Below are positions 1-52,159 of a stretch of DNA of 52,159 bases, piece after piece. The stretch is from Psychrobacter sp. FME6 (GTDB taxonomy: Bacteria > Pseudomonadota > Gammaproteobacteria > Pseudomonadales > Moraxellaceae). Under the pieces are notes generated by a model that saw nothing but the letters and a program-made list of their open reading frames with translations, searched no databases and had not been told where the DNA came from. The position numbers and the translations under genes are program-made. How positions within the stretch are numbered: the stretch's first letter is position 1; each line of letters opens with the position of its first letter. Location: positions 1-52,159 of the forward strand of contig NZ_RRYW01000012.1 in the NCBI RefSeq assembly GCF_014861365.1, written 5' to 3'.

Positions 1-55
1 ACGTTACTTTAATCAAAACCTCTTATCAGGTGTCCTAAATTAGTTGACCACTACA
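1..55. mobile_element. Probable terminal fragment of an IS3-like insertion sequence
   Basis: The 25 bases at 31-55 run from TGTCC to CTACA. Read on the other strand they start TGTAGTGGTCAACTA, the TG...CA style of IS3-family ends. Immediately to the right the reading frame becomes clean HsdS sequence, while to the left the same frame hits a stop at 41-43. This is what an insertion that cut hsdS would leave. The rest of the element is outside the window, so family and orientation are inferred from the end sequence alone. Confidence 0.4.
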
Positions 56-547
56 GTTGGACACTCTGAATACTACGGAGGGAAAATTCCATTTATTCGT
101 TCAGGAGAAGTTAGTAGTCATAAAACTGAGCTATTTATCACGGAAGAGGGATTGTTAAACTCTTCTGCTAAGCTAGTATCTAAAGGTGATGTTTTATATG
201 CGTTGTATGGTGCTACGAGTGGCGAGGTTTCTATTAGCAAAATAAATGGGGCGATCAACCAAGCTATTCTAGCAATAATACCTTCTAAGGGCTACAACTC
301 TGAGTTTATTGCTTACTGGTTAAGAATGAATAAGGGTAATATTGTAAACACTTATTTGCAAGGTGGACAAGGTAATTTGTCAGGAGGAATTATTAAAAGT
401 TTATTGATAAAATTACCATCATTTAAAGAACAAACCGCCATCGGTCAATTCTTTAAACAACTTGACAACACGCTAAGCCTACAAGCCAAGCAGCTCAAAA
501 CCTTAGAGAATATTAAAAAAGCCTTATTGGCAAAAATGTTTGTATAA
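44..547 (+). pseudogene. hsdS: Type I restriction specificity subunit HsdS, 3' remnant
   Basis: Encodes the last ~165 residues of an HsdS protein, the DNA-recognition subunit of a type I restriction-modification enzyme. The region around residues 10-25 (YYGGKIPFIRSGEV) is the typical start of a target-recognition domain. The C-terminal part (LPSFKEQTAIGQFFKQLD, then a Leu/Lys-rich helix) is the usual conserved coiled-coil spacer. A full HsdS is about 400 residues with two recognition domains, so only the second half is left. The open frame begins at a TTG at 44 directly after an in-frame TAG, inside what looks like an IS end, so no natural start is present. hsdR starts 17 bases downstream; hsdM is not in the window. 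On its own the fragment is unlikely to give a working specificity subunit. Confidence 0.8.
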
Positions 548-564
548 CCCATTAAGGCTCGCCC

Positions 565-3500
565 ATGACCTTTGCATCCGAAGCTAAATTTGAAGACGCG
601 CTTATCCATATCTTGCAGCAAAAAGGCTGGGAAGATCAAGTTATCAACCGACCCACTGAGCAAGAGCTTATCGATAACTGGGCGCGTATCTTATTTGAAA
701 ACAATCGTGGTATCGACCGCCTCAATAACGTACCGCTGACGGATGGTGAGATGCAGCAGCTTATTGAGCAAATTAATACCTTAAAGACGCCTTTGAAGCT
801 AAACGGCTTTATCAATGGTAAGACCGTGTCAATCACTCGTGATAACCCAGACGATACCTTGCACCTTGGCAAAGAGATCAGTCTAAAGATATATGATCGC
901 CATGAGATTGCCGCAGGGCAGAGCCGCTATCAGATTGTTAAGCAGCCACAATTCCCAACCAAGTCACCTGTGCTTCGTGACCGCCGTGGTGATCTCATGC
1001 TACTGATTAATGGCATGCCTGTCTTTCACATTGAGTTGAAGCGTAGCGGTGTGCCCGTCAGTCAAGCGTGCATCCAAGTCGAAAAATATAGCGAGGCAGG
1101 TATCTTTACAGGGCTGTTTGCATTGGTGCAAATATTTGTCGCTATGAACCCTGAGCAGTCGGTTTATTTTGCCAATCCCGATGGCAACTTTAACGATGAT
1201 TATTACTTTAGTTGGGCGAACTTCTACAATGAGCCGTACACCAGCTATAAAGAGATTGCCGCGTCCTTGCTGTCTATCCCTATGGCGCATCAGATGATCG
1301 GCTTTTATACCGTAGCGGACAAAGCCGATGGCGTGCTAAAGGTCATGCGCAGCTACCAGTATTATGCCGCCAATGCCATATCTGACAAGGTATCTACTAC
1401 CAAATGGCAAGATGCCAATAGCCAGCTTGGCGGCTATATCTGGCATACCACAGGCTCAGGCAAGACCATGACCAGCTTTAAGTCCGCGCAATTGATAGCC
1501 AGCTCACAAGACGCCGATAAAGTGATTTTTTTGATGGATCGCATTGAGCTGGGTACGCAGTCATTCATACAGTATCAAAACTTCGCTGATAGCAAGGACG
1601 GCGTACAAGACACCGATGACACCCATGCTTTGATCGGTAAAATTAAAAGTAGCGACCCAAAAGATACCCTGATTGTCACCTCCATTCAAAAGATGAGTAA
1701 TATCGAAGCCGACAGCAGCGGTATGAACGCTCATGATCTGAGTGTCATGCAAGACAAGCGTTTAGTATTTATCATCGATGAGGCGCATCGCTCAACCTTT
1801 GGCGATATGCTTAAAATCATTAAGCAAACTTTCCCAAATGCGATATTTTTTGGCTTTACGGGCACGCCCATTCACGATGAAAACCAGCGAAAAATGAACA
1901 CTACCGCTGATATCTTTGGCGATGAGCTGCATCGTTATAGCATCGCTGATGGTATTCGTGACAAGAACGTCTTGGGCTTTGATTTGTACCGCGTAGCCAC
2001 CTTTAAGGATAAAGAAGTGCGCCGCGCGGTAGCACTACAACAAGCCAAAGCCGATACTGAATCAGAAGCCTTAGCGGATGACGCTAAGAAAAAGAAGTAT
2101 TATGAGTTTATCAATGATGTCGCCATGGCAGGGCATAAACAAGCTGATGGCACGTATGTAAAAGGCATTGAGGATTACCTGCCAAAAGAGCAGTATTTGA
2201 CAGACGAGCACCAAAATATGGTGGTCGAAGATATCTTAGACAACTTCCCAACGCTGAGCCGAGGCGGTAAGTTTCATGCCATATTTGCTACCAGTAGTAT
2301 CATTGAAGCCATCACTTACTATCGTTTGCTAAAAGCACAAATCAAGGCGCAAGACCTCAATCTAAAAATAAGCGCTTTATTTGATGCCAATGAAGGCAAC
2401 GAGAAGACATCCGTTTTTAAAGAGCGCGGCATGGCTGAGATCATCACCGATTACAACAGCCAATATGACAAAGACTTTAAAATAGCCAGCCATAGCAAGT
2501 TTAAAAAAGATCTTGCCAATCGTCTGTCACATAAAGAGCCGTATCAGTTTATTGAGCGCACGCCAGATCAGCAGCTAGATATACTTATTGTTGTTGAGCA
2601 GATGCTAACAGGGTTCGATTCTAAGTGGGTTAATACCTTATATATCGATAAGCTCATACGTTACGAGAATATCATTCAAGCGTTCTCGCGTACCAACCGC
2701 TTATTTGGTCACGAAAAGCCCTTTGGTACGATTCGCTACTATCGTAAGCCCTATACCATGGAGCGCAATATCGCAGCAGCCATTAAGCTGTATTCTGGCG
2801 ACAAGCCCATTGGACTGTTTGTTGATAAGCTTGAGAGTAACTTGGCTAAGATGAATCATGTTTTCGCTGAGATACAAGCAGTATTTAGCGCAGATGGGAT
2901 AGCAAACTTTGAAGCGCTGCCTAGTGCTGAGGCAAGCCAAGCTAAATTTGCCAAGCTATTCAAACAGCTGAACGATCATTTAGAAGCAGCAGATATTCAA
3001 GGCTTCACGTGGGATAAGCTAAGCTATGATTTTGACGATACTAGCGTTACGCTGAGCTTTGATGAACAAACCTATCTGGTGCTAGCTATACGTTATAAAG
3101 AGCTGTTTCAAGGTGGCTCATCGGGCGGCTCAGGTGATGTGCCCTTTGATATCTCAGGGCATTTGACCCAGATCAATACTGACAGAATCGATACGGCGTA
3201 TCTAAACGAGCGCTTTAATAAATATATCGAATCACTCGAATTAGGCGATGCCGAGCAAGCGCTAAATGAATTACACAAAGCCTTTCCGACGCTAAGTGTT
3301 GATGAGCAAAAATACGCTAATATATTCTTGAATGATGTACAGCGAGGTAAGGTCAAAGTCGAAGTAAATAGTACCTTTAAAGACTATATCGTTGACTATC
3401 AAGTAAAAGATCAGAACGATACTATTCAGCAATTTGCAGATAGCTTAGGGCTGGATGAGGCACAGCTGCGGACGCTTTTAGACAGCGCTGTGACTGAGGC

Positions 3501-3672
3501 GAATATCAATGAGTTTGGACGCTTTGATGAGCTAAAAAATACCGTGGATAAAGATAAGGCTAAAGCGTACTTTGAATCTGTAGAGGGCAGCAGTATCCCT
3601 ATGTTTAAGGTTAATATAAAGATTGACGCCGTATTGAGAGCATTTGTTTTGAGTGAGGGCAGGCTAGAGTAG
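565..3672 (+). CDS. hsdR: Type I restriction endonuclease subunit R (HsdR)
   Basis: The 1035-residue motor and nuclease subunit of a type I restriction enzyme, which translocates DNA using ATP and cuts it far from the recognition site. An N-terminal PD-(D/E)xK nuclease is visible as GDLMLLINGM followed by HIELKR near residue 156. The SF2 helicase motor shows Walker A HTTGSGKT near 294-301, a DEAH box (IIDEAHRS) near 403-410, motif III-like GFTGTPI, and late motifs MLTGFDSK and QAFSRTNR. Length is normal and the frame intact. The ATG at 565 follows an AAGG ribosome site and lies 17 bases after the hsdS remnant, so the two were co-transcribed. With hsdS broken and hsdM not seen, restriction activity in this strain is doubtful unless other copies supply the missing subunits. 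Confidence 0.95.
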   Translation: MTFASEAKFEDALIHILQQKGWEDQVINRPTEQELIDNWARILFENNRGIDRLNNVPLTDGEMQQLIEQINTLKTPLKLNGFINGKTVSITRDNPDDTLHLGKEISLKIYDRHEIAAGQSRYQIVKQPQFPTKSPVLRDRRGDLMLLINGMPVFHIELKRSGVPVSQACIQVEKYSEAGIFTGLFALVQIFVAMNPEQSVYFANPDGNFNDDYYFSWANFYNEPYTSYKEIAASLLSIPMAHQMIGFYTVADKADGVLKVMRSYQYYAANAISDKVSTTKWQDANSQLGGYIWHTTGSGKTMTSFKSAQLIASSQDADKVIFLMDRIELGTQSFIQYQNFADSKDGVQDTDDTHALIGKIKSSDPKDTLIVTSIQKMSNIEADSSGMNAHDLSVMQDKRLVFIIDEAHRSTFGDMLKIIKQTFPNAIFFGFTGTPIHDENQRKMNTTADIFGDELHRYSIADGIRDKNVLGFDLYRVATFKDKEVRRAVALQQAKADTESEALADDAKKKKYYEFINDVAMAGHKQADGTYVKGIEDYLPKEQYLTDEHQNMVVEDILDNFPTLSRGGKFHAIFATSSIIEAITYYRLLKAQIKAQDLNLKISALFDANEGNEKTSVFKERGMAEIITDYNSQYDKDFKIASHSKFKKDLANRLSHKEPYQFIERTPDQQLDILIVVEQMLTGFDSKWVNTLYIDKLIRYENIIQAFSRTNRLFGHEKPFGTIRYYRKPYTMERNIAAAIKLYSGDKPIGLFVDKLESNLAKMNHVFAEIQAVFSADGIANFEALPSAEASQAKFAKLFKQLNDHLEAADIQGFTWDKLSYDFDDTSVTLSFDEQTYLVLAIRYKELFQGGSSGGSGDVPFDISGHLTQINTDRIDTAYLNERFNKYIESLELGDAEQALNELHKAFPTLSVDEQKYANIFLNDVQRGKVKVEVNSTFKDYIVDYQVKDQNDTIQQFADSLGLDEAQLRTLLDSAVTEANINEFGRFDELKNTVDKDKAKAYFESVEGSSIPMFKVNIKIDAVLRAFVLSEGRLE

Positions 3673-3750
3673 AAGATTTCTTGGTATGTAAAGAATGACA
3701 AATAAGTAAAATTAATTTCTAGATTAACAGTTTCATAGGCATAACTTAAC

Positions 3751-4611
3751 ATGAACAACATTGTCATCAAAACGATTCAGCCCTCCGATATACTAAGAGT
3801 TGACACCGCTGAAAAAAACGACATTGTAAGTGATGTTTTCACTGGCAATGTATTTCATGAGGATAAAGACATACCCGTTTATTTTAAAGCGTATGCTTAT
3901 GATCATCCGCATGTCACTACAGGTGATCGAGGGATGCTTAATGAAATTATTGGCTACTTGATTTGTGATTTATATAAAGTACCGCAACCTGAACAAGCGT
4001 TTTTAGTATTGATGCCTAAAGACAGTCTTACGCATTTGTGGAGTCATCTTAGCGATCGCCTCAAAAAAAGCTATGAGACTAACGACGTGATTCCTATGTT
4101 TGCTACGCAGCGTATGTATGCCAAAGCATTATCGCTTAGATACAATCATAGCAGACAAGCTGTAGAGCGTGAGCTTATTAAATGGACACATTTCAAAGAA
4201 GCACTAATTTGTGATGAGGTCATGGCAAATACAGATCGCCTACCTCGTAACATTCTAACCGCCAACGCAAAAGATTTTTGGTTAATTGACAATGGCAAAC
4301 TTGCTATAGAAGACGGCACTAACTGGCAGTCAACAGATCTCATTGAGAATAATAATTATAGTAATTATTTGGCTGATCTAGTGATTAGGGACATACAGGC
4401 TGATAGCAAAAAAGGCAATCTCATTATACAAACAGCATTAAAGAAATTTAAAGCCATTAGGCAGATCACAGCTGAATGTGAGTTTTGGATAGAGGTATTA
4501 GCAAGTAATCAAGATCGTGAAATATGGCAGAAATTCTTAGCATTTTTGCAAAGTAGAGATCATAATATCACTCATATTTTAAGTGAACGCTATGGGATGC
4601 TGTCATTATGA
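3751..4611 (+). CDS. HipA-like (HipA_2-type) kinase
   Basis: A 286-residue protein with the outline of a HipA-family protein kinase. A likely ATP-anchoring lysine is at residue 46 (VYFKAY), followed by the NEIIGYLICDLYKVPQP helix with Glu65. A catalytic loop is visible at 155-167 (DEVMANTDRLPRN, Asp162 and Asn167), and a metal-binding aspartate at 180 (WLIDNG). It is shorter than classical HipA (about 440 residues), lacks the HipA N-terminal domain and has no HipB-like gene beside it. It overlaps the next gene, a DUF3037 protein, by 4 bases (ATGA), so the pair is translationally coupled. Small HipA-like kinases paired with DUF3037 proteins are a recurring combination of unknown role. Its position after hsdR suggests a phage-defence or toxin-like function, which is inference. 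Confidence 0.75.
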   Translation: MNNIVIKTIQPSDILRVDTAEKNDIVSDVFTGNVFHEDKDIPVYFKAYAYDHPHVTTGDRGMLNEIIGYLICDLYKVPQPEQAFLVLMPKDSLTHLWSHLSDRLKKSYETNDVIPMFATQRMYAKALSLRYNHSRQAVERELIKWTHFKEALICDEVMANTDRLPRNILTANAKDFWLIDNGKLAIEDGTNWQSTDLIENNNYSNYLADLVIRDIQADSKKGNLIIQTALKKFKAIRQITAECEFWIEVLASNQDREIWQKFLAFLQSRDHNITHILSERYGMLSL

Positions 4612-5513
4612 ATTGGACAAGCTTACTACAACCTAAAGATGCGATGGCTTCTTTTATCAAAGGTCATTTTTTTGTCATCAAATTCACACCTGATATTGTA
4701 GCCAAAGAAGTATTTAACCTAGGTGTTGGTTTTATAGAAGATGGTAATGAAAAAATTCGGTTTAAGCTGGCTCACTCAAGCTTGAAAGGCTTTGCTTGTA
4801 TCTACGGTAAAAATGCCGTTCAAGGTCTAAGACTGTTATTACAGTCTATCTCAACAGCATTAAATACAGTAGGATATTCTTATCCACCCTCTTCACAGCT
4901 GACCTATACGACATTAATGCCTACTAAGGGCTTATCTATAGAAGCGATTCTAGACTCGTTATATCGTGATTATGTGCATATGGATCACTTTCAAGAAAAG
5001 AAAAAACCGACAGTGCCTGTTCTTAACACAGTAGAGCTACGTAAGGGATTAAAGCAAAGCTTAAAGAGTATTAATAAAACTGAGTATTATCAGGAAGAAG
5101 AAATCCTACTAGAAAGTAACATTGACAATAGTGAGATTGCTTTAGACCTACCTATTTGGCGACCACAGCAAAAAAACAGTCTTTTTGAAAACGATTGTCT
5201 ATTTGCAACTGTAGTGTCAGCTGATTATCTAGAAAAAAACGCCCTAAGTTTTAATTTAGATTATTTGGGTTGTAGTAATATACAAAAAGCATGTCTGTTA
5301 ACAGGCCAAGAAGCTAAAGCTGGGCTATTTATATATCGTCCAGCGCCCAATGAGCGTATTACGCAAGATGTTATAGATGACATCGATAGCCATATAGAAA
5401 AATCGTTATACGCTTTAAAGCATCTAAGACAAAAAGAAGGCTATAACATTGAAATGGATGTTTTATATAGCGAAGAAGAAGTTTACAACAAGGTAGCTGA
5501 TTTTGTAACTTAG
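4608..5513 (+). CDS. DUF3037 domain protein, partner of the HipA-like kinase
   Basis: A 301-residue protein whose N-terminal segment (about residues 21-46: FFVIKFTPD, then KEVFNLGVGFIED) matches the DUF3037 pattern, an aromatic-rich strand followed by E-x-x-N-x-G-V. No enzymatic motif, signal peptide or membrane segment is visible. The start codon overlaps the stop of the upstream kinase gene (ATGA), implying coupled translation and a physical or regulatory partnership. A strong rho-independent terminator at 5560-5590 closes the operon. It could be a substrate, adaptor or antitoxin of the kinase; the sequence does not distinguish these. Confidence 0.7.
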   Translation: MNWTSLLQPKDAMASFIKGHFFVIKFTPDIVAKEVFNLGVGFIEDGNEKIRFKLAHSSLKGFACIYGKNAVQGLRLLLQSISTALNTVGYSYPPSSQLTYTTLMPTKGLSIEAILDSLYRDYVHMDHFQEKKKPTVPVLNTVELRKGLKQSLKSINKTEYYQEEEILLESNIDNSEIALDLPIWRPQQKNSLFENDCLFATVVSADYLEKNALSFNLDYLGCSNIQKACLLTGQEAKAGLFIYRPAPNERITQDVIDDIDSHIEKSLYALKHLRQKEGYNIEMDVLYSEEEVYNKVADFVT

Positions 5514-5559
5514 CTATAATTTATATAAATAAGCATTATCAAAGCGATACAATAAAGGG

Positions 5560-5591
5560 CAGATCATTTAAATGGGTGATCTGTTTTTTTT
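5560..5591 (+). terminator. Rho-independent terminator after the kinase-DUF3037 pair
   Basis: CAGATCA (5560-5566) pairs perfectly with TGATCTG (5577-5583) across a 10-base loop and is followed by eight T residues. It ends the upstream operon. It also contains the first in-frame ATG of the next reading frame (5572), which argues against that ATG being a real start. Confidence 0.85.
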
Positions 5592-5658
5592 GCTAATAAG
5601 TTCGCTTTACCTCTATACTAGCCCTAATGATCAATTCAAAATTGAAACTTATACTGTT

Positions 5659-7305
5659 ATGCTGAACCACTACCAAAGCCTTGTCCTAAGCCTCACTCAG
5701 CAGCCAACCGAGCAAGAATGGCTTGAGTTTAAGCATAACTTTCATAGCCCTGATGAGATTGGCAAGCGAATATCTGCGCTTGCTAATGGTGCGTGTTTGG
5801 CTGGCAAGAAGTTTGGTTATTTGGTGTTTGGCGTAGAGGACGGCACGCACAACATCGTTGGCACAAGCTTTAGCCCGAGGACAAAAAAAGCCAAAGGCAA
5901 CGAAGATTTAGAGCATTGGCTGATAAGCCGTATAAGCCCTAAGATTCACTTTACCATTCATGAGCTACAGATCGATGGTAAAGCGGTGATACTTTTTGAG
6001 ATTCCAGCAGCCATCGATACACCAATTAGCTTTTTGCATGAGCCTTATATTCGCATTGGTAGCGTCACAAAACCGCTAAAGCACTATCCAGATCAAAGCC
6101 GTAAGCTATGGCAGAATCAAGCCGATGACTGGAGTGCTGAGATTTGCCACGAGGCAGCGCTTGAAGATCTTGACCCTCAAGCAATCGCCGTTGCCAGACA
6201 AGTCTTTGCTGATAAAAACAAGCGTTTGGCTGAAGACGTCAAAGAGTGGGACGACATCACTTTTTTAAATAAAGCCAAAATTACTATTCACGGTCAAATC
6301 ACCCACACGGCGATTATCTTATTAGGTCGTTATGAATCCACAAGTTTTTTAAGCCCAGCCCAAGCGCATATCACATGGATTTTAAAGGGGATTGATGGCA
6401 TTGAAAAAGATTATGAGCATTTTGAACCACCGTTTTTGTTAGTCTTAGATGAGGTGTATAACAAGATCCGTAATCTCAATTATCGCTACATGGCGTCAGG
6501 TACGCTGTTTCCTGAAGAGGTGCAGCAGTACGATCCTTATATCATTCGTGAAGCGTTAAGCAACGCCATTGGTCATCAAGACTATCGCTTAGGCGGACGT
6601 ATCATAGTAGTTGAAAAAGAAGACTCAACACTATTGTTCCAAAACAGCGGCGCATTTATCCCTAAGACTATTGAGAATGTCTTGCTACAAGATGCGCCTG
6701 AAGCGAGTTATCGCAATCCGTTTTTGGTCAATGCAATGGTCAGTCTAAATATGATGGACACCATCGGTAGCGGCATCAAAAAAATGTATCAGATTCAGTC
6801 CAAGCGCTTTTTTCCTCTGCCAGATTATGACTTAACCCGTGAAAGGGTAGGCGTGAAGTTTACAGGTAAAGTGCTTGATCAAGAGTACGCCAAGCAGTTA
6901 GCAACCGTCGATAATCTCACACTGCATGACATTATAGCGCTTGATAAAGTGCAAAAAGGGCAAGTGATCACTGAAAATGAAGCAGATGCGTTACGTAAAA
7001 AATCCTTAATAGAAGGGCGCAAAAACAGCTATATTATCGCCGCTGATGTCGCTAAGCATACTGAGCAGCAAGCGGAGTATATGTTACTCAAAGGGCTTAA
7101 TGAAAAGTATTATGAAGCAGCTGTCCTAGATTTGTTGCAGCAATTTGGAGAGGCGAGTCGTTCAGACTTTGATAAGCTTTTGTATAATAAACTGCCTGAA
7201 GTTTTAACAGATGAGCAAAAGTTTCATAAAATAAAAAATTTACTCCAAAAAATGAAGAAAAAAAAGCTCATTTATTTTGAAGATAAGGTTTGGAAGTTGG
7301 TCTAA
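5659..7305 (+). CDS. Schlafen AlbA_2 / HATPase_c_4 domain protein
   Basis: A 548-residue protein from the preferred start. The N-terminus (WLEFKHNF at residues 21-28, then GKRISALANG and GYLVFGVEDG) is the AlbA_2/Schlafen-type nucleic-acid-binding domain. Around residues 290-320 the segment REALSNAIGHQDY is a GHKL-type ATP-binding motif (HATPase_c_4). The C-terminus looks like a winged-helix segment. Such proteins were often annotated as RecG-like helicases or transcriptional regulators and commonly sit beside restriction systems. The frame is open from 5572, but that ATG lies in the loop of a terminator hairpin and the extra residues look artificial, so the ATG at 5659 is chosen. It has no close cotranscribed neighbour. 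Its exact role is unknown; defence or regulation is inferred from context. Confidence 0.8.
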   Translation: MLNHYQSLVLSLTQQPTEQEWLEFKHNFHSPDEIGKRISALANGACLAGKKFGYLVFGVEDGTHNIVGTSFSPRTKKAKGNEDLEHWLISRISPKIHFTIHELQIDGKAVILFEIPAAIDTPISFLHEPYIRIGSVTKPLKHYPDQSRKLWQNQADDWSAEICHEAALEDLDPQAIAVARQVFADKNKRLAEDVKEWDDITFLNKAKITIHGQITHTAIILLGRYESTSFLSPAQAHITWILKGIDGIEKDYEHFEPPFLLVLDEVYNKIRNLNYRYMASGTLFPEEVQQYDPYIIREALSNAIGHQDYRLGGRIIVVEKEDSTLLFQNSGAFIPKTIENVLLQDAPEASYRNPFLVNAMVSLNMMDTIGSGIKKMYQIQSKRFFPLPDYDLTRERVGVKFTGKVLDQEYAKQLATVDNLTLHDIIALDKVQKGQVITENEADALRKKSLIEGRKNSYIIAADVAKHTEQQAEYMLLKGLNEKYYEAAVLDLLQQFGEASRSDFDKLLYNKLPEVLTDEQKFHKIKNLLQKMKKKKLIYFEDKVWKLV

Positions 7306-7307
7306 GA

Positions 7308-7407
7308 TTAGACGAACTTAGACGAACTTAGACGAACTTAGACGAACTTAGACGAACTTAGACGAACTTAGACGAACTTAGACGAACTTAGACGAACTTA
7401 GACGAAC
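7308..7407. repeat. Perfect tandem repeat, ten copies of TTAGACGAAC
   Basis: Ten uninterrupted, identical 10-bp units directly after the stop codon (TAA 7303-7305) of the AlbA_2 gene. They are followed at once by the terminator at 7408. There are no spacers, so it is not a CRISPR array. Perfect identity means recent expansion by slippage, or selection. Confidence 0.98.
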
Positions 7408-7440
7408 AAAAAAATAAGCCGCATTAAGCGACTTATTTTT
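7408..7440. terminator. Bidirectional terminator between the convergent AlbA_2 and alpA genes
   Basis: AAAAATAAG pairs with CTTATTTTT around an inner CGC/GCG stem (7421-7430 region). A-rich on the left and T-rich on the right, it can serve both the plus-strand AlbA_2 gene and the minus-strand alpA gene. Confidence 0.75.
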
Positions 7441-7449
7441 GGGTAGTGC

Positions 7450-7710
7450 TCAATGGAAACGAGCAGCTATCTTACCTTCAATCCACTGAGCTATTTCACT
7501 TTCAACCCATGCCACACGCCCTTTAGATAGCTTAACCTGAATAGGGAAGGTGGGGTCATAACGGTTCGATCTTTTATCGAGCATATCGTAAATCGTTGTG
7601 CTGCTAAGTCCTGTGTAGTGTACGACCTGTTTTAGCGGCAGCATTCGCGGTATCTGTGGCATGCTTAGTATTGATGTGTTTTGCTGAGTATTTGCGTTTA
7701 AATTTTCCAT
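7450..7710 (-). CDS. alpA: AlpA-family DNA-binding regulator
   Basis: A small helix-turn-helix protein of 86 residues from the chosen start. The core LKQVVHYTGLSSTTIYDMLD, then FPIQVKLSKGRVAWVESEIAQWI is the hallmark of AlpA/excisionase-like (MerR-type HTH) regulators found in P4-like elements and tRNA-inserted islands. Family members activate or assist integrase-driven excision. The frame extends 11 codons upstream, but the ATG at 7710 has an AAGGAG site 7 bases away and is preferred. It is the last gene of the minus-strand island gene set and lies 6.6 kb from the integrase it may work with. Confidence 0.85.
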   Translation of the reverse strand: MENLNANTQQNTSILSMPQIPRMLPLKQVVHYTGLSSTTIYDMLDKRSNRYDPTFPIQVKLSKGRVAWVESEIAQWIEGKIAARFH

Positions 7711-7821
7711 GATTATCTCCTTGTAAGTGAACGAGAGCATCACCTCTCATATACTTACCGAGTCCCATATTTTTTTATGGCCTCCCATGCAGTCCGAGCG
7801 TTAGCCTTTGATGCAGGTAAT

Positions 7822-7852
7822 AAAAAAAGGAGCTGATCTGATCAACTCCTTT
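7822..7852 (-). terminator. Rho-independent terminator of the RDF-like gene
   Basis: On the minus strand AAAGGAGTTGATC pairs with GATCAGCTCCTTT and is followed by T residues. It lies 27 bases after the stop of the 7879-8778 gene, separating it from alpA. Confidence 0.8.
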
Positions 7853-7878
7853 CTATGCCATTATTTATCTGTCACGAG

Positions 7879-8778
7879 TTAGCTCACCGCTGTCACGCTT
7901 TGACGTAAGCCTTGCGCGATACTGCGGGTGTTTGGCTGCATAGTTTTCTCTACCTTGCTAGGCATTTGATTGCTATCATCTTGCGGATAAAACTCTTCCA
8001 CCACATCAGACATCTCATCGCCATCAACTTCAAAGCACGAATTGGCATAACCAAGCGTGGCAGCTTGCTCTAACGCTGTTTGATCAAAGCCGTTTTCGCT
8101 AAGCTCACTATCAATTGCCTTAGCTTGCTGTACCGCGTCTTTGAGTGTTACCCCATCTCTTAGCGTTAAATCCACAAAGTAAATGGGTGTGCGATAGCTT
8201 TGGGTGGTGCTTTTACCTCGTAAGGTTAATTGCAGGGGCAAGCAGGACAGCTTATTACCTGATACTGCGGCGAAGTAGCTTAAGCGTGCCGCAAGGGTGC
8301 GAATACTATTAAAGCCTGTAGTACGAAAGATAAACGTACCCAGCTCATCGTCCTCAGACAGATTGACGTACAGACGACCGTAAGGTTTACAAGCACCACC
8401 TTGTGCTAATGGGCAACGATCAGGTGATGGGCAAGGCAGTTGCTCCATGCCGTTATTGGTACGCCGCTGACAGTGTTCGCCATCTCCCACGCATAACGGA
8501 CGACCCGTTTGCCGATCGAATAGCGTGTACTGAGCGCGCAAATTAAGATCAGGATCATTGAACAGCATGCGTACGGGTATTTGTCTGAGCTTACCTTCAC
8601 TACGTGCGCGGAGCTTTTCATCAAGCGGATGATTGACCCAGCCGTCTTTATTTTGCACTTGGCTGGTAATGGTGAATTGATCGTCTTTGGCAGGTAGGCG
8701 TTTGCCATCCTTTTGGATAACGCGTCCAATGCTGATACGACCGAGTACGGGCGGGGTAATCGTTAGACCTTTAATCAT
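7879..8778 (-). CDS. Phage/ICE protein resembling recombination directionality factor (Gp3-like)
   Basis: A 299-residue protein of the type often annotated 'hydrolase or metal-binding protein' in Pseudomonadales islands, possibly related to the Gp3-like recombination directionality factor family. Visible features are an N-terminal strand-rich segment (residues 1-20, GLTITPPVLGRISIG), a cysteine set at residues 96, 103, 116, 122 and 130 that could bind zinc or a cluster, and a hydrophobic core around LPLQLTLRGK. The last ~50 residues are polar and look disordered. It starts at an ATG with AAGGA upstream and has its own terminator. It sits in a gene set with a YqaJ-type exonuclease and DUF932, so a role in island DNA recombination or replication is likely. 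Exact function uncertain. Confidence 0.6.
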   Translation of the reverse strand: MIKGLTITPPVLGRISIGRVIQKDGKRLPAKDDQFTITSQVQNKDGWVNHPLDEKLRARSEGKLRQIPVRMLFNDPDLNLRAQYTLFDRQTGRPLCVGDGEHCQRRTNNGMEQLPCPSPDRCPLAQGGACKPYGRLYVNLSEDDELGTFIFRTTGFNSIRTLAARLSYFAAVSGNKLSCLPLQLTLRGKSTTQSYRTPIYFVDLTLRDGVTLKDAVQQAKAIDSELSENGFDQTALEQAATLGYANSCFEVDGDEMSDVVEEFYPQDDSNQMPSKVEKTMQPNTRSIAQGLRQSVTAVS

Positions 8779-8822
8779 GATGATATTCCTTATTTGTTTA
8801 ATAATTTGAATAAATCGACATA

Positions 8823-8851
8823 AAAAAGCCCACCTGTGATAGGTGGGCTTT
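8823..8851 (-). terminator. Rho-independent terminator of the YqaJ-like gene
   Basis: On the minus strand AAAGCCCACCT pairs with AGGTGGGCTTT with a 5-base loop, followed by a T run. It lies just after the stop of the 8885-10012 gene. Confidence 0.85.
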
Positions 8852-8884
8852 ATGCGTTTGGTTAATGAGACTAGCTGTCTTGGT

Positions 8885-10012
8885 TTAATTATCGTTTAAG
8901 ATGACGAAGCGACGACTGTCTTGACGGGTTTTACTAAATTTATCCATCAGCTCAGGATGGGCTTTAGTGACGGCTTTACTGTCTAAGCTCACACTATCCT
9001 TAGAGCGCTTCCATGAGATTGCGCCTTTGTCAAAGACCGCTACTTCATTGTCTTTGATTAAGCTTTGCAGTTGATGTTTGATCTGGTCATGCTGCTTTTG
9101 TAGCTCACTCAGTGAGTCACGGTGACTCAGTAACTTAGTGAATAGCTTATTAGCCCCAGCGTCTTCGCTGAAATCGATTTTACTGGCAGGCTCAGGCTTA
9201 GGGTAAAGCTGCTTTAAGGCGCGCGCCGCTGACTCAGAATGATCGGGCGTTGGCGGTGTATCCGTTTCTACGTATTGCCAGAACAGACGCTCATGCCACA
9301 GAATGCTATTGATCAGTTGCTCATCGCGCTCAACCTTGTAGATCTTCGCTTCGTGTCCGCAGAGTAGGACACAAATATGCGCGGCTTGTTTGCCTGTGAC
9401 TGCCAGTTGATGCTGTACTTGGCAAGTGACGTATAACGGTACGCCATGCTTCCACAGCTTAGCCCCATGTTCCCCAGCGGTTTTGCATTCCAGTATCTGT
9501 ACCTCATCGCTACCAGTGATGGCGTAATCCAAGTTCGCTAACATAAAATGCTGCTCAGGATCAGGGTGCTGCAAGATGGCGTTGACGCGACGAACCTTAT
9601 TGCCAGTCTGTTCTTGATAGTATTTCGCCACCATAGGCTCTAAGGTGTTGCCCCAATACAGCGGTGAGTACCCTTCGATGCTCTCATCAATGTTTGAGGT
9701 CATACGCCCTGTTTTAATCATCCACAGCTCCAGCATTGATAAATACGGATGAATACCACACGCAGCAGCAGCGTCACTACTACCAATGCCTTGCTTGCGA
9801 ATCTCAAGCCATTTGTCATGGCTGAGATTTTTGGTGCTGACCAGACGTTTTGCTGTGGCTTTGACAGTTTTGTCTTTCTGAACGATGTTTTTCTCGGTTG
9901 GCTGAATTGTCTTAGCATTAATTTTAGCAGTCGGTTTTGTGTGTCTAGCTTGCAATGCTTTACGCTTACGACGTCTCGTTGGAGCGGTGTTGTTTAAAGC
10001 GATGGTTTCCAT
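8885..10012 (-). CDS. YqaJ/lambda-exonuclease family recombination nuclease
   Basis: A 375-residue protein with a basic, low-complexity N-terminus (first ~60 residues) followed by a YqaJ-type nuclease domain. Key residues are visible: GIGSSDAAA at 75-83 (Asp80), Glu125 in GNTLEPMVAKYY, Asp162 in LANLDYAI, the ECK motif at 175-177, and QVQHQL at 198-203. This is the layout of lambda exonuclease-type enzymes, which resect double-stranded ends for single-strand annealing. A coiled-coil-like tail follows (around SHRDSLSELQKQHDQIKHQL). AAGGA precedes the ATG. No obvious RecT/Bet annealase is in the window, unless one of the neighbouring proteins fills that role. Confidence 0.85.
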   Translation of the reverse strand: METIALNNTAPTRRRKRKALQARHTKPTAKINAKTIQPTEKNIVQKDKTVKATAKRLVSTKNLSHDKWLEIRKQGIGSSDAAAACGIHPYLSMLELWMIKTGRMTSNIDESIEGYSPLYWGNTLEPMVAKYYQEQTGNKVRRVNAILQHPDPEQHFMLANLDYAITGSDEVQILECKTAGEHGAKLWKHGVPLYVTCQVQHQLAVTGKQAAHICVLLCGHEAKIYKVERDEQLINSILWHERLFWQYVETDTPPTPDHSESAARALKQLYPKPEPASKIDFSEDAGANKLFTKLLSHRDSLSELQKQHDQIKHQLQSLIKDNEVAVFDKGAISWKRSKDSVSLDSKAVTKAHPELMDKFSKTRQDSRRFVILNDN

Positions 10013-10065
10013 GATAGATTCCTTATAAATAGATTAGTGAATGTGATCGGTTGAATAATCGGCAT

Positions 10066-10093
10066 AAAAAAACCACGCTCTAGGGCGTGGTTA
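10066..10093 (-). terminator. Rho-independent terminator of the DUF932 gene
   Basis: On the minus strand AACCACGC pairs with GCGTGGTT and is followed by seven T residues, 20 bases past the stop of the DUF932 gene. Confidence 0.85.
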
Positions 10094-10113
10094 TTGCTGG
10101 TGTCATAAAACAA

Positions 10114-11106
10114 CTAAGCGATTAAGGCTCGCGCATCCTGTAGACCTTTTTCCTTCAGCTTAGCCCCAGCACCGAACCATGCTGAGTTAAGCCGATTGTC
10201 GGTGTTCATCGCTCGGCGCTCATGATCGACGTATTCAGTGATACTACAGAGCAAGCCATAAGCAGTGTCTTTAGCCGCATCGAGATCAGCACCGCGTCCT
10301 TGACCATTAAACATCTGCATCACCTTATTCATTGCGCGAGCATTGGGAACCGCATCTTTTTCTTTCTTCGCGCTGTTAAATAAAATGATGTCATTGTCCT
10401 GATCGTTAAACACACGGCTAAGATAGTTAGCCGCTTCCGCTTGGGTAACACGGCGCTCAGACAATTGTTTCATCTCGTAGATGTGCTCATCCCACTGTTT
10501 AACCGATACGCCCAATTGCTGTTTGACCTTGTCAGCATCAAAGGAGGTGGAGTGCGGGACTTTCACCACGCCACCACTACCATCAGCAAGGCTTACCGCA
10601 AGCGTGTTATTACACACCACACGGATATTGGTAAACTGCGCTGTAGTCGCAAGCGTGCCATCACAAGCAGTTGCCAGCAGTAAGTAGCCATTACTGACAT
10701 CACCGCCCCTAAGACTGGCTGACTGGCCTGTACGTGCCAATGCCCATAGCTTACGACCACCCTTTAACACACCTGCGGTTTCAAGCTCAAAGTGTGAGTG
10801 TTCCGTGAGCTCACGATAAAACTCAAGTATCTCCTCAGGCTGTACTTCCTGATAGCGCTGACTGACCACTGATAACGGATCAAGCGTGTCGGAGCGGTAC
10901 AAGACCTTTTGATCAGCGAATGGCAAGATAAGGTTATGCCCTCGATCGTTCTCAGCCATGTAGCTGACGTCCGACGATTCGATACGCCAATCCATTCCTG
11001 CCTCACGTGCCCAAACCTCTAACGGCTGCTTGGGAGATAGCTCATTCCCTAAGCCGTGCCAAGGGGTTTCGCCAACGTATGCCATGCTTTCTACTAAATG
11101 TGCCAT
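10114..11106 (-). CDS. DUF932 phage/plasmid-like protein
   Basis: A 330-residue protein matching the DUF932 family (the TIGR03299 phage/plasmid-like type). It begins with the characteristic WHGLGNEL segment near residues 17-24 and continues with IRVVCNNTLAVSLADG around 160-175. No catalytic motif is known for the family, which is widespread on plasmids, ICEs and phages next to recombination genes. An AAGGA site precedes the ATG. It sits between a YqaJ-type nuclease gene and a zinc-ribbon gene on the same strand. A role in island DNA metabolism is inferred from context only. Confidence 0.85.
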   Translation of the reverse strand: MAHLVESMAYVGETPWHGLGNELSPKQPLEVWAREAGMDWRIESSDVSYMAENDRGHNLILPFADQKVLYRSDTLDPLSVVSQRYQEVQPEEILEFYRELTEHSHFELETAGVLKGGRKLWALARTGQSASLRGGDVSNGYLLLATACDGTLATTAQFTNIRVVCNNTLAVSLADGSGGVVKVPHSTSFDADKVKQQLGVSVKQWDEHIYEMKQLSERRVTQAEAANYLSRVFNDQDNDIILFNSAKKEKDAVPNARAMNKVMQMFNGQGRGADLDAAKDTAYGLLCSITEYVDHERRAMNTDNRLNSAWFGAGAKLKEKGLQDARALIA

Positions 11107-11141
11107 GATAATTTTCCTTTTGTATTATGATTAAATTGAGT

Positions 11142-11432
11142 TTAAGTGAATGAGTGAAAGGTGGTGAAGACATGCGAGCAGTCATCACAGCGATATTGTT
11201 TATTGACCAGTATTGGCAGCGCTTGATGAGACTGAGTGATCTCAATAAGCGCTGCTACCGTTGTTCCTGCAACCACACCTATAGCAGGATGTACTTTAAG
11301 TGCTTTGCAAAGACTAACACCAAGGCTGACTAATACCGCAGGGGATAACAGCTGATCAATAAGATTGATTTGACTACCATCAGTCATCTCGTAGACCAAA
11401 GATGACTCACAGCTAGGACACAGGGTTTTCAT
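11142..11432 (-). CDS. Small zinc-ribbon protein with hydrophobic core
   Basis: A 96-residue protein with a split zinc ribbon: CPSC at residues 5-8 and CDDC at 82-85. Between them lies a hydrophobic stretch (about residues 30-64, rich in V, L, A and G) that could span the membrane once or twice as a hairpin. The open frame reaches 11528, but the ATG at 11432 has AGGAG six bases upstream and starts directly at the CxxC, so it is preferred. I do not recognise a named family. It lies between the YfjJ-like gene and DUF932 and is probably part of the island's conserved set. Confidence 0.65.
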   Translation of the reverse strand: MKTLCPSCESSLVYEMTDGSQINLIDQLLSPAVLVSLGVSLCKALKVHPAIGVVAGTTVAALIEITQSHQALPILVNKQYRCDDCSHVFTTFHSFT

Positions 11433-11454
11433 ATATACTCCTAAATTTTGCGCA

Positions 11455-11483
11455 TAAAAAAGGCCTGCTAAAAAGCAGACCTT
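11455..11483 (-). terminator. Rho-independent terminator of the YfjJ-like gene
   Basis: On the minus strand AAGGTCTGCT pairs with AGCAGGCCTT (one mismatch) and is followed by T residues. It sits between the YfjJ-like gene and the zinc-ribbon gene, 23 bases before the latter's start. Confidence 0.8.
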
Positions 11484-11549
11484 GATGAAGGAATAAGGTA
11501 CACACAAACAGGCTGTACTCAATCTCATGGTAATAGTATATATTTGAGA

Positions 11550-12470
11550 TTATTTTGATATGGGCGGTAGTCCTCGACGTCTGGATGTGCGGTATCGACC
11601 GTGTGCAAAGGTGTTCATGTTTGGGAGCCATACTTTTAATTTTTGGTCATACTTGCTTGGTTGCGTCAGGTAACACGACGTTCTAAGAGCGTTGTTAACT
11701 TCCTGTTCGTTATCCTGATGAATCATGCCGATACCTAATTTACCGTTTCGCTCATACCCCTGCTTAGTCTTTTTATTGTGGTAGTTATAGCACTCGCCTA
11801 GACCACCAGTAATGACCTTCCACTTTTCACCAACCTCTTTTGCGATATACCAATCATTTTGTCTCTTATTACCGTCATATATCAGCAACAAATGACAATG
11901 TAATCCGCCCTCGATGCCACCATGCTCTAAAGCCCAAGCGTAGCCCTGCAAATCTTCAAAGCACGTTTCCTCATTACCGATAAGATCTCGGAATTTGCTC
12001 ATGTGATGATAAAAATCTTCAATGCTAACAAGGTGGCTTGTTTCTTTGGCGTACTTTAGGTCGATACGTACAAAGAGCAGTCTTTTGTAATGATGAATCA
12101 GATGGCGTACATATTTTTCGAGTGTCCTCTTATTTTTAGACTCCTGATAACTAAACACACTACGTTCACGCTTAATATCTTTTTTATAGTATGACAGTGT
12201 TTTAATAAGACGCTGTGTTTTATCGTAATCCCAAATGACATCTTCTGGATATTGATCACCAACGATATATTGCGTACTGCGAAAGAAAGCTTCAATGGGC
12301 ACCGAGTAAATCAATCCATTGTCACCCTCATAGTAATACATGAACGGATGATACAAATCGTTCAGCTCATCTATTATCAGGTCAAATCTCAATTCATTAG
12401 AAATGATATCGATTACCAGTTGGTGAACTTTAGTTAATAAGTTACTTTGATTGAGGTTAATGTTTTGCAT
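11550..12470 (-). CDS. YagK/YfjJ C-terminal domain (inovirus Gp2-like) protein
   Basis: A 306-residue protein of the YfjJ/inovirus-Gp2 type. Two motifs recall replication initiators of the HUH class: VRIDLKY near residues 134-140 and GGLHCHLLL near 188-196, where H191-x-H193 would be the metal-binding histidines. The C-terminus is basic (RYRTSRRRG). Such proteins are common in P4-like and ICE-type islands and in filamentous prophages and may start rolling-circle-type replication, which has not been shown for this family as far as I know. The ATG at 12470 (AGGAG upstream) is preferred over the frame's first ATG at 12500. It is transcribed away from the long non-coding region 12471-13217. Confidence 0.7.
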   Translation of the reverse strand: MQNINLNQSNLLTKVHQLVIDIISNELRFDLIIDELNDLYHPFMYYYEGDNGLIYSVPIEAFFRSTQYIVGDQYPEDVIWDYDKTQRLIKTLSYYKKDIKRERSVFSYQESKNKRTLEKYVRHLIHHYKRLLFVRIDLKYAKETSHLVSIEDFYHHMSKFRDLIGNEETCFEDLQGYAWALEHGGIEGGLHCHLLLIYDGNKRQNDWYIAKEVGEKWKVITGGLGECYNYHNKKTKQGYERNGKLGIGMIHQDNEQEVNNALRTSCYLTQPSKYDQKLKVWLPNMNTFAHGRYRTSRRRGLPPISK

Positions 12471-13217
12471 GGTATTTCTCCTATGTGGTTTGTCTTGCAC
12501 ATAGTAGAGCTACATCATATTTTTTTATTCTGTCTACTGGTGGTTTAGTGAGGAGATAGTCAGTGTGGTAACGCTGCGCTATATAATAATATCAATAACC
12601 GGTTAGTGGCACTTACCAATACTGCGGAGATATCGGTAATACATTATCCTCAATTGTAGGGATCTTGGTTCATATTGATGTTTTTTGAGTAAATGGAGTT
12701 AGCTGATAGAGAAAAGTTAATACACTGTTTGGTGAATAGCAGCATTAATTTGATGCGAGGGTCTAGGTGAGTTGATCATGATTTATGTCTCCAGTATAGG
12801 TTCATATACATGAGGAGAGTCATAATATTTTAGGGCGCTATTATTAAGGGTTAATTCATAGTCGTTTATCAATAAACATGATTGTTATTCGTATCACATA
12901 CTCATAGTGGTCAGCTGATAAAAAACAATAATATATAATAAGCTGTTAAGGAGGCTCATTTTAATGTCCATAACCTAGGGGGTATGAAAACTAAAAATAC
13001 CGCTAGACTTGGTTATACTAAGAGGATAGAGTTACGGTTTTGGGTAATAGAACTATATTAATAAGCTTACATTGCATAAATTAGCTCTATGGGCTTATTT
13101 ATCAACTGCTGACGTAATCTGTTGCTATAAAAATACTAGAAAATAGCCAGTGATAAACTACAAATTTTTGTTAAATTTACTAAGATATATCTATAAGTTT
13201 ATAAGGAAAAAACTATA
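12471..13217. other. AT-rich non-coding region between divergent island genes
   Basis: About 750 bases without a credible gene on either strand. It separates the minus-strand YfjJ-like gene from the plus-strand 365-aa gene, so it must contain at least two divergent promoters. It is very AT-rich and holds an inverted repeat AATAAGC (13060-13066) / GCTTATT (13093-13099). Because it adjoins a possible replication-initiator gene it could also contain the island's origin. That is a guess; no iterons or known origin boxes were recognised. Confidence 0.5.
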
Positions 13218-14315
13218 ATGAATCGACGCATAGATACCTTTTATGAAGTGCTAGATGTTTCTTTACCAGTGTTCGATGACTATGATCGAAGCAATTTTGA
13301 TGACGCCTCGATTCGCTACGCAAACTCTAAGACTTTAAGGTTTGTAACAGATGAGTTTATTCAAGCATGTAGAAGAGATCGCACAAATATAGAAAGGTTT
13401 TTTGAAGCTTTAAGACAGATGAATACTGAAGATGCTAGAGCATTGTTGTACAGCAAAAACCTGATGGATGGCCGTGGTGTCGATAATATAGGTCTTGACG
13501 ATGATGACTATAAAAATAGTTTAGTGTCATACTTCCAAGATCATCCTGAACCCTTAATTGAATTTAACCATATAATCGAATACAAGATAAATAACCTTTT
13601 GCCCGAGTCATATTTAGACTGGTTCAAGGACAATTTGCGTCATTCACTGTTTTTAGCTTATCTGCTGAGAGATTATATTCAGTATAATGCTTACAAAGGT
13701 AGAGACGAGCTGATTAATGCAGTAGCAGATATCTTACGCTATGACACTCATGAATTTATAAGTTTATGGAGAAACAACATACCGAAATATGAGCGCCGAA
13801 TTTCACCATTTGGTGATTTTCAAGCGAAACATATAGTCTGTGTGAAGGCTAGATACTTTAAAAACTGCTTAGATATCACGAAAGATGCTAAATGGATAGA
13901 CGCTACCAATACGGAGCAGATAGAGTGGATATACGAATATCTACGTGCCAAAAACCCTCAACAAATTATTCTGGATAGGGTCTTTATTCCAAAGAATATT
14001 GAAGAGAAATACGAGCTTATTCTTGCAAGTCTGGATGTTTTGTCCAATGTTGAAAATGCTGATATAGGGACTAAAAAGAACAAAGGCTTCTCTGAACGAA
14101 GCTACACGCTATATAGCATGAAAAAAGCATGGGACGGACAAAAGCATTATAGTAAAAAGAAGCAGGTAGAGAATGGTAGCATTAAGATATATAAGAAAAA
14201 TCAAGATAAGTTAAAAGCGATAATGAAGCAGAAGGGTTCTACTGCAAATCAGGTTATCAATGATTCGATAGAGCAGATGTATGAGCGTCTCATTGTAGAA
14301 AAGACAGATGCTTAG
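13218..14315 (+). CDS. Uncharacterised island protein with RHH-like C-terminus
   Basis: A 365-residue soluble protein that I do not recognise. It is rich in charged and aromatic residues, with no signal peptide, membrane segment or nucleotide-binding motif. The last ~45 residues (GSIKIYKKNQDKLKAIMKQ, then STANQVINDSIEQMYERL) have the strand-helix-turn-helix pattern of a ribbon-helix-helix domain and may bind DNA. The ATG at 13218 has AAGGA ten bases upstream. It is the only plus-strand gene between the YfjJ-like gene and the integrase and converges on the integrase gene (42 bases apart). Regulator of the island, or cargo of unknown function, are both possible. Confidence 0.7.
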   Translation: MNRRIDTFYEVLDVSLPVFDDYDRSNFDDASIRYANSKTLRFVTDEFIQACRRDRTNIERFFEALRQMNTEDARALLYSKNLMDGRGVDNIGLDDDDYKNSLVSYFQDHPEPLIEFNHIIEYKINNLLPESYLDWFKDNLRHSLFLAYLLRDYIQYNAYKGRDELINAVADILRYDTHEFISLWRNNIPKYERRISPFGDFQAKHIVCVKARYFKNCLDITKDAKWIDATNTEQIEWIYEYLRAKNPQQIILDRVFIPKNIEEKYELILASLDVLSNVENADIGTKKNKGFSERSYTLYSMKKAWDGQKHYSKKKQVENGSIKIYKKNQDKLKAIMKQKGSTANQVINDSIEQMYERLIVEKTDA

Positions 14316-14357
14316 AGGGTTACTCTAAGGCAACCCTCAATTTAAGTTAGCGCTAGC

Positions 14358-15719
14358 TTATCTATCGGATAGCAAGGATTGTAAGTCTTTGCTAGTAACT
14401 CCCTTATCTTTCAAAGCCTGTATCAGAGTTTCGCTATCTACTTCTAACAGTGATGCTTGTTTATTCTCGCTTATTGACTGCTCAATCTGCTGCCGCGCTG
14501 TTTGAAAGTCTACAACTTCGCCTTTGTCTCTTAGTAAGTCTAAAAAGTCAGCCCAAACCTGCATGATCTTACGGCGCTCTTCTAAATGCTGAGCATGGTT
14601 ATAAACCGCGCGTATGTTACTTTTTTTGTCATGTGCCATCTGTTTTTCAATCGCGTCGCCCATGTAGCCAAGCTCGTTAAGATTGGTTGAGGCGATGTGA
14701 CGAAAGCCGTGACCTGTCTGCTTACCAGCATAGCCTAGAATATCTAGCGCGTTATTAATAAACTCCTCACTATACGGCTGATGCATACCCGTATGATAGA
14801 ACACATATTCATATTGTCCTGTGATGGGTTTCATCTCCTCTAGTACTGCTAGCATCTGATCTGACAACGGTACAACGTGCTTACGTGCAATTTTAAGGTT
14901 ATCGATATCAACACGCCATAAACGGTTGGCAAAGTCGATATGCGCCCATTTCATCATACGTAGTTCAATGGTGCGGCAAAATGAGTACGCTAAAAACTTC
15001 ATACCTAAGCGGGTTTGGTCATGACCATGATAATTCTCAATAGCTTGGAGTAGGGCAGGCAGCTCATGGATATCTACATGCTTCATGTGCTGACTTTTGG
15101 CTTTAGGATAGAGTGCTTTTAGATCATCGATTGGATTTTGCTCAATGATGCGTTCGCGTTTGGCACGTCTTAAGACATTAGCCACCAGATCGATAGTGCG
15201 TCTGGTTACCTCGCGTGGCGGCTCACCGTCTTTGTTCACACGCTTTTCGATCTCATCTGCCATTGATCGACAATCCTCAAAGCTTACATCTTTTAGTGCA
15301 ATGCCTTCAAAGTGGGGCAACACGTCTTTATGCATACGGTTATAGTCTTGCTGATAGGTACGTGGCTTGACGTTACGCTGACGTTCAGCGAGCCAGTCTA
15401 ACGCATAATCATTGAATTTTTGTGCATGAACATTATTGAGCCTATCTTGACGCTTTTTATTTTTTGGATCGATACCATCTGCTAGTAGCGCTTTAATCTC
15501 AGTATTGGCTTGTCTGGCTTCAGCGAGTGACATGATGGGGTAAGTGCCAAGTGTGAGGCGTGTCTGCTTACCATCAAAGCGATAAGCGCTTATCCATGTT
15601 TTTGTGCTTGTGCTACGGACTAAAAGCTGTAGCCCATACTGATCACTATATTTGTCAGGACGTGAAGGCGTACATTTTTCACTTGGTTTGAGCTTGCGGA
15701 TTTTGCTATCGCTTAACAT
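14358..15719 (-). CDS. int: P4-type tyrosine integrase
   Basis: A 453-residue tyrosine recombinase with the N-terminal DUF4102 arm-binding domain (residues 1-90; KTWISAYRFDGKQTRLTLGTYP), a SAM-like core-binding domain (about 100-200), and a C-terminal catalytic domain. Catalytic residues are visible: Arg249 in FCRTIELR, a lysine around 276-280, the H337-G-F-R340 box, His363 and the nucleophile Tyr373 in AVYNHA. The enzyme integrates the island into the tRNA-Ser gene lying 284 bases away. The ATG at 15719 follows GGGAG. A GTTGGTCTA repeat lies directly upstream, so the integrase may repress its own synthesis. Length is normal and the frame intact, so the island could still be mobile if the distal att site survives. 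Confidence 0.95.
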   Translation of the reverse strand: MLSDSKIRKLKPSEKCTPSRPDKYSDQYGLQLLVRSTSTKTWISAYRFDGKQTRLTLGTYPIMSLAEARQANTEIKALLADGIDPKNKKRQDRLNNVHAQKFNDYALDWLAERQRNVKPRTYQQDYNRMHKDVLPHFEGIALKDVSFEDCRSMADEIEKRVNKDGEPPREVTRRTIDLVANVLRRAKRERIIEQNPIDDLKALYPKAKSQHMKHVDIHELPALLQAIENYHGHDQTRLGMKFLAYSFCRTIELRMMKWAHIDFANRLWRVDIDNLKIARKHVVPLSDQMLAVLEEMKPITGQYEYVFYHTGMHQPYSEEFINNALDILGYAGKQTGHGFRHIASTNLNELGYMGDAIEKQMAHDKKSNIRAVYNHAQHLEERRKIMQVWADFLDLLRDKGEVVDFQTARQQIEQSISENKQASLLEVDSETLIQALKDKGVTSKDLQSLLSDR

Positions 15720-15856
15720 GTTGGTCTACTCCCTATGCTTCCAAGCCTTGTAATTCAAGCGTTACAAATATAACGTTGGTCTAAAGCTGAATTATAAAGC
15801 CTAAATGTTGGTCTTTTTGAGGTCTAATGAAATCATAGACCAACAGATAGACCAAC
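15720..15856. promoter_or_regulatory. GTTGGTCTA repeat cluster, probable integrase arm sites / operator
   Basis: GTTGGTCTA occurs at 15720-15728 and 15775-15783, with GTTGGTCTT at 15807-15815 and a partial GGTCTA at 15821. The reverse complement TAGACCAAC follows at 15836-15844 and 15848-15856. The cluster fills the space between the integrase start and the tRNA side. Direct plus inverted short sites in this position are what integrase arm-type or excisionase sites look like. The first copy overlaps the integrase leader. Confidence 0.65.
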
Positions 15857-15907
15857 ACAAGCCACGGGATAGGTGGGTTATATTCGGATAGATTGGGAAA
15901 ACACTAG

Positions 15908-15936
15908 ACATAAAAAAAACGCTAGACGCGTTATTT
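15908..15936. terminator. Weak hairpin between island end and tRNA-Ser
   Basis: AACGC and GCGTT pair around a TAGAC loop, with A residues before and TTATTT after. It lies downstream of the tRNA gene (minus strand) and may end its transcript, or shield the tRNA and island from each other. Confidence 0.35.
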
Positions 15937-16002
15937 ATAAAGGGTTACAGAGGTATATGGGAGTGTTTAGGACAAGGTGGGAAAAGGAGTGTTTTATAAG
16001 AT

Positions 16003-16093
16003 TGGCGGTGAAGGAGGGATTCGAACCCTCGATACGCTATGAACGTATACACACTTTCCAGGCGTGCGGTTTCAGCCACTCACCCACTTCACC
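16003..16093 (-). tRNA. tRNA-Ser (anticodon GGA)
   Basis: A 91-nt class II tRNA on the minus strand. The acceptor stem GGTGAAG pairs with CTTCACC, followed by discriminator G and an encoded CCA (complement of 16003-16005). The anticodon loop CCTGGAAAG gives GGA. A long variable arm (TATACG...CGTATC region) and GGTTCGAATCC T-loop are present. It reads serine codons UCC/UCU. The 3' end faces the integrase and is the island's attachment site; the tRNA is complete at this junction. Confidence 0.95.
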
Positions 16094-16138
16094 GTTTAGA
16101 CAGCGCGTTTTTGGACGACACTGATTTTTGACTGGCTA

Positions 16139-16167
16139 AGTATAGCGGATACCATTTAAAAAGTCAC
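16139..16167 (-). promoter_or_regulatory. Promoter of tRNA-Ser
   Basis: On the minus strand GTGACT (16162-16167) and TATACT (16139-16144) are separated by 17 bases, placing the expected start about 40 bases before the tRNA 5' end. Confidence 0.6.
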
Positions 16168-16251
16168 CACTTGCGCCCTATCTTTCTTGATTGTTAGATG
16201 CCTGCTAGGATAGCATGCACGTAATAATAAGCATAAATGGTAGAAAGTTGA

Positions 16252-17145
16252 ATGATAAGTATTGGCAAGCCTAAATATAGGCTTACAAATAACATAATAA
16301 TGACAGTGTTTACGGCTATACTCAGTATGAGCTCAGCGTACGCCGACGATTTTACCCAGTGTAGCCAGTCCTTTTATGGTGGTATCTATCCCGAATTTAC
16401 TAATCCTAAACTGAGTAAAGATACCCAGTCATTATGTTTTGATGGTTTTGCTGTCATGTATTCTGGTGTATCGCGTACGCCGCTGTGGTCAGCCGAATAT
16501 TTGGACCGCAAGCGCTTGCAGCAAGCCAAAAAAATCGATCGTGAAGACAGCTTTCATGAAGAGAGTCGTTTACCGAAGTCCATGCGCGCTAAACTGTCTG
16601 ATTATTCAGGCTCTGGTTATGATCGCGGTCATCTATCCCCTAATGGTGATATGGCCAATCGTAGCCAACAGTATGATAGTTTTAGTCTGGCTAATATTGC
16701 CCCGCAATCTCCACGTAATAATCGCTATATTTGGCGTAATATTGAGTCTGCCACTCGCTATTTGACCCAGCAGTATGGTGAAGTTTATACCATCACAGGA
16801 GTGGCATTTACTGGCAAAAAAACCAAACAGCTTGCTGACCGCGTACTGGTGCCCAGTCATTTTTTTAAAGCGGTTTATATCCCAGCGACCAATCAAGCGG
16901 GAGTGTACTATGCACCGAATGATGAATCAGAGCGTATAGAAGTCATTAGTATCGATGCGTTGACTACTGAGATTGGTATCGATGTCTTACCCGTACTAGA
17001 CCCTCAGACCAAAGCGCAAGCGTTTGATTTACCATTGAAGGCGGGTGAACGTTCAGACATACCAGATGAGCCCGTAGAAGAGCCCACTTGGATATTGTTT
17101 GTGTTGGCAATACTAGAATGGGTGCTCACACAACTGCAGGCGTGA
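16252..17145 (+). CDS. DNA/RNA non-specific endonuclease (NUC family), secreted
   Basis: A 297-residue endonuclease of the NucA/NucG (beta-beta-alpha metal) family that cuts single- and double-stranded DNA and RNA. The DRGH motif is at residues 124-127 with His127 the general base; the metal-binding and stabilising residues appear in ANIAPQSPRNNRYIW (148-161). An N-terminal signal peptide ends near AYA (residues 29-31), so it is exported to the periplasm or beyond; a second ATG at residue 17 could also start it. The C-terminus is unusual: a hydrophobic 20-residue tail (WILFVLAILEWVL) that might anchor it in a membrane. It is the first gene beyond the tRNA-Ser and has no operon partner. Confidence 0.9.
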   Translation: MISIGKPKYRLTNNIIMTVFTAILSMSSAYADDFTQCSQSFYGGIYPEFTNPKLSKDTQSLCFDGFAVMYSGVSRTPLWSAEYLDRKRLQQAKKIDREDSFHEESRLPKSMRAKLSDYSGSGYDRGHLSPNGDMANRSQQYDSFSLANIAPQSPRNNRYIWRNIESATRYLTQQYGEVYTITGVAFTGKKTKQLADRVLVPSHFFKAVYIPATNQAGVYYAPNDESERIEVISIDALTTEIGIDVLPVLDPQTKAQAFDLPLKAGERSDIPDEPVEEPTWILFVLAILEWVLTQLQA

Positions 17146-17220
17146 AACGTCTGTATGTGATCAAAAACGGATGATATTGAAAAATAACGTAAGATACGAT
17201 TTATAAAAAGGATATTATAA

Positions 17221-17484
17221 ATGATTGAACCATTTGCTAATGACCACCAAAGTATGCAGATTGGAGAGCTGGTTATCGAGAACCAAAAAGATAAAATCAT
17301 CATTTATGGAGATATTGATCTGACGTTGGATTCGTCTGGATATCAGCAAGCTGAGCAGTTACACGAGCTAACAACCAAAATTATGCAAGCTTTTGAGACT
17401 AACGAGCCTTATAACAACAATGATATTAAGTCAAAGAAAAAGGATGACCAGACAGGCAAAGAAATAGACAACCCTTTCCTGTAA
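17221..17484 (+). CDS. Conserved-looking small hypothetical protein
   Basis: An 87-residue acidic protein with AAGGA before its ATG. The segment IENQKDKIIIYGDIDLTLD (about residues 19-37) reads as a compact beta-rich core and is followed by a helix (QQAEQLHELTTKIMQAFE) and a polar, probably disordered tail. No family is recognised and no membrane segment is present. It lies 75 bases downstream of the endonuclease gene on the same strand and might be co-transcribed with it, but nothing indicates that it is an inhibitor. Confidence 0.6.
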   Translation: MIEPFANDHQSMQIGELVIENQKDKIIIYGDIDLTLDSSGYQQAEQLHELTTKIMQAFETNEPYNNNDIKSKKKDDQTGKEIDNPFL

Positions 17485-17735
17485 CTCTTTGATATGGTTT
17501 TGTTTTTATAGAAATAATAAAGTATAAAAAAATTACTAGGCAAAATCTAAAAATTGCTTATAATGGGTCAAGACATCGCTTATACCGTTCAAATCTTTGG
17601 ACAAAAGCCTATGAGTAGACACGGTCATTAAATATAACCGTCAAGCTTTAAAAAAGATTCTAGCAAAGGATAAGCATAGAATATTAGAAACATAACGTTT
17701 CGAGTAACCACTGTATAAATGAAGGGAGTCAATTT

Positions 17736-18119
17736 ATGAAATTACTTACAAAAACTGCTTTAGCTGCGGCTGGTATCAGTATGGCCACTATGGCATTTGC
17801 TGCTGATCCATTAGCCAATACTACCTGGCAGACCTATGACGATGGCAAGCCAAAAGGCACGGTCAAAATCACTGAGTCAAATGGTGTGTTGACAGGTAAA
17901 CTCATCGCAACTAACTCAGCCAAAGGTAAGAAACACGTCGGTATGACCATTATCTCTGGTCTGAAAGCTGATGGCGGTGGTAAATATAGCGGTGGTACGA
18001 TTACTGACCCTGAAAAAGGCAAGGACTACCGTATGACTGCACAACTAAGTGGCAGTACGTTAAATTTAAAAGGTTATATTGGTCCATTCTCACGTAGTCA
18101 GCAGTGGAAAAAGAAATAA
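17736..18119 (+). CDS. DUF2147 family exported protein
   Basis: A 127-residue protein with a clear signal peptide (KLLTKTALAAAG...; cleavage near AFA-AD at residue 22). The mature part starts with PLANTTWQTYDDGKPKGTV and continues with VGMTIISGLK, the DUF2147 pattern of a small beta-rich lipocalin-like domain. The DUF2147 family has no proven function; members are periplasmic. GGGAG precedes the ATG. A large hairpin terminator follows, so it is probably monocistronic. Confidence 0.85.
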   Translation: MKLLTKTALAAAGISMATMAFAADPLANTTWQTYDDGKPKGTVKITESNGVLTGKLIATNSAKGKKHVGMTIISGLKADGGGKYSGGTITDPEKGKDYRMTAQLSGSTLNLKGYIGPFSRSQQWKKK

Positions 18120-18154
18120 GTCCATCGCTTATTTTTACTATCAAGTTTAATCTT

Positions 18155-18208
18155 GAGCCATAAAAAATCCCACATTACCGTAAGGTTTTATGGGGTTTTT
18201 TATGGCTC
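18155..18208 (+). terminator. Long hairpin terminator after the DUF2147 gene
   Basis: GAGCCATAAAAAA (18155-18167) pairs exactly with TTTTTTATGGCTC (18196-18208), with CCCA/TGGG continuing inward. It has 17 or so stem pairs and T-rich ends in both directions, so it may also serve the minus-strand P-II gene, whose stop lies 158 bases away. Confidence 0.75.
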
Positions 18209-18365
18209 TAACTTTAATTTATGGTTCTAGTTTTGGTATAAGCTCAACATGTTTATATTACAAGCTCGAGATGAGATTCCATAATGCATATTAATTCCCC
18301 TTGAATTGATGCAATCAGTTATCAGTATGCTCTATCAGTCTGTACTTATTATTCGTTCTCAGGCT

Positions 18366-19155
<790 letters not shown>

Positions 19156-20010
19156 CTAAGCTTTAGGGAAGAGTAGGTATGGTGTTTTGGTGCTGCCTAG
19201 TAGCTTTTTGGTGTCGCTACCTTGGAGTAATTCACGCAGACGGGATTGACCAAATGCCCCTGTCATTAGTAGGCCAATATCATTCTCGTTTTGATAGTAA
19301 TTTAAAGCCGCGGTAACATCACGGCAATCTAGCAAAGCCTTTTTAGATTTGATGCCGGCTTGTTTGAGGCGTGCATAAGCTTCGCGTAGCGCGTCGCAAT
19401 TCTCTGAGTTTTCTTTTCCGACCATGACAATATGCACGGTTAAAGCCCGAATAAGCGGCGTTTTGCACAGCCAATTGAGCAATTTATGAGATGTTGGGCT
19501 ATTGTCAAAGGCGAATAATGCGGTAGTAGGGAGCAAAAATGGGGCATGAGTCACCAAAATGGGGCAGTGACTGACACGAATTAACTGGCTCAATGTCGAT
19601 TTACAGGTAACATGATGTCCGATAACGATTAATTGTGCTTTGTCATCGACATAATCGATACTCTCATTGAGGTGTTCATGACGGTGCAATGTATAGGTTT
19701 TGAGTTTGGGGTGCTGCTGCGCGCAATAAGTGGTTGCTTGGTGTAAGAGAAGCTTACCCTGGGCTTTTAGTTCACTATTACTCGAATGTTCTTTTGCAGT
19801 GAATTGATCTAATAAAGTGTTTTCATCATCAATATTGAGACAGCATGAGTAATCAACGGCAGCTTTTTGTTGTAAGCTTGGCACTGAATGTAGTAGCCCG
19901 ATCGGCACTTGTAGGCGGATTGAAGCCCACATGGTTGCATCTAAAACGGCTTGCACGTGATCAGGACAGTCTAAGCAAGCAATCACGCTATCTGGCTTCA
20001 AATTACTCAT
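19156..20010 (-). CDS. Tandem-domain universal stress protein
   Basis: A 284-residue protein with two Usp domains. The first (residues 1-150) ends in LIVIGHHVTCKSTLSQLIRVSHCPILV; the second (about 160-284) starts TTALFAFDNSPTSHKLLNWL and ends IGLLMTGAFGQSRLRELLQGSDTKKLL, which carries the G-2x-G-9x-G(S/T)-like nucleotide-binding element in degenerate form. The first domain lacks a clean ATP-binding signature. It follows a SulP transporter gene on the same strand, with a large hairpin in the gap, suggesting linked expression. Some SulP transporters are known to be fused or paired with Usp domains, so it may tune transport under stress. Confidence 0.85.
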   Translation of the reverse strand: MSNLKPDSVIACLDCPDHVQAVLDATMWASIRLQVPIGLLHSVPSLQQKAAVDYSCCLNIDDENTLLDQFTAKEHSSNSELKAQGKLLLHQATTYCAQQHPKLKTYTLHRHEHLNESIDYVDDKAQLIVIGHHVTCKSTLSQLIRVSHCPILVTHAPFLLPTTALFAFDNSPTSHKLLNWLCKTPLIRALTVHIVMVGKENSENCDALREAYARLKQAGIKSKKALLDCRDVTAALNYYQNENDIGLLMTGAFGQSRLRELLQGSDTKKLLGSTKTPYLLFPKA

Positions 20011-20041
20011 AAGGGCACCACATCATTTCAATACCAAAAAT

Positions 20042-20109
20042 ACAGCTACATTGGTAAAAAGGGTGGGGAGGCAATGCTCACGCCTCATCCTCTTTACCAA
20101 TGCAGCTGT
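20042..20109 (-). terminator. Large imperfect hairpin between sulP and usp
   Basis: The arms ACAGCT-CATTGGTAAA (20042-20058) and TTTACCAATG-AGCTGT (20093-20109) enclose an inner GAGGC/GCCTC stem. Read on the minus strand the structure is followed by TATTTTTGG. It can act as terminator or attenuator setting usp expression below sulP. Confidence 0.6.
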
Positions 20110-20193
20110 CTATTCAATTGTTTGTTTAACTGTTTATTTATGAGACATTGATGATTAACACGATAGTGTAGGATGTAGACGCAGACTTTTTGC

Positions 20194-21693
20194 TCAATCC
20201 AGCAAACCAATATCGCGGCGATCATGAACAGAGAAGCGATCAATCAGCGTACGACTGGCATTATTTAGTCCAACTACTTTGACATCAATGCCCTCGCGTT
20301 GCAAGCGCATAACCAGCTTATCCAAGGTGTCAACGGCACTAATGTCCCAAAAATGGGCTTGGCTGACATCAATCTGGATGCTATCCAAGGCTTCTTTGGT
20401 GTCGAAGCTATGTAAAAACTGTGTCGTAGACGCAAAGAAAACCTGTCCTTGTACATAATAATAGCGGGTGTTGCTACTGTCGTCGTATTCACTAAATATG
20501 GTTAAGAATTGACCGATTTTATTGGCAAATGCCAATGCAGATAGCAGCACACCTACGCCGACACCGTAGGCTAAATTGTGGGTAAAGACCGTGGTCAATA
20601 CCGTCGCTAGCATGACAATATTAAAGGACATCGGGTGTGTTTTGAACTCGCGAATAGACTGCCAGTTAAAGGTACCGATAGAGACCATAATCATCACCGC
20701 GACCAGCGCTGCCATTGGGATTTGGCTGACCCATTCACTCAAAAACACCACCATAATGAGCAAGACGATACCTGCTATCAAAGTAGATAGGCGCGTACGT
20801 CCGCCAGATTTGACGTTAATCATTGACTGACCAATCATCGCACAACCTGCCATACCGCCAAAGAAACCTGAGACCACGTTAGCAATCCCTTGACCGCGAC
20901 ACTCACGGTTTTTATCACTGGGGGTATCTGTTAACTCGTCAACGATCGTCGCCGTCATCATAGATTCTAACAAACCAACGATAGCCAACGCGATAGAATA
21001 AGGGGCTATGATTAGTAAGGTGTTTAGGTTCAATGGAATGTCAGGCAACAAAAACATCGGCAGGGAGTCTGGTAAGTCACCCATGCTACCGACGTTACGA
21101 ATATCAAGGTTCATATACATCGCGACCGCGGTTAATCCCACGATACAAATAAGCGGCGATGGAATCACCCGACCAATTTTAGGAATGAGCGGGAACAGGT
21201 AAATTATCGCCAAGCCCGCTGCTGTCATGATATAAACGGTCATACCGACGCGCTCAGTCATTGGGTTAAGCTCTGGTAATTGGGCGGCAAAGATCAATAT
21301 CGCTAGCGCATTGACAAAGCCAATGACCACAGAGCGGGAAACAAAACGCATCAAATTCCCGAGCTTTAAGATGCCCATTACTACCTGAATAGCGCCGCAC
21401 AATAAGGTGGCAGCCAATAAATACTGCAAACCATGCTCGGCGACCAAATCGACCATCACCAGTGCCATCGCCCCTGTTGCCGCCGAAATCATGCCTGGAC
21501 GACCACCGACGAAACTAATCACTACCGCGATACAAAATGAGGCATACAAGCCGACTTTTGGATCAACGCCAGCGATAATAGAGAAGGCAATGGCCTCAGG
21601 GATTAGCGCCAGTGCAACGACTAGGCCTGATAAAACGTCACCGCGAACATTGGAAAACCACTCGTCACGTAAGTTATCAATAAAAGATGTCAT
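20194..21693 (-). CDS. SulP-family anion transporter with STAS domain
   Basis: A 499-residue inner-membrane transporter (sulfate, bicarbonate or dicarboxylate class). The membrane part begins with [20 protein letters not shown], the SulP signature region, followed by [12 protein letters not shown] and [17 protein letters not shown], with about a dozen hydrophobic segments. A C-terminal STAS domain (from about residue 400; [23 protein letters not shown]) is present. The frame opens with a TTG at 21720, but the ATG at 21693 gives the normal N-terminus and is preferred; neither has a strong ribosome site. The substrate cannot be read from sequence. The Usp gene follows. Confidence 0.9.
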
Positions 21694-21837
21694 AAGTAAA
21701 CTGCATAGGGTTAGAGGCAAAAAAAGTAATCATTACTCATTCATAAAATGATCGCGTCGCTATAAGAATAGCTATTCATCTTTCTTTTACGGCAACAGGC
21801 GCTGTGTCATGTTGCGGCATTGAATTATCGAGGCATT

Positions 21838-21912
21838 GTCATAAAAGGTACGGTCATAAGAAACACGGTTATAAAAGGTACTGTCATAAAAAACATCGTA
21901 ATAAATATGTCT
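21838..21912. repeat. Degenerate 15-bp tandem repeat, five units
   Basis: Units start at 21838, 21853, 21868, 21883 and 21898 and follow the pattern GTCATAAAAGGTACG with substitutions (for example GTCATAAGAAACACG and GTTATAAAAGGTACT). The 15-bp spacing is exact through all five. Confidence 0.75.
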
Positions 21913-22327
21913 ACTGATTTACTTGCTGGTATCACTAATACGCTCATCAATAATCGATACGATGATAAATTTAGTGAGTTTACCTAAAATTATTTGGAAT
22001 TGGGTAGTTAAGGTAGGCTATTCAAAAACAACACCTACAATAACGAATAGAGTCAGCAATGACTTGCTGCGGTAGAAGATAATAAATCATCTGTCAAATA
22101 AAAGTAGCCGTTCGACATGATCCGTCCATGCATGATTCGTCCACAATAGCCATTTTGCCAAAGAGAAGTGACAACAGCGCGCTAACTGTGACAACATGCT
22201 AAACTAAAACGGCCAGAGTAAGTCTCTGGTCACTGACAGATTAGGGCAGCTATTATAGCACTAGCCACTTAATATAAAAACAGGCGCATAATAGCATAAC
22301 GCCGTAAAAAACCAGTACCGAAATCTG

Positions 22328-22377
22328 AACGATACCGTTATGATGTTTCTCATCTTGATGGTATCGTTTGGCTTTTT
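22328..22377 (+). terminator. Terminator-like hairpin upstream of murD
   Basis: AACGATACC (22328-22336) pairs perfectly with GGTATCGTT (22360-22368) and is followed by GGCTTTTTTAT. No plus-strand gene precedes it within 1 kb, so it either ends an unrecognised small RNA or attenuates murD. Confidence 0.65.
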
Positions 22378-22429
22378 TATAGGCTAGATTTTTTGATGCC
22401 ATTTTGCACATCTAATAGAAGGAATAGAT

Positions 22430-23866
22430 ATGACCACCAACACTGCAACAGATGCCTTACTTCATAAAGGCAGTGGTCTACAAGTCGTGGTTGGTTTGGG
22501 GCAATCTGGGTTATCTGTCGCTCGCTATCTGGTGGCGCAAGGTTATCAAGTAGCGGTCACTGATGCTCAGGCAGTACCTAGACTAGCGGATCAGTTACCT
22601 GATGAGATTGATATCCGCCGGTTTGGTACGATTGACGCAGCGCTATTGCAGCAAGCCACACGGATTATTATTAGCCCTGGTATTTCTCTGGCGACCGAAG
22701 CCGTTGCAGCCGCACGTCAAGCCAATGTCCCAGTGGTCAGTGATATTCAGCTATTTTGTGATGCCTGTACGGTACCGATCGTAGCGATTACCGGCTCTAA
22801 TGCTAAGAGCACTGTGACCACGTTGGTTGGGCAAATGGCGATAGATGCTGGGGTCAATGTCGGTGTCGGTGGCAATATTGGTGTACCAGCGCTAACATTA
22901 CTGGATAATACCGATATGGAGTTGGCGGTACTTGAGCTGTCCAGCTTTCAATTAGAAACCGTGACCGATTTAAACGCACAAGTCGCCACGGTGCTTAATA
23001 TGTCGCCTGACCATTTAGACCGTCATGGCGATATGCTCGGCTACCATCAAGCCAAGCACCGTATTTTTCAGGGTGCAAAATCTGTGGTTATTAACCGTGA
23101 AGACGCATTGACGCGCCCACTGGTGGCTGATAATTTACCCAGAGTGAGTACGGGCATTCATGCCCCTGACGAGAATCAATATGGTCTCATCACTGACTCT
23201 GAAGGCGATATTTATCTTGCACGCGGTACAGAAAAACTACTGTCGGCAGATAAACTGTTGATTAAAGGCCGTCATAATCTGCTCAATGCGCAAGCAGCGT
23301 TAGCGTTAGGCGAGCTGGCAGGATTGGCAGTTGATAGCATGCTAGATACCTTGCAACAATTTACTGGACTTGAGCATCGTTGCCAATATGTGGCAAATGT
23401 GGCTGATATTGATTATTTTAATGATTCAAAAGGCACCAATATTGGCTCGACGATGGCCGCTATCGAAGGGCTGGGTGCAGTCTATGCGCCAAAAGACGGC
23501 AAGCTATTATTGATTTTGGGTGGGCAAGGCAAAGGTCAAGAATTTGGCGAGCTGACCCCTTTTATCAATCAGTACGTTAGTCAACTACTGCTTATCGGTG
23601 AAGATAGTCAGCAAATTGAGCAGCACCTGCGTACAGCCAACTTAAGTGATGACGTAGCGCTACACCAATGCCAGTCTTTGGAAAATGCCTTTGACACCAT
23701 TCAACAAGTAACTGTAAGTAGCCTATCACAAGTGCAAGCGGTGCTATTATCACCAGCCTGTGCCAGTTTCGATCAATATAGCGGTTATGCGGCTCGCGGT
23801 GAGCATTTTAATCAACTGGTTGACCAACTAAATCTGGCGCGTGCCGATAGTATGACTACTGGTTAA
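22430..23866 (+). CDS. murD: UDP-N-acetylmuramoylalanine--D-glutamate ligase (MurD)
   Basis: A 478-residue cytoplasmic Mur ligase that adds D-glutamate to UDP-MurNAc-L-Ala in peptidoglycan synthesis. The N-terminal Rossmann-like domain shows VVGLGQSGLSVARYL. The central ATPase has the P-loop ITGSNAKST (about residues 119-128, SNAKS instead of the more usual TNGKS), LELSSFQLE and MSPDHLDRH. The C-terminal domain begins after HNLLNAQAALAL and includes FNDSKGTNIGSTMAAIEG, with the substrate-binding DSKGTN. An AGAAGGA-like site precedes the ATG. ftsW follows, but a terminator-like hairpin separates them; the usual neighbours mraY and murG are absent, so the cell-wall cluster is split in this genome. 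Confidence 0.95.
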   Translation: MTTNTATDALLHKGSGLQVVVGLGQSGLSVARYLVAQGYQVAVTDAQAVPRLADQLPDEIDIRRFGTIDAALLQQATRIIISPGISLATEAVAAARQANVPVVSDIQLFCDACTVPIVAITGSNAKSTVTTLVGQMAIDAGVNVGVGGNIGVPALTLLDNTDMELAVLELSSFQLETVTDLNAQVATVLNMSPDHLDRHGDMLGYHQAKHRIFQGAKSVVINREDALTRPLVADNLPRVSTGIHAPDENQYGLITDSEGDIYLARGTEKLLSADKLLIKGRHNLLNAQAALALGELAGLAVDSMLDTLQQFTGLEHRCQYVANVADIDYFNDSKGTNIGSTMAAIEGLGAVYAPKDGKLLLILGGQGKGQEFGELTPFINQYVSQLLLIGEDSQQIEQHLRTANLSDDVALHQCQSLENAFDTIQQVTVSSLSQVQAVLLSPACASFDQYSGYAARGEHFNQLVDQLNLARADSMTTG

Positions 23867-24043
23867 AGGCTGCAAAAAATTTACTCCAGTAGCACTTATA
23901 TCGGTTTTAAAGTGAATCAACTATAAATGATTGTTTTGCTTATAAATTGCTGCTACTGTCGATGATGACCAGTCAGATTGAGGACACGCCCTAGCTATCT
24001 GATACGACAGCTATCTGGTGCGATCTACTTTATTTTTTAAACG

Positions 24044-24074
24044 GTGGCGTTTGATAGACGCCGTGTTTTTTCGT
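24044..24074 (+). terminator. Hairpin with T run between murD and ftsW
   Basis: GGCGT pairs with ACGCC across a TTGATAG loop (24046-24062 region), extended by wobble pairs and followed by GTGTTTTTT. It overlaps the GTG that opens the ftsW frame at 24044, supporting a downstream start for ftsW. Confidence 0.5.
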
Positions 24075-24094
24075 TCGTTAGTGTATATAAAATT

Positions 24095-25291
24095 ATGGCG
24101 ATCTCTTCTTTTTTTCGTTCTTCTTCTCAATCAAAGCCAGCCTCTGGCTCAGATGGTATCCTTTCTATGCCGTCAGCACGCGCCATCTTAATATCGAGTG
24201 TCGGCTGTATGCTGGTGCTTAGTTTATTGATGGTGGCTTCTGCTTCTATTCCTTTTGCACTCAGTCGCGGAATGACAGAGCTGCATTTTTTCAAAAACCA
24301 ACTGCTGTATATGACGATAGGTTTGATTATCGCTGCGGTTCCTTATTATAGCGTGTCTTTACGGTTGCTATATAAAACCGAAACCCAGTTTATTTTGCTG
24401 GGTATTACGGGCATGCTATTAGTGGCGACCTTGTTCAGTACGCCTATCAATGGCTCCAAACGTTGGCTAACGATAGGCGGTTTTAATTTTCAGGTAGCAG
24501 AGTTAGCGAAACTGGTCATGATTGTGTTTGTCTCTGACTTTGTGGTGCGTCGCTCTTTTGAGGTCCGTAATGGTTTGGATGGTTTTTTGCGGATTATGTT
24601 AGTGGTCGCGCTCATCACCATACTGTTATTATCGCAGCCAGACTTTGGTTCTTTTGTGGTGATACTTGGTACGCTCTTTGCGATTTTTTATATTGCGGGT
24701 GCCCCTTACAAGCATTTCTTAGCGCTAGGTGCTGCTGCTATTGGCGGTGCTGTGTTGATGGTTACGACAGCAGAGTATCGGTTAGTCCGAGTGATGTCGT
24801 TTATGGATCCGTTTGATGATGTACAAGATACGGATTATCAGCTGGCGCGCAGTTTGATTGCTTTTGGTCGTGGGCAATTTACAGGTGTTGGCTATGGCGA
24901 AAGTGTACAAAAACTGTCGCATCTGCCCGAGGCTCATACCGACTTTTTATTGGCCATCACTGGTGAAGAGCTAGGCTTTGTTGGGGTTAGCATGGTGCTG
25001 TTGCTCGAGGCGCTGATTATCGGCAGTGCGATGCGTATCAGTTATAACGCGCTCAAGCGTCGGCAGATGCGCATGAGTTATACCGCTTTTGGTATCGGTG
25101 TGGTGTTTATTGCGCAGACAATTATTAATGCGGCGATGAATATGGGCGCAATTCCGACCAAAGGTTTAACCATGCCGTTTTTCAGTTACGGTGGCTCATC
25201 GATGCTGATTAGTTTAGTGATGGTCGCGCTATTACTGAAGATTTACAAAGAAAGCCCTGAAATCGAAAAAAGCCAGTGCCGTTATTATTAG
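24095..25291 (+). CDS. ftsW: Lipid II polymerase FtsW (SEDS family)
   Basis: A 398-residue polytopic inner-membrane protein of the SEDS family, the peptidoglycan glycosyltransferase of the division septum that works with a class B PBP (FtsI). About ten transmembrane segments are evident. Family signatures visible are NGSKRWL, LSQPDFGSFVV, HTDFLLAITGEELGF and the C-terminal IPTKGLTMPFFSYGGSS. Neighbour murD favours FtsW over RodA. The frame extends to a GTG at 24044, but that codon is within a hairpin; the ATG at 24095 is preferred though its ribosome site is weak. It is convergent with gluQ. Confidence 0.9.
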   Translation: MAISSFFRSSSQSKPASGSDGILSMPSARAILISSVGCMLVLSLLMVASASIPFALSRGMTELHFFKNQLLYMTIGLIIAAVPYYSVSLRLLYKTETQFILLGITGMLLVATLFSTPINGSKRWLTIGGFNFQVAELAKLVMIVFVSDFVVRRSFEVRNGLDGFLRIMLVVALITILLLSQPDFGSFVVILGTLFAIFYIAGAPYKHFLALGAAAIGGAVLMVTTAEYRLVRVMSFMDPFDDVQDTDYQLARSLIAFGRGQFTGVGYGESVQKLSHLPEAHTDFLLAITGEELGFVGVSMVLLLEALIIGSAMRISYNALKRRQMRMSYTAFGIGVVFIAQTIINAAMNMGAIPTKGLTMPFFSYGGSSMLISLVMVALLLKIYKESPEIEKSQCRYY

Positions 25292-25310
25292 TATCGTTAG
25301 AATAGTTTAA

Positions 25311-25338
25311 AACGCGTCGCTATTGGTGGCGCTTTTTA
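25311..25338. terminator. Possible bidirectional terminator between ftsW and gluQ
   Basis: AAAACGCG and CGCTTTTT can pair with one bulged C in the 66-base gap between the convergent genes. The stem is short and imperfect. Confidence 0.35.
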
Positions 25339-25356
25339 TTGCTTGTTTTTCGTCTT

Positions 25357-26301
25357 TTATCCATTGGGTATATTTAACTGCTGTTTGCCCTGTAGTGGCG
25401 TATTGTCCCATTGGGCAACGGCCTGTCTTAGCATATTGCTAGGTGTATCTCTATCGACCGTTGGTTGCTGTAAGAGCTGTAAAGCGTCAGTGATAAGCTG
25501 ACTTGGGTTACGAGTATCGATGGGTTGAGCCAGATTTTGCTTGGAGAGCTTTTGCCCATCAGAATGACATATCAGTGGCAAGTGAGACCAATGATCGATA
25601 GCAGGCAAACCAGCGGCCTGCATGATACTGATTTGTGCCGTGGTCATGGGTAAAATATCCAAACCGCGCATAATATGTGTGATTTGTTGTAGACCATCAT
25701 CGAGGCTGGCTGCCAATATATAATTGATCATGCCATCTTGGCGGCGCACCACCATATCGCCTAATGTTTGCTGCGGATTATCCCACTGCATACCTTGGAT
25801 ACCATCGTTGAAACCAATCCTATAATCTGGCAGTTGGATACGTAACTTATGTTGTTGTCTATCAAGGTCAGCGCCGACACAGCGGCGCGGATAACGCGTC
25901 CTATTTGGTTGTAGCGAACTGACAGCATCGTGATGCTTGCTTGGTTCCTTTTGTGCCCAATATTGCTCCAAATCTTTACGTGAGCATTGGCAGCCATAAG
26001 TCAGCGATTGCAGAGAGGAAGACAAGTAATCATTATAAATATCAATGCGTTCAGACTGATAAATAACATCGCCATCCCAGTATAATCCAAGCGCTTCCAA
26101 ATCAATTAAAATTTGTTCAGTAAACTGTCGGTCACAGCGTTCGGTATCAGTATCTTCGATACGTAATAGCCATTTACCACCCAATGATTTTATATGGCAA
26201 TAGCTGGCAATCGCTGTCGTTAGTGAGCCAAGGTGTAACTCACCAGTCGGTGAGGGGGCAAAACGACCGATAGGCTGTGATGATGAGGTTTGAGTTAACA
26301 T
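25357..26301 (-). CDS. gluQ: Glutamyl-Q tRNA(Asp) synthetase
   Basis: A 314-residue truncated glutamyl-tRNA synthetase paralogue that attaches glutamate to queuosine in the tRNA-Asp anticodon. It shows [16 protein letters not shown] (HIGH motif) near residues 12-27, LRIEDTD, a C-x-C zinc-site element ([14 protein letters not shown]), and a KMSKS-like KLSKQN. The anticodon-binding domain of GluRS is absent, as expected for the family. It lies downstream of dksA on the same strand, a pairing conserved in gammaproteobacteria, but here 300 bases and a strong palindrome separate them. Confidence 0.92.
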
Positions 26302-26537
26302 AGAAGTTTGGATGGACTTTAAAATTGATGGTTATCGGTAAATGGGATAGAAGGTAGGATAATAAAAATTAGCGTAAAAAGATATTTATTAAATGCGGCT
26401 GTTTTGTTAGCAGGATGAGTTCTAAAGATATAGCTGATTGTGTCAGCCATGCTTTTTTTAAGATGCGAAGTTTTGAATTGGTTATCAGTTGCCAATCTCA
26501 AAGCCAGTAATGACAAAGCTATTAAGCCAAAACACAA

Positions 26538-26565
26538 CGAGCGACCATATTAATATGGTCGCTCG
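26538..26565 (-). terminator. Perfect 28-bp palindrome after dksA
   Basis: CGAGCGACCATATT is followed directly by its exact reverse complement. On the minus strand it is followed by TTGTGTTTTGG, fitting a terminator 44 bases past the dksA stop that limits read-through to gluQ. Confidence 0.7.
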
Positions 26566-26608
26566 TGCTTGTACTTATATTTTTATACCTACATTAACAG
26601 TAGGTTGC

Positions 26609-27046
26609 TTAAGCGCCTTGGTTCTGGCGTTCTTTAATTTCAGATAAAGTCTTACAGTCGATACATTGCGTCGCTGTTGGGCGTGCCTCTAAACGACGCA
26701 GACCAATCTCTACCCCGCAAGTTTCACAAAAACCATAGTCTTCGTTTTCGATTTCTGACATAGATTTGTCGATTTTGCGAATCAGCTTACGCTCACGGTC
26801 ACGTGTACGCAGCGCCAAGGCAAACTCTTCTTCTTGGGTAGCACGGTCATTGATGTCTGGCATGGCACTTGACTCATCTTGGATATAAGTCTTGGTGCGA
26901 TCCGCTTCACCAATCAGTTGGTTTTTCCAGTCCAATAAAATAGATTTAAAGTGCTCTAACTGTGCATCAGACATATACTCTTCGTCTTTGCCCGGCACAT
27001 AAGGAGTAAACTTAACTTCACTCGGATTCGTAGTCACGGTGCTCAT
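26609..27046 (-). CDS. dksA: RNA polymerase-binding transcription factor DksA
   Basis: A 145-residue factor that enters the RNA polymerase secondary channel and, with ppGpp, adjusts rRNA and amino-acid promoters. It has a coiled coil (about residues 35-105) with the tip motif D64-x-x-D67-x-A69 (DINDRA) and a C4 zinc finger at Cys107, Cys110, Cys128 and Cys131. Length is close to the E. coli protein (151). AGGATA precedes the ATG. The upstream 500 bases hold no other gene and must carry its promoter. Confidence 0.96.
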   Translation of the reverse strand: MSTVTTNPSEVKFTPYVPGKDEEYMSDAQLEHFKSILLDWKNQLIGEADRTKTYIQDESSAMPDINDRATQEEEFALALRTRDRERKLIRKIDKSMSEIENEDYGFCETCGVEIGLRRLEARPTATQCIDCKTLSEIKERQNQGA

Positions 27047-27554
27047 ATGGGTATCCTACTTTTTCAAATTGATTCAATAAAACGACGTATCAAAAGACAA
27101 GACGTTATTAATTTACCAAACGCTATAATTTGTCCCTTTATAAAACGTTTTACCACTTGGTAACACAAGTAACACAGCTGATCTAATAGTACGGTTATCT
27201 CAAAATGCTCATAGCAACATATCAATGTTCAGGTATATGGTTATGTCTATTTTTATTTAAACTGCTTTATTTAAATAACAGGGTTTAAATAGTGCTGCAT
27301 ATTACTGACTGTAGAAACTTAGCTTGTGGTCGATCTAGCCATCCTAGCTACTATAGTTTTGCTTATTATTAAATATCAGGTGGTCTTCGTTTTATTTTAT
27401 AAGTTGTAACATTGTTTTTAATAATAATGAAGCTATTTTTTATAATGACCACATTTCTACTTTGTCAGCTATCTTATGGTTCAATCAAGCAGTATCAGCT
27501 AAAAGCCTAAAAAATAAGGGCTGTCAGCGTTAATGGTGCCAATAAATCTGGGCA
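27047..27554. other. Intergenic region upstream of dksA
   Basis: About 500 AT-rich bases between dksA and the 3' end of cpdA. Both flanking genes are on the minus strand, so it should hold the dksA promoter and the cpdA terminator. I see no gene, and no hairpin strong enough to call. Confidence 0.4.
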
Positions 27555-28412
27555 TCAAGTATCCAGTCTTTCAACCCAGCTTGCAACCTTTCCATTGTTG
27601 GCTAATTGCAACCAACGATACCCTGGCAATGCGTTTGTGTCGTAGGAAAAATCATCTTCGAAGGGTTTGAACTGATAGCAGGTAGACGGTGTACTATAAA
27701 CGCTAACCCCCTGACGATGACGCACTTGCTCTTGGTGGGTATGACCACTAATAATGACTTTTAATTGCTCGAATTTTGCCATATGCTGCCAAAAACTCTC
27801 GCTATTGTCTGCCATATGGGTATCAATCCAGTCAGAATCTATAGGAATGACGTGGTGGTGCACGGCAATTAATGTAGGCTTATCACAAGCGCTGAGGGTC
27901 TCGCATAGCCAATCGATGGCGGCGGGGGTAATTTCACCTTCTACTTTGCCAGCCATAGATGAATCTAATAACAAAACCTGCCAGTGATCACTTTCAATAA
28001 CATGTTGGCTCAGTAAACGTGAATCGGTCGGCCGTGCGATGAGCTCGCGCTGAAAAAAGGGTAAGTCACTACCCCTTTCATCAGTGACGTCATGGTTGCC
28101 AGCGATACAAGCAAAAGGAATGCCCGTTGCTTGTAATACCTTAAAAATATGGTCATAGATAGCAGGAATTACCTCACTAACCAAATCCCCAGTCACGACA
28201 ATCAAATCACAGCGGATATCGCCACTCAATGCTTGCTGTAGCACGGACTCAAAACGGTGCTGACAAACCGTTACCTCGCCATTTTTAGTACTGTCCTCAT
28301 CATTATCATCGGCAGTGGAGACCACAGGCGTTGATAAATGCAAGTCAGTGATTTGTAGTATATTCAATTGTGCATCTGGCGTGCTGATTTTATTCACAGG
28401 ATAGCTTGGCAT
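27555..28412 (-). CDS. cpdA: Metallophosphoesterase, 3',5'-cAMP phosphodiesterase CpdA-like
   Basis: A 285-residue class III phosphodiesterase of the calcineurin-like fold. All metal motifs are visible in order: ITDLHL (D-x-H), VVTGDLV (GD), AGNHDV (GNH-D), HHHVIP and SGHTHQEQ (GH-x-H). This set and size match CpdA, which hydrolyses cAMP in the cytoplasm and so moderates Crp/Vfr signalling. There is no signal peptide. AAGGGA precedes the ATG. A different small-molecule phosphodiester substrate cannot be excluded. Confidence 0.82.
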   Translation of the reverse strand: MPSYPVNKISTPDAQLNILQITDLHLSTPVVSTADDNDEDSTKNGEVTVCQHRFESVLQQALSGDIRCDLIVVTGDLVSEVIPAIYDHIFKVLQATGIPFACIAGNHDVTDERGSDLPFFQRELIARPTDSRLLSQHVIESDHWQVLLLDSSMAGKVEGEITPAAIDWLCETLSACDKPTLIAVHHHVIPIDSDWIDTHMADNSESFWQHMAKFEQLKVIISGHTHQEQVRHRQGVSVYSTPSTCYQFKPFEDDFSYDTNALPGYRWLQLANNGKVASWVERLDT

Positions 28413-28644
28413 TGGGTCAGTCCCTTATCGAATCAAAATAAGTATTATCGCTAGAATAAATATAAATACATTGAACGAGTTATAGTCATTGGTTTCTCAT
28501 TGCTATTACCAAGCTGTTATTACCAATAGGCATATTAGGGCAATTTTATAACATAACGTCAATGAAAGCTCTAGCTATATTGATAAAATAAAGTTGGATA
28601 AAACAGTAAATAACCGCCTTTATATTACGCATACTACGAAGCGA

Positions 28645-29463
28645 TTAGCGACGTGCTGACCAAAACCTTGTGGTCATTAGCTTTGAGACAGCAAGCGCCA
28701 TAAAGAATAAAATTGCTAATATCAAGACGATAGAGAGACCCGTCTGAATATCCAACCAAATGCTACCCCAAACGCCTAAAGTGACGCCAAGCTGCGCGAT
28801 TACTAGCGATATAATGACCATTTGTTTTGGTGATGCTGAATATAAGCGTGCCGTCAGTGCTGGTAAAACCAATAAACCACTGATTAATAAACTACCAACC
28901 GCCTGTAGAGCAATCGCACAAAACCCTGCTAGTACGCCCATAAAAAATAGCCGCTGGCGTGTGGGGTTGATACCCTGAATACGTGCCAATGCTTCGTGGG
29001 TGGCAAGCTTAATTTGCGCTGGCCATATATAGGTAAGCAGACCCAATCCAACCATGACGCTACCAGCGAGTAACGGTAAGTCTGCCCAGTCAAGCTCCAG
29101 CAAATTACCAAATAAAAACCCCAGTACGTTTGCTTGCTGGTCAGTTAGCTGGGTCAAAGCCAATAAGCCTAGACATAGCAATGACACCGCAACCACTGCC
29201 AGTACCGCATCGACGGGCAGACGCTCATCATCAATGAGCACCAGCCCCAGCACCACCATGACACTGACTAATGCAATGCCTATACCCATTGGCAACTGCC
29301 ACCAGACTGCCAAGGCCACGCCAAGTAAGGTTCCATGAGCTAATGCGTCAGCAAAAAATGCCATGCGTCGCCACAATACCAAACAACCTAAAGGCGCTGA
29401 TAATAAGGCTAAAATACTGCCAGCAATCCAAGCAGGGGCAATGATGGCTAACCAAGCGCTCAT
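28645..29463 (-). CDS. znuB: Zinc ABC transporter permease ZnuB
   Basis: A 272-residue ABC-3 family inner-membrane permease with about eight hydrophobic segments. Typical family stretches are GCLVLWRRMAFFADALAHG near residues 26-44 and VGSLLISGLLVLPALTARL near 190-210. It forms the channel of the ZnuABC zinc importer together with ZnuC and periplasmic ZnuA. It is the last gene of the minus-strand zur-znuC-znuB operon (42 bases after znuC). Confidence 0.92.
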   Translation of the reverse strand: MSAWLAIIAPAWIAGSILALLSAPLGCLVLWRRMAFFADALAHGTLLGVALAVWWQLPMGIGIALVSVMVVLGLVLIDDERLPVDAVLAVVAVSLLCLGLLALTQLTDQQANVLGFLFGNLLELDWADLPLLAGSVMVGLGLLTYIWPAQIKLATHEALARIQGINPTRQRLFFMGVLAGFCAIALQAVGSLLISGLLVLPALTARLYSASPKQMVIISLVIAQLGVTLGVWGSIWLDIQTGLSIVLILAILFFMALAVSKLMTTRFWSARR

Positions 29464-29505
29464 AATAAGTATCCGTAATAGTTTTTATAAAGGTTTAAGG
29501 CTTTA

Positions 29506-30309
29506 TTATAATTCGAGTTCGCTTGGCGCGTGATGCTCACAGGCGTGCGGTTGGTGTACATAAGGCTGCTCATAATGATGGCCAAACAGCTTTTGAAATT
29601 CGCTGCTAATAGCAAGCTCGCTGGGCTGACCTTCACAGCAGATATGCTTGTTGAGACAAATCACCCGTCGACTGCCTTTCATCACCCAATGTAAATCATG
29701 CGATACCACCAGCATGGCACAGCGTAAAAACTCTGGTAATTCATCGATAAATTGATACAGCCAAACCTCGGTATCAGGGTCCAGCCCTTGCATCGGTTCA
29801 TCTAAAATTAATAAATTGGGCTTCTCTAATAATGCGCGTGCCAGCAATACCCGCTGCGTTTCACCACCCGAAAGGTGCAGCATTTGCCGCGATAGCAGAT
29901 GGGTCAATGATAAATTATCAAAGATAAACTGCCGCTGCTCAGCCGTTAAGCGTTTTTTGTCTGCTTGTGCTAGTAAATCGCGGACACGTAATGGCAGTAT
30001 TGGTGGTACAGCAAACCGCTGCGGCACATAGCCAAGCTGTAATTTCTGGTGGGGTGTAATCTGTCCATCAGTCGGCTCAATTAAGCCCAAAATAAGTTTG
30101 ACCAACGTTGACTTGCCCGCGCCATTAGGCCCGATAAGGCTGACCGTTTCGTTAATAGCAATGTCGATATTAATATTTGACAGCAAGCGTTGCTGGTTAA
30201 TATCAAAGCTAACGTTATTTAAGCTCAGCAGTTTGCTAACACTATTAATGCTATTGCCAGTAATAACAGAAGCGCTCGGTTGATTAAACGGTAAGGTAGA
30301 CAGGCTCAT
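29506..30309 (-). CDS. znuC: Zinc ABC transporter ATP-binding protein ZnuC
   Basis: A 267-residue ABC ATPase with Walker A GPNGAGKST (about residues 59-67), a Q-loop (GYVPQRF), signature LSGGETQRVLLARAL, Walker B LLILDEP and the switch histidine in VVSHDLHWV. The His-rich C-terminus (HHYEQPYVHQPHACEHH) is typical of ZnuC proteins and may sense or buffer zinc. Seventy-six bases downstream of zur and 42 upstream of znuB, in one operon. Confidence 0.93.
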   Translation of the reverse strand: MSLSTLPFNQPSASVITGNSINSVSKLLSLNNVSFDINQQRLLSNINIDIAINETVSLIGPNGAGKSTLVKLILGLIEPTDGQITPHQKLQLGYVPQRFAVPPILPLRVRDLLAQADKKRLTAEQRQFIFDNLSLTHLLSRQMLHLSGGETQRVLLARALLEKPNLLILDEPMQGLDPDTEVWLYQFIDELPEFLRCAMLVVSHDLHWVMKGSRRVICLNKHICCEGQPSELAISSEFQKLFGHHYEQPYVHQPHACEHHAPSELEL

Positions 30310-30385
30310 AATATGACAACGAGTGGGTTAGTAAAGGATATACATAAAATTTGATGATAAACACTTATCATCAAGGGTCGTTATT

Positions 30386-30907
30386 TTACTGGCACATTTG
30401 GCAACGACCGCTCAGCTCAATGACACTGCGTTCAACGATAAAACCAATATCTTGCTCAGCAAAGCCCATCATCTCTTGTACGGGCAAGCTGCTACATTCT
30501 TGTACGCGCTGACACTGCTCACAGATTAAAAACGCTGCCGTATGCTGCGCCCTTGGGTGACAGCAAGGTACATACGCATTGATAGAGGTCAGTTGATGTA
30601 CCAAACCTTCGCTTAATAAAAACTCTAAACTGCGATAGACCGTCGGCGGTGCAACATTCTTTGTGCTATCAATCTTATTATCGCTGTCTGATAGACGCAT
30701 GTGCTGTAATTGGGTGATTAAATCATAAGCACCCACTGGTTTATTGGCTTGCAATACCAGCGTATAAATCTGCTGACGTAAGGGGGTAAAGCGCACACCG
30801 CGTAGACGACACTGCTCTTTTGCGGCGATTAGGCGCTCAGACACATCCTGAGGCGTAAAATCTTGCACGTCGTGCACATGCTCACAATTAGGTGAGGTAG
30901 TCGACAT
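30386..30907 (-). CDS. zur: Zinc uptake regulator Zur (Fur family)
   Basis: A 173-residue Fur-family repressor. The winged helix shows RFTPLRQQIYTLVLQ and PTVYRSLEFLLSEGLVHQL; the C-terminal dimer domain has CEQC and CQMC zinc sites and CCHP. First gene of zur-znuC-znuB and divergent from znuA, which marks it as Zur rather than Fur. AGGAG precedes the ATG. A 15-bp palindrome in the divergent promoter region fits the Zur box, so it most likely represses both its own operon and znuA when zinc is sufficient. Confidence 0.93.
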   Translation of the reverse strand: MSTTSPNCEHVHDVQDFTPQDVSERLIAAKEQCRLRGVRFTPLRQQIYTLVLQANKPVGAYDLITQLQHMRLSDSDNKIDSTKNVAPPTVYRSLEFLLSEGLVHQLTSINAYVPCCHPRAQHTAAFLICEQCQRVQECSSLPVQEMMGFAEQDIGFIVERSVIELSGRCQMCQ

Positions 30908-30957
30908 AGCACAAGCTCCTAAAAATGGAATGGCATTTTAAGTATAGTAATTTATAT

Positions 30958-30972
30958 TGTTATAGTATAACA
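30958..30972. promoter_or_regulatory. Zur box between zur and znuA
   Basis: TGTTATA-G-TATAACA is a perfect palindrome matching the gammaproteobacterial Zur consensus core (GTTATANTATAAC). It lies 51 bases from the zur start and 78 from the znuA start, where one dimer pair could block both divergent promoters. Confidence 0.88.
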
Positions 30973-31049
30973 TACTAAAACCAAAATCAGATAAACGGTC
31001 TTAATTTATCTACGTATATTTCTATCATCCATACATTAAAGAACCGACT

Positions 31050-31934
31050 ATGAACTCAGTCTTTAACGACTCTTTACGCTCACGCATTATACTACAGCGA
31101 CTGCTCATTACTGGAATAGTAATGCTCGGCACTTTGGCAGTTAATGCCCAAGCCGCCACAGTCAGCGTGAGTAACTATCCTTTGTTTTTGTTAAGTCAGG
31201 CAGTCACTGAGGGTGCGCCGCCTGCCAAGCAATTATTGCAGGCAGGGGAGGTCGGTCACCATGGTAGTATCAGTCCTGGCGATATCAAAGCCATTCAGGA
31301 CAGTAAGTTTGTGGTCTGGTTTGGTGAGCCACTAGAAAAAAACTTGGCAGCGAGCTTAAATACCGCGCCCAATGCTATTGCATTGTTTGAGTTTGATGCT
31401 TTTCATCGTCATCCTTTGCGCGATATAAAAGGTAAACCTATTGCTGACACCTTAGACCCGCATATTTGGCTCGATCCTGATAATGCCAAAGCCATGACTC
31501 GCGCTCTTGCGGTGATTCATAGTCATGCCAATCCGCAATATAAAAAGCTGTACCATGCCAATGCCCAAAAATTTGCTCAACGACTGGATAAAGCCGTAGC
31601 AGCAACCAATAAAAATGCTACTCAAAAAGTGCGACCATATTGGGCTTATCACGATGCTTATCAATATATCGAAAGCAGCTTACAGCTAACGTTCATCGGT
31701 AGCTTAAGTACTGACCATCATTTAGCGCCAAGAGCGAGCCAATTACGCTGGCTCAATGAGCAGCGCCCGGACAAGAAAATGTGCCTTGTGTCGCCAAGCC
31801 AACCTGCTAAAGGATTGTTAGCCAAACTACAACCTGTACAGACCACCGTTCAGGCAGAAGATATGAGTAATAGCAAAGACTTTGTCAGCGGCTGGCAGGC
31901 GATGGCGCAGCAGATATATCAATGCATATCATAA
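31050..31934 (+). CDS. znuA: Zinc ABC transporter periplasmic binding protein ZnuA
   Basis: A 294-residue exported solute-binding protein (cluster A-I) delivering Zn2+ to ZnuBC. The signal peptide runs to about VNAQA (residue 35). Probable metal ligands are His70/His71 in EVGHHGS, His138 in DPHIWLDP, and histidines at 201 (AYHDAY) or in STDHHLAPRA. The His/Asp-rich loop typical of ZnuA from other bacteria is absent; only FHRHPL remains. Divergently transcribed from zur across the Zur box. Confidence 0.92.
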   Translation: MNSVFNDSLRSRIILQRLLITGIVMLGTLAVNAQAATVSVSNYPLFLLSQAVTEGAPPAKQLLQAGEVGHHGSISPGDIKAIQDSKFVVWFGEPLEKNLAASLNTAPNAIALFEFDAFHRHPLRDIKGKPIADTLDPHIWLDPDNAKAMTRALAVIHSHANPQYKKLYHANAQKFAQRLDKAVAATNKNATQKVRPYWAYHDAYQYIESSLQLTFIGSLSTDHHLAPRASQLRWLNEQRPDKKMCLVSPSQPAKGLLAKLQPVQTTVQAEDMSNSKDFVSGWQAMAQQIYQCIS

Positions 31935-32024
31935 AGCGCTTATACAGAAGCTTTTGATAGAGTATTGATTAGAGCATCATTTGCAGATAGTAAGAATAGA
32001 TGACTGGTAAAAGGTATATTTTTC

Positions 32025-32053
32025 TTGCTTAACGGTCGGTCGGTCCTTATAAT
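32025..32053 (+). promoter_or_regulatory. Promoter upstream of atpI
   Basis: TTGCTT (32025-32030), a 17-base spacer and a perfect TATAAT (32048-32053). The spacer contains GGTC three times in a row. The expected start is ~120 bases before the atpI ATG. Confidence 0.65.
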
Positions 32054-32180
32054 GAGTGGCGTTTTATTTTGGTTAAAAGGTAACCCCTATAGAGTGGGCC
32101 GTTCACGGATAAAAGTAACAGCGTCGCGACTGTGTTAGATTGCTACCTTACCCCAATCCTGTAAGGCGATAGGACTACCG

Positions 32181-32579
32181 ATGACCAAGCCTGCCAAACG
32201 CACACAAAAAGATAAGATTGGCATTTATATCAAGCGCCAAGCATGGATACTATTTATCCTTATTATTATTGCTTGGATATTAGATACTATTTGGTTACAT
32301 AGTGCGCTGGTAGTAGCAAAAAGCGCCGCTATTGGTGCGCTACTTAGTTTTGCCACTCAAGTGGTATTTGCTTTTTTTATTTTTTGGTATACCGGATATC
32401 GCGCGCGCTTATATATTGTTAGCCAGCTATATCGGGGTCAAATGGCCAAATGGCTGTTGACCGTGTTTGGTTTCGCACTAATTTTTATTACCGTACAACC
32501 CCTATCCGCGCCTGCGCTGTTTATCGGTTTTATGGTAATGCAAATTAGTCACAGTTGGATGTTGTGGCATATACGTTAG
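32181..32579 (+). CDS. atpI: ATP synthase assembly protein I
   Basis: A 132-residue small membrane protein with four hydrophobic segments (about residues 20-42, 44-70, 87-107, 109-127) and a basic N-terminus. Size, topology and position before atpB identify AtpI, which helps c-ring assembly or supplies Mg2+. It is poorly conserved, so context carries much of the call. A 690-base gap with a terminator separates it from atpB, much more than usual. Confidence 0.85.
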   Translation: MTKPAKRTQKDKIGIYIKRQAWILFILIIIAWILDTIWLHSALVVAKSAAIGALLSFATQVVFAFFIFWYTGYRARLYIVSQLYRGQMAKWLLTVFGFALIFITVQPLSAPALFIGFMVMQISHSWMLWHIR

Positions 32580-33030
32580 TATTGATAAATGATTTTTATT
32601 TATATAGAGGTGATTTGTATATATAAATAGCCAAATTATAACCGACACTAGCAAGTCACCCCGCTGTCCAGCTTCTCTATGACTAGTTGTATAACGTCGA
32701 AGCATGAAAATTTGTCTGATGACATTACTAATGAGCGTTTGAAACGCATATAATACCCAATAATGTGGGTGCAATAGCGTTAATTTGGCTATTGATAGCG
32801 TCACTAATTAAATTCTTACAATTTAATTAATGACGCAAAAGCCTTTTAGCAAACGCGACTCACAGCTAACTTACTCATACAGCGGATAAAAAAGTCACAA
32901 TTGACTTTACACGAATACAACGCTGCATTAATATAGGCGGCTAAATATCTTGGTTACGAGCGCTGCATTAAGCGTTTATCGTGATTAGAAGAGTTGAATA
33001 AACAATATATGATAATTTTCTGTACATATT

Positions 33031-33066
33031 AAAGGGCTACTACTGAATAATGATGAGCCCTTTTTT
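33031..33066 (+). terminator. Rho-independent terminator between atpI and atpB
   Basis: AAAGGGCT (33031-33038) pairs with AGCCCTTT (33056-33063) followed by TTT. It separates atpI transcription from the atpB-C operon. Confidence 0.8.
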
Positions 33067-33141
33067 GGTAGCTAAAATTTATTATCAGCTATTAAATTTA
33101 GCATAAGTAACAGAACTATGGGTTGGATGTTATTGCTTATA

Positions 33142-33206
33142 GAGGCGCTTTAGCGTCGTTTGTTTATCTGCATTTAAATGCTGCAGGTTCAAGCGCTAAA
33201 GACCTC
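33142..33206 (+). promoter_or_regulatory. Nested palindromes in the atpB leader region
   Basis: GAGG-CGCTTTAGCG (33142-33155) can pair with CGCTAAAG-CCTC (33194-33206), enclosing the perfect palindrome GCATTTAAATGC (33170-33181). It ends 63 bases before the atpB start and may be an operator or a leader hairpin. Confidence 0.5.
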
Positions 33207-33257
33207 ATCAGATGACAACCGTATTTTTGGGTAGTTGAGTAAATCGTTGACTAATAA

Positions 33258-34145
<888 letters not shown>

Positions 34146-34160
34146 TTAGACATTCAATAG

Positions 34161-34427
<267 letters not shown>

Positions 34428-34544
34428 TCCGAAAGCTCAGTTGTAAATGTTTGGTACTCAAGGATTTACTAGCAAATATAGTCAAGATTTGACTGCCAAA
34501 CATGATCAATGAAACTGATTTTTCATTAACAAAGAGGTGATCAC

Positions 34545-35015
34545 GTGAATATCAATTTTACCCTCGTCGGTCAAGCCATTGCTTTTGCAATCTTTGTGAT
34601 GTTCTGCATGAAGTTTGTGTGGCCACCACTTATCGGTGCCATCAATGAGCGTCAGCGTAAAATTGCTGAAGGCTTGAATGCCGCAGAAAAAGCAAAAGCA
34701 GATTTGGCAACCGCGGAGCAAGATGTCCAGCAGGAGCTTGATCTTGCAAAGACCAAAGCTGCTGCTCTAATCGAGCAAGCGAACAAGAGTGCCAACCAGC
34801 TTGTCGAAGATGCCAAAACGCAGGCCCAAGCGGAAGGCGAGCGCATTCGTCAACAAGCGCAAGCGTCTATCGACCAAGAAATCAATCAAGCGCGTGAGTC
34901 ATTACGTGCCCAAGTTGCTGAGCTGGCTGTACTTGGTGCAGAAAAGATTTTGCAAGACAAAGTCGATGTGCAAAAACATGCCAGTATGTTAGACCAACTG
35001 GCGGCGAAGCTGTAA
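34545..35015 (+). CDS. atpF: F1Fo ATP synthase subunit b
   Basis: A 156-residue stator subunit with one N-terminal transmembrane helix (residues 5-25) and a long charged, alanine-rich coiled coil ([20 protein letters not shown] onwards) that forms the peripheral stalk. It begins with GTG at 34545 behind an AGAGGTG ribosome site. The normal length and position between atpE and atpH leave no doubt. Confidence 0.96.
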
Positions 35016-35028
35016 TTGTGAGGATATA

Positions 35029-35652
35029 ATGGCTGACTTATCAACCTTAGCACGACCGTACGCTAAAGCCGCGTTTGACTATGCCAACGAAAACGGGGCA
35101 GTAAATGAGTGGGAGAACTTCTTATTTATTGCTGCTAGCGTTGTCAATGACAAGTCGTTCAGTACTTGGCTAGACAATCCAGCTGTTTCTGCTGAGCATA
35201 AGTCAGCTGCTTTGATCGATCTTTATGATACACAAGTAGCTAGCGCTAATGATTCTGCTTTTAAGCAGTTATTAGGTGAGGCTAGAGGGGTTCGCCCTGA
35301 TAGCGACGCCAGCTATCCAAAAGTATCAGTAGCACTTAGTAACTTCGTTAAACAGTTATCAGAACAAGAGCGTCTGGCGCTGCTTCCTGAAGTTTATGAG
35401 CATTATCGCCGTCACAAGGCAATAAGCTTAAAGCAGCTTGACGCATATGTGACCACGGCCTATCCATTGACCGATGCCCAGCGTGATATGCTGCAAACAC
35501 GTCTCGCTACCTCGCTAAATGCTAGCGTGGTGATTCACGAGTCGGTTGATGCAAGTTTATTGGCAGGCGCTACGATCAAAGTCGGTGACAAAATCATTGA
35601 TGATTCGATGCGCGGCAAGTTACAACAGTTAAAAACACAGCTAACTGCCTAA
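35029..35652 (+). CDS. atpH: F1Fo ATP synthase subunit delta
   Basis: Subunit delta links the peripheral stalk to the top of F1. It starts with the family pattern [13 protein letters not shown] and ends with [31 protein letters not shown]. At 207 residues it is about 30 longer than the usual ~178. The extra length falls between about residues 65 and 105 (around SANDSAFKQ and [11 protein letters not shown]), at the junction of the two domains. The frame is intact. Starts 13 bases after atpF. Confidence 0.94.
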
Positions 35653-35744
35653 TGCCAATCATCAACGCAGCTCAATAGAGCGTGCATGATATAAGAGCAT
35701 TTAAGTCAGTGGGCGGGTTATCATAAATTAAAGGAAACAAGGCA

Positions 35745-37289
35745 ATGCAACAATTGAATCCAGCGGAAATCAGTAACCTGATTAAGCAGCGTATTCAAGA
35801 CCTTGATGCGGGTGCAACTGCAAAGAATGAAGGCACGATTGTCAAAGTATCTGACGGTATCGTGCAGATTCATGGTCTTGAAGATGCCATGTACGGCGAA
35901 ATGATTGAGTTTGAAGGCGAAATCTACGGAATGGCGCTTAACTTAGAGCGTGATTCTGTCGGCGCGGTAGTACTTGGTGATTACCTAAAGCTGCAAGAAG
36001 GTCAAAAAGCCTATTGTACTGGTCGTATCCTTGAAGTACCAGTAGGTCCTGAGCTGCTAGGCCGTGTTGTTGACGCCTTGGGAAATCCTATTGATGGCAA
36101 AGGTCCTATCAATGCCAAAATGACCGACAAAGTCGAAAAAATCGCCCCAGGCGTTATCGACCGTCAATCAGTAGATCAGCCAGTAATGACCGGTTATAAA
36201 GCCGTTGATACCATGATTCCAATCGGTCGTGGTCAGCGTGAGCTTATCATTGGTGACCGTCAGACGGGTAAAACCGCGATGGCTATCGATGCGATCATCG
36301 CCCAGAAATCATCTGGCATTAAGTGTGTATATGTAGCAATTGGTCAGAAACGTTCTACCATCGCTAACGTGGTACGCAAACTTGAGCAAACTGGCGCACT
36401 TGAATACACCACAGTTGTGGTTGCTTCAGCGTCAGAGCCAGCAGCACTACAGTATATCGCACCGTACTCAGGTTGTACGATGGGTGAATACTTCCGTGAC
36501 CGCGGCGAAGATGCACTGATTGTATTTGATGACTTGTCAAAACAAGCCGTTGCTTATCGTCAAATTTCACTACTATTACGTCGTCCACCAGGCCGTGAAG
36601 CGTATCCAGGGGATGTATTCTACTTACACTCACGTTTACTTGAGCGTGCATCACGTGTAAACGCTGAATATGTAGAAAAATTCACCAATGGTGAAGTAGT
36701 TGGTAAAACTGGTTCATTAACCGCGCTACCAATCATTGAGACCCAAGCCGGTGACGTATCAGCATTCGTACCGACCAACGTGATTTCAATCACTGATGGT
36801 CAGATTTTCTTAGAGTCAAGCTTATTTAACTCAGGTATCCGTCCAGCAGTCAACGCTGGTATCTCGGTATCGCGTGTTGGTGGTGCAGCTCAGACTAAGA
36901 TCATTAAGAAACTCTCTGGTGGTATTCGTACTGCTCTAGCTCAGTATCGTGAATTGGCGGCATTCGCTCAGTTTGCCTCAGACCTTGATGATGCGACTCG
37001 CGAACAGCTTGACCATGGTGAGCGTGTGACTGAACTGATGAAACAGAAACAGTATCAGCCGATGTCTATCGCTGAACAGTCTGCGGTTATCTATGCGTCA
37101 AACGAAGGGTTCTTATCAGATGTTCCTGTTAATAAAATAGGTTCTTTTGAAGAAGCTTACTTACGCTATATGCATGATGAGCAAAGCGAGCTGATGAAAG
37201 AAATTGATGACACTGCAAAATATAATGATGATATTGCAGGTCGTTTAAAGTCAGCAGTCGAGACCTTTAAACAAAATCACAGTTACTAA
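35745..37289 (+). CDS. atpA: F1Fo ATP synthase subunit alpha
   Basis: A 514-residue non-catalytic nucleotide-binding subunit of F1. It shows P-loop GDRQTGKT (about residues 169-176), [12 protein letters not shown], and the ATPase alpha/beta signature ending in [14 protein letters not shown]. Length is standard. A ribosome site AAAGGAAACAAGGC precedes the ATG. Confidence 0.97.
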
Positions 37290-37368
37290 TTTACTAACGA
37301 TTAAGTTAGTAAATACTCAGTTAACGGGTTAAGCCTGATTGGTTATGGCTGTTGTTTATAGCTAATAA

Positions 37369-37415
37369 AGTGGCGCGCTGTCTAATAAGTTTTTTATTTA
37401 GATAGCAGCGCCACT
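37369..37415 (+). repeat. Strong hairpin in the atpA-atpG gap
   Basis: AGTGGCGC-CTGTCTAA and TTAGATAG-GCGCCACT pair almost completely around a T-rich loop (37388-37397). The gap is 256 bases, unlike the short gaps elsewhere in the operon. There is no T run after the stem, so it is not a standard terminator. It could stabilise or process the mRNA. Confidence 0.65.
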
Positions 37416-37545
37416 ATTCTAACCGTTGACGGCATTACATCGCGTCATGCACAAGATATAAAGTATTATTTTTTAGATTAATGTTATATATTAAATAATT
37501 GTCGCATGCGCCAATGCTTTTTAACCCTCTTATATTGGAATCATT

Positions 37546-39911
<2,366 letters not shown>

Positions 39912-40026
39912 GTTGTATTAGTATTCGCTAACGGGTAGGTATAATATAAACCTTATATCTACTCCTCAGTAACGCATCGCAGTTTTTACTGTTTTTTGAT
40001 TGCGCTTTGATGGTAAGGAATTAAGT

Positions 40027-40443
40027 ATGGCAACGTTACAATGTCGCGTCGTAAGTGCTCGTGAAGAGTTGTATTCAGGCGAAATTAGCATGTTAATAGC
40101 TACTGGTACCGAAGGCGAGATTGGTGTATTGCCAGGTCATACACCGCTTATTACCTTGCTAAAACCAGGCGCAATGCGAGTGCAAATGCCAAACGGCGAA
40201 GAAGAAGTCATTTATGTATCAGGCGGTGTATTAGAAGTACAACCAAAAATGGTGACAGTATTGGCTGATACTGCCATGCGCGCGCACAATCTTGACGAAA
40301 GTAAAATCGTTGAAGCACGCAAAAAAGCCGAGCAAATGTTGGTCAACCAATCTGATACCGTGCAAACGAATGCGGCTTTGGCCTCATTGGCAGAGTCAGT
40401 GGGACAGCTACAAACTATTCGTAAGTACCAAAACCGCGCTTAA
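40027..40443 (+). CDS. atpC: F1Fo ATP synthase subunit epsilon
   Basis: A 138-residue subunit of the central stalk that can inhibit ATP hydrolysis. The N-terminal beta-sandwich shows CRVVSAREELYSGE and GEIGVLPGHTPLITLLKPG; the C-terminal helical hairpin starts at ARKKAEQML. The frame opens at 40000, but the ATG at 40027 has AAGGA 8 bases upstream and starts the family's normal N-terminus. Last gene of the operon, followed by a terminator. Confidence 0.95.
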   Translation: MATLQCRVVSAREELYSGEISMLIATGTEGEIGVLPGHTPLITLLKPGAMRVQMPNGEEEVIYVSGGVLEVQPKMVTVLADTAMRAHNLDESKIVEARKKAEQMLVNQSDTVQTNAALASLAESVGQLQTIRKYQNRA

Positions 40444-40502
40444 TTTATTATATATAACGTCAGGCAGTACTCTTACTCCAGCGTTGTTTATAATTATAAA
40501 AG

Positions 40503-40529
40503 ACAGTCCATCATGGGCTGTTTTTTTAT
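40503..40529 (+). terminator. Rho-independent terminator of the atp operon
   Basis: ACAG-CCAT and ATGG-CTGT form a short stem at 40503-40522, followed by seven T residues. Confidence 0.85.
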
Positions 40530-40545
40530 ATCTGCTATTTAATAC

Positions 40546-40682
40546 TATAGTCAGTGAGAAGTAATATCGCTACATCACGTACTGCAAGTACCGTTTTTTC
40601 TTGCTTGCTGTGCCTACGCAGACGGAGGCTGCAAAAAACTATACCCGCAGTATCGTAGCGTTTTTAAAGTATTTTAACTATA
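40546..40682 (+). repeat. Dispersed structured repeat, copy 1
   Basis: Copy 1 of a ~125-bp element (homologous part 40546-40670) that recurs at 51473-51598 in the same orientation with three substitutions and one A insertion. CGCTAC (40568-40573) near the left end can pair with GTAGCG (40655-40660) near the right, and internal GTAC/GTAC and GCCT/AGGC stems are present. This copy may have short terminal inverted repeats (TATAGT at 40546, ACTATA at 40677). No open frame. It looks like a MITE or a structured RNA repeat. Confidence 0.85.
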
Positions 40683-41131
40683 TATTGCTTTTATGGTGAA
40701 TAATACCGTAAGCAATTAATATTAGGTGATTGCCACAATGCCACTAGCGACAATGCCGATATATGGTTATATTAGATATGTTACTATCGGAAATATCGAA
40801 TGATAATTAAACTTAATGTTGCTATATAAGCGACTAAAAAGGGTTGTTTTTGCCCATTAAGATAGTGGACGAAAAACAGTTTTTATTATCACCCTGCTAT
40901 TTGCTTAAAAAGCATAATTTTTGGACGTAAACTAAAGTTTTAATGGGTGTAGTTTATAGGTTTTGTTAACGACTATAAGCTATAGTATAGGAAGCCGTAG
41001 GTTTAATAGTATACTGTGCTACCAAGTTTGTAACAGCTATACAAACCACAATTGTGCCACTTTATGGTGCTATTAATTTTACCGCTCTTACTTTTACTGC
41101 TTTTAAATGAGATGTATTAGAGGATATAACA
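40683..41131. other. Intergenic region upstream of bfmR
   Basis: About 450 AT-rich bases that must contain the bfmR promoter. No gene, and no promoter strong enough to call. Confidence 0.4.
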
Positions 41132-41848
41132 ATGACAACGAATGAAGAAGACAATACTCCGCGAATCTTAATTGTTGAGGATGATGAGCGTTTGGCCATG
41201 TTGACTCAAGATTACTTAGTCAAAAATGGTTTAGAAGTCGCCATTGAAACGGATGGCAATCGTGCTATTCGCCGTATCGTCAATGAACAACCAGATATGG
41301 TCGTACTGGATGTCATGCTTCCTGGTAGCGATGGTCTTACGGTTTGCCGTGAAGTTCGCCCGCATTACCAAAACCCTATTTTGATGCTGACGGCGCGCAC
41401 AGAAGATATGGATCAGGTATTAGGTCTTGAAATGGGTGCTGATGATTATGTCGCCAAGCCTGCTCAGCCGCGTGTATTGCTTGCACGTATCCGTGCGTTA
41501 TTACGCCGCTCAGAAAATGCGCCATCAGAAGATGTGCCACAGCGCTTAGAATTTGGCGAATTGGTCATCGATAATGGTGGTCGTTCAGTTAACCTAGGTG
41601 AGGAGCTAGTCGACTTTACCAGTGCTGAATATGATTTGTTGTGGTTACTGGCGTCTAACGCTGGTCGTATCTTATCGCGTGAAGACATCTTTGAGCGTCT
41701 ACGTGGTATCGAATATGATGGTCAAGATCGCTCGATTGACGTGCGTATCTCACGTATTCGTCCTAAAATTGGTGATGACCCAGAGAATCCAAAACGTATT
41801 AAAACTGTACGTAGCAAAGGCTATCTCTTTGTCAAAGAAGGCAATTAA
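41132..41848 (+). CDS. bfmR: BfmR/RstA-type response regulator
   Basis: A 238-residue OmpR-family response regulator. The receiver domain has the acidic pair in LIVEDDERL, phospho-acceptor Asp60 (VVLDVMLPG), and the conserved Lys in DDYVAKP. The C-terminal winged helix contains DFTSAEYDLLWLLASN and ends IKTVRSKGYLF. As recalled, it is very close to Acinetobacter BfmR, which controls pili, envelope and stress tolerance; the nearest enterobacterial name is RstA. The AGAGGATA site precedes the ATG. The histidine kinase gene follows after a terminator. Confidence 0.9.
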   Translation: MTTNEEDNTPRILIVEDDERLAMLTQDYLVKNGLEVAIETDGNRAIRRIVNEQPDMVVLDVMLPGSDGLTVCREVRPHYQNPILMLTARTEDMDQVLGLEMGADDYVAKPAQPRVLLARIRALLRRSENAPSEDVPQRLEFGELVIDNGGRSVNLGEELVDFTSAEYDLLWLLASNAGRILSREDIFERLRGIEYDGQDRSIDVRISRIRPKIGDDPENPKRIKTVRSKGYLFVKEGN

Positions 41849-41895
41849 TCCCAGAATTTTAATAGAATCTTGAGCATTTATCATTATTTAATCAA

Positions 41896-41921
41896 AAACC
41901 AGCAAATATGCTGGTTTTTTT
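41896..41921 (+). terminator. Rho-independent terminator between bfmR and bfmS
   Basis: AACCAGCA pairs with TGCTGGTT around a 3-base loop, followed by seven T residues. It implies that bfmS has its own promoter or depends on read-through. Confidence 0.88.
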
Positions 41922-42158
41922 GTGGCAAAGTTTTAATTTTTGAACTTAAATGTAGTGTTATGTGGTTTAATTAAGCAATTATTATGGCTCTGATTAAATA
42001 GCTATGATGTGGGTGCGCTTTTGATGCACCGTACCTCAGCTAAAATATATAAGTCAGGGTTCATCCATACTCAATAATGTTCGATATCACTTATAATGCA
42101 GCGCTTATATACTGAATGATATCAGCAGTTTTTATTCATTAAGTTGGTCACGGCACGT

Positions 42159-43847
42159 ATGTCATTAGTCTCTTCTTTAAAACACAGTATCTTTGTTCGT
42201 ATTTATGCGGGACTACTCATAGTCTGCTTATGCGTGGCGTTATTTGCCCAACTATTGATGGAAACGATCAATAAAGAACGCGTGCAATCTTACCGTGAAA
42301 GCATGGCAACAGGCGCTTTTCACATAGTGAGTGAAGGTCTGGCTCACCAAGAAACGGCATCGCAGCGTGAATATTGGTTATCGGATGCTAGTAGTTTATT
42401 TGGCACGACTTTTAGTGTTTTACCGATTGATAAGGTGGATTTTAATGCCAGCGAATTGCGTCGTTTTGAGGGTGGTAAAACTGTCGTCCGTTATGTCAGC
42501 CAACCTATTTATGCCGATGTTTACTATCGGTTACCAGACAATAAAAATGTCTTAACCGCACGTATCTCACAAGTTACCGAGCAGCAAGTGCGGGCCATCG
42601 CTGTGTTTTTGTTAGATGATCTCTCTTATCATGTCACCTTATCTGATAAGCGTAGCCGTTTGGCTGAGTTAGAAGACAAGTTTACCTTTCCGTTAGAGTT
42701 CAAAGCCGTCAATACACTTGATTTAGATTCAGATCAAATGGCACGCTTACGCCGTGATGAAGTCGTCATCTCATTGCAAGATACCAATAGTAGCAAAAGC
42801 AATTCGGCTATCAGGGTAGTGGTGCCATCTGAGATTAATGACATGGCAATTTTGATTGGTCCAGTGCCGTTATTTAACTACTTCCCCCTTAATCTGATTA
42901 TTAGTATGATTCTTATCAGTATGTTCTTGATCAGCTTAGGGGTTTATGCGCTGATTTTTCCACTTGAGCGTAAATTGCAGTTGATCCAAGTTGGTGTCAA
43001 TGAAGTTAGTAAAGGCAACCTTGATAGTAAAGTACAGGTCATTGGCCAAGATGAGATTGCTCGGTTATCAGCGACATTTAATGCGATGACTTCGCATATC
43101 AAGCGCTTGATTGAGTCGCAGCGCGAATTGACACGCGCGGTATCACACGAATTGCGTACGCCCGTTGCGCGTATTCGTTTTGCCGTAGATATGCTGGCTG
43201 ATACCGATGATGAAGATTCTCGCTTTATGCAGCGCGACTATATCGACGAAGATATTGAATCGCTTAATGGTTTGATTGATGAAATTCTAACCTATGCAAA
43301 ACTTGAAGAAGGCTCGCCAAAGCTTGATCTTGAGCCAGTCAACTTAAAAGAGTTGATCGAGCAAATCGTCCGCGAAACCAAGGCGCTGGGTAAAGATATT
43401 GATATCGTCGGTAAATTACCGAGTGCTAAAGTTACCGCTATCGCCGATCGGCGCTATTTACATCGTGTGATCCAAAACCTTGCCGGTAATGCGTTACGCT
43501 ACGCTGAAACCACCATCATCATTAGTGGCGGCGTTAAAAAAGGCAATGCTTTTGTCAGCGTGGAAGACGATGGTCATGGTATTCCAGAGGAAGATCGTGA
43601 AAAAGTGTTTATTCCGTTCTCACGCTTAGATGACAGTCGTACACGAGCATCTGGCGGCTATGGTTTAGGTTTGTCTATCGTGTCGCGGATTGCTTTTTGG
43701 TTTAATGGTAGTATGAAGGTGGACGAGAGCCGAACGCTTGGTGGTGCTAGATTTGTCATGACTTGGCCCATCAAGCCTCTGACACAAATTCTTGCTGCTG
43801 ATGAATTGACCCAAGAAAAAAGCGAGCGCGATTTTGACGGTAAATAA
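42159..43847 (+). CDS. bfmS: BfmS-type sensor histidine kinase
   Basis: A 562-residue inner-membrane sensor kinase, partner of the upstream response regulator. First TM about residues 12-35, periplasmic sensor domain to ~245, second TM about 245-270, HAMP domain, then a dimerisation domain with the phosphorylated His330 (VSHELRTP), and HATPase with N-box NLAGNALRYA, G1 DDGHGIPEED and G2 GGYGLGLSIV. The frame starts at TTG 42144; the ATG at 42159 gives the more usual N-terminus. A 310-base gap containing a terminator separates it from bfmR. Confidence 0.88.
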   Translation: MSLVSSLKHSIFVRIYAGLLIVCLCVALFAQLLMETINKERVQSYRESMATGAFHIVSEGLAHQETASQREYWLSDASSLFGTTFSVLPIDKVDFNASELRRFEGGKTVVRYVSQPIYADVYYRLPDNKNVLTARISQVTEQQVRAIAVFLLDDLSYHVTLSDKRSRLAELEDKFTFPLEFKAVNTLDLDSDQMARLRRDEVVISLQDTNSSKSNSAIRVVVPSEINDMAILIGPVPLFNYFPLNLIISMILISMFLISLGVYALIFPLERKLQLIQVGVNEVSKGNLDSKVQVIGQDEIARLSATFNAMTSHIKRLIESQRELTRAVSHELRTPVARIRFAVDMLADTDDEDSRFMQRDYIDEDIESLNGLIDEILTYAKLEEGSPKLDLEPVNLKELIEQIVRETKALGKDIDIVGKLPSAKVTAIADRRYLHRVIQNLAGNALRYAETTIIISGGVKKGNAFVSVEDDGHGIPEEDREKVFIPFSRLDDSRTRASGGYGLGLSIVSRIAFWFNGSMKVDESRTLGGARFVMTWPIKPLTQILAADELTQEKSERDFDGK

Positions 43848-43956
43848 CTCAATGGTATAAACATACCGCTATGTTTTAGAATTGTTCATTTTCAGAGCAT
43901 GTCATTAATTAGCGCATTTATACATTTAGTGGTCTTAAAATATAGGAGAGCAAGGG

Positions 43957-44136
43957 ATGCCGTATTTATTTGGTGGTTTGGTGGTTTTGAATGCGATAAC
44001 GTTGGGCTATTATTTATTTTTGCAGCAGCCATCGACGACGCAAACCTTAAAGGCCGCAAAAGACGACATTACTCAACCATTAACGTTTGCTAATAGTGCT
44101 AAGTATATCCCGCCTATTATTGGGAATAGAGAATAG
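43957..44136 (+). CDS. Small single-pass membrane protein (59 aa)
   Basis: A short open frame with a good ribosome site (GGAGAGCAAGGG before ATG). Residues 4-22 (LFGGLVVLNAITLGYYLFL) form one clear transmembrane helix. It is followed by a polar stretch (QQPSTTQTLKAAKDD) and an IPPIIG tail. No family recognised. It begins 109 bases after the bfmS stop on the same strand, so it could be a small modulator of that sensor, which is speculative. Confidence 0.6.
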   Translation: MPYLFGGLVVLNAITLGYYLFLQQPSTTQTLKAAKDDITQPLTFANSAKYIPPIIGNRE

Positions 44137-44221
44137 GATCTGTTGCACATTCAATATTAGGACACGCCCTAGAACGACTGGTAGCTAGAGCCATTCGACA
44201 CCCCTTGAGCGATTTTTCATA

Positions 44222-45706
44222 TTATTCAGGCTTATCCAGTCCAGTATCGTTAGAATCAGAGATATCTTCTGTTTGGGCTGCCACGGTTTTATCTCCAGCA
44301 ACTTTGGAAAGTAGGGGAATACGCACGCATACTTGTAGACCACCGTCAGGATGATTGATGGCCTCGACCGTACCATGATGCAACCGTGCGATACGATCGA
44401 CAATCGCTAGACCTAAGCCGCTGCCTTGGGTGGTACGCGCTGTCTCGCCACGTTCAAAGGGCTGCATAATACGCTCTAAGTGGTCATCTGCCACGCCATC
44501 ACCACAGTCCCGTACGCATATCATTAATTGTTCTTGTGCTTCTTTGTTGACCACGCTTTCACTAATCACATCGCTATCTTCCTCCTCAACAGTTTCTATA
44601 AATGTCGGCACCACAGTTGCTGACAGATAAATAGGCGGCTTGCCGTAACGCTTGGCATTATTGACCAGATTGATAACAAGGCGTTTAATAGACATGGGAC
44701 GGACAGGCACGACCTTGTCACACTCTGATTGGTAAATGAACGCCATCGGTGCAAACTGCACCATAATTTCATTAAAGATGGTGTCTAAATTGGTGAGACT
44801 GACTGGCTCATCAGAACCGTCTTTCATAAATGAAATAAACTGCTCCAGAATGGCATCCATATCCTCAATATCGTAAATAAGCCCTTCACGAAAAAAGTCA
44901 TCTGGCAGCATCTCAGCCGTCAAACGCATGCGAGTTAGCGGTGTGCGCAAATCGTGTGAGATACCCGCAAGCATAATCGTACGTTCTTTTTGTGCTTGAT
45001 TTAAAGTGGTGAATAGGCGATTGAATGCCATATTTACCTGGCGTATCTCAGTGGGTCCTTTTTGTGTTGGTAATGTAGTGGCGTGACCGAGGCGAATATA
45101 ATTGGTCGCTGCGCGCTGTAAATAACGCAATGGGCGATTTAATTGTCGAGCCAATAAAATGATGGTCAATAGCGTTAGAATGGGTAATCCAATTAAAAAC
45201 AATATCAATAGAGTCGGACTGTACTGGGAATAATAAACCACTGGTTCGCGAATCCAAAAGCTGTCATCACGACTATCCTGTACCCAAAGCTGTGGGGTCG
45301 GTTTAAACTTAAAATATACCTCAACCGGTCGCCCCAACTGCGCGCCGATTTCACGCTGCAACACATCAGTAAAAACACCGACAAAGGCTTTGTCTGAAAC
45401 CTCTGGAAAATCACTCGGATTATCTACTACTACCACATGAGAGTGCTGGTAAATCCACTGACGCACCTCAGGATGATCTTGCCAATCTTTATTGACGCTA
45501 TTCATTAGCCGTAACTCACTGGTCAAATAACGCGCATGACTCTTCAGCTCTGGTAAATACAGGCTACGCCAAAAAAATAAAATCGATAAGCTAACACTGA
45601 TGATGACAATAAAAGCCACCATCAAGGTTGTAAGCCAAGTATTGGAATAAGAGCGTGGTAGCCAACCTTTACGACGTGATTTTGGCTTGGGGTTTGGAGT
45701 GGTCAT
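44222..45706 (-). CDS. EnvZ-like sensor histidine kinase
   Basis: A 494-residue membrane histidine kinase of the EnvZ type. TM1 lies about residues 27-47, a ~115-residue periplasmic loop follows, TM2 about 163-186, then a HAMP domain (RQLNRPLRYLQRAA). The phosphorylated histidine is His251 in AGISHDLRTPLTRMR, and ATPase motifs are LVINLVNNAKRYG, DCGDGV and GSGLGLAIVDRIA. An acidic insert (EEEDSDVISES) lies in the ATPase domain. ompR, the usual partner gene, is not adjacent, so the kinase appears orphaned or works with a distant regulator. It points away from rpsP. Confidence 0.85.
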   Translation of the reverse strand: MTTPNPKPKSRRKGWLPRSYSNTWLTTLMVAFIVIISVSLSILFFWRSLYLPELKSHARYLTSELRLMNSVNKDWQDHPEVRQWIYQHSHVVVVDNPSDFPEVSDKAFVGVFTDVLQREIGAQLGRPVEVYFKFKPTPQLWVQDSRDDSFWIREPVVYYSQYSPTLLILFLIGLPILTLLTIILLARQLNRPLRYLQRAATNYIRLGHATTLPTQKGPTEIRQVNMAFNRLFTTLNQAQKERTIMLAGISHDLRTPLTRMRLTAEMLPDDFFREGLIYDIEDMDAILEQFISFMKDGSDEPVSLTNLDTIFNEIMVQFAPMAFIYQSECDKVVPVRPMSIKRLVINLVNNAKRYGKPPIYLSATVVPTFIETVEEEDSDVISESVVNKEAQEQLMICVRDCGDGVADDHLERIMQPFERGETARTTQGSGLGLAIVDRIARLHHGTVEAINHPDGGLQVCVRIPLLSKVAGDKTVAAQTEDISDSNDTGLDKPE

Positions 45707-46086
45707 ATAAATCCAAGGTGTTGAAGGTTAGATTTTATTAGGTCTAGAGCGTGTTGAACATATTTGCTTAAAGCATTAATTTATCCTACAGAGTAGCATA
45801 ATCAAAGGCTGACACTGTGGGCTTTGATTAAATAAGTTGTCCATGATGAACTCTTAAATGCATATTAAATCAGACTTCGTTAGCCGTATATTTTAGTAAG
45901 GTAGTCAGATGAAAAGACCAAATTATGGGTTAAAGATAAGCGCTCATTATCAAATATGTTTTACATCGACTGGCATTTAAGCTATTGTTAATAAATAATT
46001 AAATAAGCACAGTTTATGTTTTCAATAAAATAAGACTGTGATATAATTATGCCCTTTTTGGTATACCTGCGAAAGAGAGAATTCAC
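45707..46086. other. Divergent promoter region, EnvZ-like gene / rpsP
   Basis: About 380 bases with no gene. It holds the rpsP promoter at 46019-46047 and, by position, a promoter for the minus-strand kinase gene. Confidence 0.5.
46019..46047 (+). promoter_or_regulatory. Promoter of the rpsP operon
   Basis: TTTTCA (46019-46024), 17-base spacer and a perfect TATAAT (46042-46047), about 40 bases before the rpsP ATG. Confidence 0.7.
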
Positions 46087-46356
46087 ATGGTTGTTATTCG
46101 TTTAGCACGGGGCGGTGCCAAGAAACGCCCATTTTATCAAGTAGTTGTTGCTGATCAACGCCGCGCGCGTGACGGTCGCTACATTGAAAACATCGGCTTT
46201 TTTAACCCACTCGCTAAAGAGTCTGAAGAAGCAGTACGCCTAAACATAGAAGCGTACAATGCGTGGATCGAAAAAGGTGCACAACCTTCAGATCGCGTTG
46301 CTTCATTAGTAAAAGCTTACAACAAGTCTGCTGCTCAAACTGAAGCCACTGCTTAA
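46087..46356 (+). CDS. rpsP: 30S ribosomal protein S16
   Basis: An 89-residue S16 with the canonical start [20 protein letters not shown] and the [13 protein letters not shown] segment. First gene of the conserved rpsP-rimM-trmD-rplS operon. GAAAGAGAG precedes the ATG. Confidence 0.98.
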
Positions 46357-46535
46357 GTTTTTGTTGCTGGATACTGATAGCATTTTTTGCGCCAATCAGT
46401 AGGCTTTAGAACACATAGCGTAACTGGTCTGACCAGGGTGCGCCATTAACTGTTTATCGCATTTTGAATGCGTTTATCGCTTTTCATTGAAATGTATTTA
46501 TCATTGCTGTTTTAATCATTGCTAGGTTAGCCGTT

Positions 46536-47069
46536 ATGTCCTCTGTTCCAAACGCTAGTAGCCTTATGAAAATCGGTCAGCTTAAGAAGCCTTATGGCAT
46601 TAAAGGTTGGCTTTGGGTTTTTAGTGATACAGATGATCGTACGGCAATATTTGGCATGCAGCCGTGGTGGATGAAAACGGCCACTGGTATGAAACCTTTG
46701 ACTGTTAAGGCTTGGCGTGAGCAAGGAACAGGAATTGTGGCTCAGTTTGAGCAAGTTCCTGATCGTAATGTTGCTGAGACCATGAACGGGGTTACCGTTT
46801 GGGTTGAGCAAGACGTCTTACCTGAAACAGCTGAAGATGAGTATTATTGGTCGGATTTGGTCAGCTTACGCGTGATAAATGAGCAGACTGAATATCTAGG
46901 CACTATCACTGAAATGTTTGAGACCGGTGCCCATGACATCATGCGCGTAACGGCAAACTCAGACAGTTTGGACAATGAAGAGCGCCTGATTCCATGGCAC
47001 AAGCAAACCGTGATTGAAGTCGATATGACTGAAAAAACAGTGCTTGTGGCATGGCCAAGTGATTATTAA
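46536..47069 (+). CDS. rimM: Ribosome maturation factor RimM
   Basis: A 177-residue factor for 30S head assembly that binds S19. The N-terminal RimM domain shows KIGQLKKPYGIKGWLWV; the PRC-barrel domain follows with YYWSDLVSLRV and the RLIPW motif (ERLIPWHKQTVIEVD). Residues 1-10 before MKIGQLKKP are extra relative to the core and the start could be the internal ATG at 46566. Confidence 0.95.
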   Translation: MSSVPNASSLMKIGQLKKPYGIKGWLWVFSDTDDRTAIFGMQPWWMKTATGMKPLTVKAWREQGTGIVAQFEQVPDRNVAETMNGVTVWVEQDVLPETAEDEYYWSDLVSLRVINEQTEYLGTITEMFETGAHDIMRVTANSDSLDNEERLIPWHKQTVIEVDMTEKTVLVAWPSDY

Positions 47070-47176
47070 TAAAGCCTTTCATTTAGTGATACGGCCTTTA
47101 GTCCTATCGCTAAGCGCGTTTGATAATTACCCCGATTTATTCAGCCATTATTAGCCACTGTGCAAGTAGACATCAG

Positions 47177-47941
47177 ATGTATTTTTCTGTCATTAGTATT
47201 TTTCCTGAGATGTTTGCGACGATCCGTGAGTTTGGTATCACGGGACGGGCAGTCACTCAGAAACAAGTGACGATTGAATGCATTAATCCACGTGATTATA
47301 CCACTGATAACTATCGCCGTATTGATGAGCGCCCGTATGGTGGCGGTCCTGGGATGGTGATGATGGCCGAGCCATTATCAAAAGCTATCGAGGATGCGCG
47401 CCTGCGAGCCAGTCAGCATGGCTGCCGTGTCGACAGTGAGCATTGTCCGGTGATTTATATGTCGCCACAAGGGCAAACACTCAGCGAAAGTAGCGTAGTC
47501 AATATGGCTGAGTATGACGGCATGATTTTATTATGTGGTCGTTACGAAGGCATTGACGAGCGCTTATTGTCGCAATATGTTGATATGGAAGTGTCACTGG
47601 GTGATTATGTATTGACTGGTGGCGAGCTACCAGCCATGGTGCTGATGGATAGTGTAATACGTCGTCTGCCTGATATTATGGGTGATGACAAGTCAGCTGA
47701 GCAAGACTCGTTCGTCGATGGTTTGCTTGATTGTCCACATTATACTAAGCCGCATGAGTTTGCGGGTATGGCAGTACCTGAAGTACTACTCTCAGGTCAC
47801 CATGCCAATATCGCTAAGTGGCGCTTTAGCCAGCAAGTCAGTCGCACGCAAACGCGTCGTCCAGACCTATGGCAAGCGTTTACCCCAACGGTAGAGCAAG
47901 CAAAATGGTTAAAAGCATTGGCAAAAGCAGATAAAAAGTAG
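47177..47941 (+). CDS. trmD: tRNA (guanine-37-N1) methyltransferase TrmD
   Basis: A 254-residue SPOUT-class methyltransferase that modifies G37 next to the anticodon to prevent frameshifts. [11 protein letters not shown] at the N-terminus, [37 protein letters not shown] (trefoil-knot AdoMet site) and GDYVLTGGE are diagnostic. The open frame reaches a TTG at 47120, but the ATG at 47177 gives the family N-terminus. Confidence 0.97.
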
Positions 47942-48146
47942 AGGGTTAATACCTGACTTTATCTTCATTAAGCGAGATAAACAGTTAAGAAATAAAATTT
48001 TGAGCAACAATAAAACGAGTCATCGCATTATGGCCGTTGGTTATAACCCATTTACGTTGTGTCTCACTATAAAGAGATATGATTAATTATTACAAACAGG
48101 TGATATGCGTTAAGCCTCTATTATCTAATGTGAGGAGATAACTCTC

Positions 48147-48539
48147 ATGAGCAACAAGCATCCATTGGTTCAGGTCATCGAAAACGCTCAATTACTTGAG
48201 CGCCCAAGCTTTGCACCCGGCGATACCGTTGTGGTACAAGTAAAAGTACGTGAAGGTGAGCGTGAGCGTTTACAGGCTTTTGAAGGCGTTGTAATTGCTA
48301 AGCGTAACCGCGGTATAAACTCAGCGTTTACCGTACGTAAAATCTCAAGTGGCGTTGGTGTTGAGCGCGCATTCCAACTGCATTCACCAATTATCGATAG
48401 CATTCAGGTGAAACGCCGCGGTGCAGTTCGTCGTGCGAAACTATACTACTTACGTGAGCGCTCTGGTAAATCAGCACGTATCCGCGAAAAGTTGGTTGCT
48501 CGTGCTCCTAAAGCTGCTCAGGCAAAAACTGACGCTTAG
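48147..48539 (+). CDS. rplS: 50S ribosomal protein L19
   Basis: A 130-residue L19. [22 protein letters not shown] near residues 22-43, [22 protein letters not shown], and the basic [16 protein letters not shown] stretch are typical. GAGGAG precedes the ATG; a gap of 205 bases separates it from trmD. Last gene of the operon. Confidence 0.98.
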
Positions 48540-48688
48540 ACTGTATCGAGTATCTGACTTTAAGCATTGTGCTTAAAATTGCTACCATGGTTAAGTTGTT
48601 TATTGTGCAGCTTAGCGATGAAGCAATAATAGATACAAGCCCTTATTCATAGGTTTATTTATAAATAAGCGGGCCATACCAAAAAGAC

Positions 48689-48726
48689 AAAACCCCAATC
48701 TATGCGAAGGCTAGGTTGGGGTTTTT
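48689..48726. terminator. Bidirectional terminator after rplS
   Basis: AAAACCCCAA pairs with TTGGGGTTTT around a loop that includes a CTA/TAG extension. It fits the end of the rpsP operon; the convergent minus-strand hotdog gene ends about 75 bases away and may use it too. Confidence 0.85.
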
Positions 48727-48749
48727 GTATCTGTAGCGATAAGTCCAAG

Positions 48750-48794
48750 ATCTAAGTCTATAAAATCTAAGTCTATAAAATCTAAGTCTAAAAG
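48750..48794. repeat. 15-bp tandem repeat after the hotdog gene
   Basis: ATCTAAGTCTATAAA occurs twice in a row (48750, 48765) and a third time with three changes (48780). It lies between the hotdog gene stop and the shared terminator, so it will be transcribed in the 3' end. Confidence 0.8.
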
Positions 48795-48801
48795 ATTAAA
48801 T

Positions 48802-49359
48802 CTAAGCATCGACATTATCGATACGGTTAGTTTGATCCTTAGATTTACTGTACTTACGCAGTCGAATATAGAGCGTTTTGGTGACGGTGGCGATGGTTTT
48901 TTGCTGATCATCAACGATATCCACTTGGTATTCACGAAATACCGGTTCACCTTCTTTTGCCAGCTTCTGAATAGTAGTGACTTCATTATTAGGGATTTTC
49001 ATTCGTGCAGTGACTTTGCTATTACCGGGCGCAACAAACTCGATATGCGAGCTTTTGTCCCAGACCACGTAACTGCTGCCCAATTGGTGCATGAGCATCA
49101 ACATATAAAACGGGTCAACCATCGAATATAAGCTACCACCAAACTGCGTACCGACGATGTTTTTGTTCATAGGGTTCAGCCCCATGCTGACCACGCATAG
49201 ACCTTGATCAAGGTTGATATAATCAATTTTTATACCAGCACCGATATATGGCGCATAGGTATTGATACGTAGTTTAAGTAAATGCGGTGTCAACAACGGC
49301 ATAATACTTTGTTTGGCCCTGCGTTTTAGCGTCTCAAAATTGCTGGGTAGTACACTCAT
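48802..49359 (-). CDS. DUF4442 hotdog-fold thioesterase-like protein
   Basis: A 185-residue protein of the hotdog fold. The segment MNKNIVGTQFGGSLYSMVDPFYMLML (split around residues 64-90) contains the N...F/GG..Y....P helix typical of DUF4442 proteins, which are related to YiiD-type acyl-CoA thioesterases. The C-terminus is basic and polar. No signal peptide. The substrate is unknown. It stands alone on the minus strand. Confidence 0.8.
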   Translation of the reverse strand: MSVLPSNFETLKRRAKQSIMPLLTPHLLKLRINTYAPYIGAGIKIDYINLDQGLCVVSMGLNPMNKNIVGTQFGGSLYSMVDPFYMLMLMHQLGSSYVVWDKSSHIEFVAPGNSKVTARMKIPNNEVTTIQKLAKEGEPVFREYQVDIVDDQQKTIATVTKTLYIRLRKYSKSKDQTNRIDNVDA

Positions 49360-49824
49360 AAATTTGTCCTATTACTTTTTTAGACTTTTTTAATGATAGC
49401 GATTAAGTTTTTTGGTTGGTTAAGGCTAAATATCATAAGTAAAAAACATCAAGTGCGCTAGACTTAAAGCGTAACCAGCGCTGATGTAACGAAAGTCTGA
49501 ATATGGGTTACTGCTATTAATCACAGCTCCCAAGTTTACTGGGTTACCGCTAATGACTCGTCTATTAAGGGTAAACATTACTGCCACCTATTTTGCGGTC
49601 AGTTTATTGAAAAAAGCGTGAATTCAGTTTCGATAAATTATAAATGCAAACTTTAAGTTATTGATTATAACAATACGTATAGTATCTTTACATGGTTATA
49701 TGCTCGCATTCCAAGGATTCATGGCATACAATAGCCTGAAATTTGTGGTGACGCTTTATTTTATAAGGCGCCAAATCACGTTATTGTTAGTCAACCGAAG
49801 CCTCAGCCGACACAAGGAAATGTG
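49360..49824. other. Divergent intergenic region
   Basis: About 460 bases between the minus-strand hotdog gene and the plus-strand DUF3360 gene. Promoters for both must lie here; no gene and no strong structure seen. Confidence 0.4.
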
Positions 49825-51351
49825 ATGAGTAATACTCAGATCCCTTCTTCAGGGTCTAATCAGCAACCATCAAATCCAGCCACTGACGACAGCGAGCAAT
49901 TGGGTAGTTATCTCGATTTACATAAGCCAAGCTCAAGCTTTGATAGTCGTGACGCCTATCTAAATCATGAACTACAAATCATGAAACCAAAGCGCTGGCG
50001 TGCCAATTTACCTTTCCGTGATTATCGTTTTGAGTATGAAGATGCGATTCCAGCGATGGCAGCGACCATTGGTAAAGTCGTGATGGTGGGCGCCATCGCT
50101 GCTACCTTTGCAGGGCCGCTTGGTTTGGGTGATGCCTTTGTCCTAGAAAACGTTCGTTATGAGCTGTTAATCGTGGCGTTTTTTGCCATCTTATTTTCAG
50201 GCTTTTTACTCCCTACTGCCAACCTTGCTGGTACTCATGGACCTTTAATCCCGTTGATTCCTATTGTGGTGGCCGCTGGTGGTCACCCGATGGCGTTTGG
50301 CTTACTGATTGGTGCCTTTGGTTTATTACTAGCGATTAGTAAAGGGGGCAGTCTGCTGGCAAACTTGACCAGTAAAGGCGTGTGCGGTGGTTTACTGCTG
50401 TATCTGGGCTTTATTGGTACCACATCGCAGGTGAAAAACCTGTTTGCTTGGGCAGAAGGCATCGGTATGACCCATATCGCCTTTGTGGTTATTTTACTCA
50501 CTATCGTACTGTATGCGGTGTTGGAAAACTTCCAAAAGCGTTGGTTGGCCGTTCCGCTCAGCTGTTTATTAGGTGGTGGCGTCGCTTTTGCCATGGGTGC
50601 GCCATTTTCGTTTGAAACCGCGCCAGGTCTACCGAACATGAATCCGATGTATTGGTGGGGTGAAAACACCGGTTGGATGCTAGGGTTGCCCACTGTTGAG
50701 AGCTTTATCGTGGTGTTACCATTTGCCGTCTTGGCCGTTGCCATGTGGTCGCCAGACTTTTTGGGTCATCAGGTCTTCCAAAAAATCAGCTATCCGCAAC
50801 GCACTGAAAAGGTTTTGATGGATATTGATGATACGATGACTAGTGCCTCGATTCGTCAGGTAGCAGGCTCGGTACTCGGTGGCGCAAACTTTGCTTCTTC
50901 GTGGGGCACTTACATTGTGCCAGCAGCGATTGCCAAGCGTCCGATCCCAGCCGGTGCAGTTTTAACCGGTATTTTCTGTATTATTGCTGGCGTTTGGGGT
51001 TATCCCATGGACTTAGCGATTTGGGAGCCGGTCATGTGCGTGGCGCTCATTGTTGGGGTCTTTATTCCATTGCTTGAAGCAGGGATGGAGATGACACGTG
51101 AAGGCAAAACCACCCAATCCGCTGCCATTGTCGTCTTTGCTTCAGCGTTGGTTAATCCAGCCTTTGGTTGGTCAATTACCCTTGTGCTCGATAATTTAGG
51201 TTTAATTGGTTCTAAAGAACGTAGTGCCAATTTGACCAAAATGAGTCGCTGGATTATTCCCGTGATTACTTTTGTAGTCTTAACAGGCGTGATGGCCCTT
51301 GTCGGTATGTTGCCAGGTATTCCAGCATTAATGTCGAATTTCCGTCATTAG
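49825..51351 (+). CDS. DUF3360 family membrane protein
   Basis: A 508-residue polytopic inner-membrane protein matching the DUF3360 family, which resembles SulP/NCS2-type carriers. The N-terminal ~60 residues are polar, followed by RANLPFRDYRFEYEDAIPAMAATIGK at about 55-80 and at least ten hydrophobic segments with TANLAGTHGPLIPLIPIV and GGANFASSWGTYIVPAAIA as conserved-looking re-entrant-like segments. The substrate is not known. The frame opens with GTG at 49822; the ATG at 49825, with AAGGA 7 bases upstream, is preferred. Ends at a strong terminator. Confidence 0.8.
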   Translation: MSNTQIPSSGSNQQPSNPATDDSEQLGSYLDLHKPSSSFDSRDAYLNHELQIMKPKRWRANLPFRDYRFEYEDAIPAMAATIGKVVMVGAIAATFAGPLGLGDAFVLENVRYELLIVAFFAILFSGFLLPTANLAGTHGPLIPLIPIVVAAGGHPMAFGLLIGAFGLLLAISKGGSLLANLTSKGVCGGLLLYLGFIGTTSQVKNLFAWAEGIGMTHIAFVVILLTIVLYAVLENFQKRWLAVPLSCLLGGGVAFAMGAPFSFETAPGLPNMNPMYWWGENTGWMLGLPTVESFIVVLPFAVLAVAMWSPDFLGHQVFQKISYPQRTEKVLMDIDDTMTSASIRQVAGSVLGGANFASSWGTYIVPAAIAKRPIPAGAVLTGIFCIIAGVWGYPMDLAIWEPVMCVALIVGVFIPLLEAGMEMTREGKTTQSAAIVVFASALVNPAFGWSITLVLDNLGLIGSKERSANLTKMSRWIIPVITFVVLTGVMALVGMLPGIPALMSNFRH

Positions 51352-51372
51352 TCTTGCATGGATTTACTACTG

Positions 51373-51401
51373 AAAAAAACCAGCCTCGTGCTGGTTTTTT
51401 T
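51373..51401 (+). terminator. Rho-independent terminator after the DUF3360 gene
   Basis: AAAAAACCAGC pairs perfectly with GCTGGTTTTTT across a CTCGT loop, followed by one more T. Confidence 0.92.
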
Positions 51402-51472
51402 GCGCCTGTTGTTCAACGCGCGGTTGCTCAATCAATGGCTGGCTTGCAAAATGGCTTTAGTCGCCCCATTAA

Positions 51473-51598
51473 TATAGTCAGTGAGAAGTAATATCGCTAC
51501 ATCACGTACTGCAGGTACCGTTTTTTCTTGTTTGCTGTGCCTACGCAGACAGAGGCTGCAAAAAAACTATACCCGCAGTATCGTAGCGTTTTTAAAGT
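51473..51598 (+). repeat. Dispersed structured repeat, copy 2 (3' end missing)
   Basis: About 97% identical to 40546-40670. Identity stops at AAAGT (51598), exactly where sequence leading into the IS30-family transposase gene begins, so the right end may have been displaced by that insertion. Confidence 0.85.
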
Positions 51599-52159
51599 CT
51601 TAGATTAACACATGAAGTGCAATATCAAATGCGAGGTGAAAAAAAGACCTAGATGCGCTAGCATCAAAGTTTTTATCCACCGACCAAAGTGAGATTGCAA
51701 CCATGAACTATACACATCTAAGCCTAGGTGAACGATACCAGATTTATGCCCTTAAAGGGGCAAAACATAGTATTAAATTTATAGCGAGGGCGTTAAACAG
51801 AAGTCCCAGCACCATATCAAGAGAGCTTAGGCGTAATAAAGGCCTGCGCGGTTACCGAGCAAAGAATGCTAATAACAAGGCTTGTGACAGACGGTCAAAC
51901 AATGCGCCCAGCATCATCGCTGACGTATGGGATTGGGTCACAGATAAGCTAAAAGACAGCTGGAGTCCTGAACAAATAGCCGGCGTTCATGGTGGTATTA
52001 GTCACATGAGCATCTATCGCTATATCTGGAGGGACAAGAGGCAAGGCGGCACATTGTGGCAGTGTCTTCGCCGCAAAGGAAAACCTTATCGTAAGCGCCT
52101 AACGGCTGAGACCCGAGGCCGTATCAACGACAGAGTCTCGATTCATGAGCGCCCTTGTA
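51599..52159 (+). mobile_element. IS30-family insertion sequence, left part
   Basis: The transposase gene starts at 51703. The left boundary is inferred from the point where repeat copy 2 stops matching copy 1; the sequence then starts near ATTAACACATGAAGTGC. The element runs off the window, so its right end and target duplication cannot be seen. Confidence 0.7.
51703..52159 (+). CDS. IS30-family transposase, N-terminal part
   Basis: 152 codons are visible before the window ends. The start (YTHLSLGERYQIYALK) and the HTH IKFIARALNRSPSTISRELR are the hallmark of IS30-type transposases, followed by WSPEQIAGV and SHMSIYRYIW, the second DNA-binding helix region. The DDE catalytic domain would lie downstream, outside the window. 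Frame intact as far as seen. Confidence 0.92.
   Translation, partial: MNYTHLSLGERYQIYALKGAKHSIKFIARALNRSPSTISRELRRNKGLRGYRAKNANNKACDRRSNNAPSIIADVWDWVTDKLKDSWSPEQIAGVHGGISHMSIYRYIWRDKRQGGTLWQCLRRKGKPYRKRLTAETRGRINDRVSIHERPC

Follow-up and report, generated by a model that had tools for sequence, protein, structure and literature searches.

A perfect 10-bp repeat array directly after a Schlafen-type gene of Psychrobacter: candidate DNA sites for the winged helix of the preceding protein

Introduction

Bacterial Schlafens are described as phage-defence RNases, and the parts of the literature that we found leave their control unexplained. Prokaryotic proteins that combine a Schlafen RNase, a minimal histidine kinase and a wHTH domain are tied to BREX and related defence, according to the available part of PMC12839542, which cites Taboada et al. 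2025 (bioRxiv). Here we analyze a stretch of 52,159 nucleotides from Psychrobacter sp. FME6 (contig NZ_RRYW01000012.1; the window), which encodes a protein with the identical domain order, directly followed by a short tandem array. The gene in the window accompanies type I restriction genes, and brxA and brxC are nearby in the homologous locus L108. In the text of PMC12839542, neither “tandem repeat” nor “operator” occurs, and “repeat” appears three times, at least once in connection with another domain.

Type III toxin-antitoxin systems (ToxIN and kin) likewise consist of an RNase gene with an adjacent repeat array, and the phage PhiTE carries an RNA-level mimic of the toxin-neutralising repeat (PMC5377504, available part). 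ToxI acts as RNA, whereas in the loci studied here the phasing of the repeats and the winged helix of the protein point to DNA; furthermore, the units are 10-21 bp long and placed after the gene. No ToxN, CptN or TenpN family was found among the Pfam, PADLOC and NCBIfam matches of the 577-aa protein. In the plasmid centromeres tubC/TubR and parC/ParR, direct repeats adjoin the binder gene too; TubR is a winged-helix protein, and the bound repeats give a filament or superhelix (PMC5016525, available part). The window appears to share this centromere-type trait, namely, helically phased direct repeats beside the gene of the likely binder. Unlike tubC and parC, the array is located 3' of the gene rather than upstream, and unlike TubR and ParR, the putative binder carries a putative RNase and an ATPase in the same polypeptide. 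Among nine window proteins (44 to 11106), there was no Pfam match to ParM or TubZ. The sources returned by our literature search, as far as available, contain no report of such cognate arrays beside Schlafen-type genes. With a matched array, the expected binding site can be read from the genome for many homologues, and binding and orthogonality become testable; phages can be screened for mimic arrays, and a seemingly trivial repeat becomes a marker for finding such defence systems.

Results

The array and its site. The repeat search located ten perfect copies of TTAGACGAAC with a 10-bp period at positions 7308-7407 of the window (plus strand), with 100% matches and no indels. This is the top-scoring tandem array of the window (score 200, compared to 95 for the runner-up); more short tandem repeats, with 15-bp and 30-bp periods, lie at 48750-48790 and 21834-21905. 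The Schlafen-type gene ends with TAA (7303-7305), and the array starts after a gap of two bases; a terminator-like hairpin (7410-7440, given without a strand from the terminator listing and RNA folding) follows the array after a further two bases. A previous interpretation made from the letters alone (the sequence-only reading) had claimed ten perfect copies between a stop codon and a terminator, and both points were confirmed. The hairpin is a minus-strand entry in the terminator listing and folds also as plus-strand RNA. It is the sole hairpin in the centroid fold of the plus-strand RNA; in the minimum-energy fold, the first array units additionally pair with the end of the gene. Apart from this hairpin, the array RNA has little predicted structure. 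The check suggested by the sequence-only reading, a search for the unit elsewhere in the genome (3.36 Mb), showed that adjacent TTAGACGAAC pairs are confined to this array. Single units occur three times elsewhere, compared to 21 occurrences of the reversed word; with only three extra single units, a regulon of single sites was rejected.

The protein encoded before the array. The gene at 5572-7305 (plus strand) encodes a 577-aa protein that Pfam and a structure model resolve into SLFN_AlbA_2, histidine-kinase-type ATPase and winged-helix parts; Met30 (near 5659), which is invariant in alignment A1, may be its true start. The Schlafen AlbA_2 domain (aa 47-169; 5710-6078) matches PF04326 with E 1e-21 and 78.1 bits, compared to the Pfam cut-off of 25.3. 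In the region aligned to 5yd0, Glu47, Glu52 and Asp90 match the catalytic Glu205, Glu210 and Asp248 of SLFN13, with spacings of 5 and 38 in both proteins, and all three residues are invariant in the 12 sequences of alignment A1. Because the catalytic residues are matched in both spacing and alignment, RNase activity of the protein is plausible, and we consider it probable. The histidine-kinase-type (GHKL) ATPase domain (about aa 264-434; 6361-6873) matches HATPase_c_4 (PF13749) with E 6e-9, and the model contains a histidine kinase CA-type domain at 264-434. The two Pfam matches, together with the position 3' of hsdS-hsdR in a type I restriction operon, agree with the earlier description of a defence-type gene.

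In the model, residues 509-577 (7096-7302), the presumed reader of the array, form a winged helix, which is supported by comparison to the Rpa2 winged helix (Z 10.0, rmsd 1.3, 61 aligned) and to DpnI with DNA (Z 9.4, rmsd 1.9, 65 aligned). Over most of its length, the model is best matched by DIP2311 of Corynebacterium diphtheriae (PDB 3lmm, structural genomics; Foldseek E 2e-21, VIA Z 23.9, 424 aligned), with an overall rmsd of 15.7, i.e., the domains are placed differently.

Gene neighbourhoods. According to the domain search, the window starts with the C-terminal part of hsdS at the contig start (44-547), followed by hsdR, the type I restriction subunit (565-3672), and two ORFs without family match, of 286 aa (3751-4611) and 301 aa (4608-5513), all on the plus strand. 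The latter two (3751-5513) sit between hsdR and the Schlafen gene, and have homologues with 55-73% identity at the WY6 locus L107. On the other side of the array, a convergent gene for an AlpA-type regulator (7450-7743, minus strand) is followed by genes for a recombination-directionality-like Gp3, YqaJ and DUF932; this content of 7450-11106 suggests a mobile island. In Moraxella lacunata and G071, the array has the Schlafen gene on one side and an hsdR-type gene on the other, and in G004 it is followed by an ORF whose start resembles hsdR by eye. On the Sulfitobacter and Phaeobacter plasmids, the array separates the Schlafen gene from a DEAD/DEAH helicase gene. Other Schlafen loci adjoin type I restriction genes, a methyltransferase and helicase pair (plasmids) or BREX genes; in another locus, a ThsA-like SIR2 gene is located ~3 kb from the Schlafen gene, and in L098 the closest upstream gene of the Schlafen homologue encodes a solute-binding protein.

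The same unit in relatives. A Schlafen homologue (E<=1e-40) was found in 36 of 299 Moraxellaceae genomes. The double unit TTAGACGAACTTAGACGAAC (class A) is present in eight of the 299 and, in all eight, lies directly 3' of a Schlafen-gene homologue; one of the eight has an additional array within a prophage. The number of exact copies is 10 in the window, FME13 and M. lacunata, 9 in WY6, 8 in G218, 7 in G071, 5 in G244, and 3 plus a one-letter variant in G102. Thus, the expectation that the array would vary in length between strains was borne out across the eight genomes. A constant copy number and absence of the repeat from homologous loci had been named as the contrary case; copy numbers instead range from 3 to 10, and homologous loci often carry arrays. 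Identity between the M. lacunata protein and that of the window is only 47%, yet the two units agree letter for letter, which would not be produced by neutral drift. In G244, a class A gene and a class B gene (defined below) are ~17 kb apart, suggesting that the two can coexist in one genome.

Other units at the same place. Homologues without the class A unit often have other short repeats directly after, or overlapping, the stop codon. Class B has the core TAGCTA with a 10-bp period (for example, an array of ATAGCTAAAG), and class C has TTTAGACATT each 20-21 bp (11 bp in L084). The class D unit is TGAGAGAG. Class E consists of TGCAGAATAA or TGCAGAGTAA, found in the Moraxellaceae genome L069, the same-class genome L077 and the Bacteroidota scan, i.e., the scan of the phylum of a Bacteroidetes-titled MAG; in Sinorhizobium, the class E unit is TGCAGAAAG. 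Genomes of the phylum scan and two plasmids of Roseobacteraceae carry class G, TAAGAAAG or TACGAAAG. The Bacteroidota scan yielded the further units TTAGAAGAG, TTAAGAGAAG and TTACGATTGA, and two of its loci (L229 and L230) mix TTAGACATT and TTAGACGAAC within one array. Homologues with E<=1e-60 were detected in 14 of 369 genomes of the class and in 7 of 299 genomes of the phylum, both including the own genome, and homologues with E<=1e-50 in 27 of 345 genomes of the Bacteroidota scan.

We calculated a repeat score by banded self-alignment around the stop codon, including the 12 bases before the stop-codon end, and compared it to dinucleotide shuffles (significant at p<=0.05). The score was significant in 35 of 49 non-redundant homologues, compared to 5 of 70 control long ORFs from the same loci (Mann-Whitney p 7e-15); in the Bacteroidota scan, 12 of 24 loci reached significance. 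The homologues are mutual relatives, and these 35/49 and 12/24 are counts of non-independent trials. Outside Moraxellaceae, 11 of 21 loci were significant. The 49 homologues are what remains of 56 loci after removal of L087 (no C-terminus) and six duplicates or near-duplicates; the 24 remain of 30 after removal of L254 (no C-terminus) and the near-duplicates L238, L246, L250, L251 and L255. Conversely, the shuffle test detected no significant tandem array in 14 of the 49 and 12 of the 24. By eye, several array-negative homologues contain dispersed cores, and some (for example, L080, L083 and L089) contain nothing clear.

Across the seven non-palindromic classes, units in host loci are on the sense strand in 178 cases versus 2. 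In 105 genomes of the genus, class B arrays were found in six and class C arrays in six, whereas the reversed patterns were found in none; 10 of these 12 arrays follow a Schlafen gene or its remnant. Such remnants, with an internal deletion or with only the C-terminal part left, are seen in L290 and L311, where the array is retained. Class C and class B arrays of Psychrobacter genomes also occur with no Schlafen match within 3 kb (L292, around 1501-1532, and L312, 1501-1536, respectively); by eye, the L312 array is apparently inside a short inverted-repeat element.

Helical phasing. We tallied start-to-start spacings of up to 45 bp between motif matches. The spacing is 10 in all 52 cases of class A, 10-11 in 43 of 50 cases of class B, 20-21 in 35 of 39 cases of class C (the remainder being 11, 11, 11 and 41) and 11 in all six cases of class E. 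Phasing is less strict in class D, where 11, 20 or 21 account for 8 of 11 spacings, and in class G, where 11 or 20 account for 5 of 9. Since the motif expressions were picked by eye and spacings above 45 bp were left out, we added a motif-free autocorrelation as a check. It showed peaks at lags of 10, 20, 30 and 40 for 66 non-class-A homologues (z of 8.8, 9.4, 3.0 and 4.8), and a broad peak at lags 10-13, with none at 20, for the 45 homologues from outside Moraxellaceae. In degenerate arrays, the linkers vary and the cores and their spacing are kept. Such near-constant helical spacing despite varying linkers is indicative of proteins bound along one side of the DNA duplex. The sequence-only reading had derived one-sided binding from the 10-bp period; comparison strengthens this suggestion, with whole-turn spacings predominating across several unit classes unrelated to each other.

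Joint change of winged helix and array. When class A and class B genes are compared within Psychrobacter, the bodies of the proteins are 87-96% identical, whereas the winged helix (the last 67 residues) is 36-46% identical. At the DNA level (blastn), homology of the window to the class B loci extends from about 5660 to 7083 in three of three loci, and there is none over the winged-helix codons and the array. For L106, it returns at 7409, directly 3' of the array, and extends across the shared hairpin and alpA. The alpA homologies of L103 (from 7408) and L101 (from 7462) are displaced downstream in their own loci, by about 0.7 to 2.4 kb. Thus, a two-sided exchange in place is seen in L106 alone of the three. 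Because the homology gap spans the winged helix and the array, with the left flank shared by all three loci and the right flank directly by L106, the two were apparently exchanged together, as a single cassette (presumed extent 7084-7408, plus strand).

The same trend was found in pairs of proteins with bodies at least 85% identical: the median cosine of the 3' flanks was 0.42 for 55 pairs with a winged helix at least 60% identical, compared to 0.01 for 24 pairs with a winged helix below 50%. That winged helix and array change together implies a required match between the two. For distant proteins, overall winged-helix identity has no predictive value for the unit: the winged helix of the window shares 46-48% identity with its counterparts in the class A loci L065 and L066, and 52% with that in the class C locus L084. 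A partial Mantel test with k-mers (66 homologues; L056 and frames below 380 aa additionally excluded) gave 0.108 (p 0.012) for flank and C-terminus given body, and 0.089 (p 0.024) for flank and body given C-terminus, a weak, nearly symmetric family-wide signal. The case for joint change comes from the comparison of close relatives.

Phage and prophage arrays. Pairs of TTTAGACATT spaced 19-22 bp were found in 81 viral stretches, compared to 7 for the reversed word and 5 for spacings of 13-18. Coding sequence may account for some of the surplus relative to the reversed word: the reverse complement of the class C motif reads ATG-TCT-AAA, a plausible gene start, and 11 of the 65 distinct phage contexts, all counted among the 81 stretches, are inside ORFs of at least 90 aa. 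The spacing control is unaffected by a single gene start. In the 65 contexts, extra copies within 90 bp occur only at 9-12, 20-23, 41-44, 66 and 88 bp from the selected pair; nine contexts are in sense and six in antisense orientation to both neighbour genes. In many viral contigs among L129-L214, these helically phased arrays lie, for example, by genes for an endolysin, GroEL, an ATP-dependent protease and an SbcC-like protein. No Schlafen protein or reader domain was matched beside the phage arrays in the stored contig stretches L111-L215 by tblastn (1e-4), or in these stretches and L011, L013, L015 and L110 by hmmsearch (limit E 1).

Class A pairs were present in 29 viral stretches, of which 23 were discounted as lying inside ORFs of at least 100 aa, many with repeated Leu-Asp-Glu-Leu codons by eye; the other six have spacings of 11, 12, 20, 21, 21 and 33. 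Similarly, many of the 24 viral stretches with the class B pattern are simple repeats by eye, and few resemble class B arrays (e.g., L112, L114 and L129). The viral contig stretch L215 contains, at about 78-155, seven GCAGAGTAA units (class E), and the short end of the preceding gene is unlike a Schlafen winged helix by eye.

The prophage L129 carries four class B cores and, ~600 bp away, four class C cores that follow its integrase gene (arrays at 5704-5738 and 6327-6397). Its chromosomal neighbour gene is 74-79% identical in 11 of 13 same-genus genomes, the own genome included (one of the others is at 51%, and one is split into 82% and 68%), compared to 40-57% in six genomes of other families of the order; these identities suggest that the host is Psychrobacter or close to it. 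In L151, a class C array follows the integrase gene by 16 bp. M. lacunata, the genome of which has a class A Schlafen gene, also harbours a prophage array of three perfect TTAGACGAAC units plus one variant (L011, 2405-2434; also in L015 and L110). This array lies downstream of a promoter-like stretch (by eye) and precedes an ORF of 111 aa that has no Pfam match; beside it, the search detected no Schlafen homologue. The phage and prophage arrays are possible decoys.

Discussion

The recurrent placement of the arrays, their phasing, the class-specific units, and the way winged helix and array change together in close relatives are features of the loci themselves. We propose, with a probability of about 0.6, that the array consists of helically phased DNA sites for the winged helix of the preceding Schlafen-type protein, and probably serves as an anchor or brake. 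Binding of the winged helix to the array is very probable given these comparisons, and a brake rather than plain transcriptional control is a tentative suggestion that may well prove wrong. Each 10-bp unit would take one winged helix, all on the same face of the DNA, and, judging by the phasing, the protein would line up head to tail along the end of its own gene; winged-helix TubR on the tubC repeats offers a precedent (PMC5016525, available part). The array-bound protein would be kept at its own locus, assembled and inactive, i.e., the array would be an anchor or brake on a putative tRNA-type RNase tied to restriction or BREX, and infection would release or re-activate the docked protein. 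That the docked protein would be silent is suggested by the joint change of reader and array, by the placement in the window with no co-directional gene to control, and by the phage arrays. A bolder extension appears rather unlikely: the array would be the DNA counterpart of an antitoxin that silences the Schlafen RNase, reader and array would form an exchangeable specificity cassette, and phage or prophage mimics would keep the RNase docked and thereby evade defence.

The main rival is transcriptional control, in loci where hsdR or res follows the array. The bound array would then be an operator or roadblock that controls the downstream genes (hsdR, res), or read-through and convergent transcription, by way of autoregulation of the defence operon. 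We consider this unlikely. The order of genes in M. lacunata, G071 and, by eye, G004, with hsdR-type genes after the array, and on the Sulfitobacter and Phaeobacter plasmids, with a helicase gene in this place, is in its favor; in the window, by contrast, a terminator-like hairpin and the convergent alpA come next. In addition, the 13-20 kb around seven class A loci contain no exact class A unit outside the array, and a promoter operator elsewhere was rejected on the same count (exact matches only). An RNA element, in which the repeats are transcribed and, as antitoxin or decoy RNA, bind the AlbA_2/RNase part in the style of type III toxin-antitoxin systems, is improbable. The array adjoins a putative RNase gene, is probably transcribed and has a hairpin directly after it, and the sense orientation of the units in host loci (178 to 2) fits this idea as well. 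However, the spacings are mostly helical turns of DNA even where linkers vary, the unit varies with the winged helix and not with the AlbA_2 domain, and RNA folding predicts little structure within the array itself; the mixed orientation of phage arrays is a weak point against it. Thus, of the two roles offered by the sequence-only reading, a 3' UTR element or a protein array, the phasing and the comparison favor probable protein sites, and an RNA role is disfavored.

The variable copy number (3 to 10 exact copies in class A) and the perfect copies, a sign of recent homogenisation, could also result from neutral slippage in a replication-prone sequence devoid of function. This is highly improbable: the identical unit follows a gene 47% identical, unrelated units form arrays in the corresponding position, cores and their spacing persist in degenerate arrays with varying linkers, the array changes jointly with the winged helix, and arrays are rare after unrelated genes (5/70 versus 35/49 homologues). 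The neutral alternative entertained by the sequence-only reading fails on the first of these points and on the close relatives, in which another unit accompanies another C-terminal domain. The observation behind the sequence-only reading is real; its interpretation is supported in part but needs replacing, and its main omission was the match of the array to the gene before it.

It should be mentioned that the unit also occurs in a different setting. In the Bacteroidetes MAG, two TTAGACGAAC and two TCAGACGAAC units are located upstream of a uvrA-like ORF by eye (L013, 7409-7448), and a match to the N-terminal Schlafen part lies elsewhere in the same genome.
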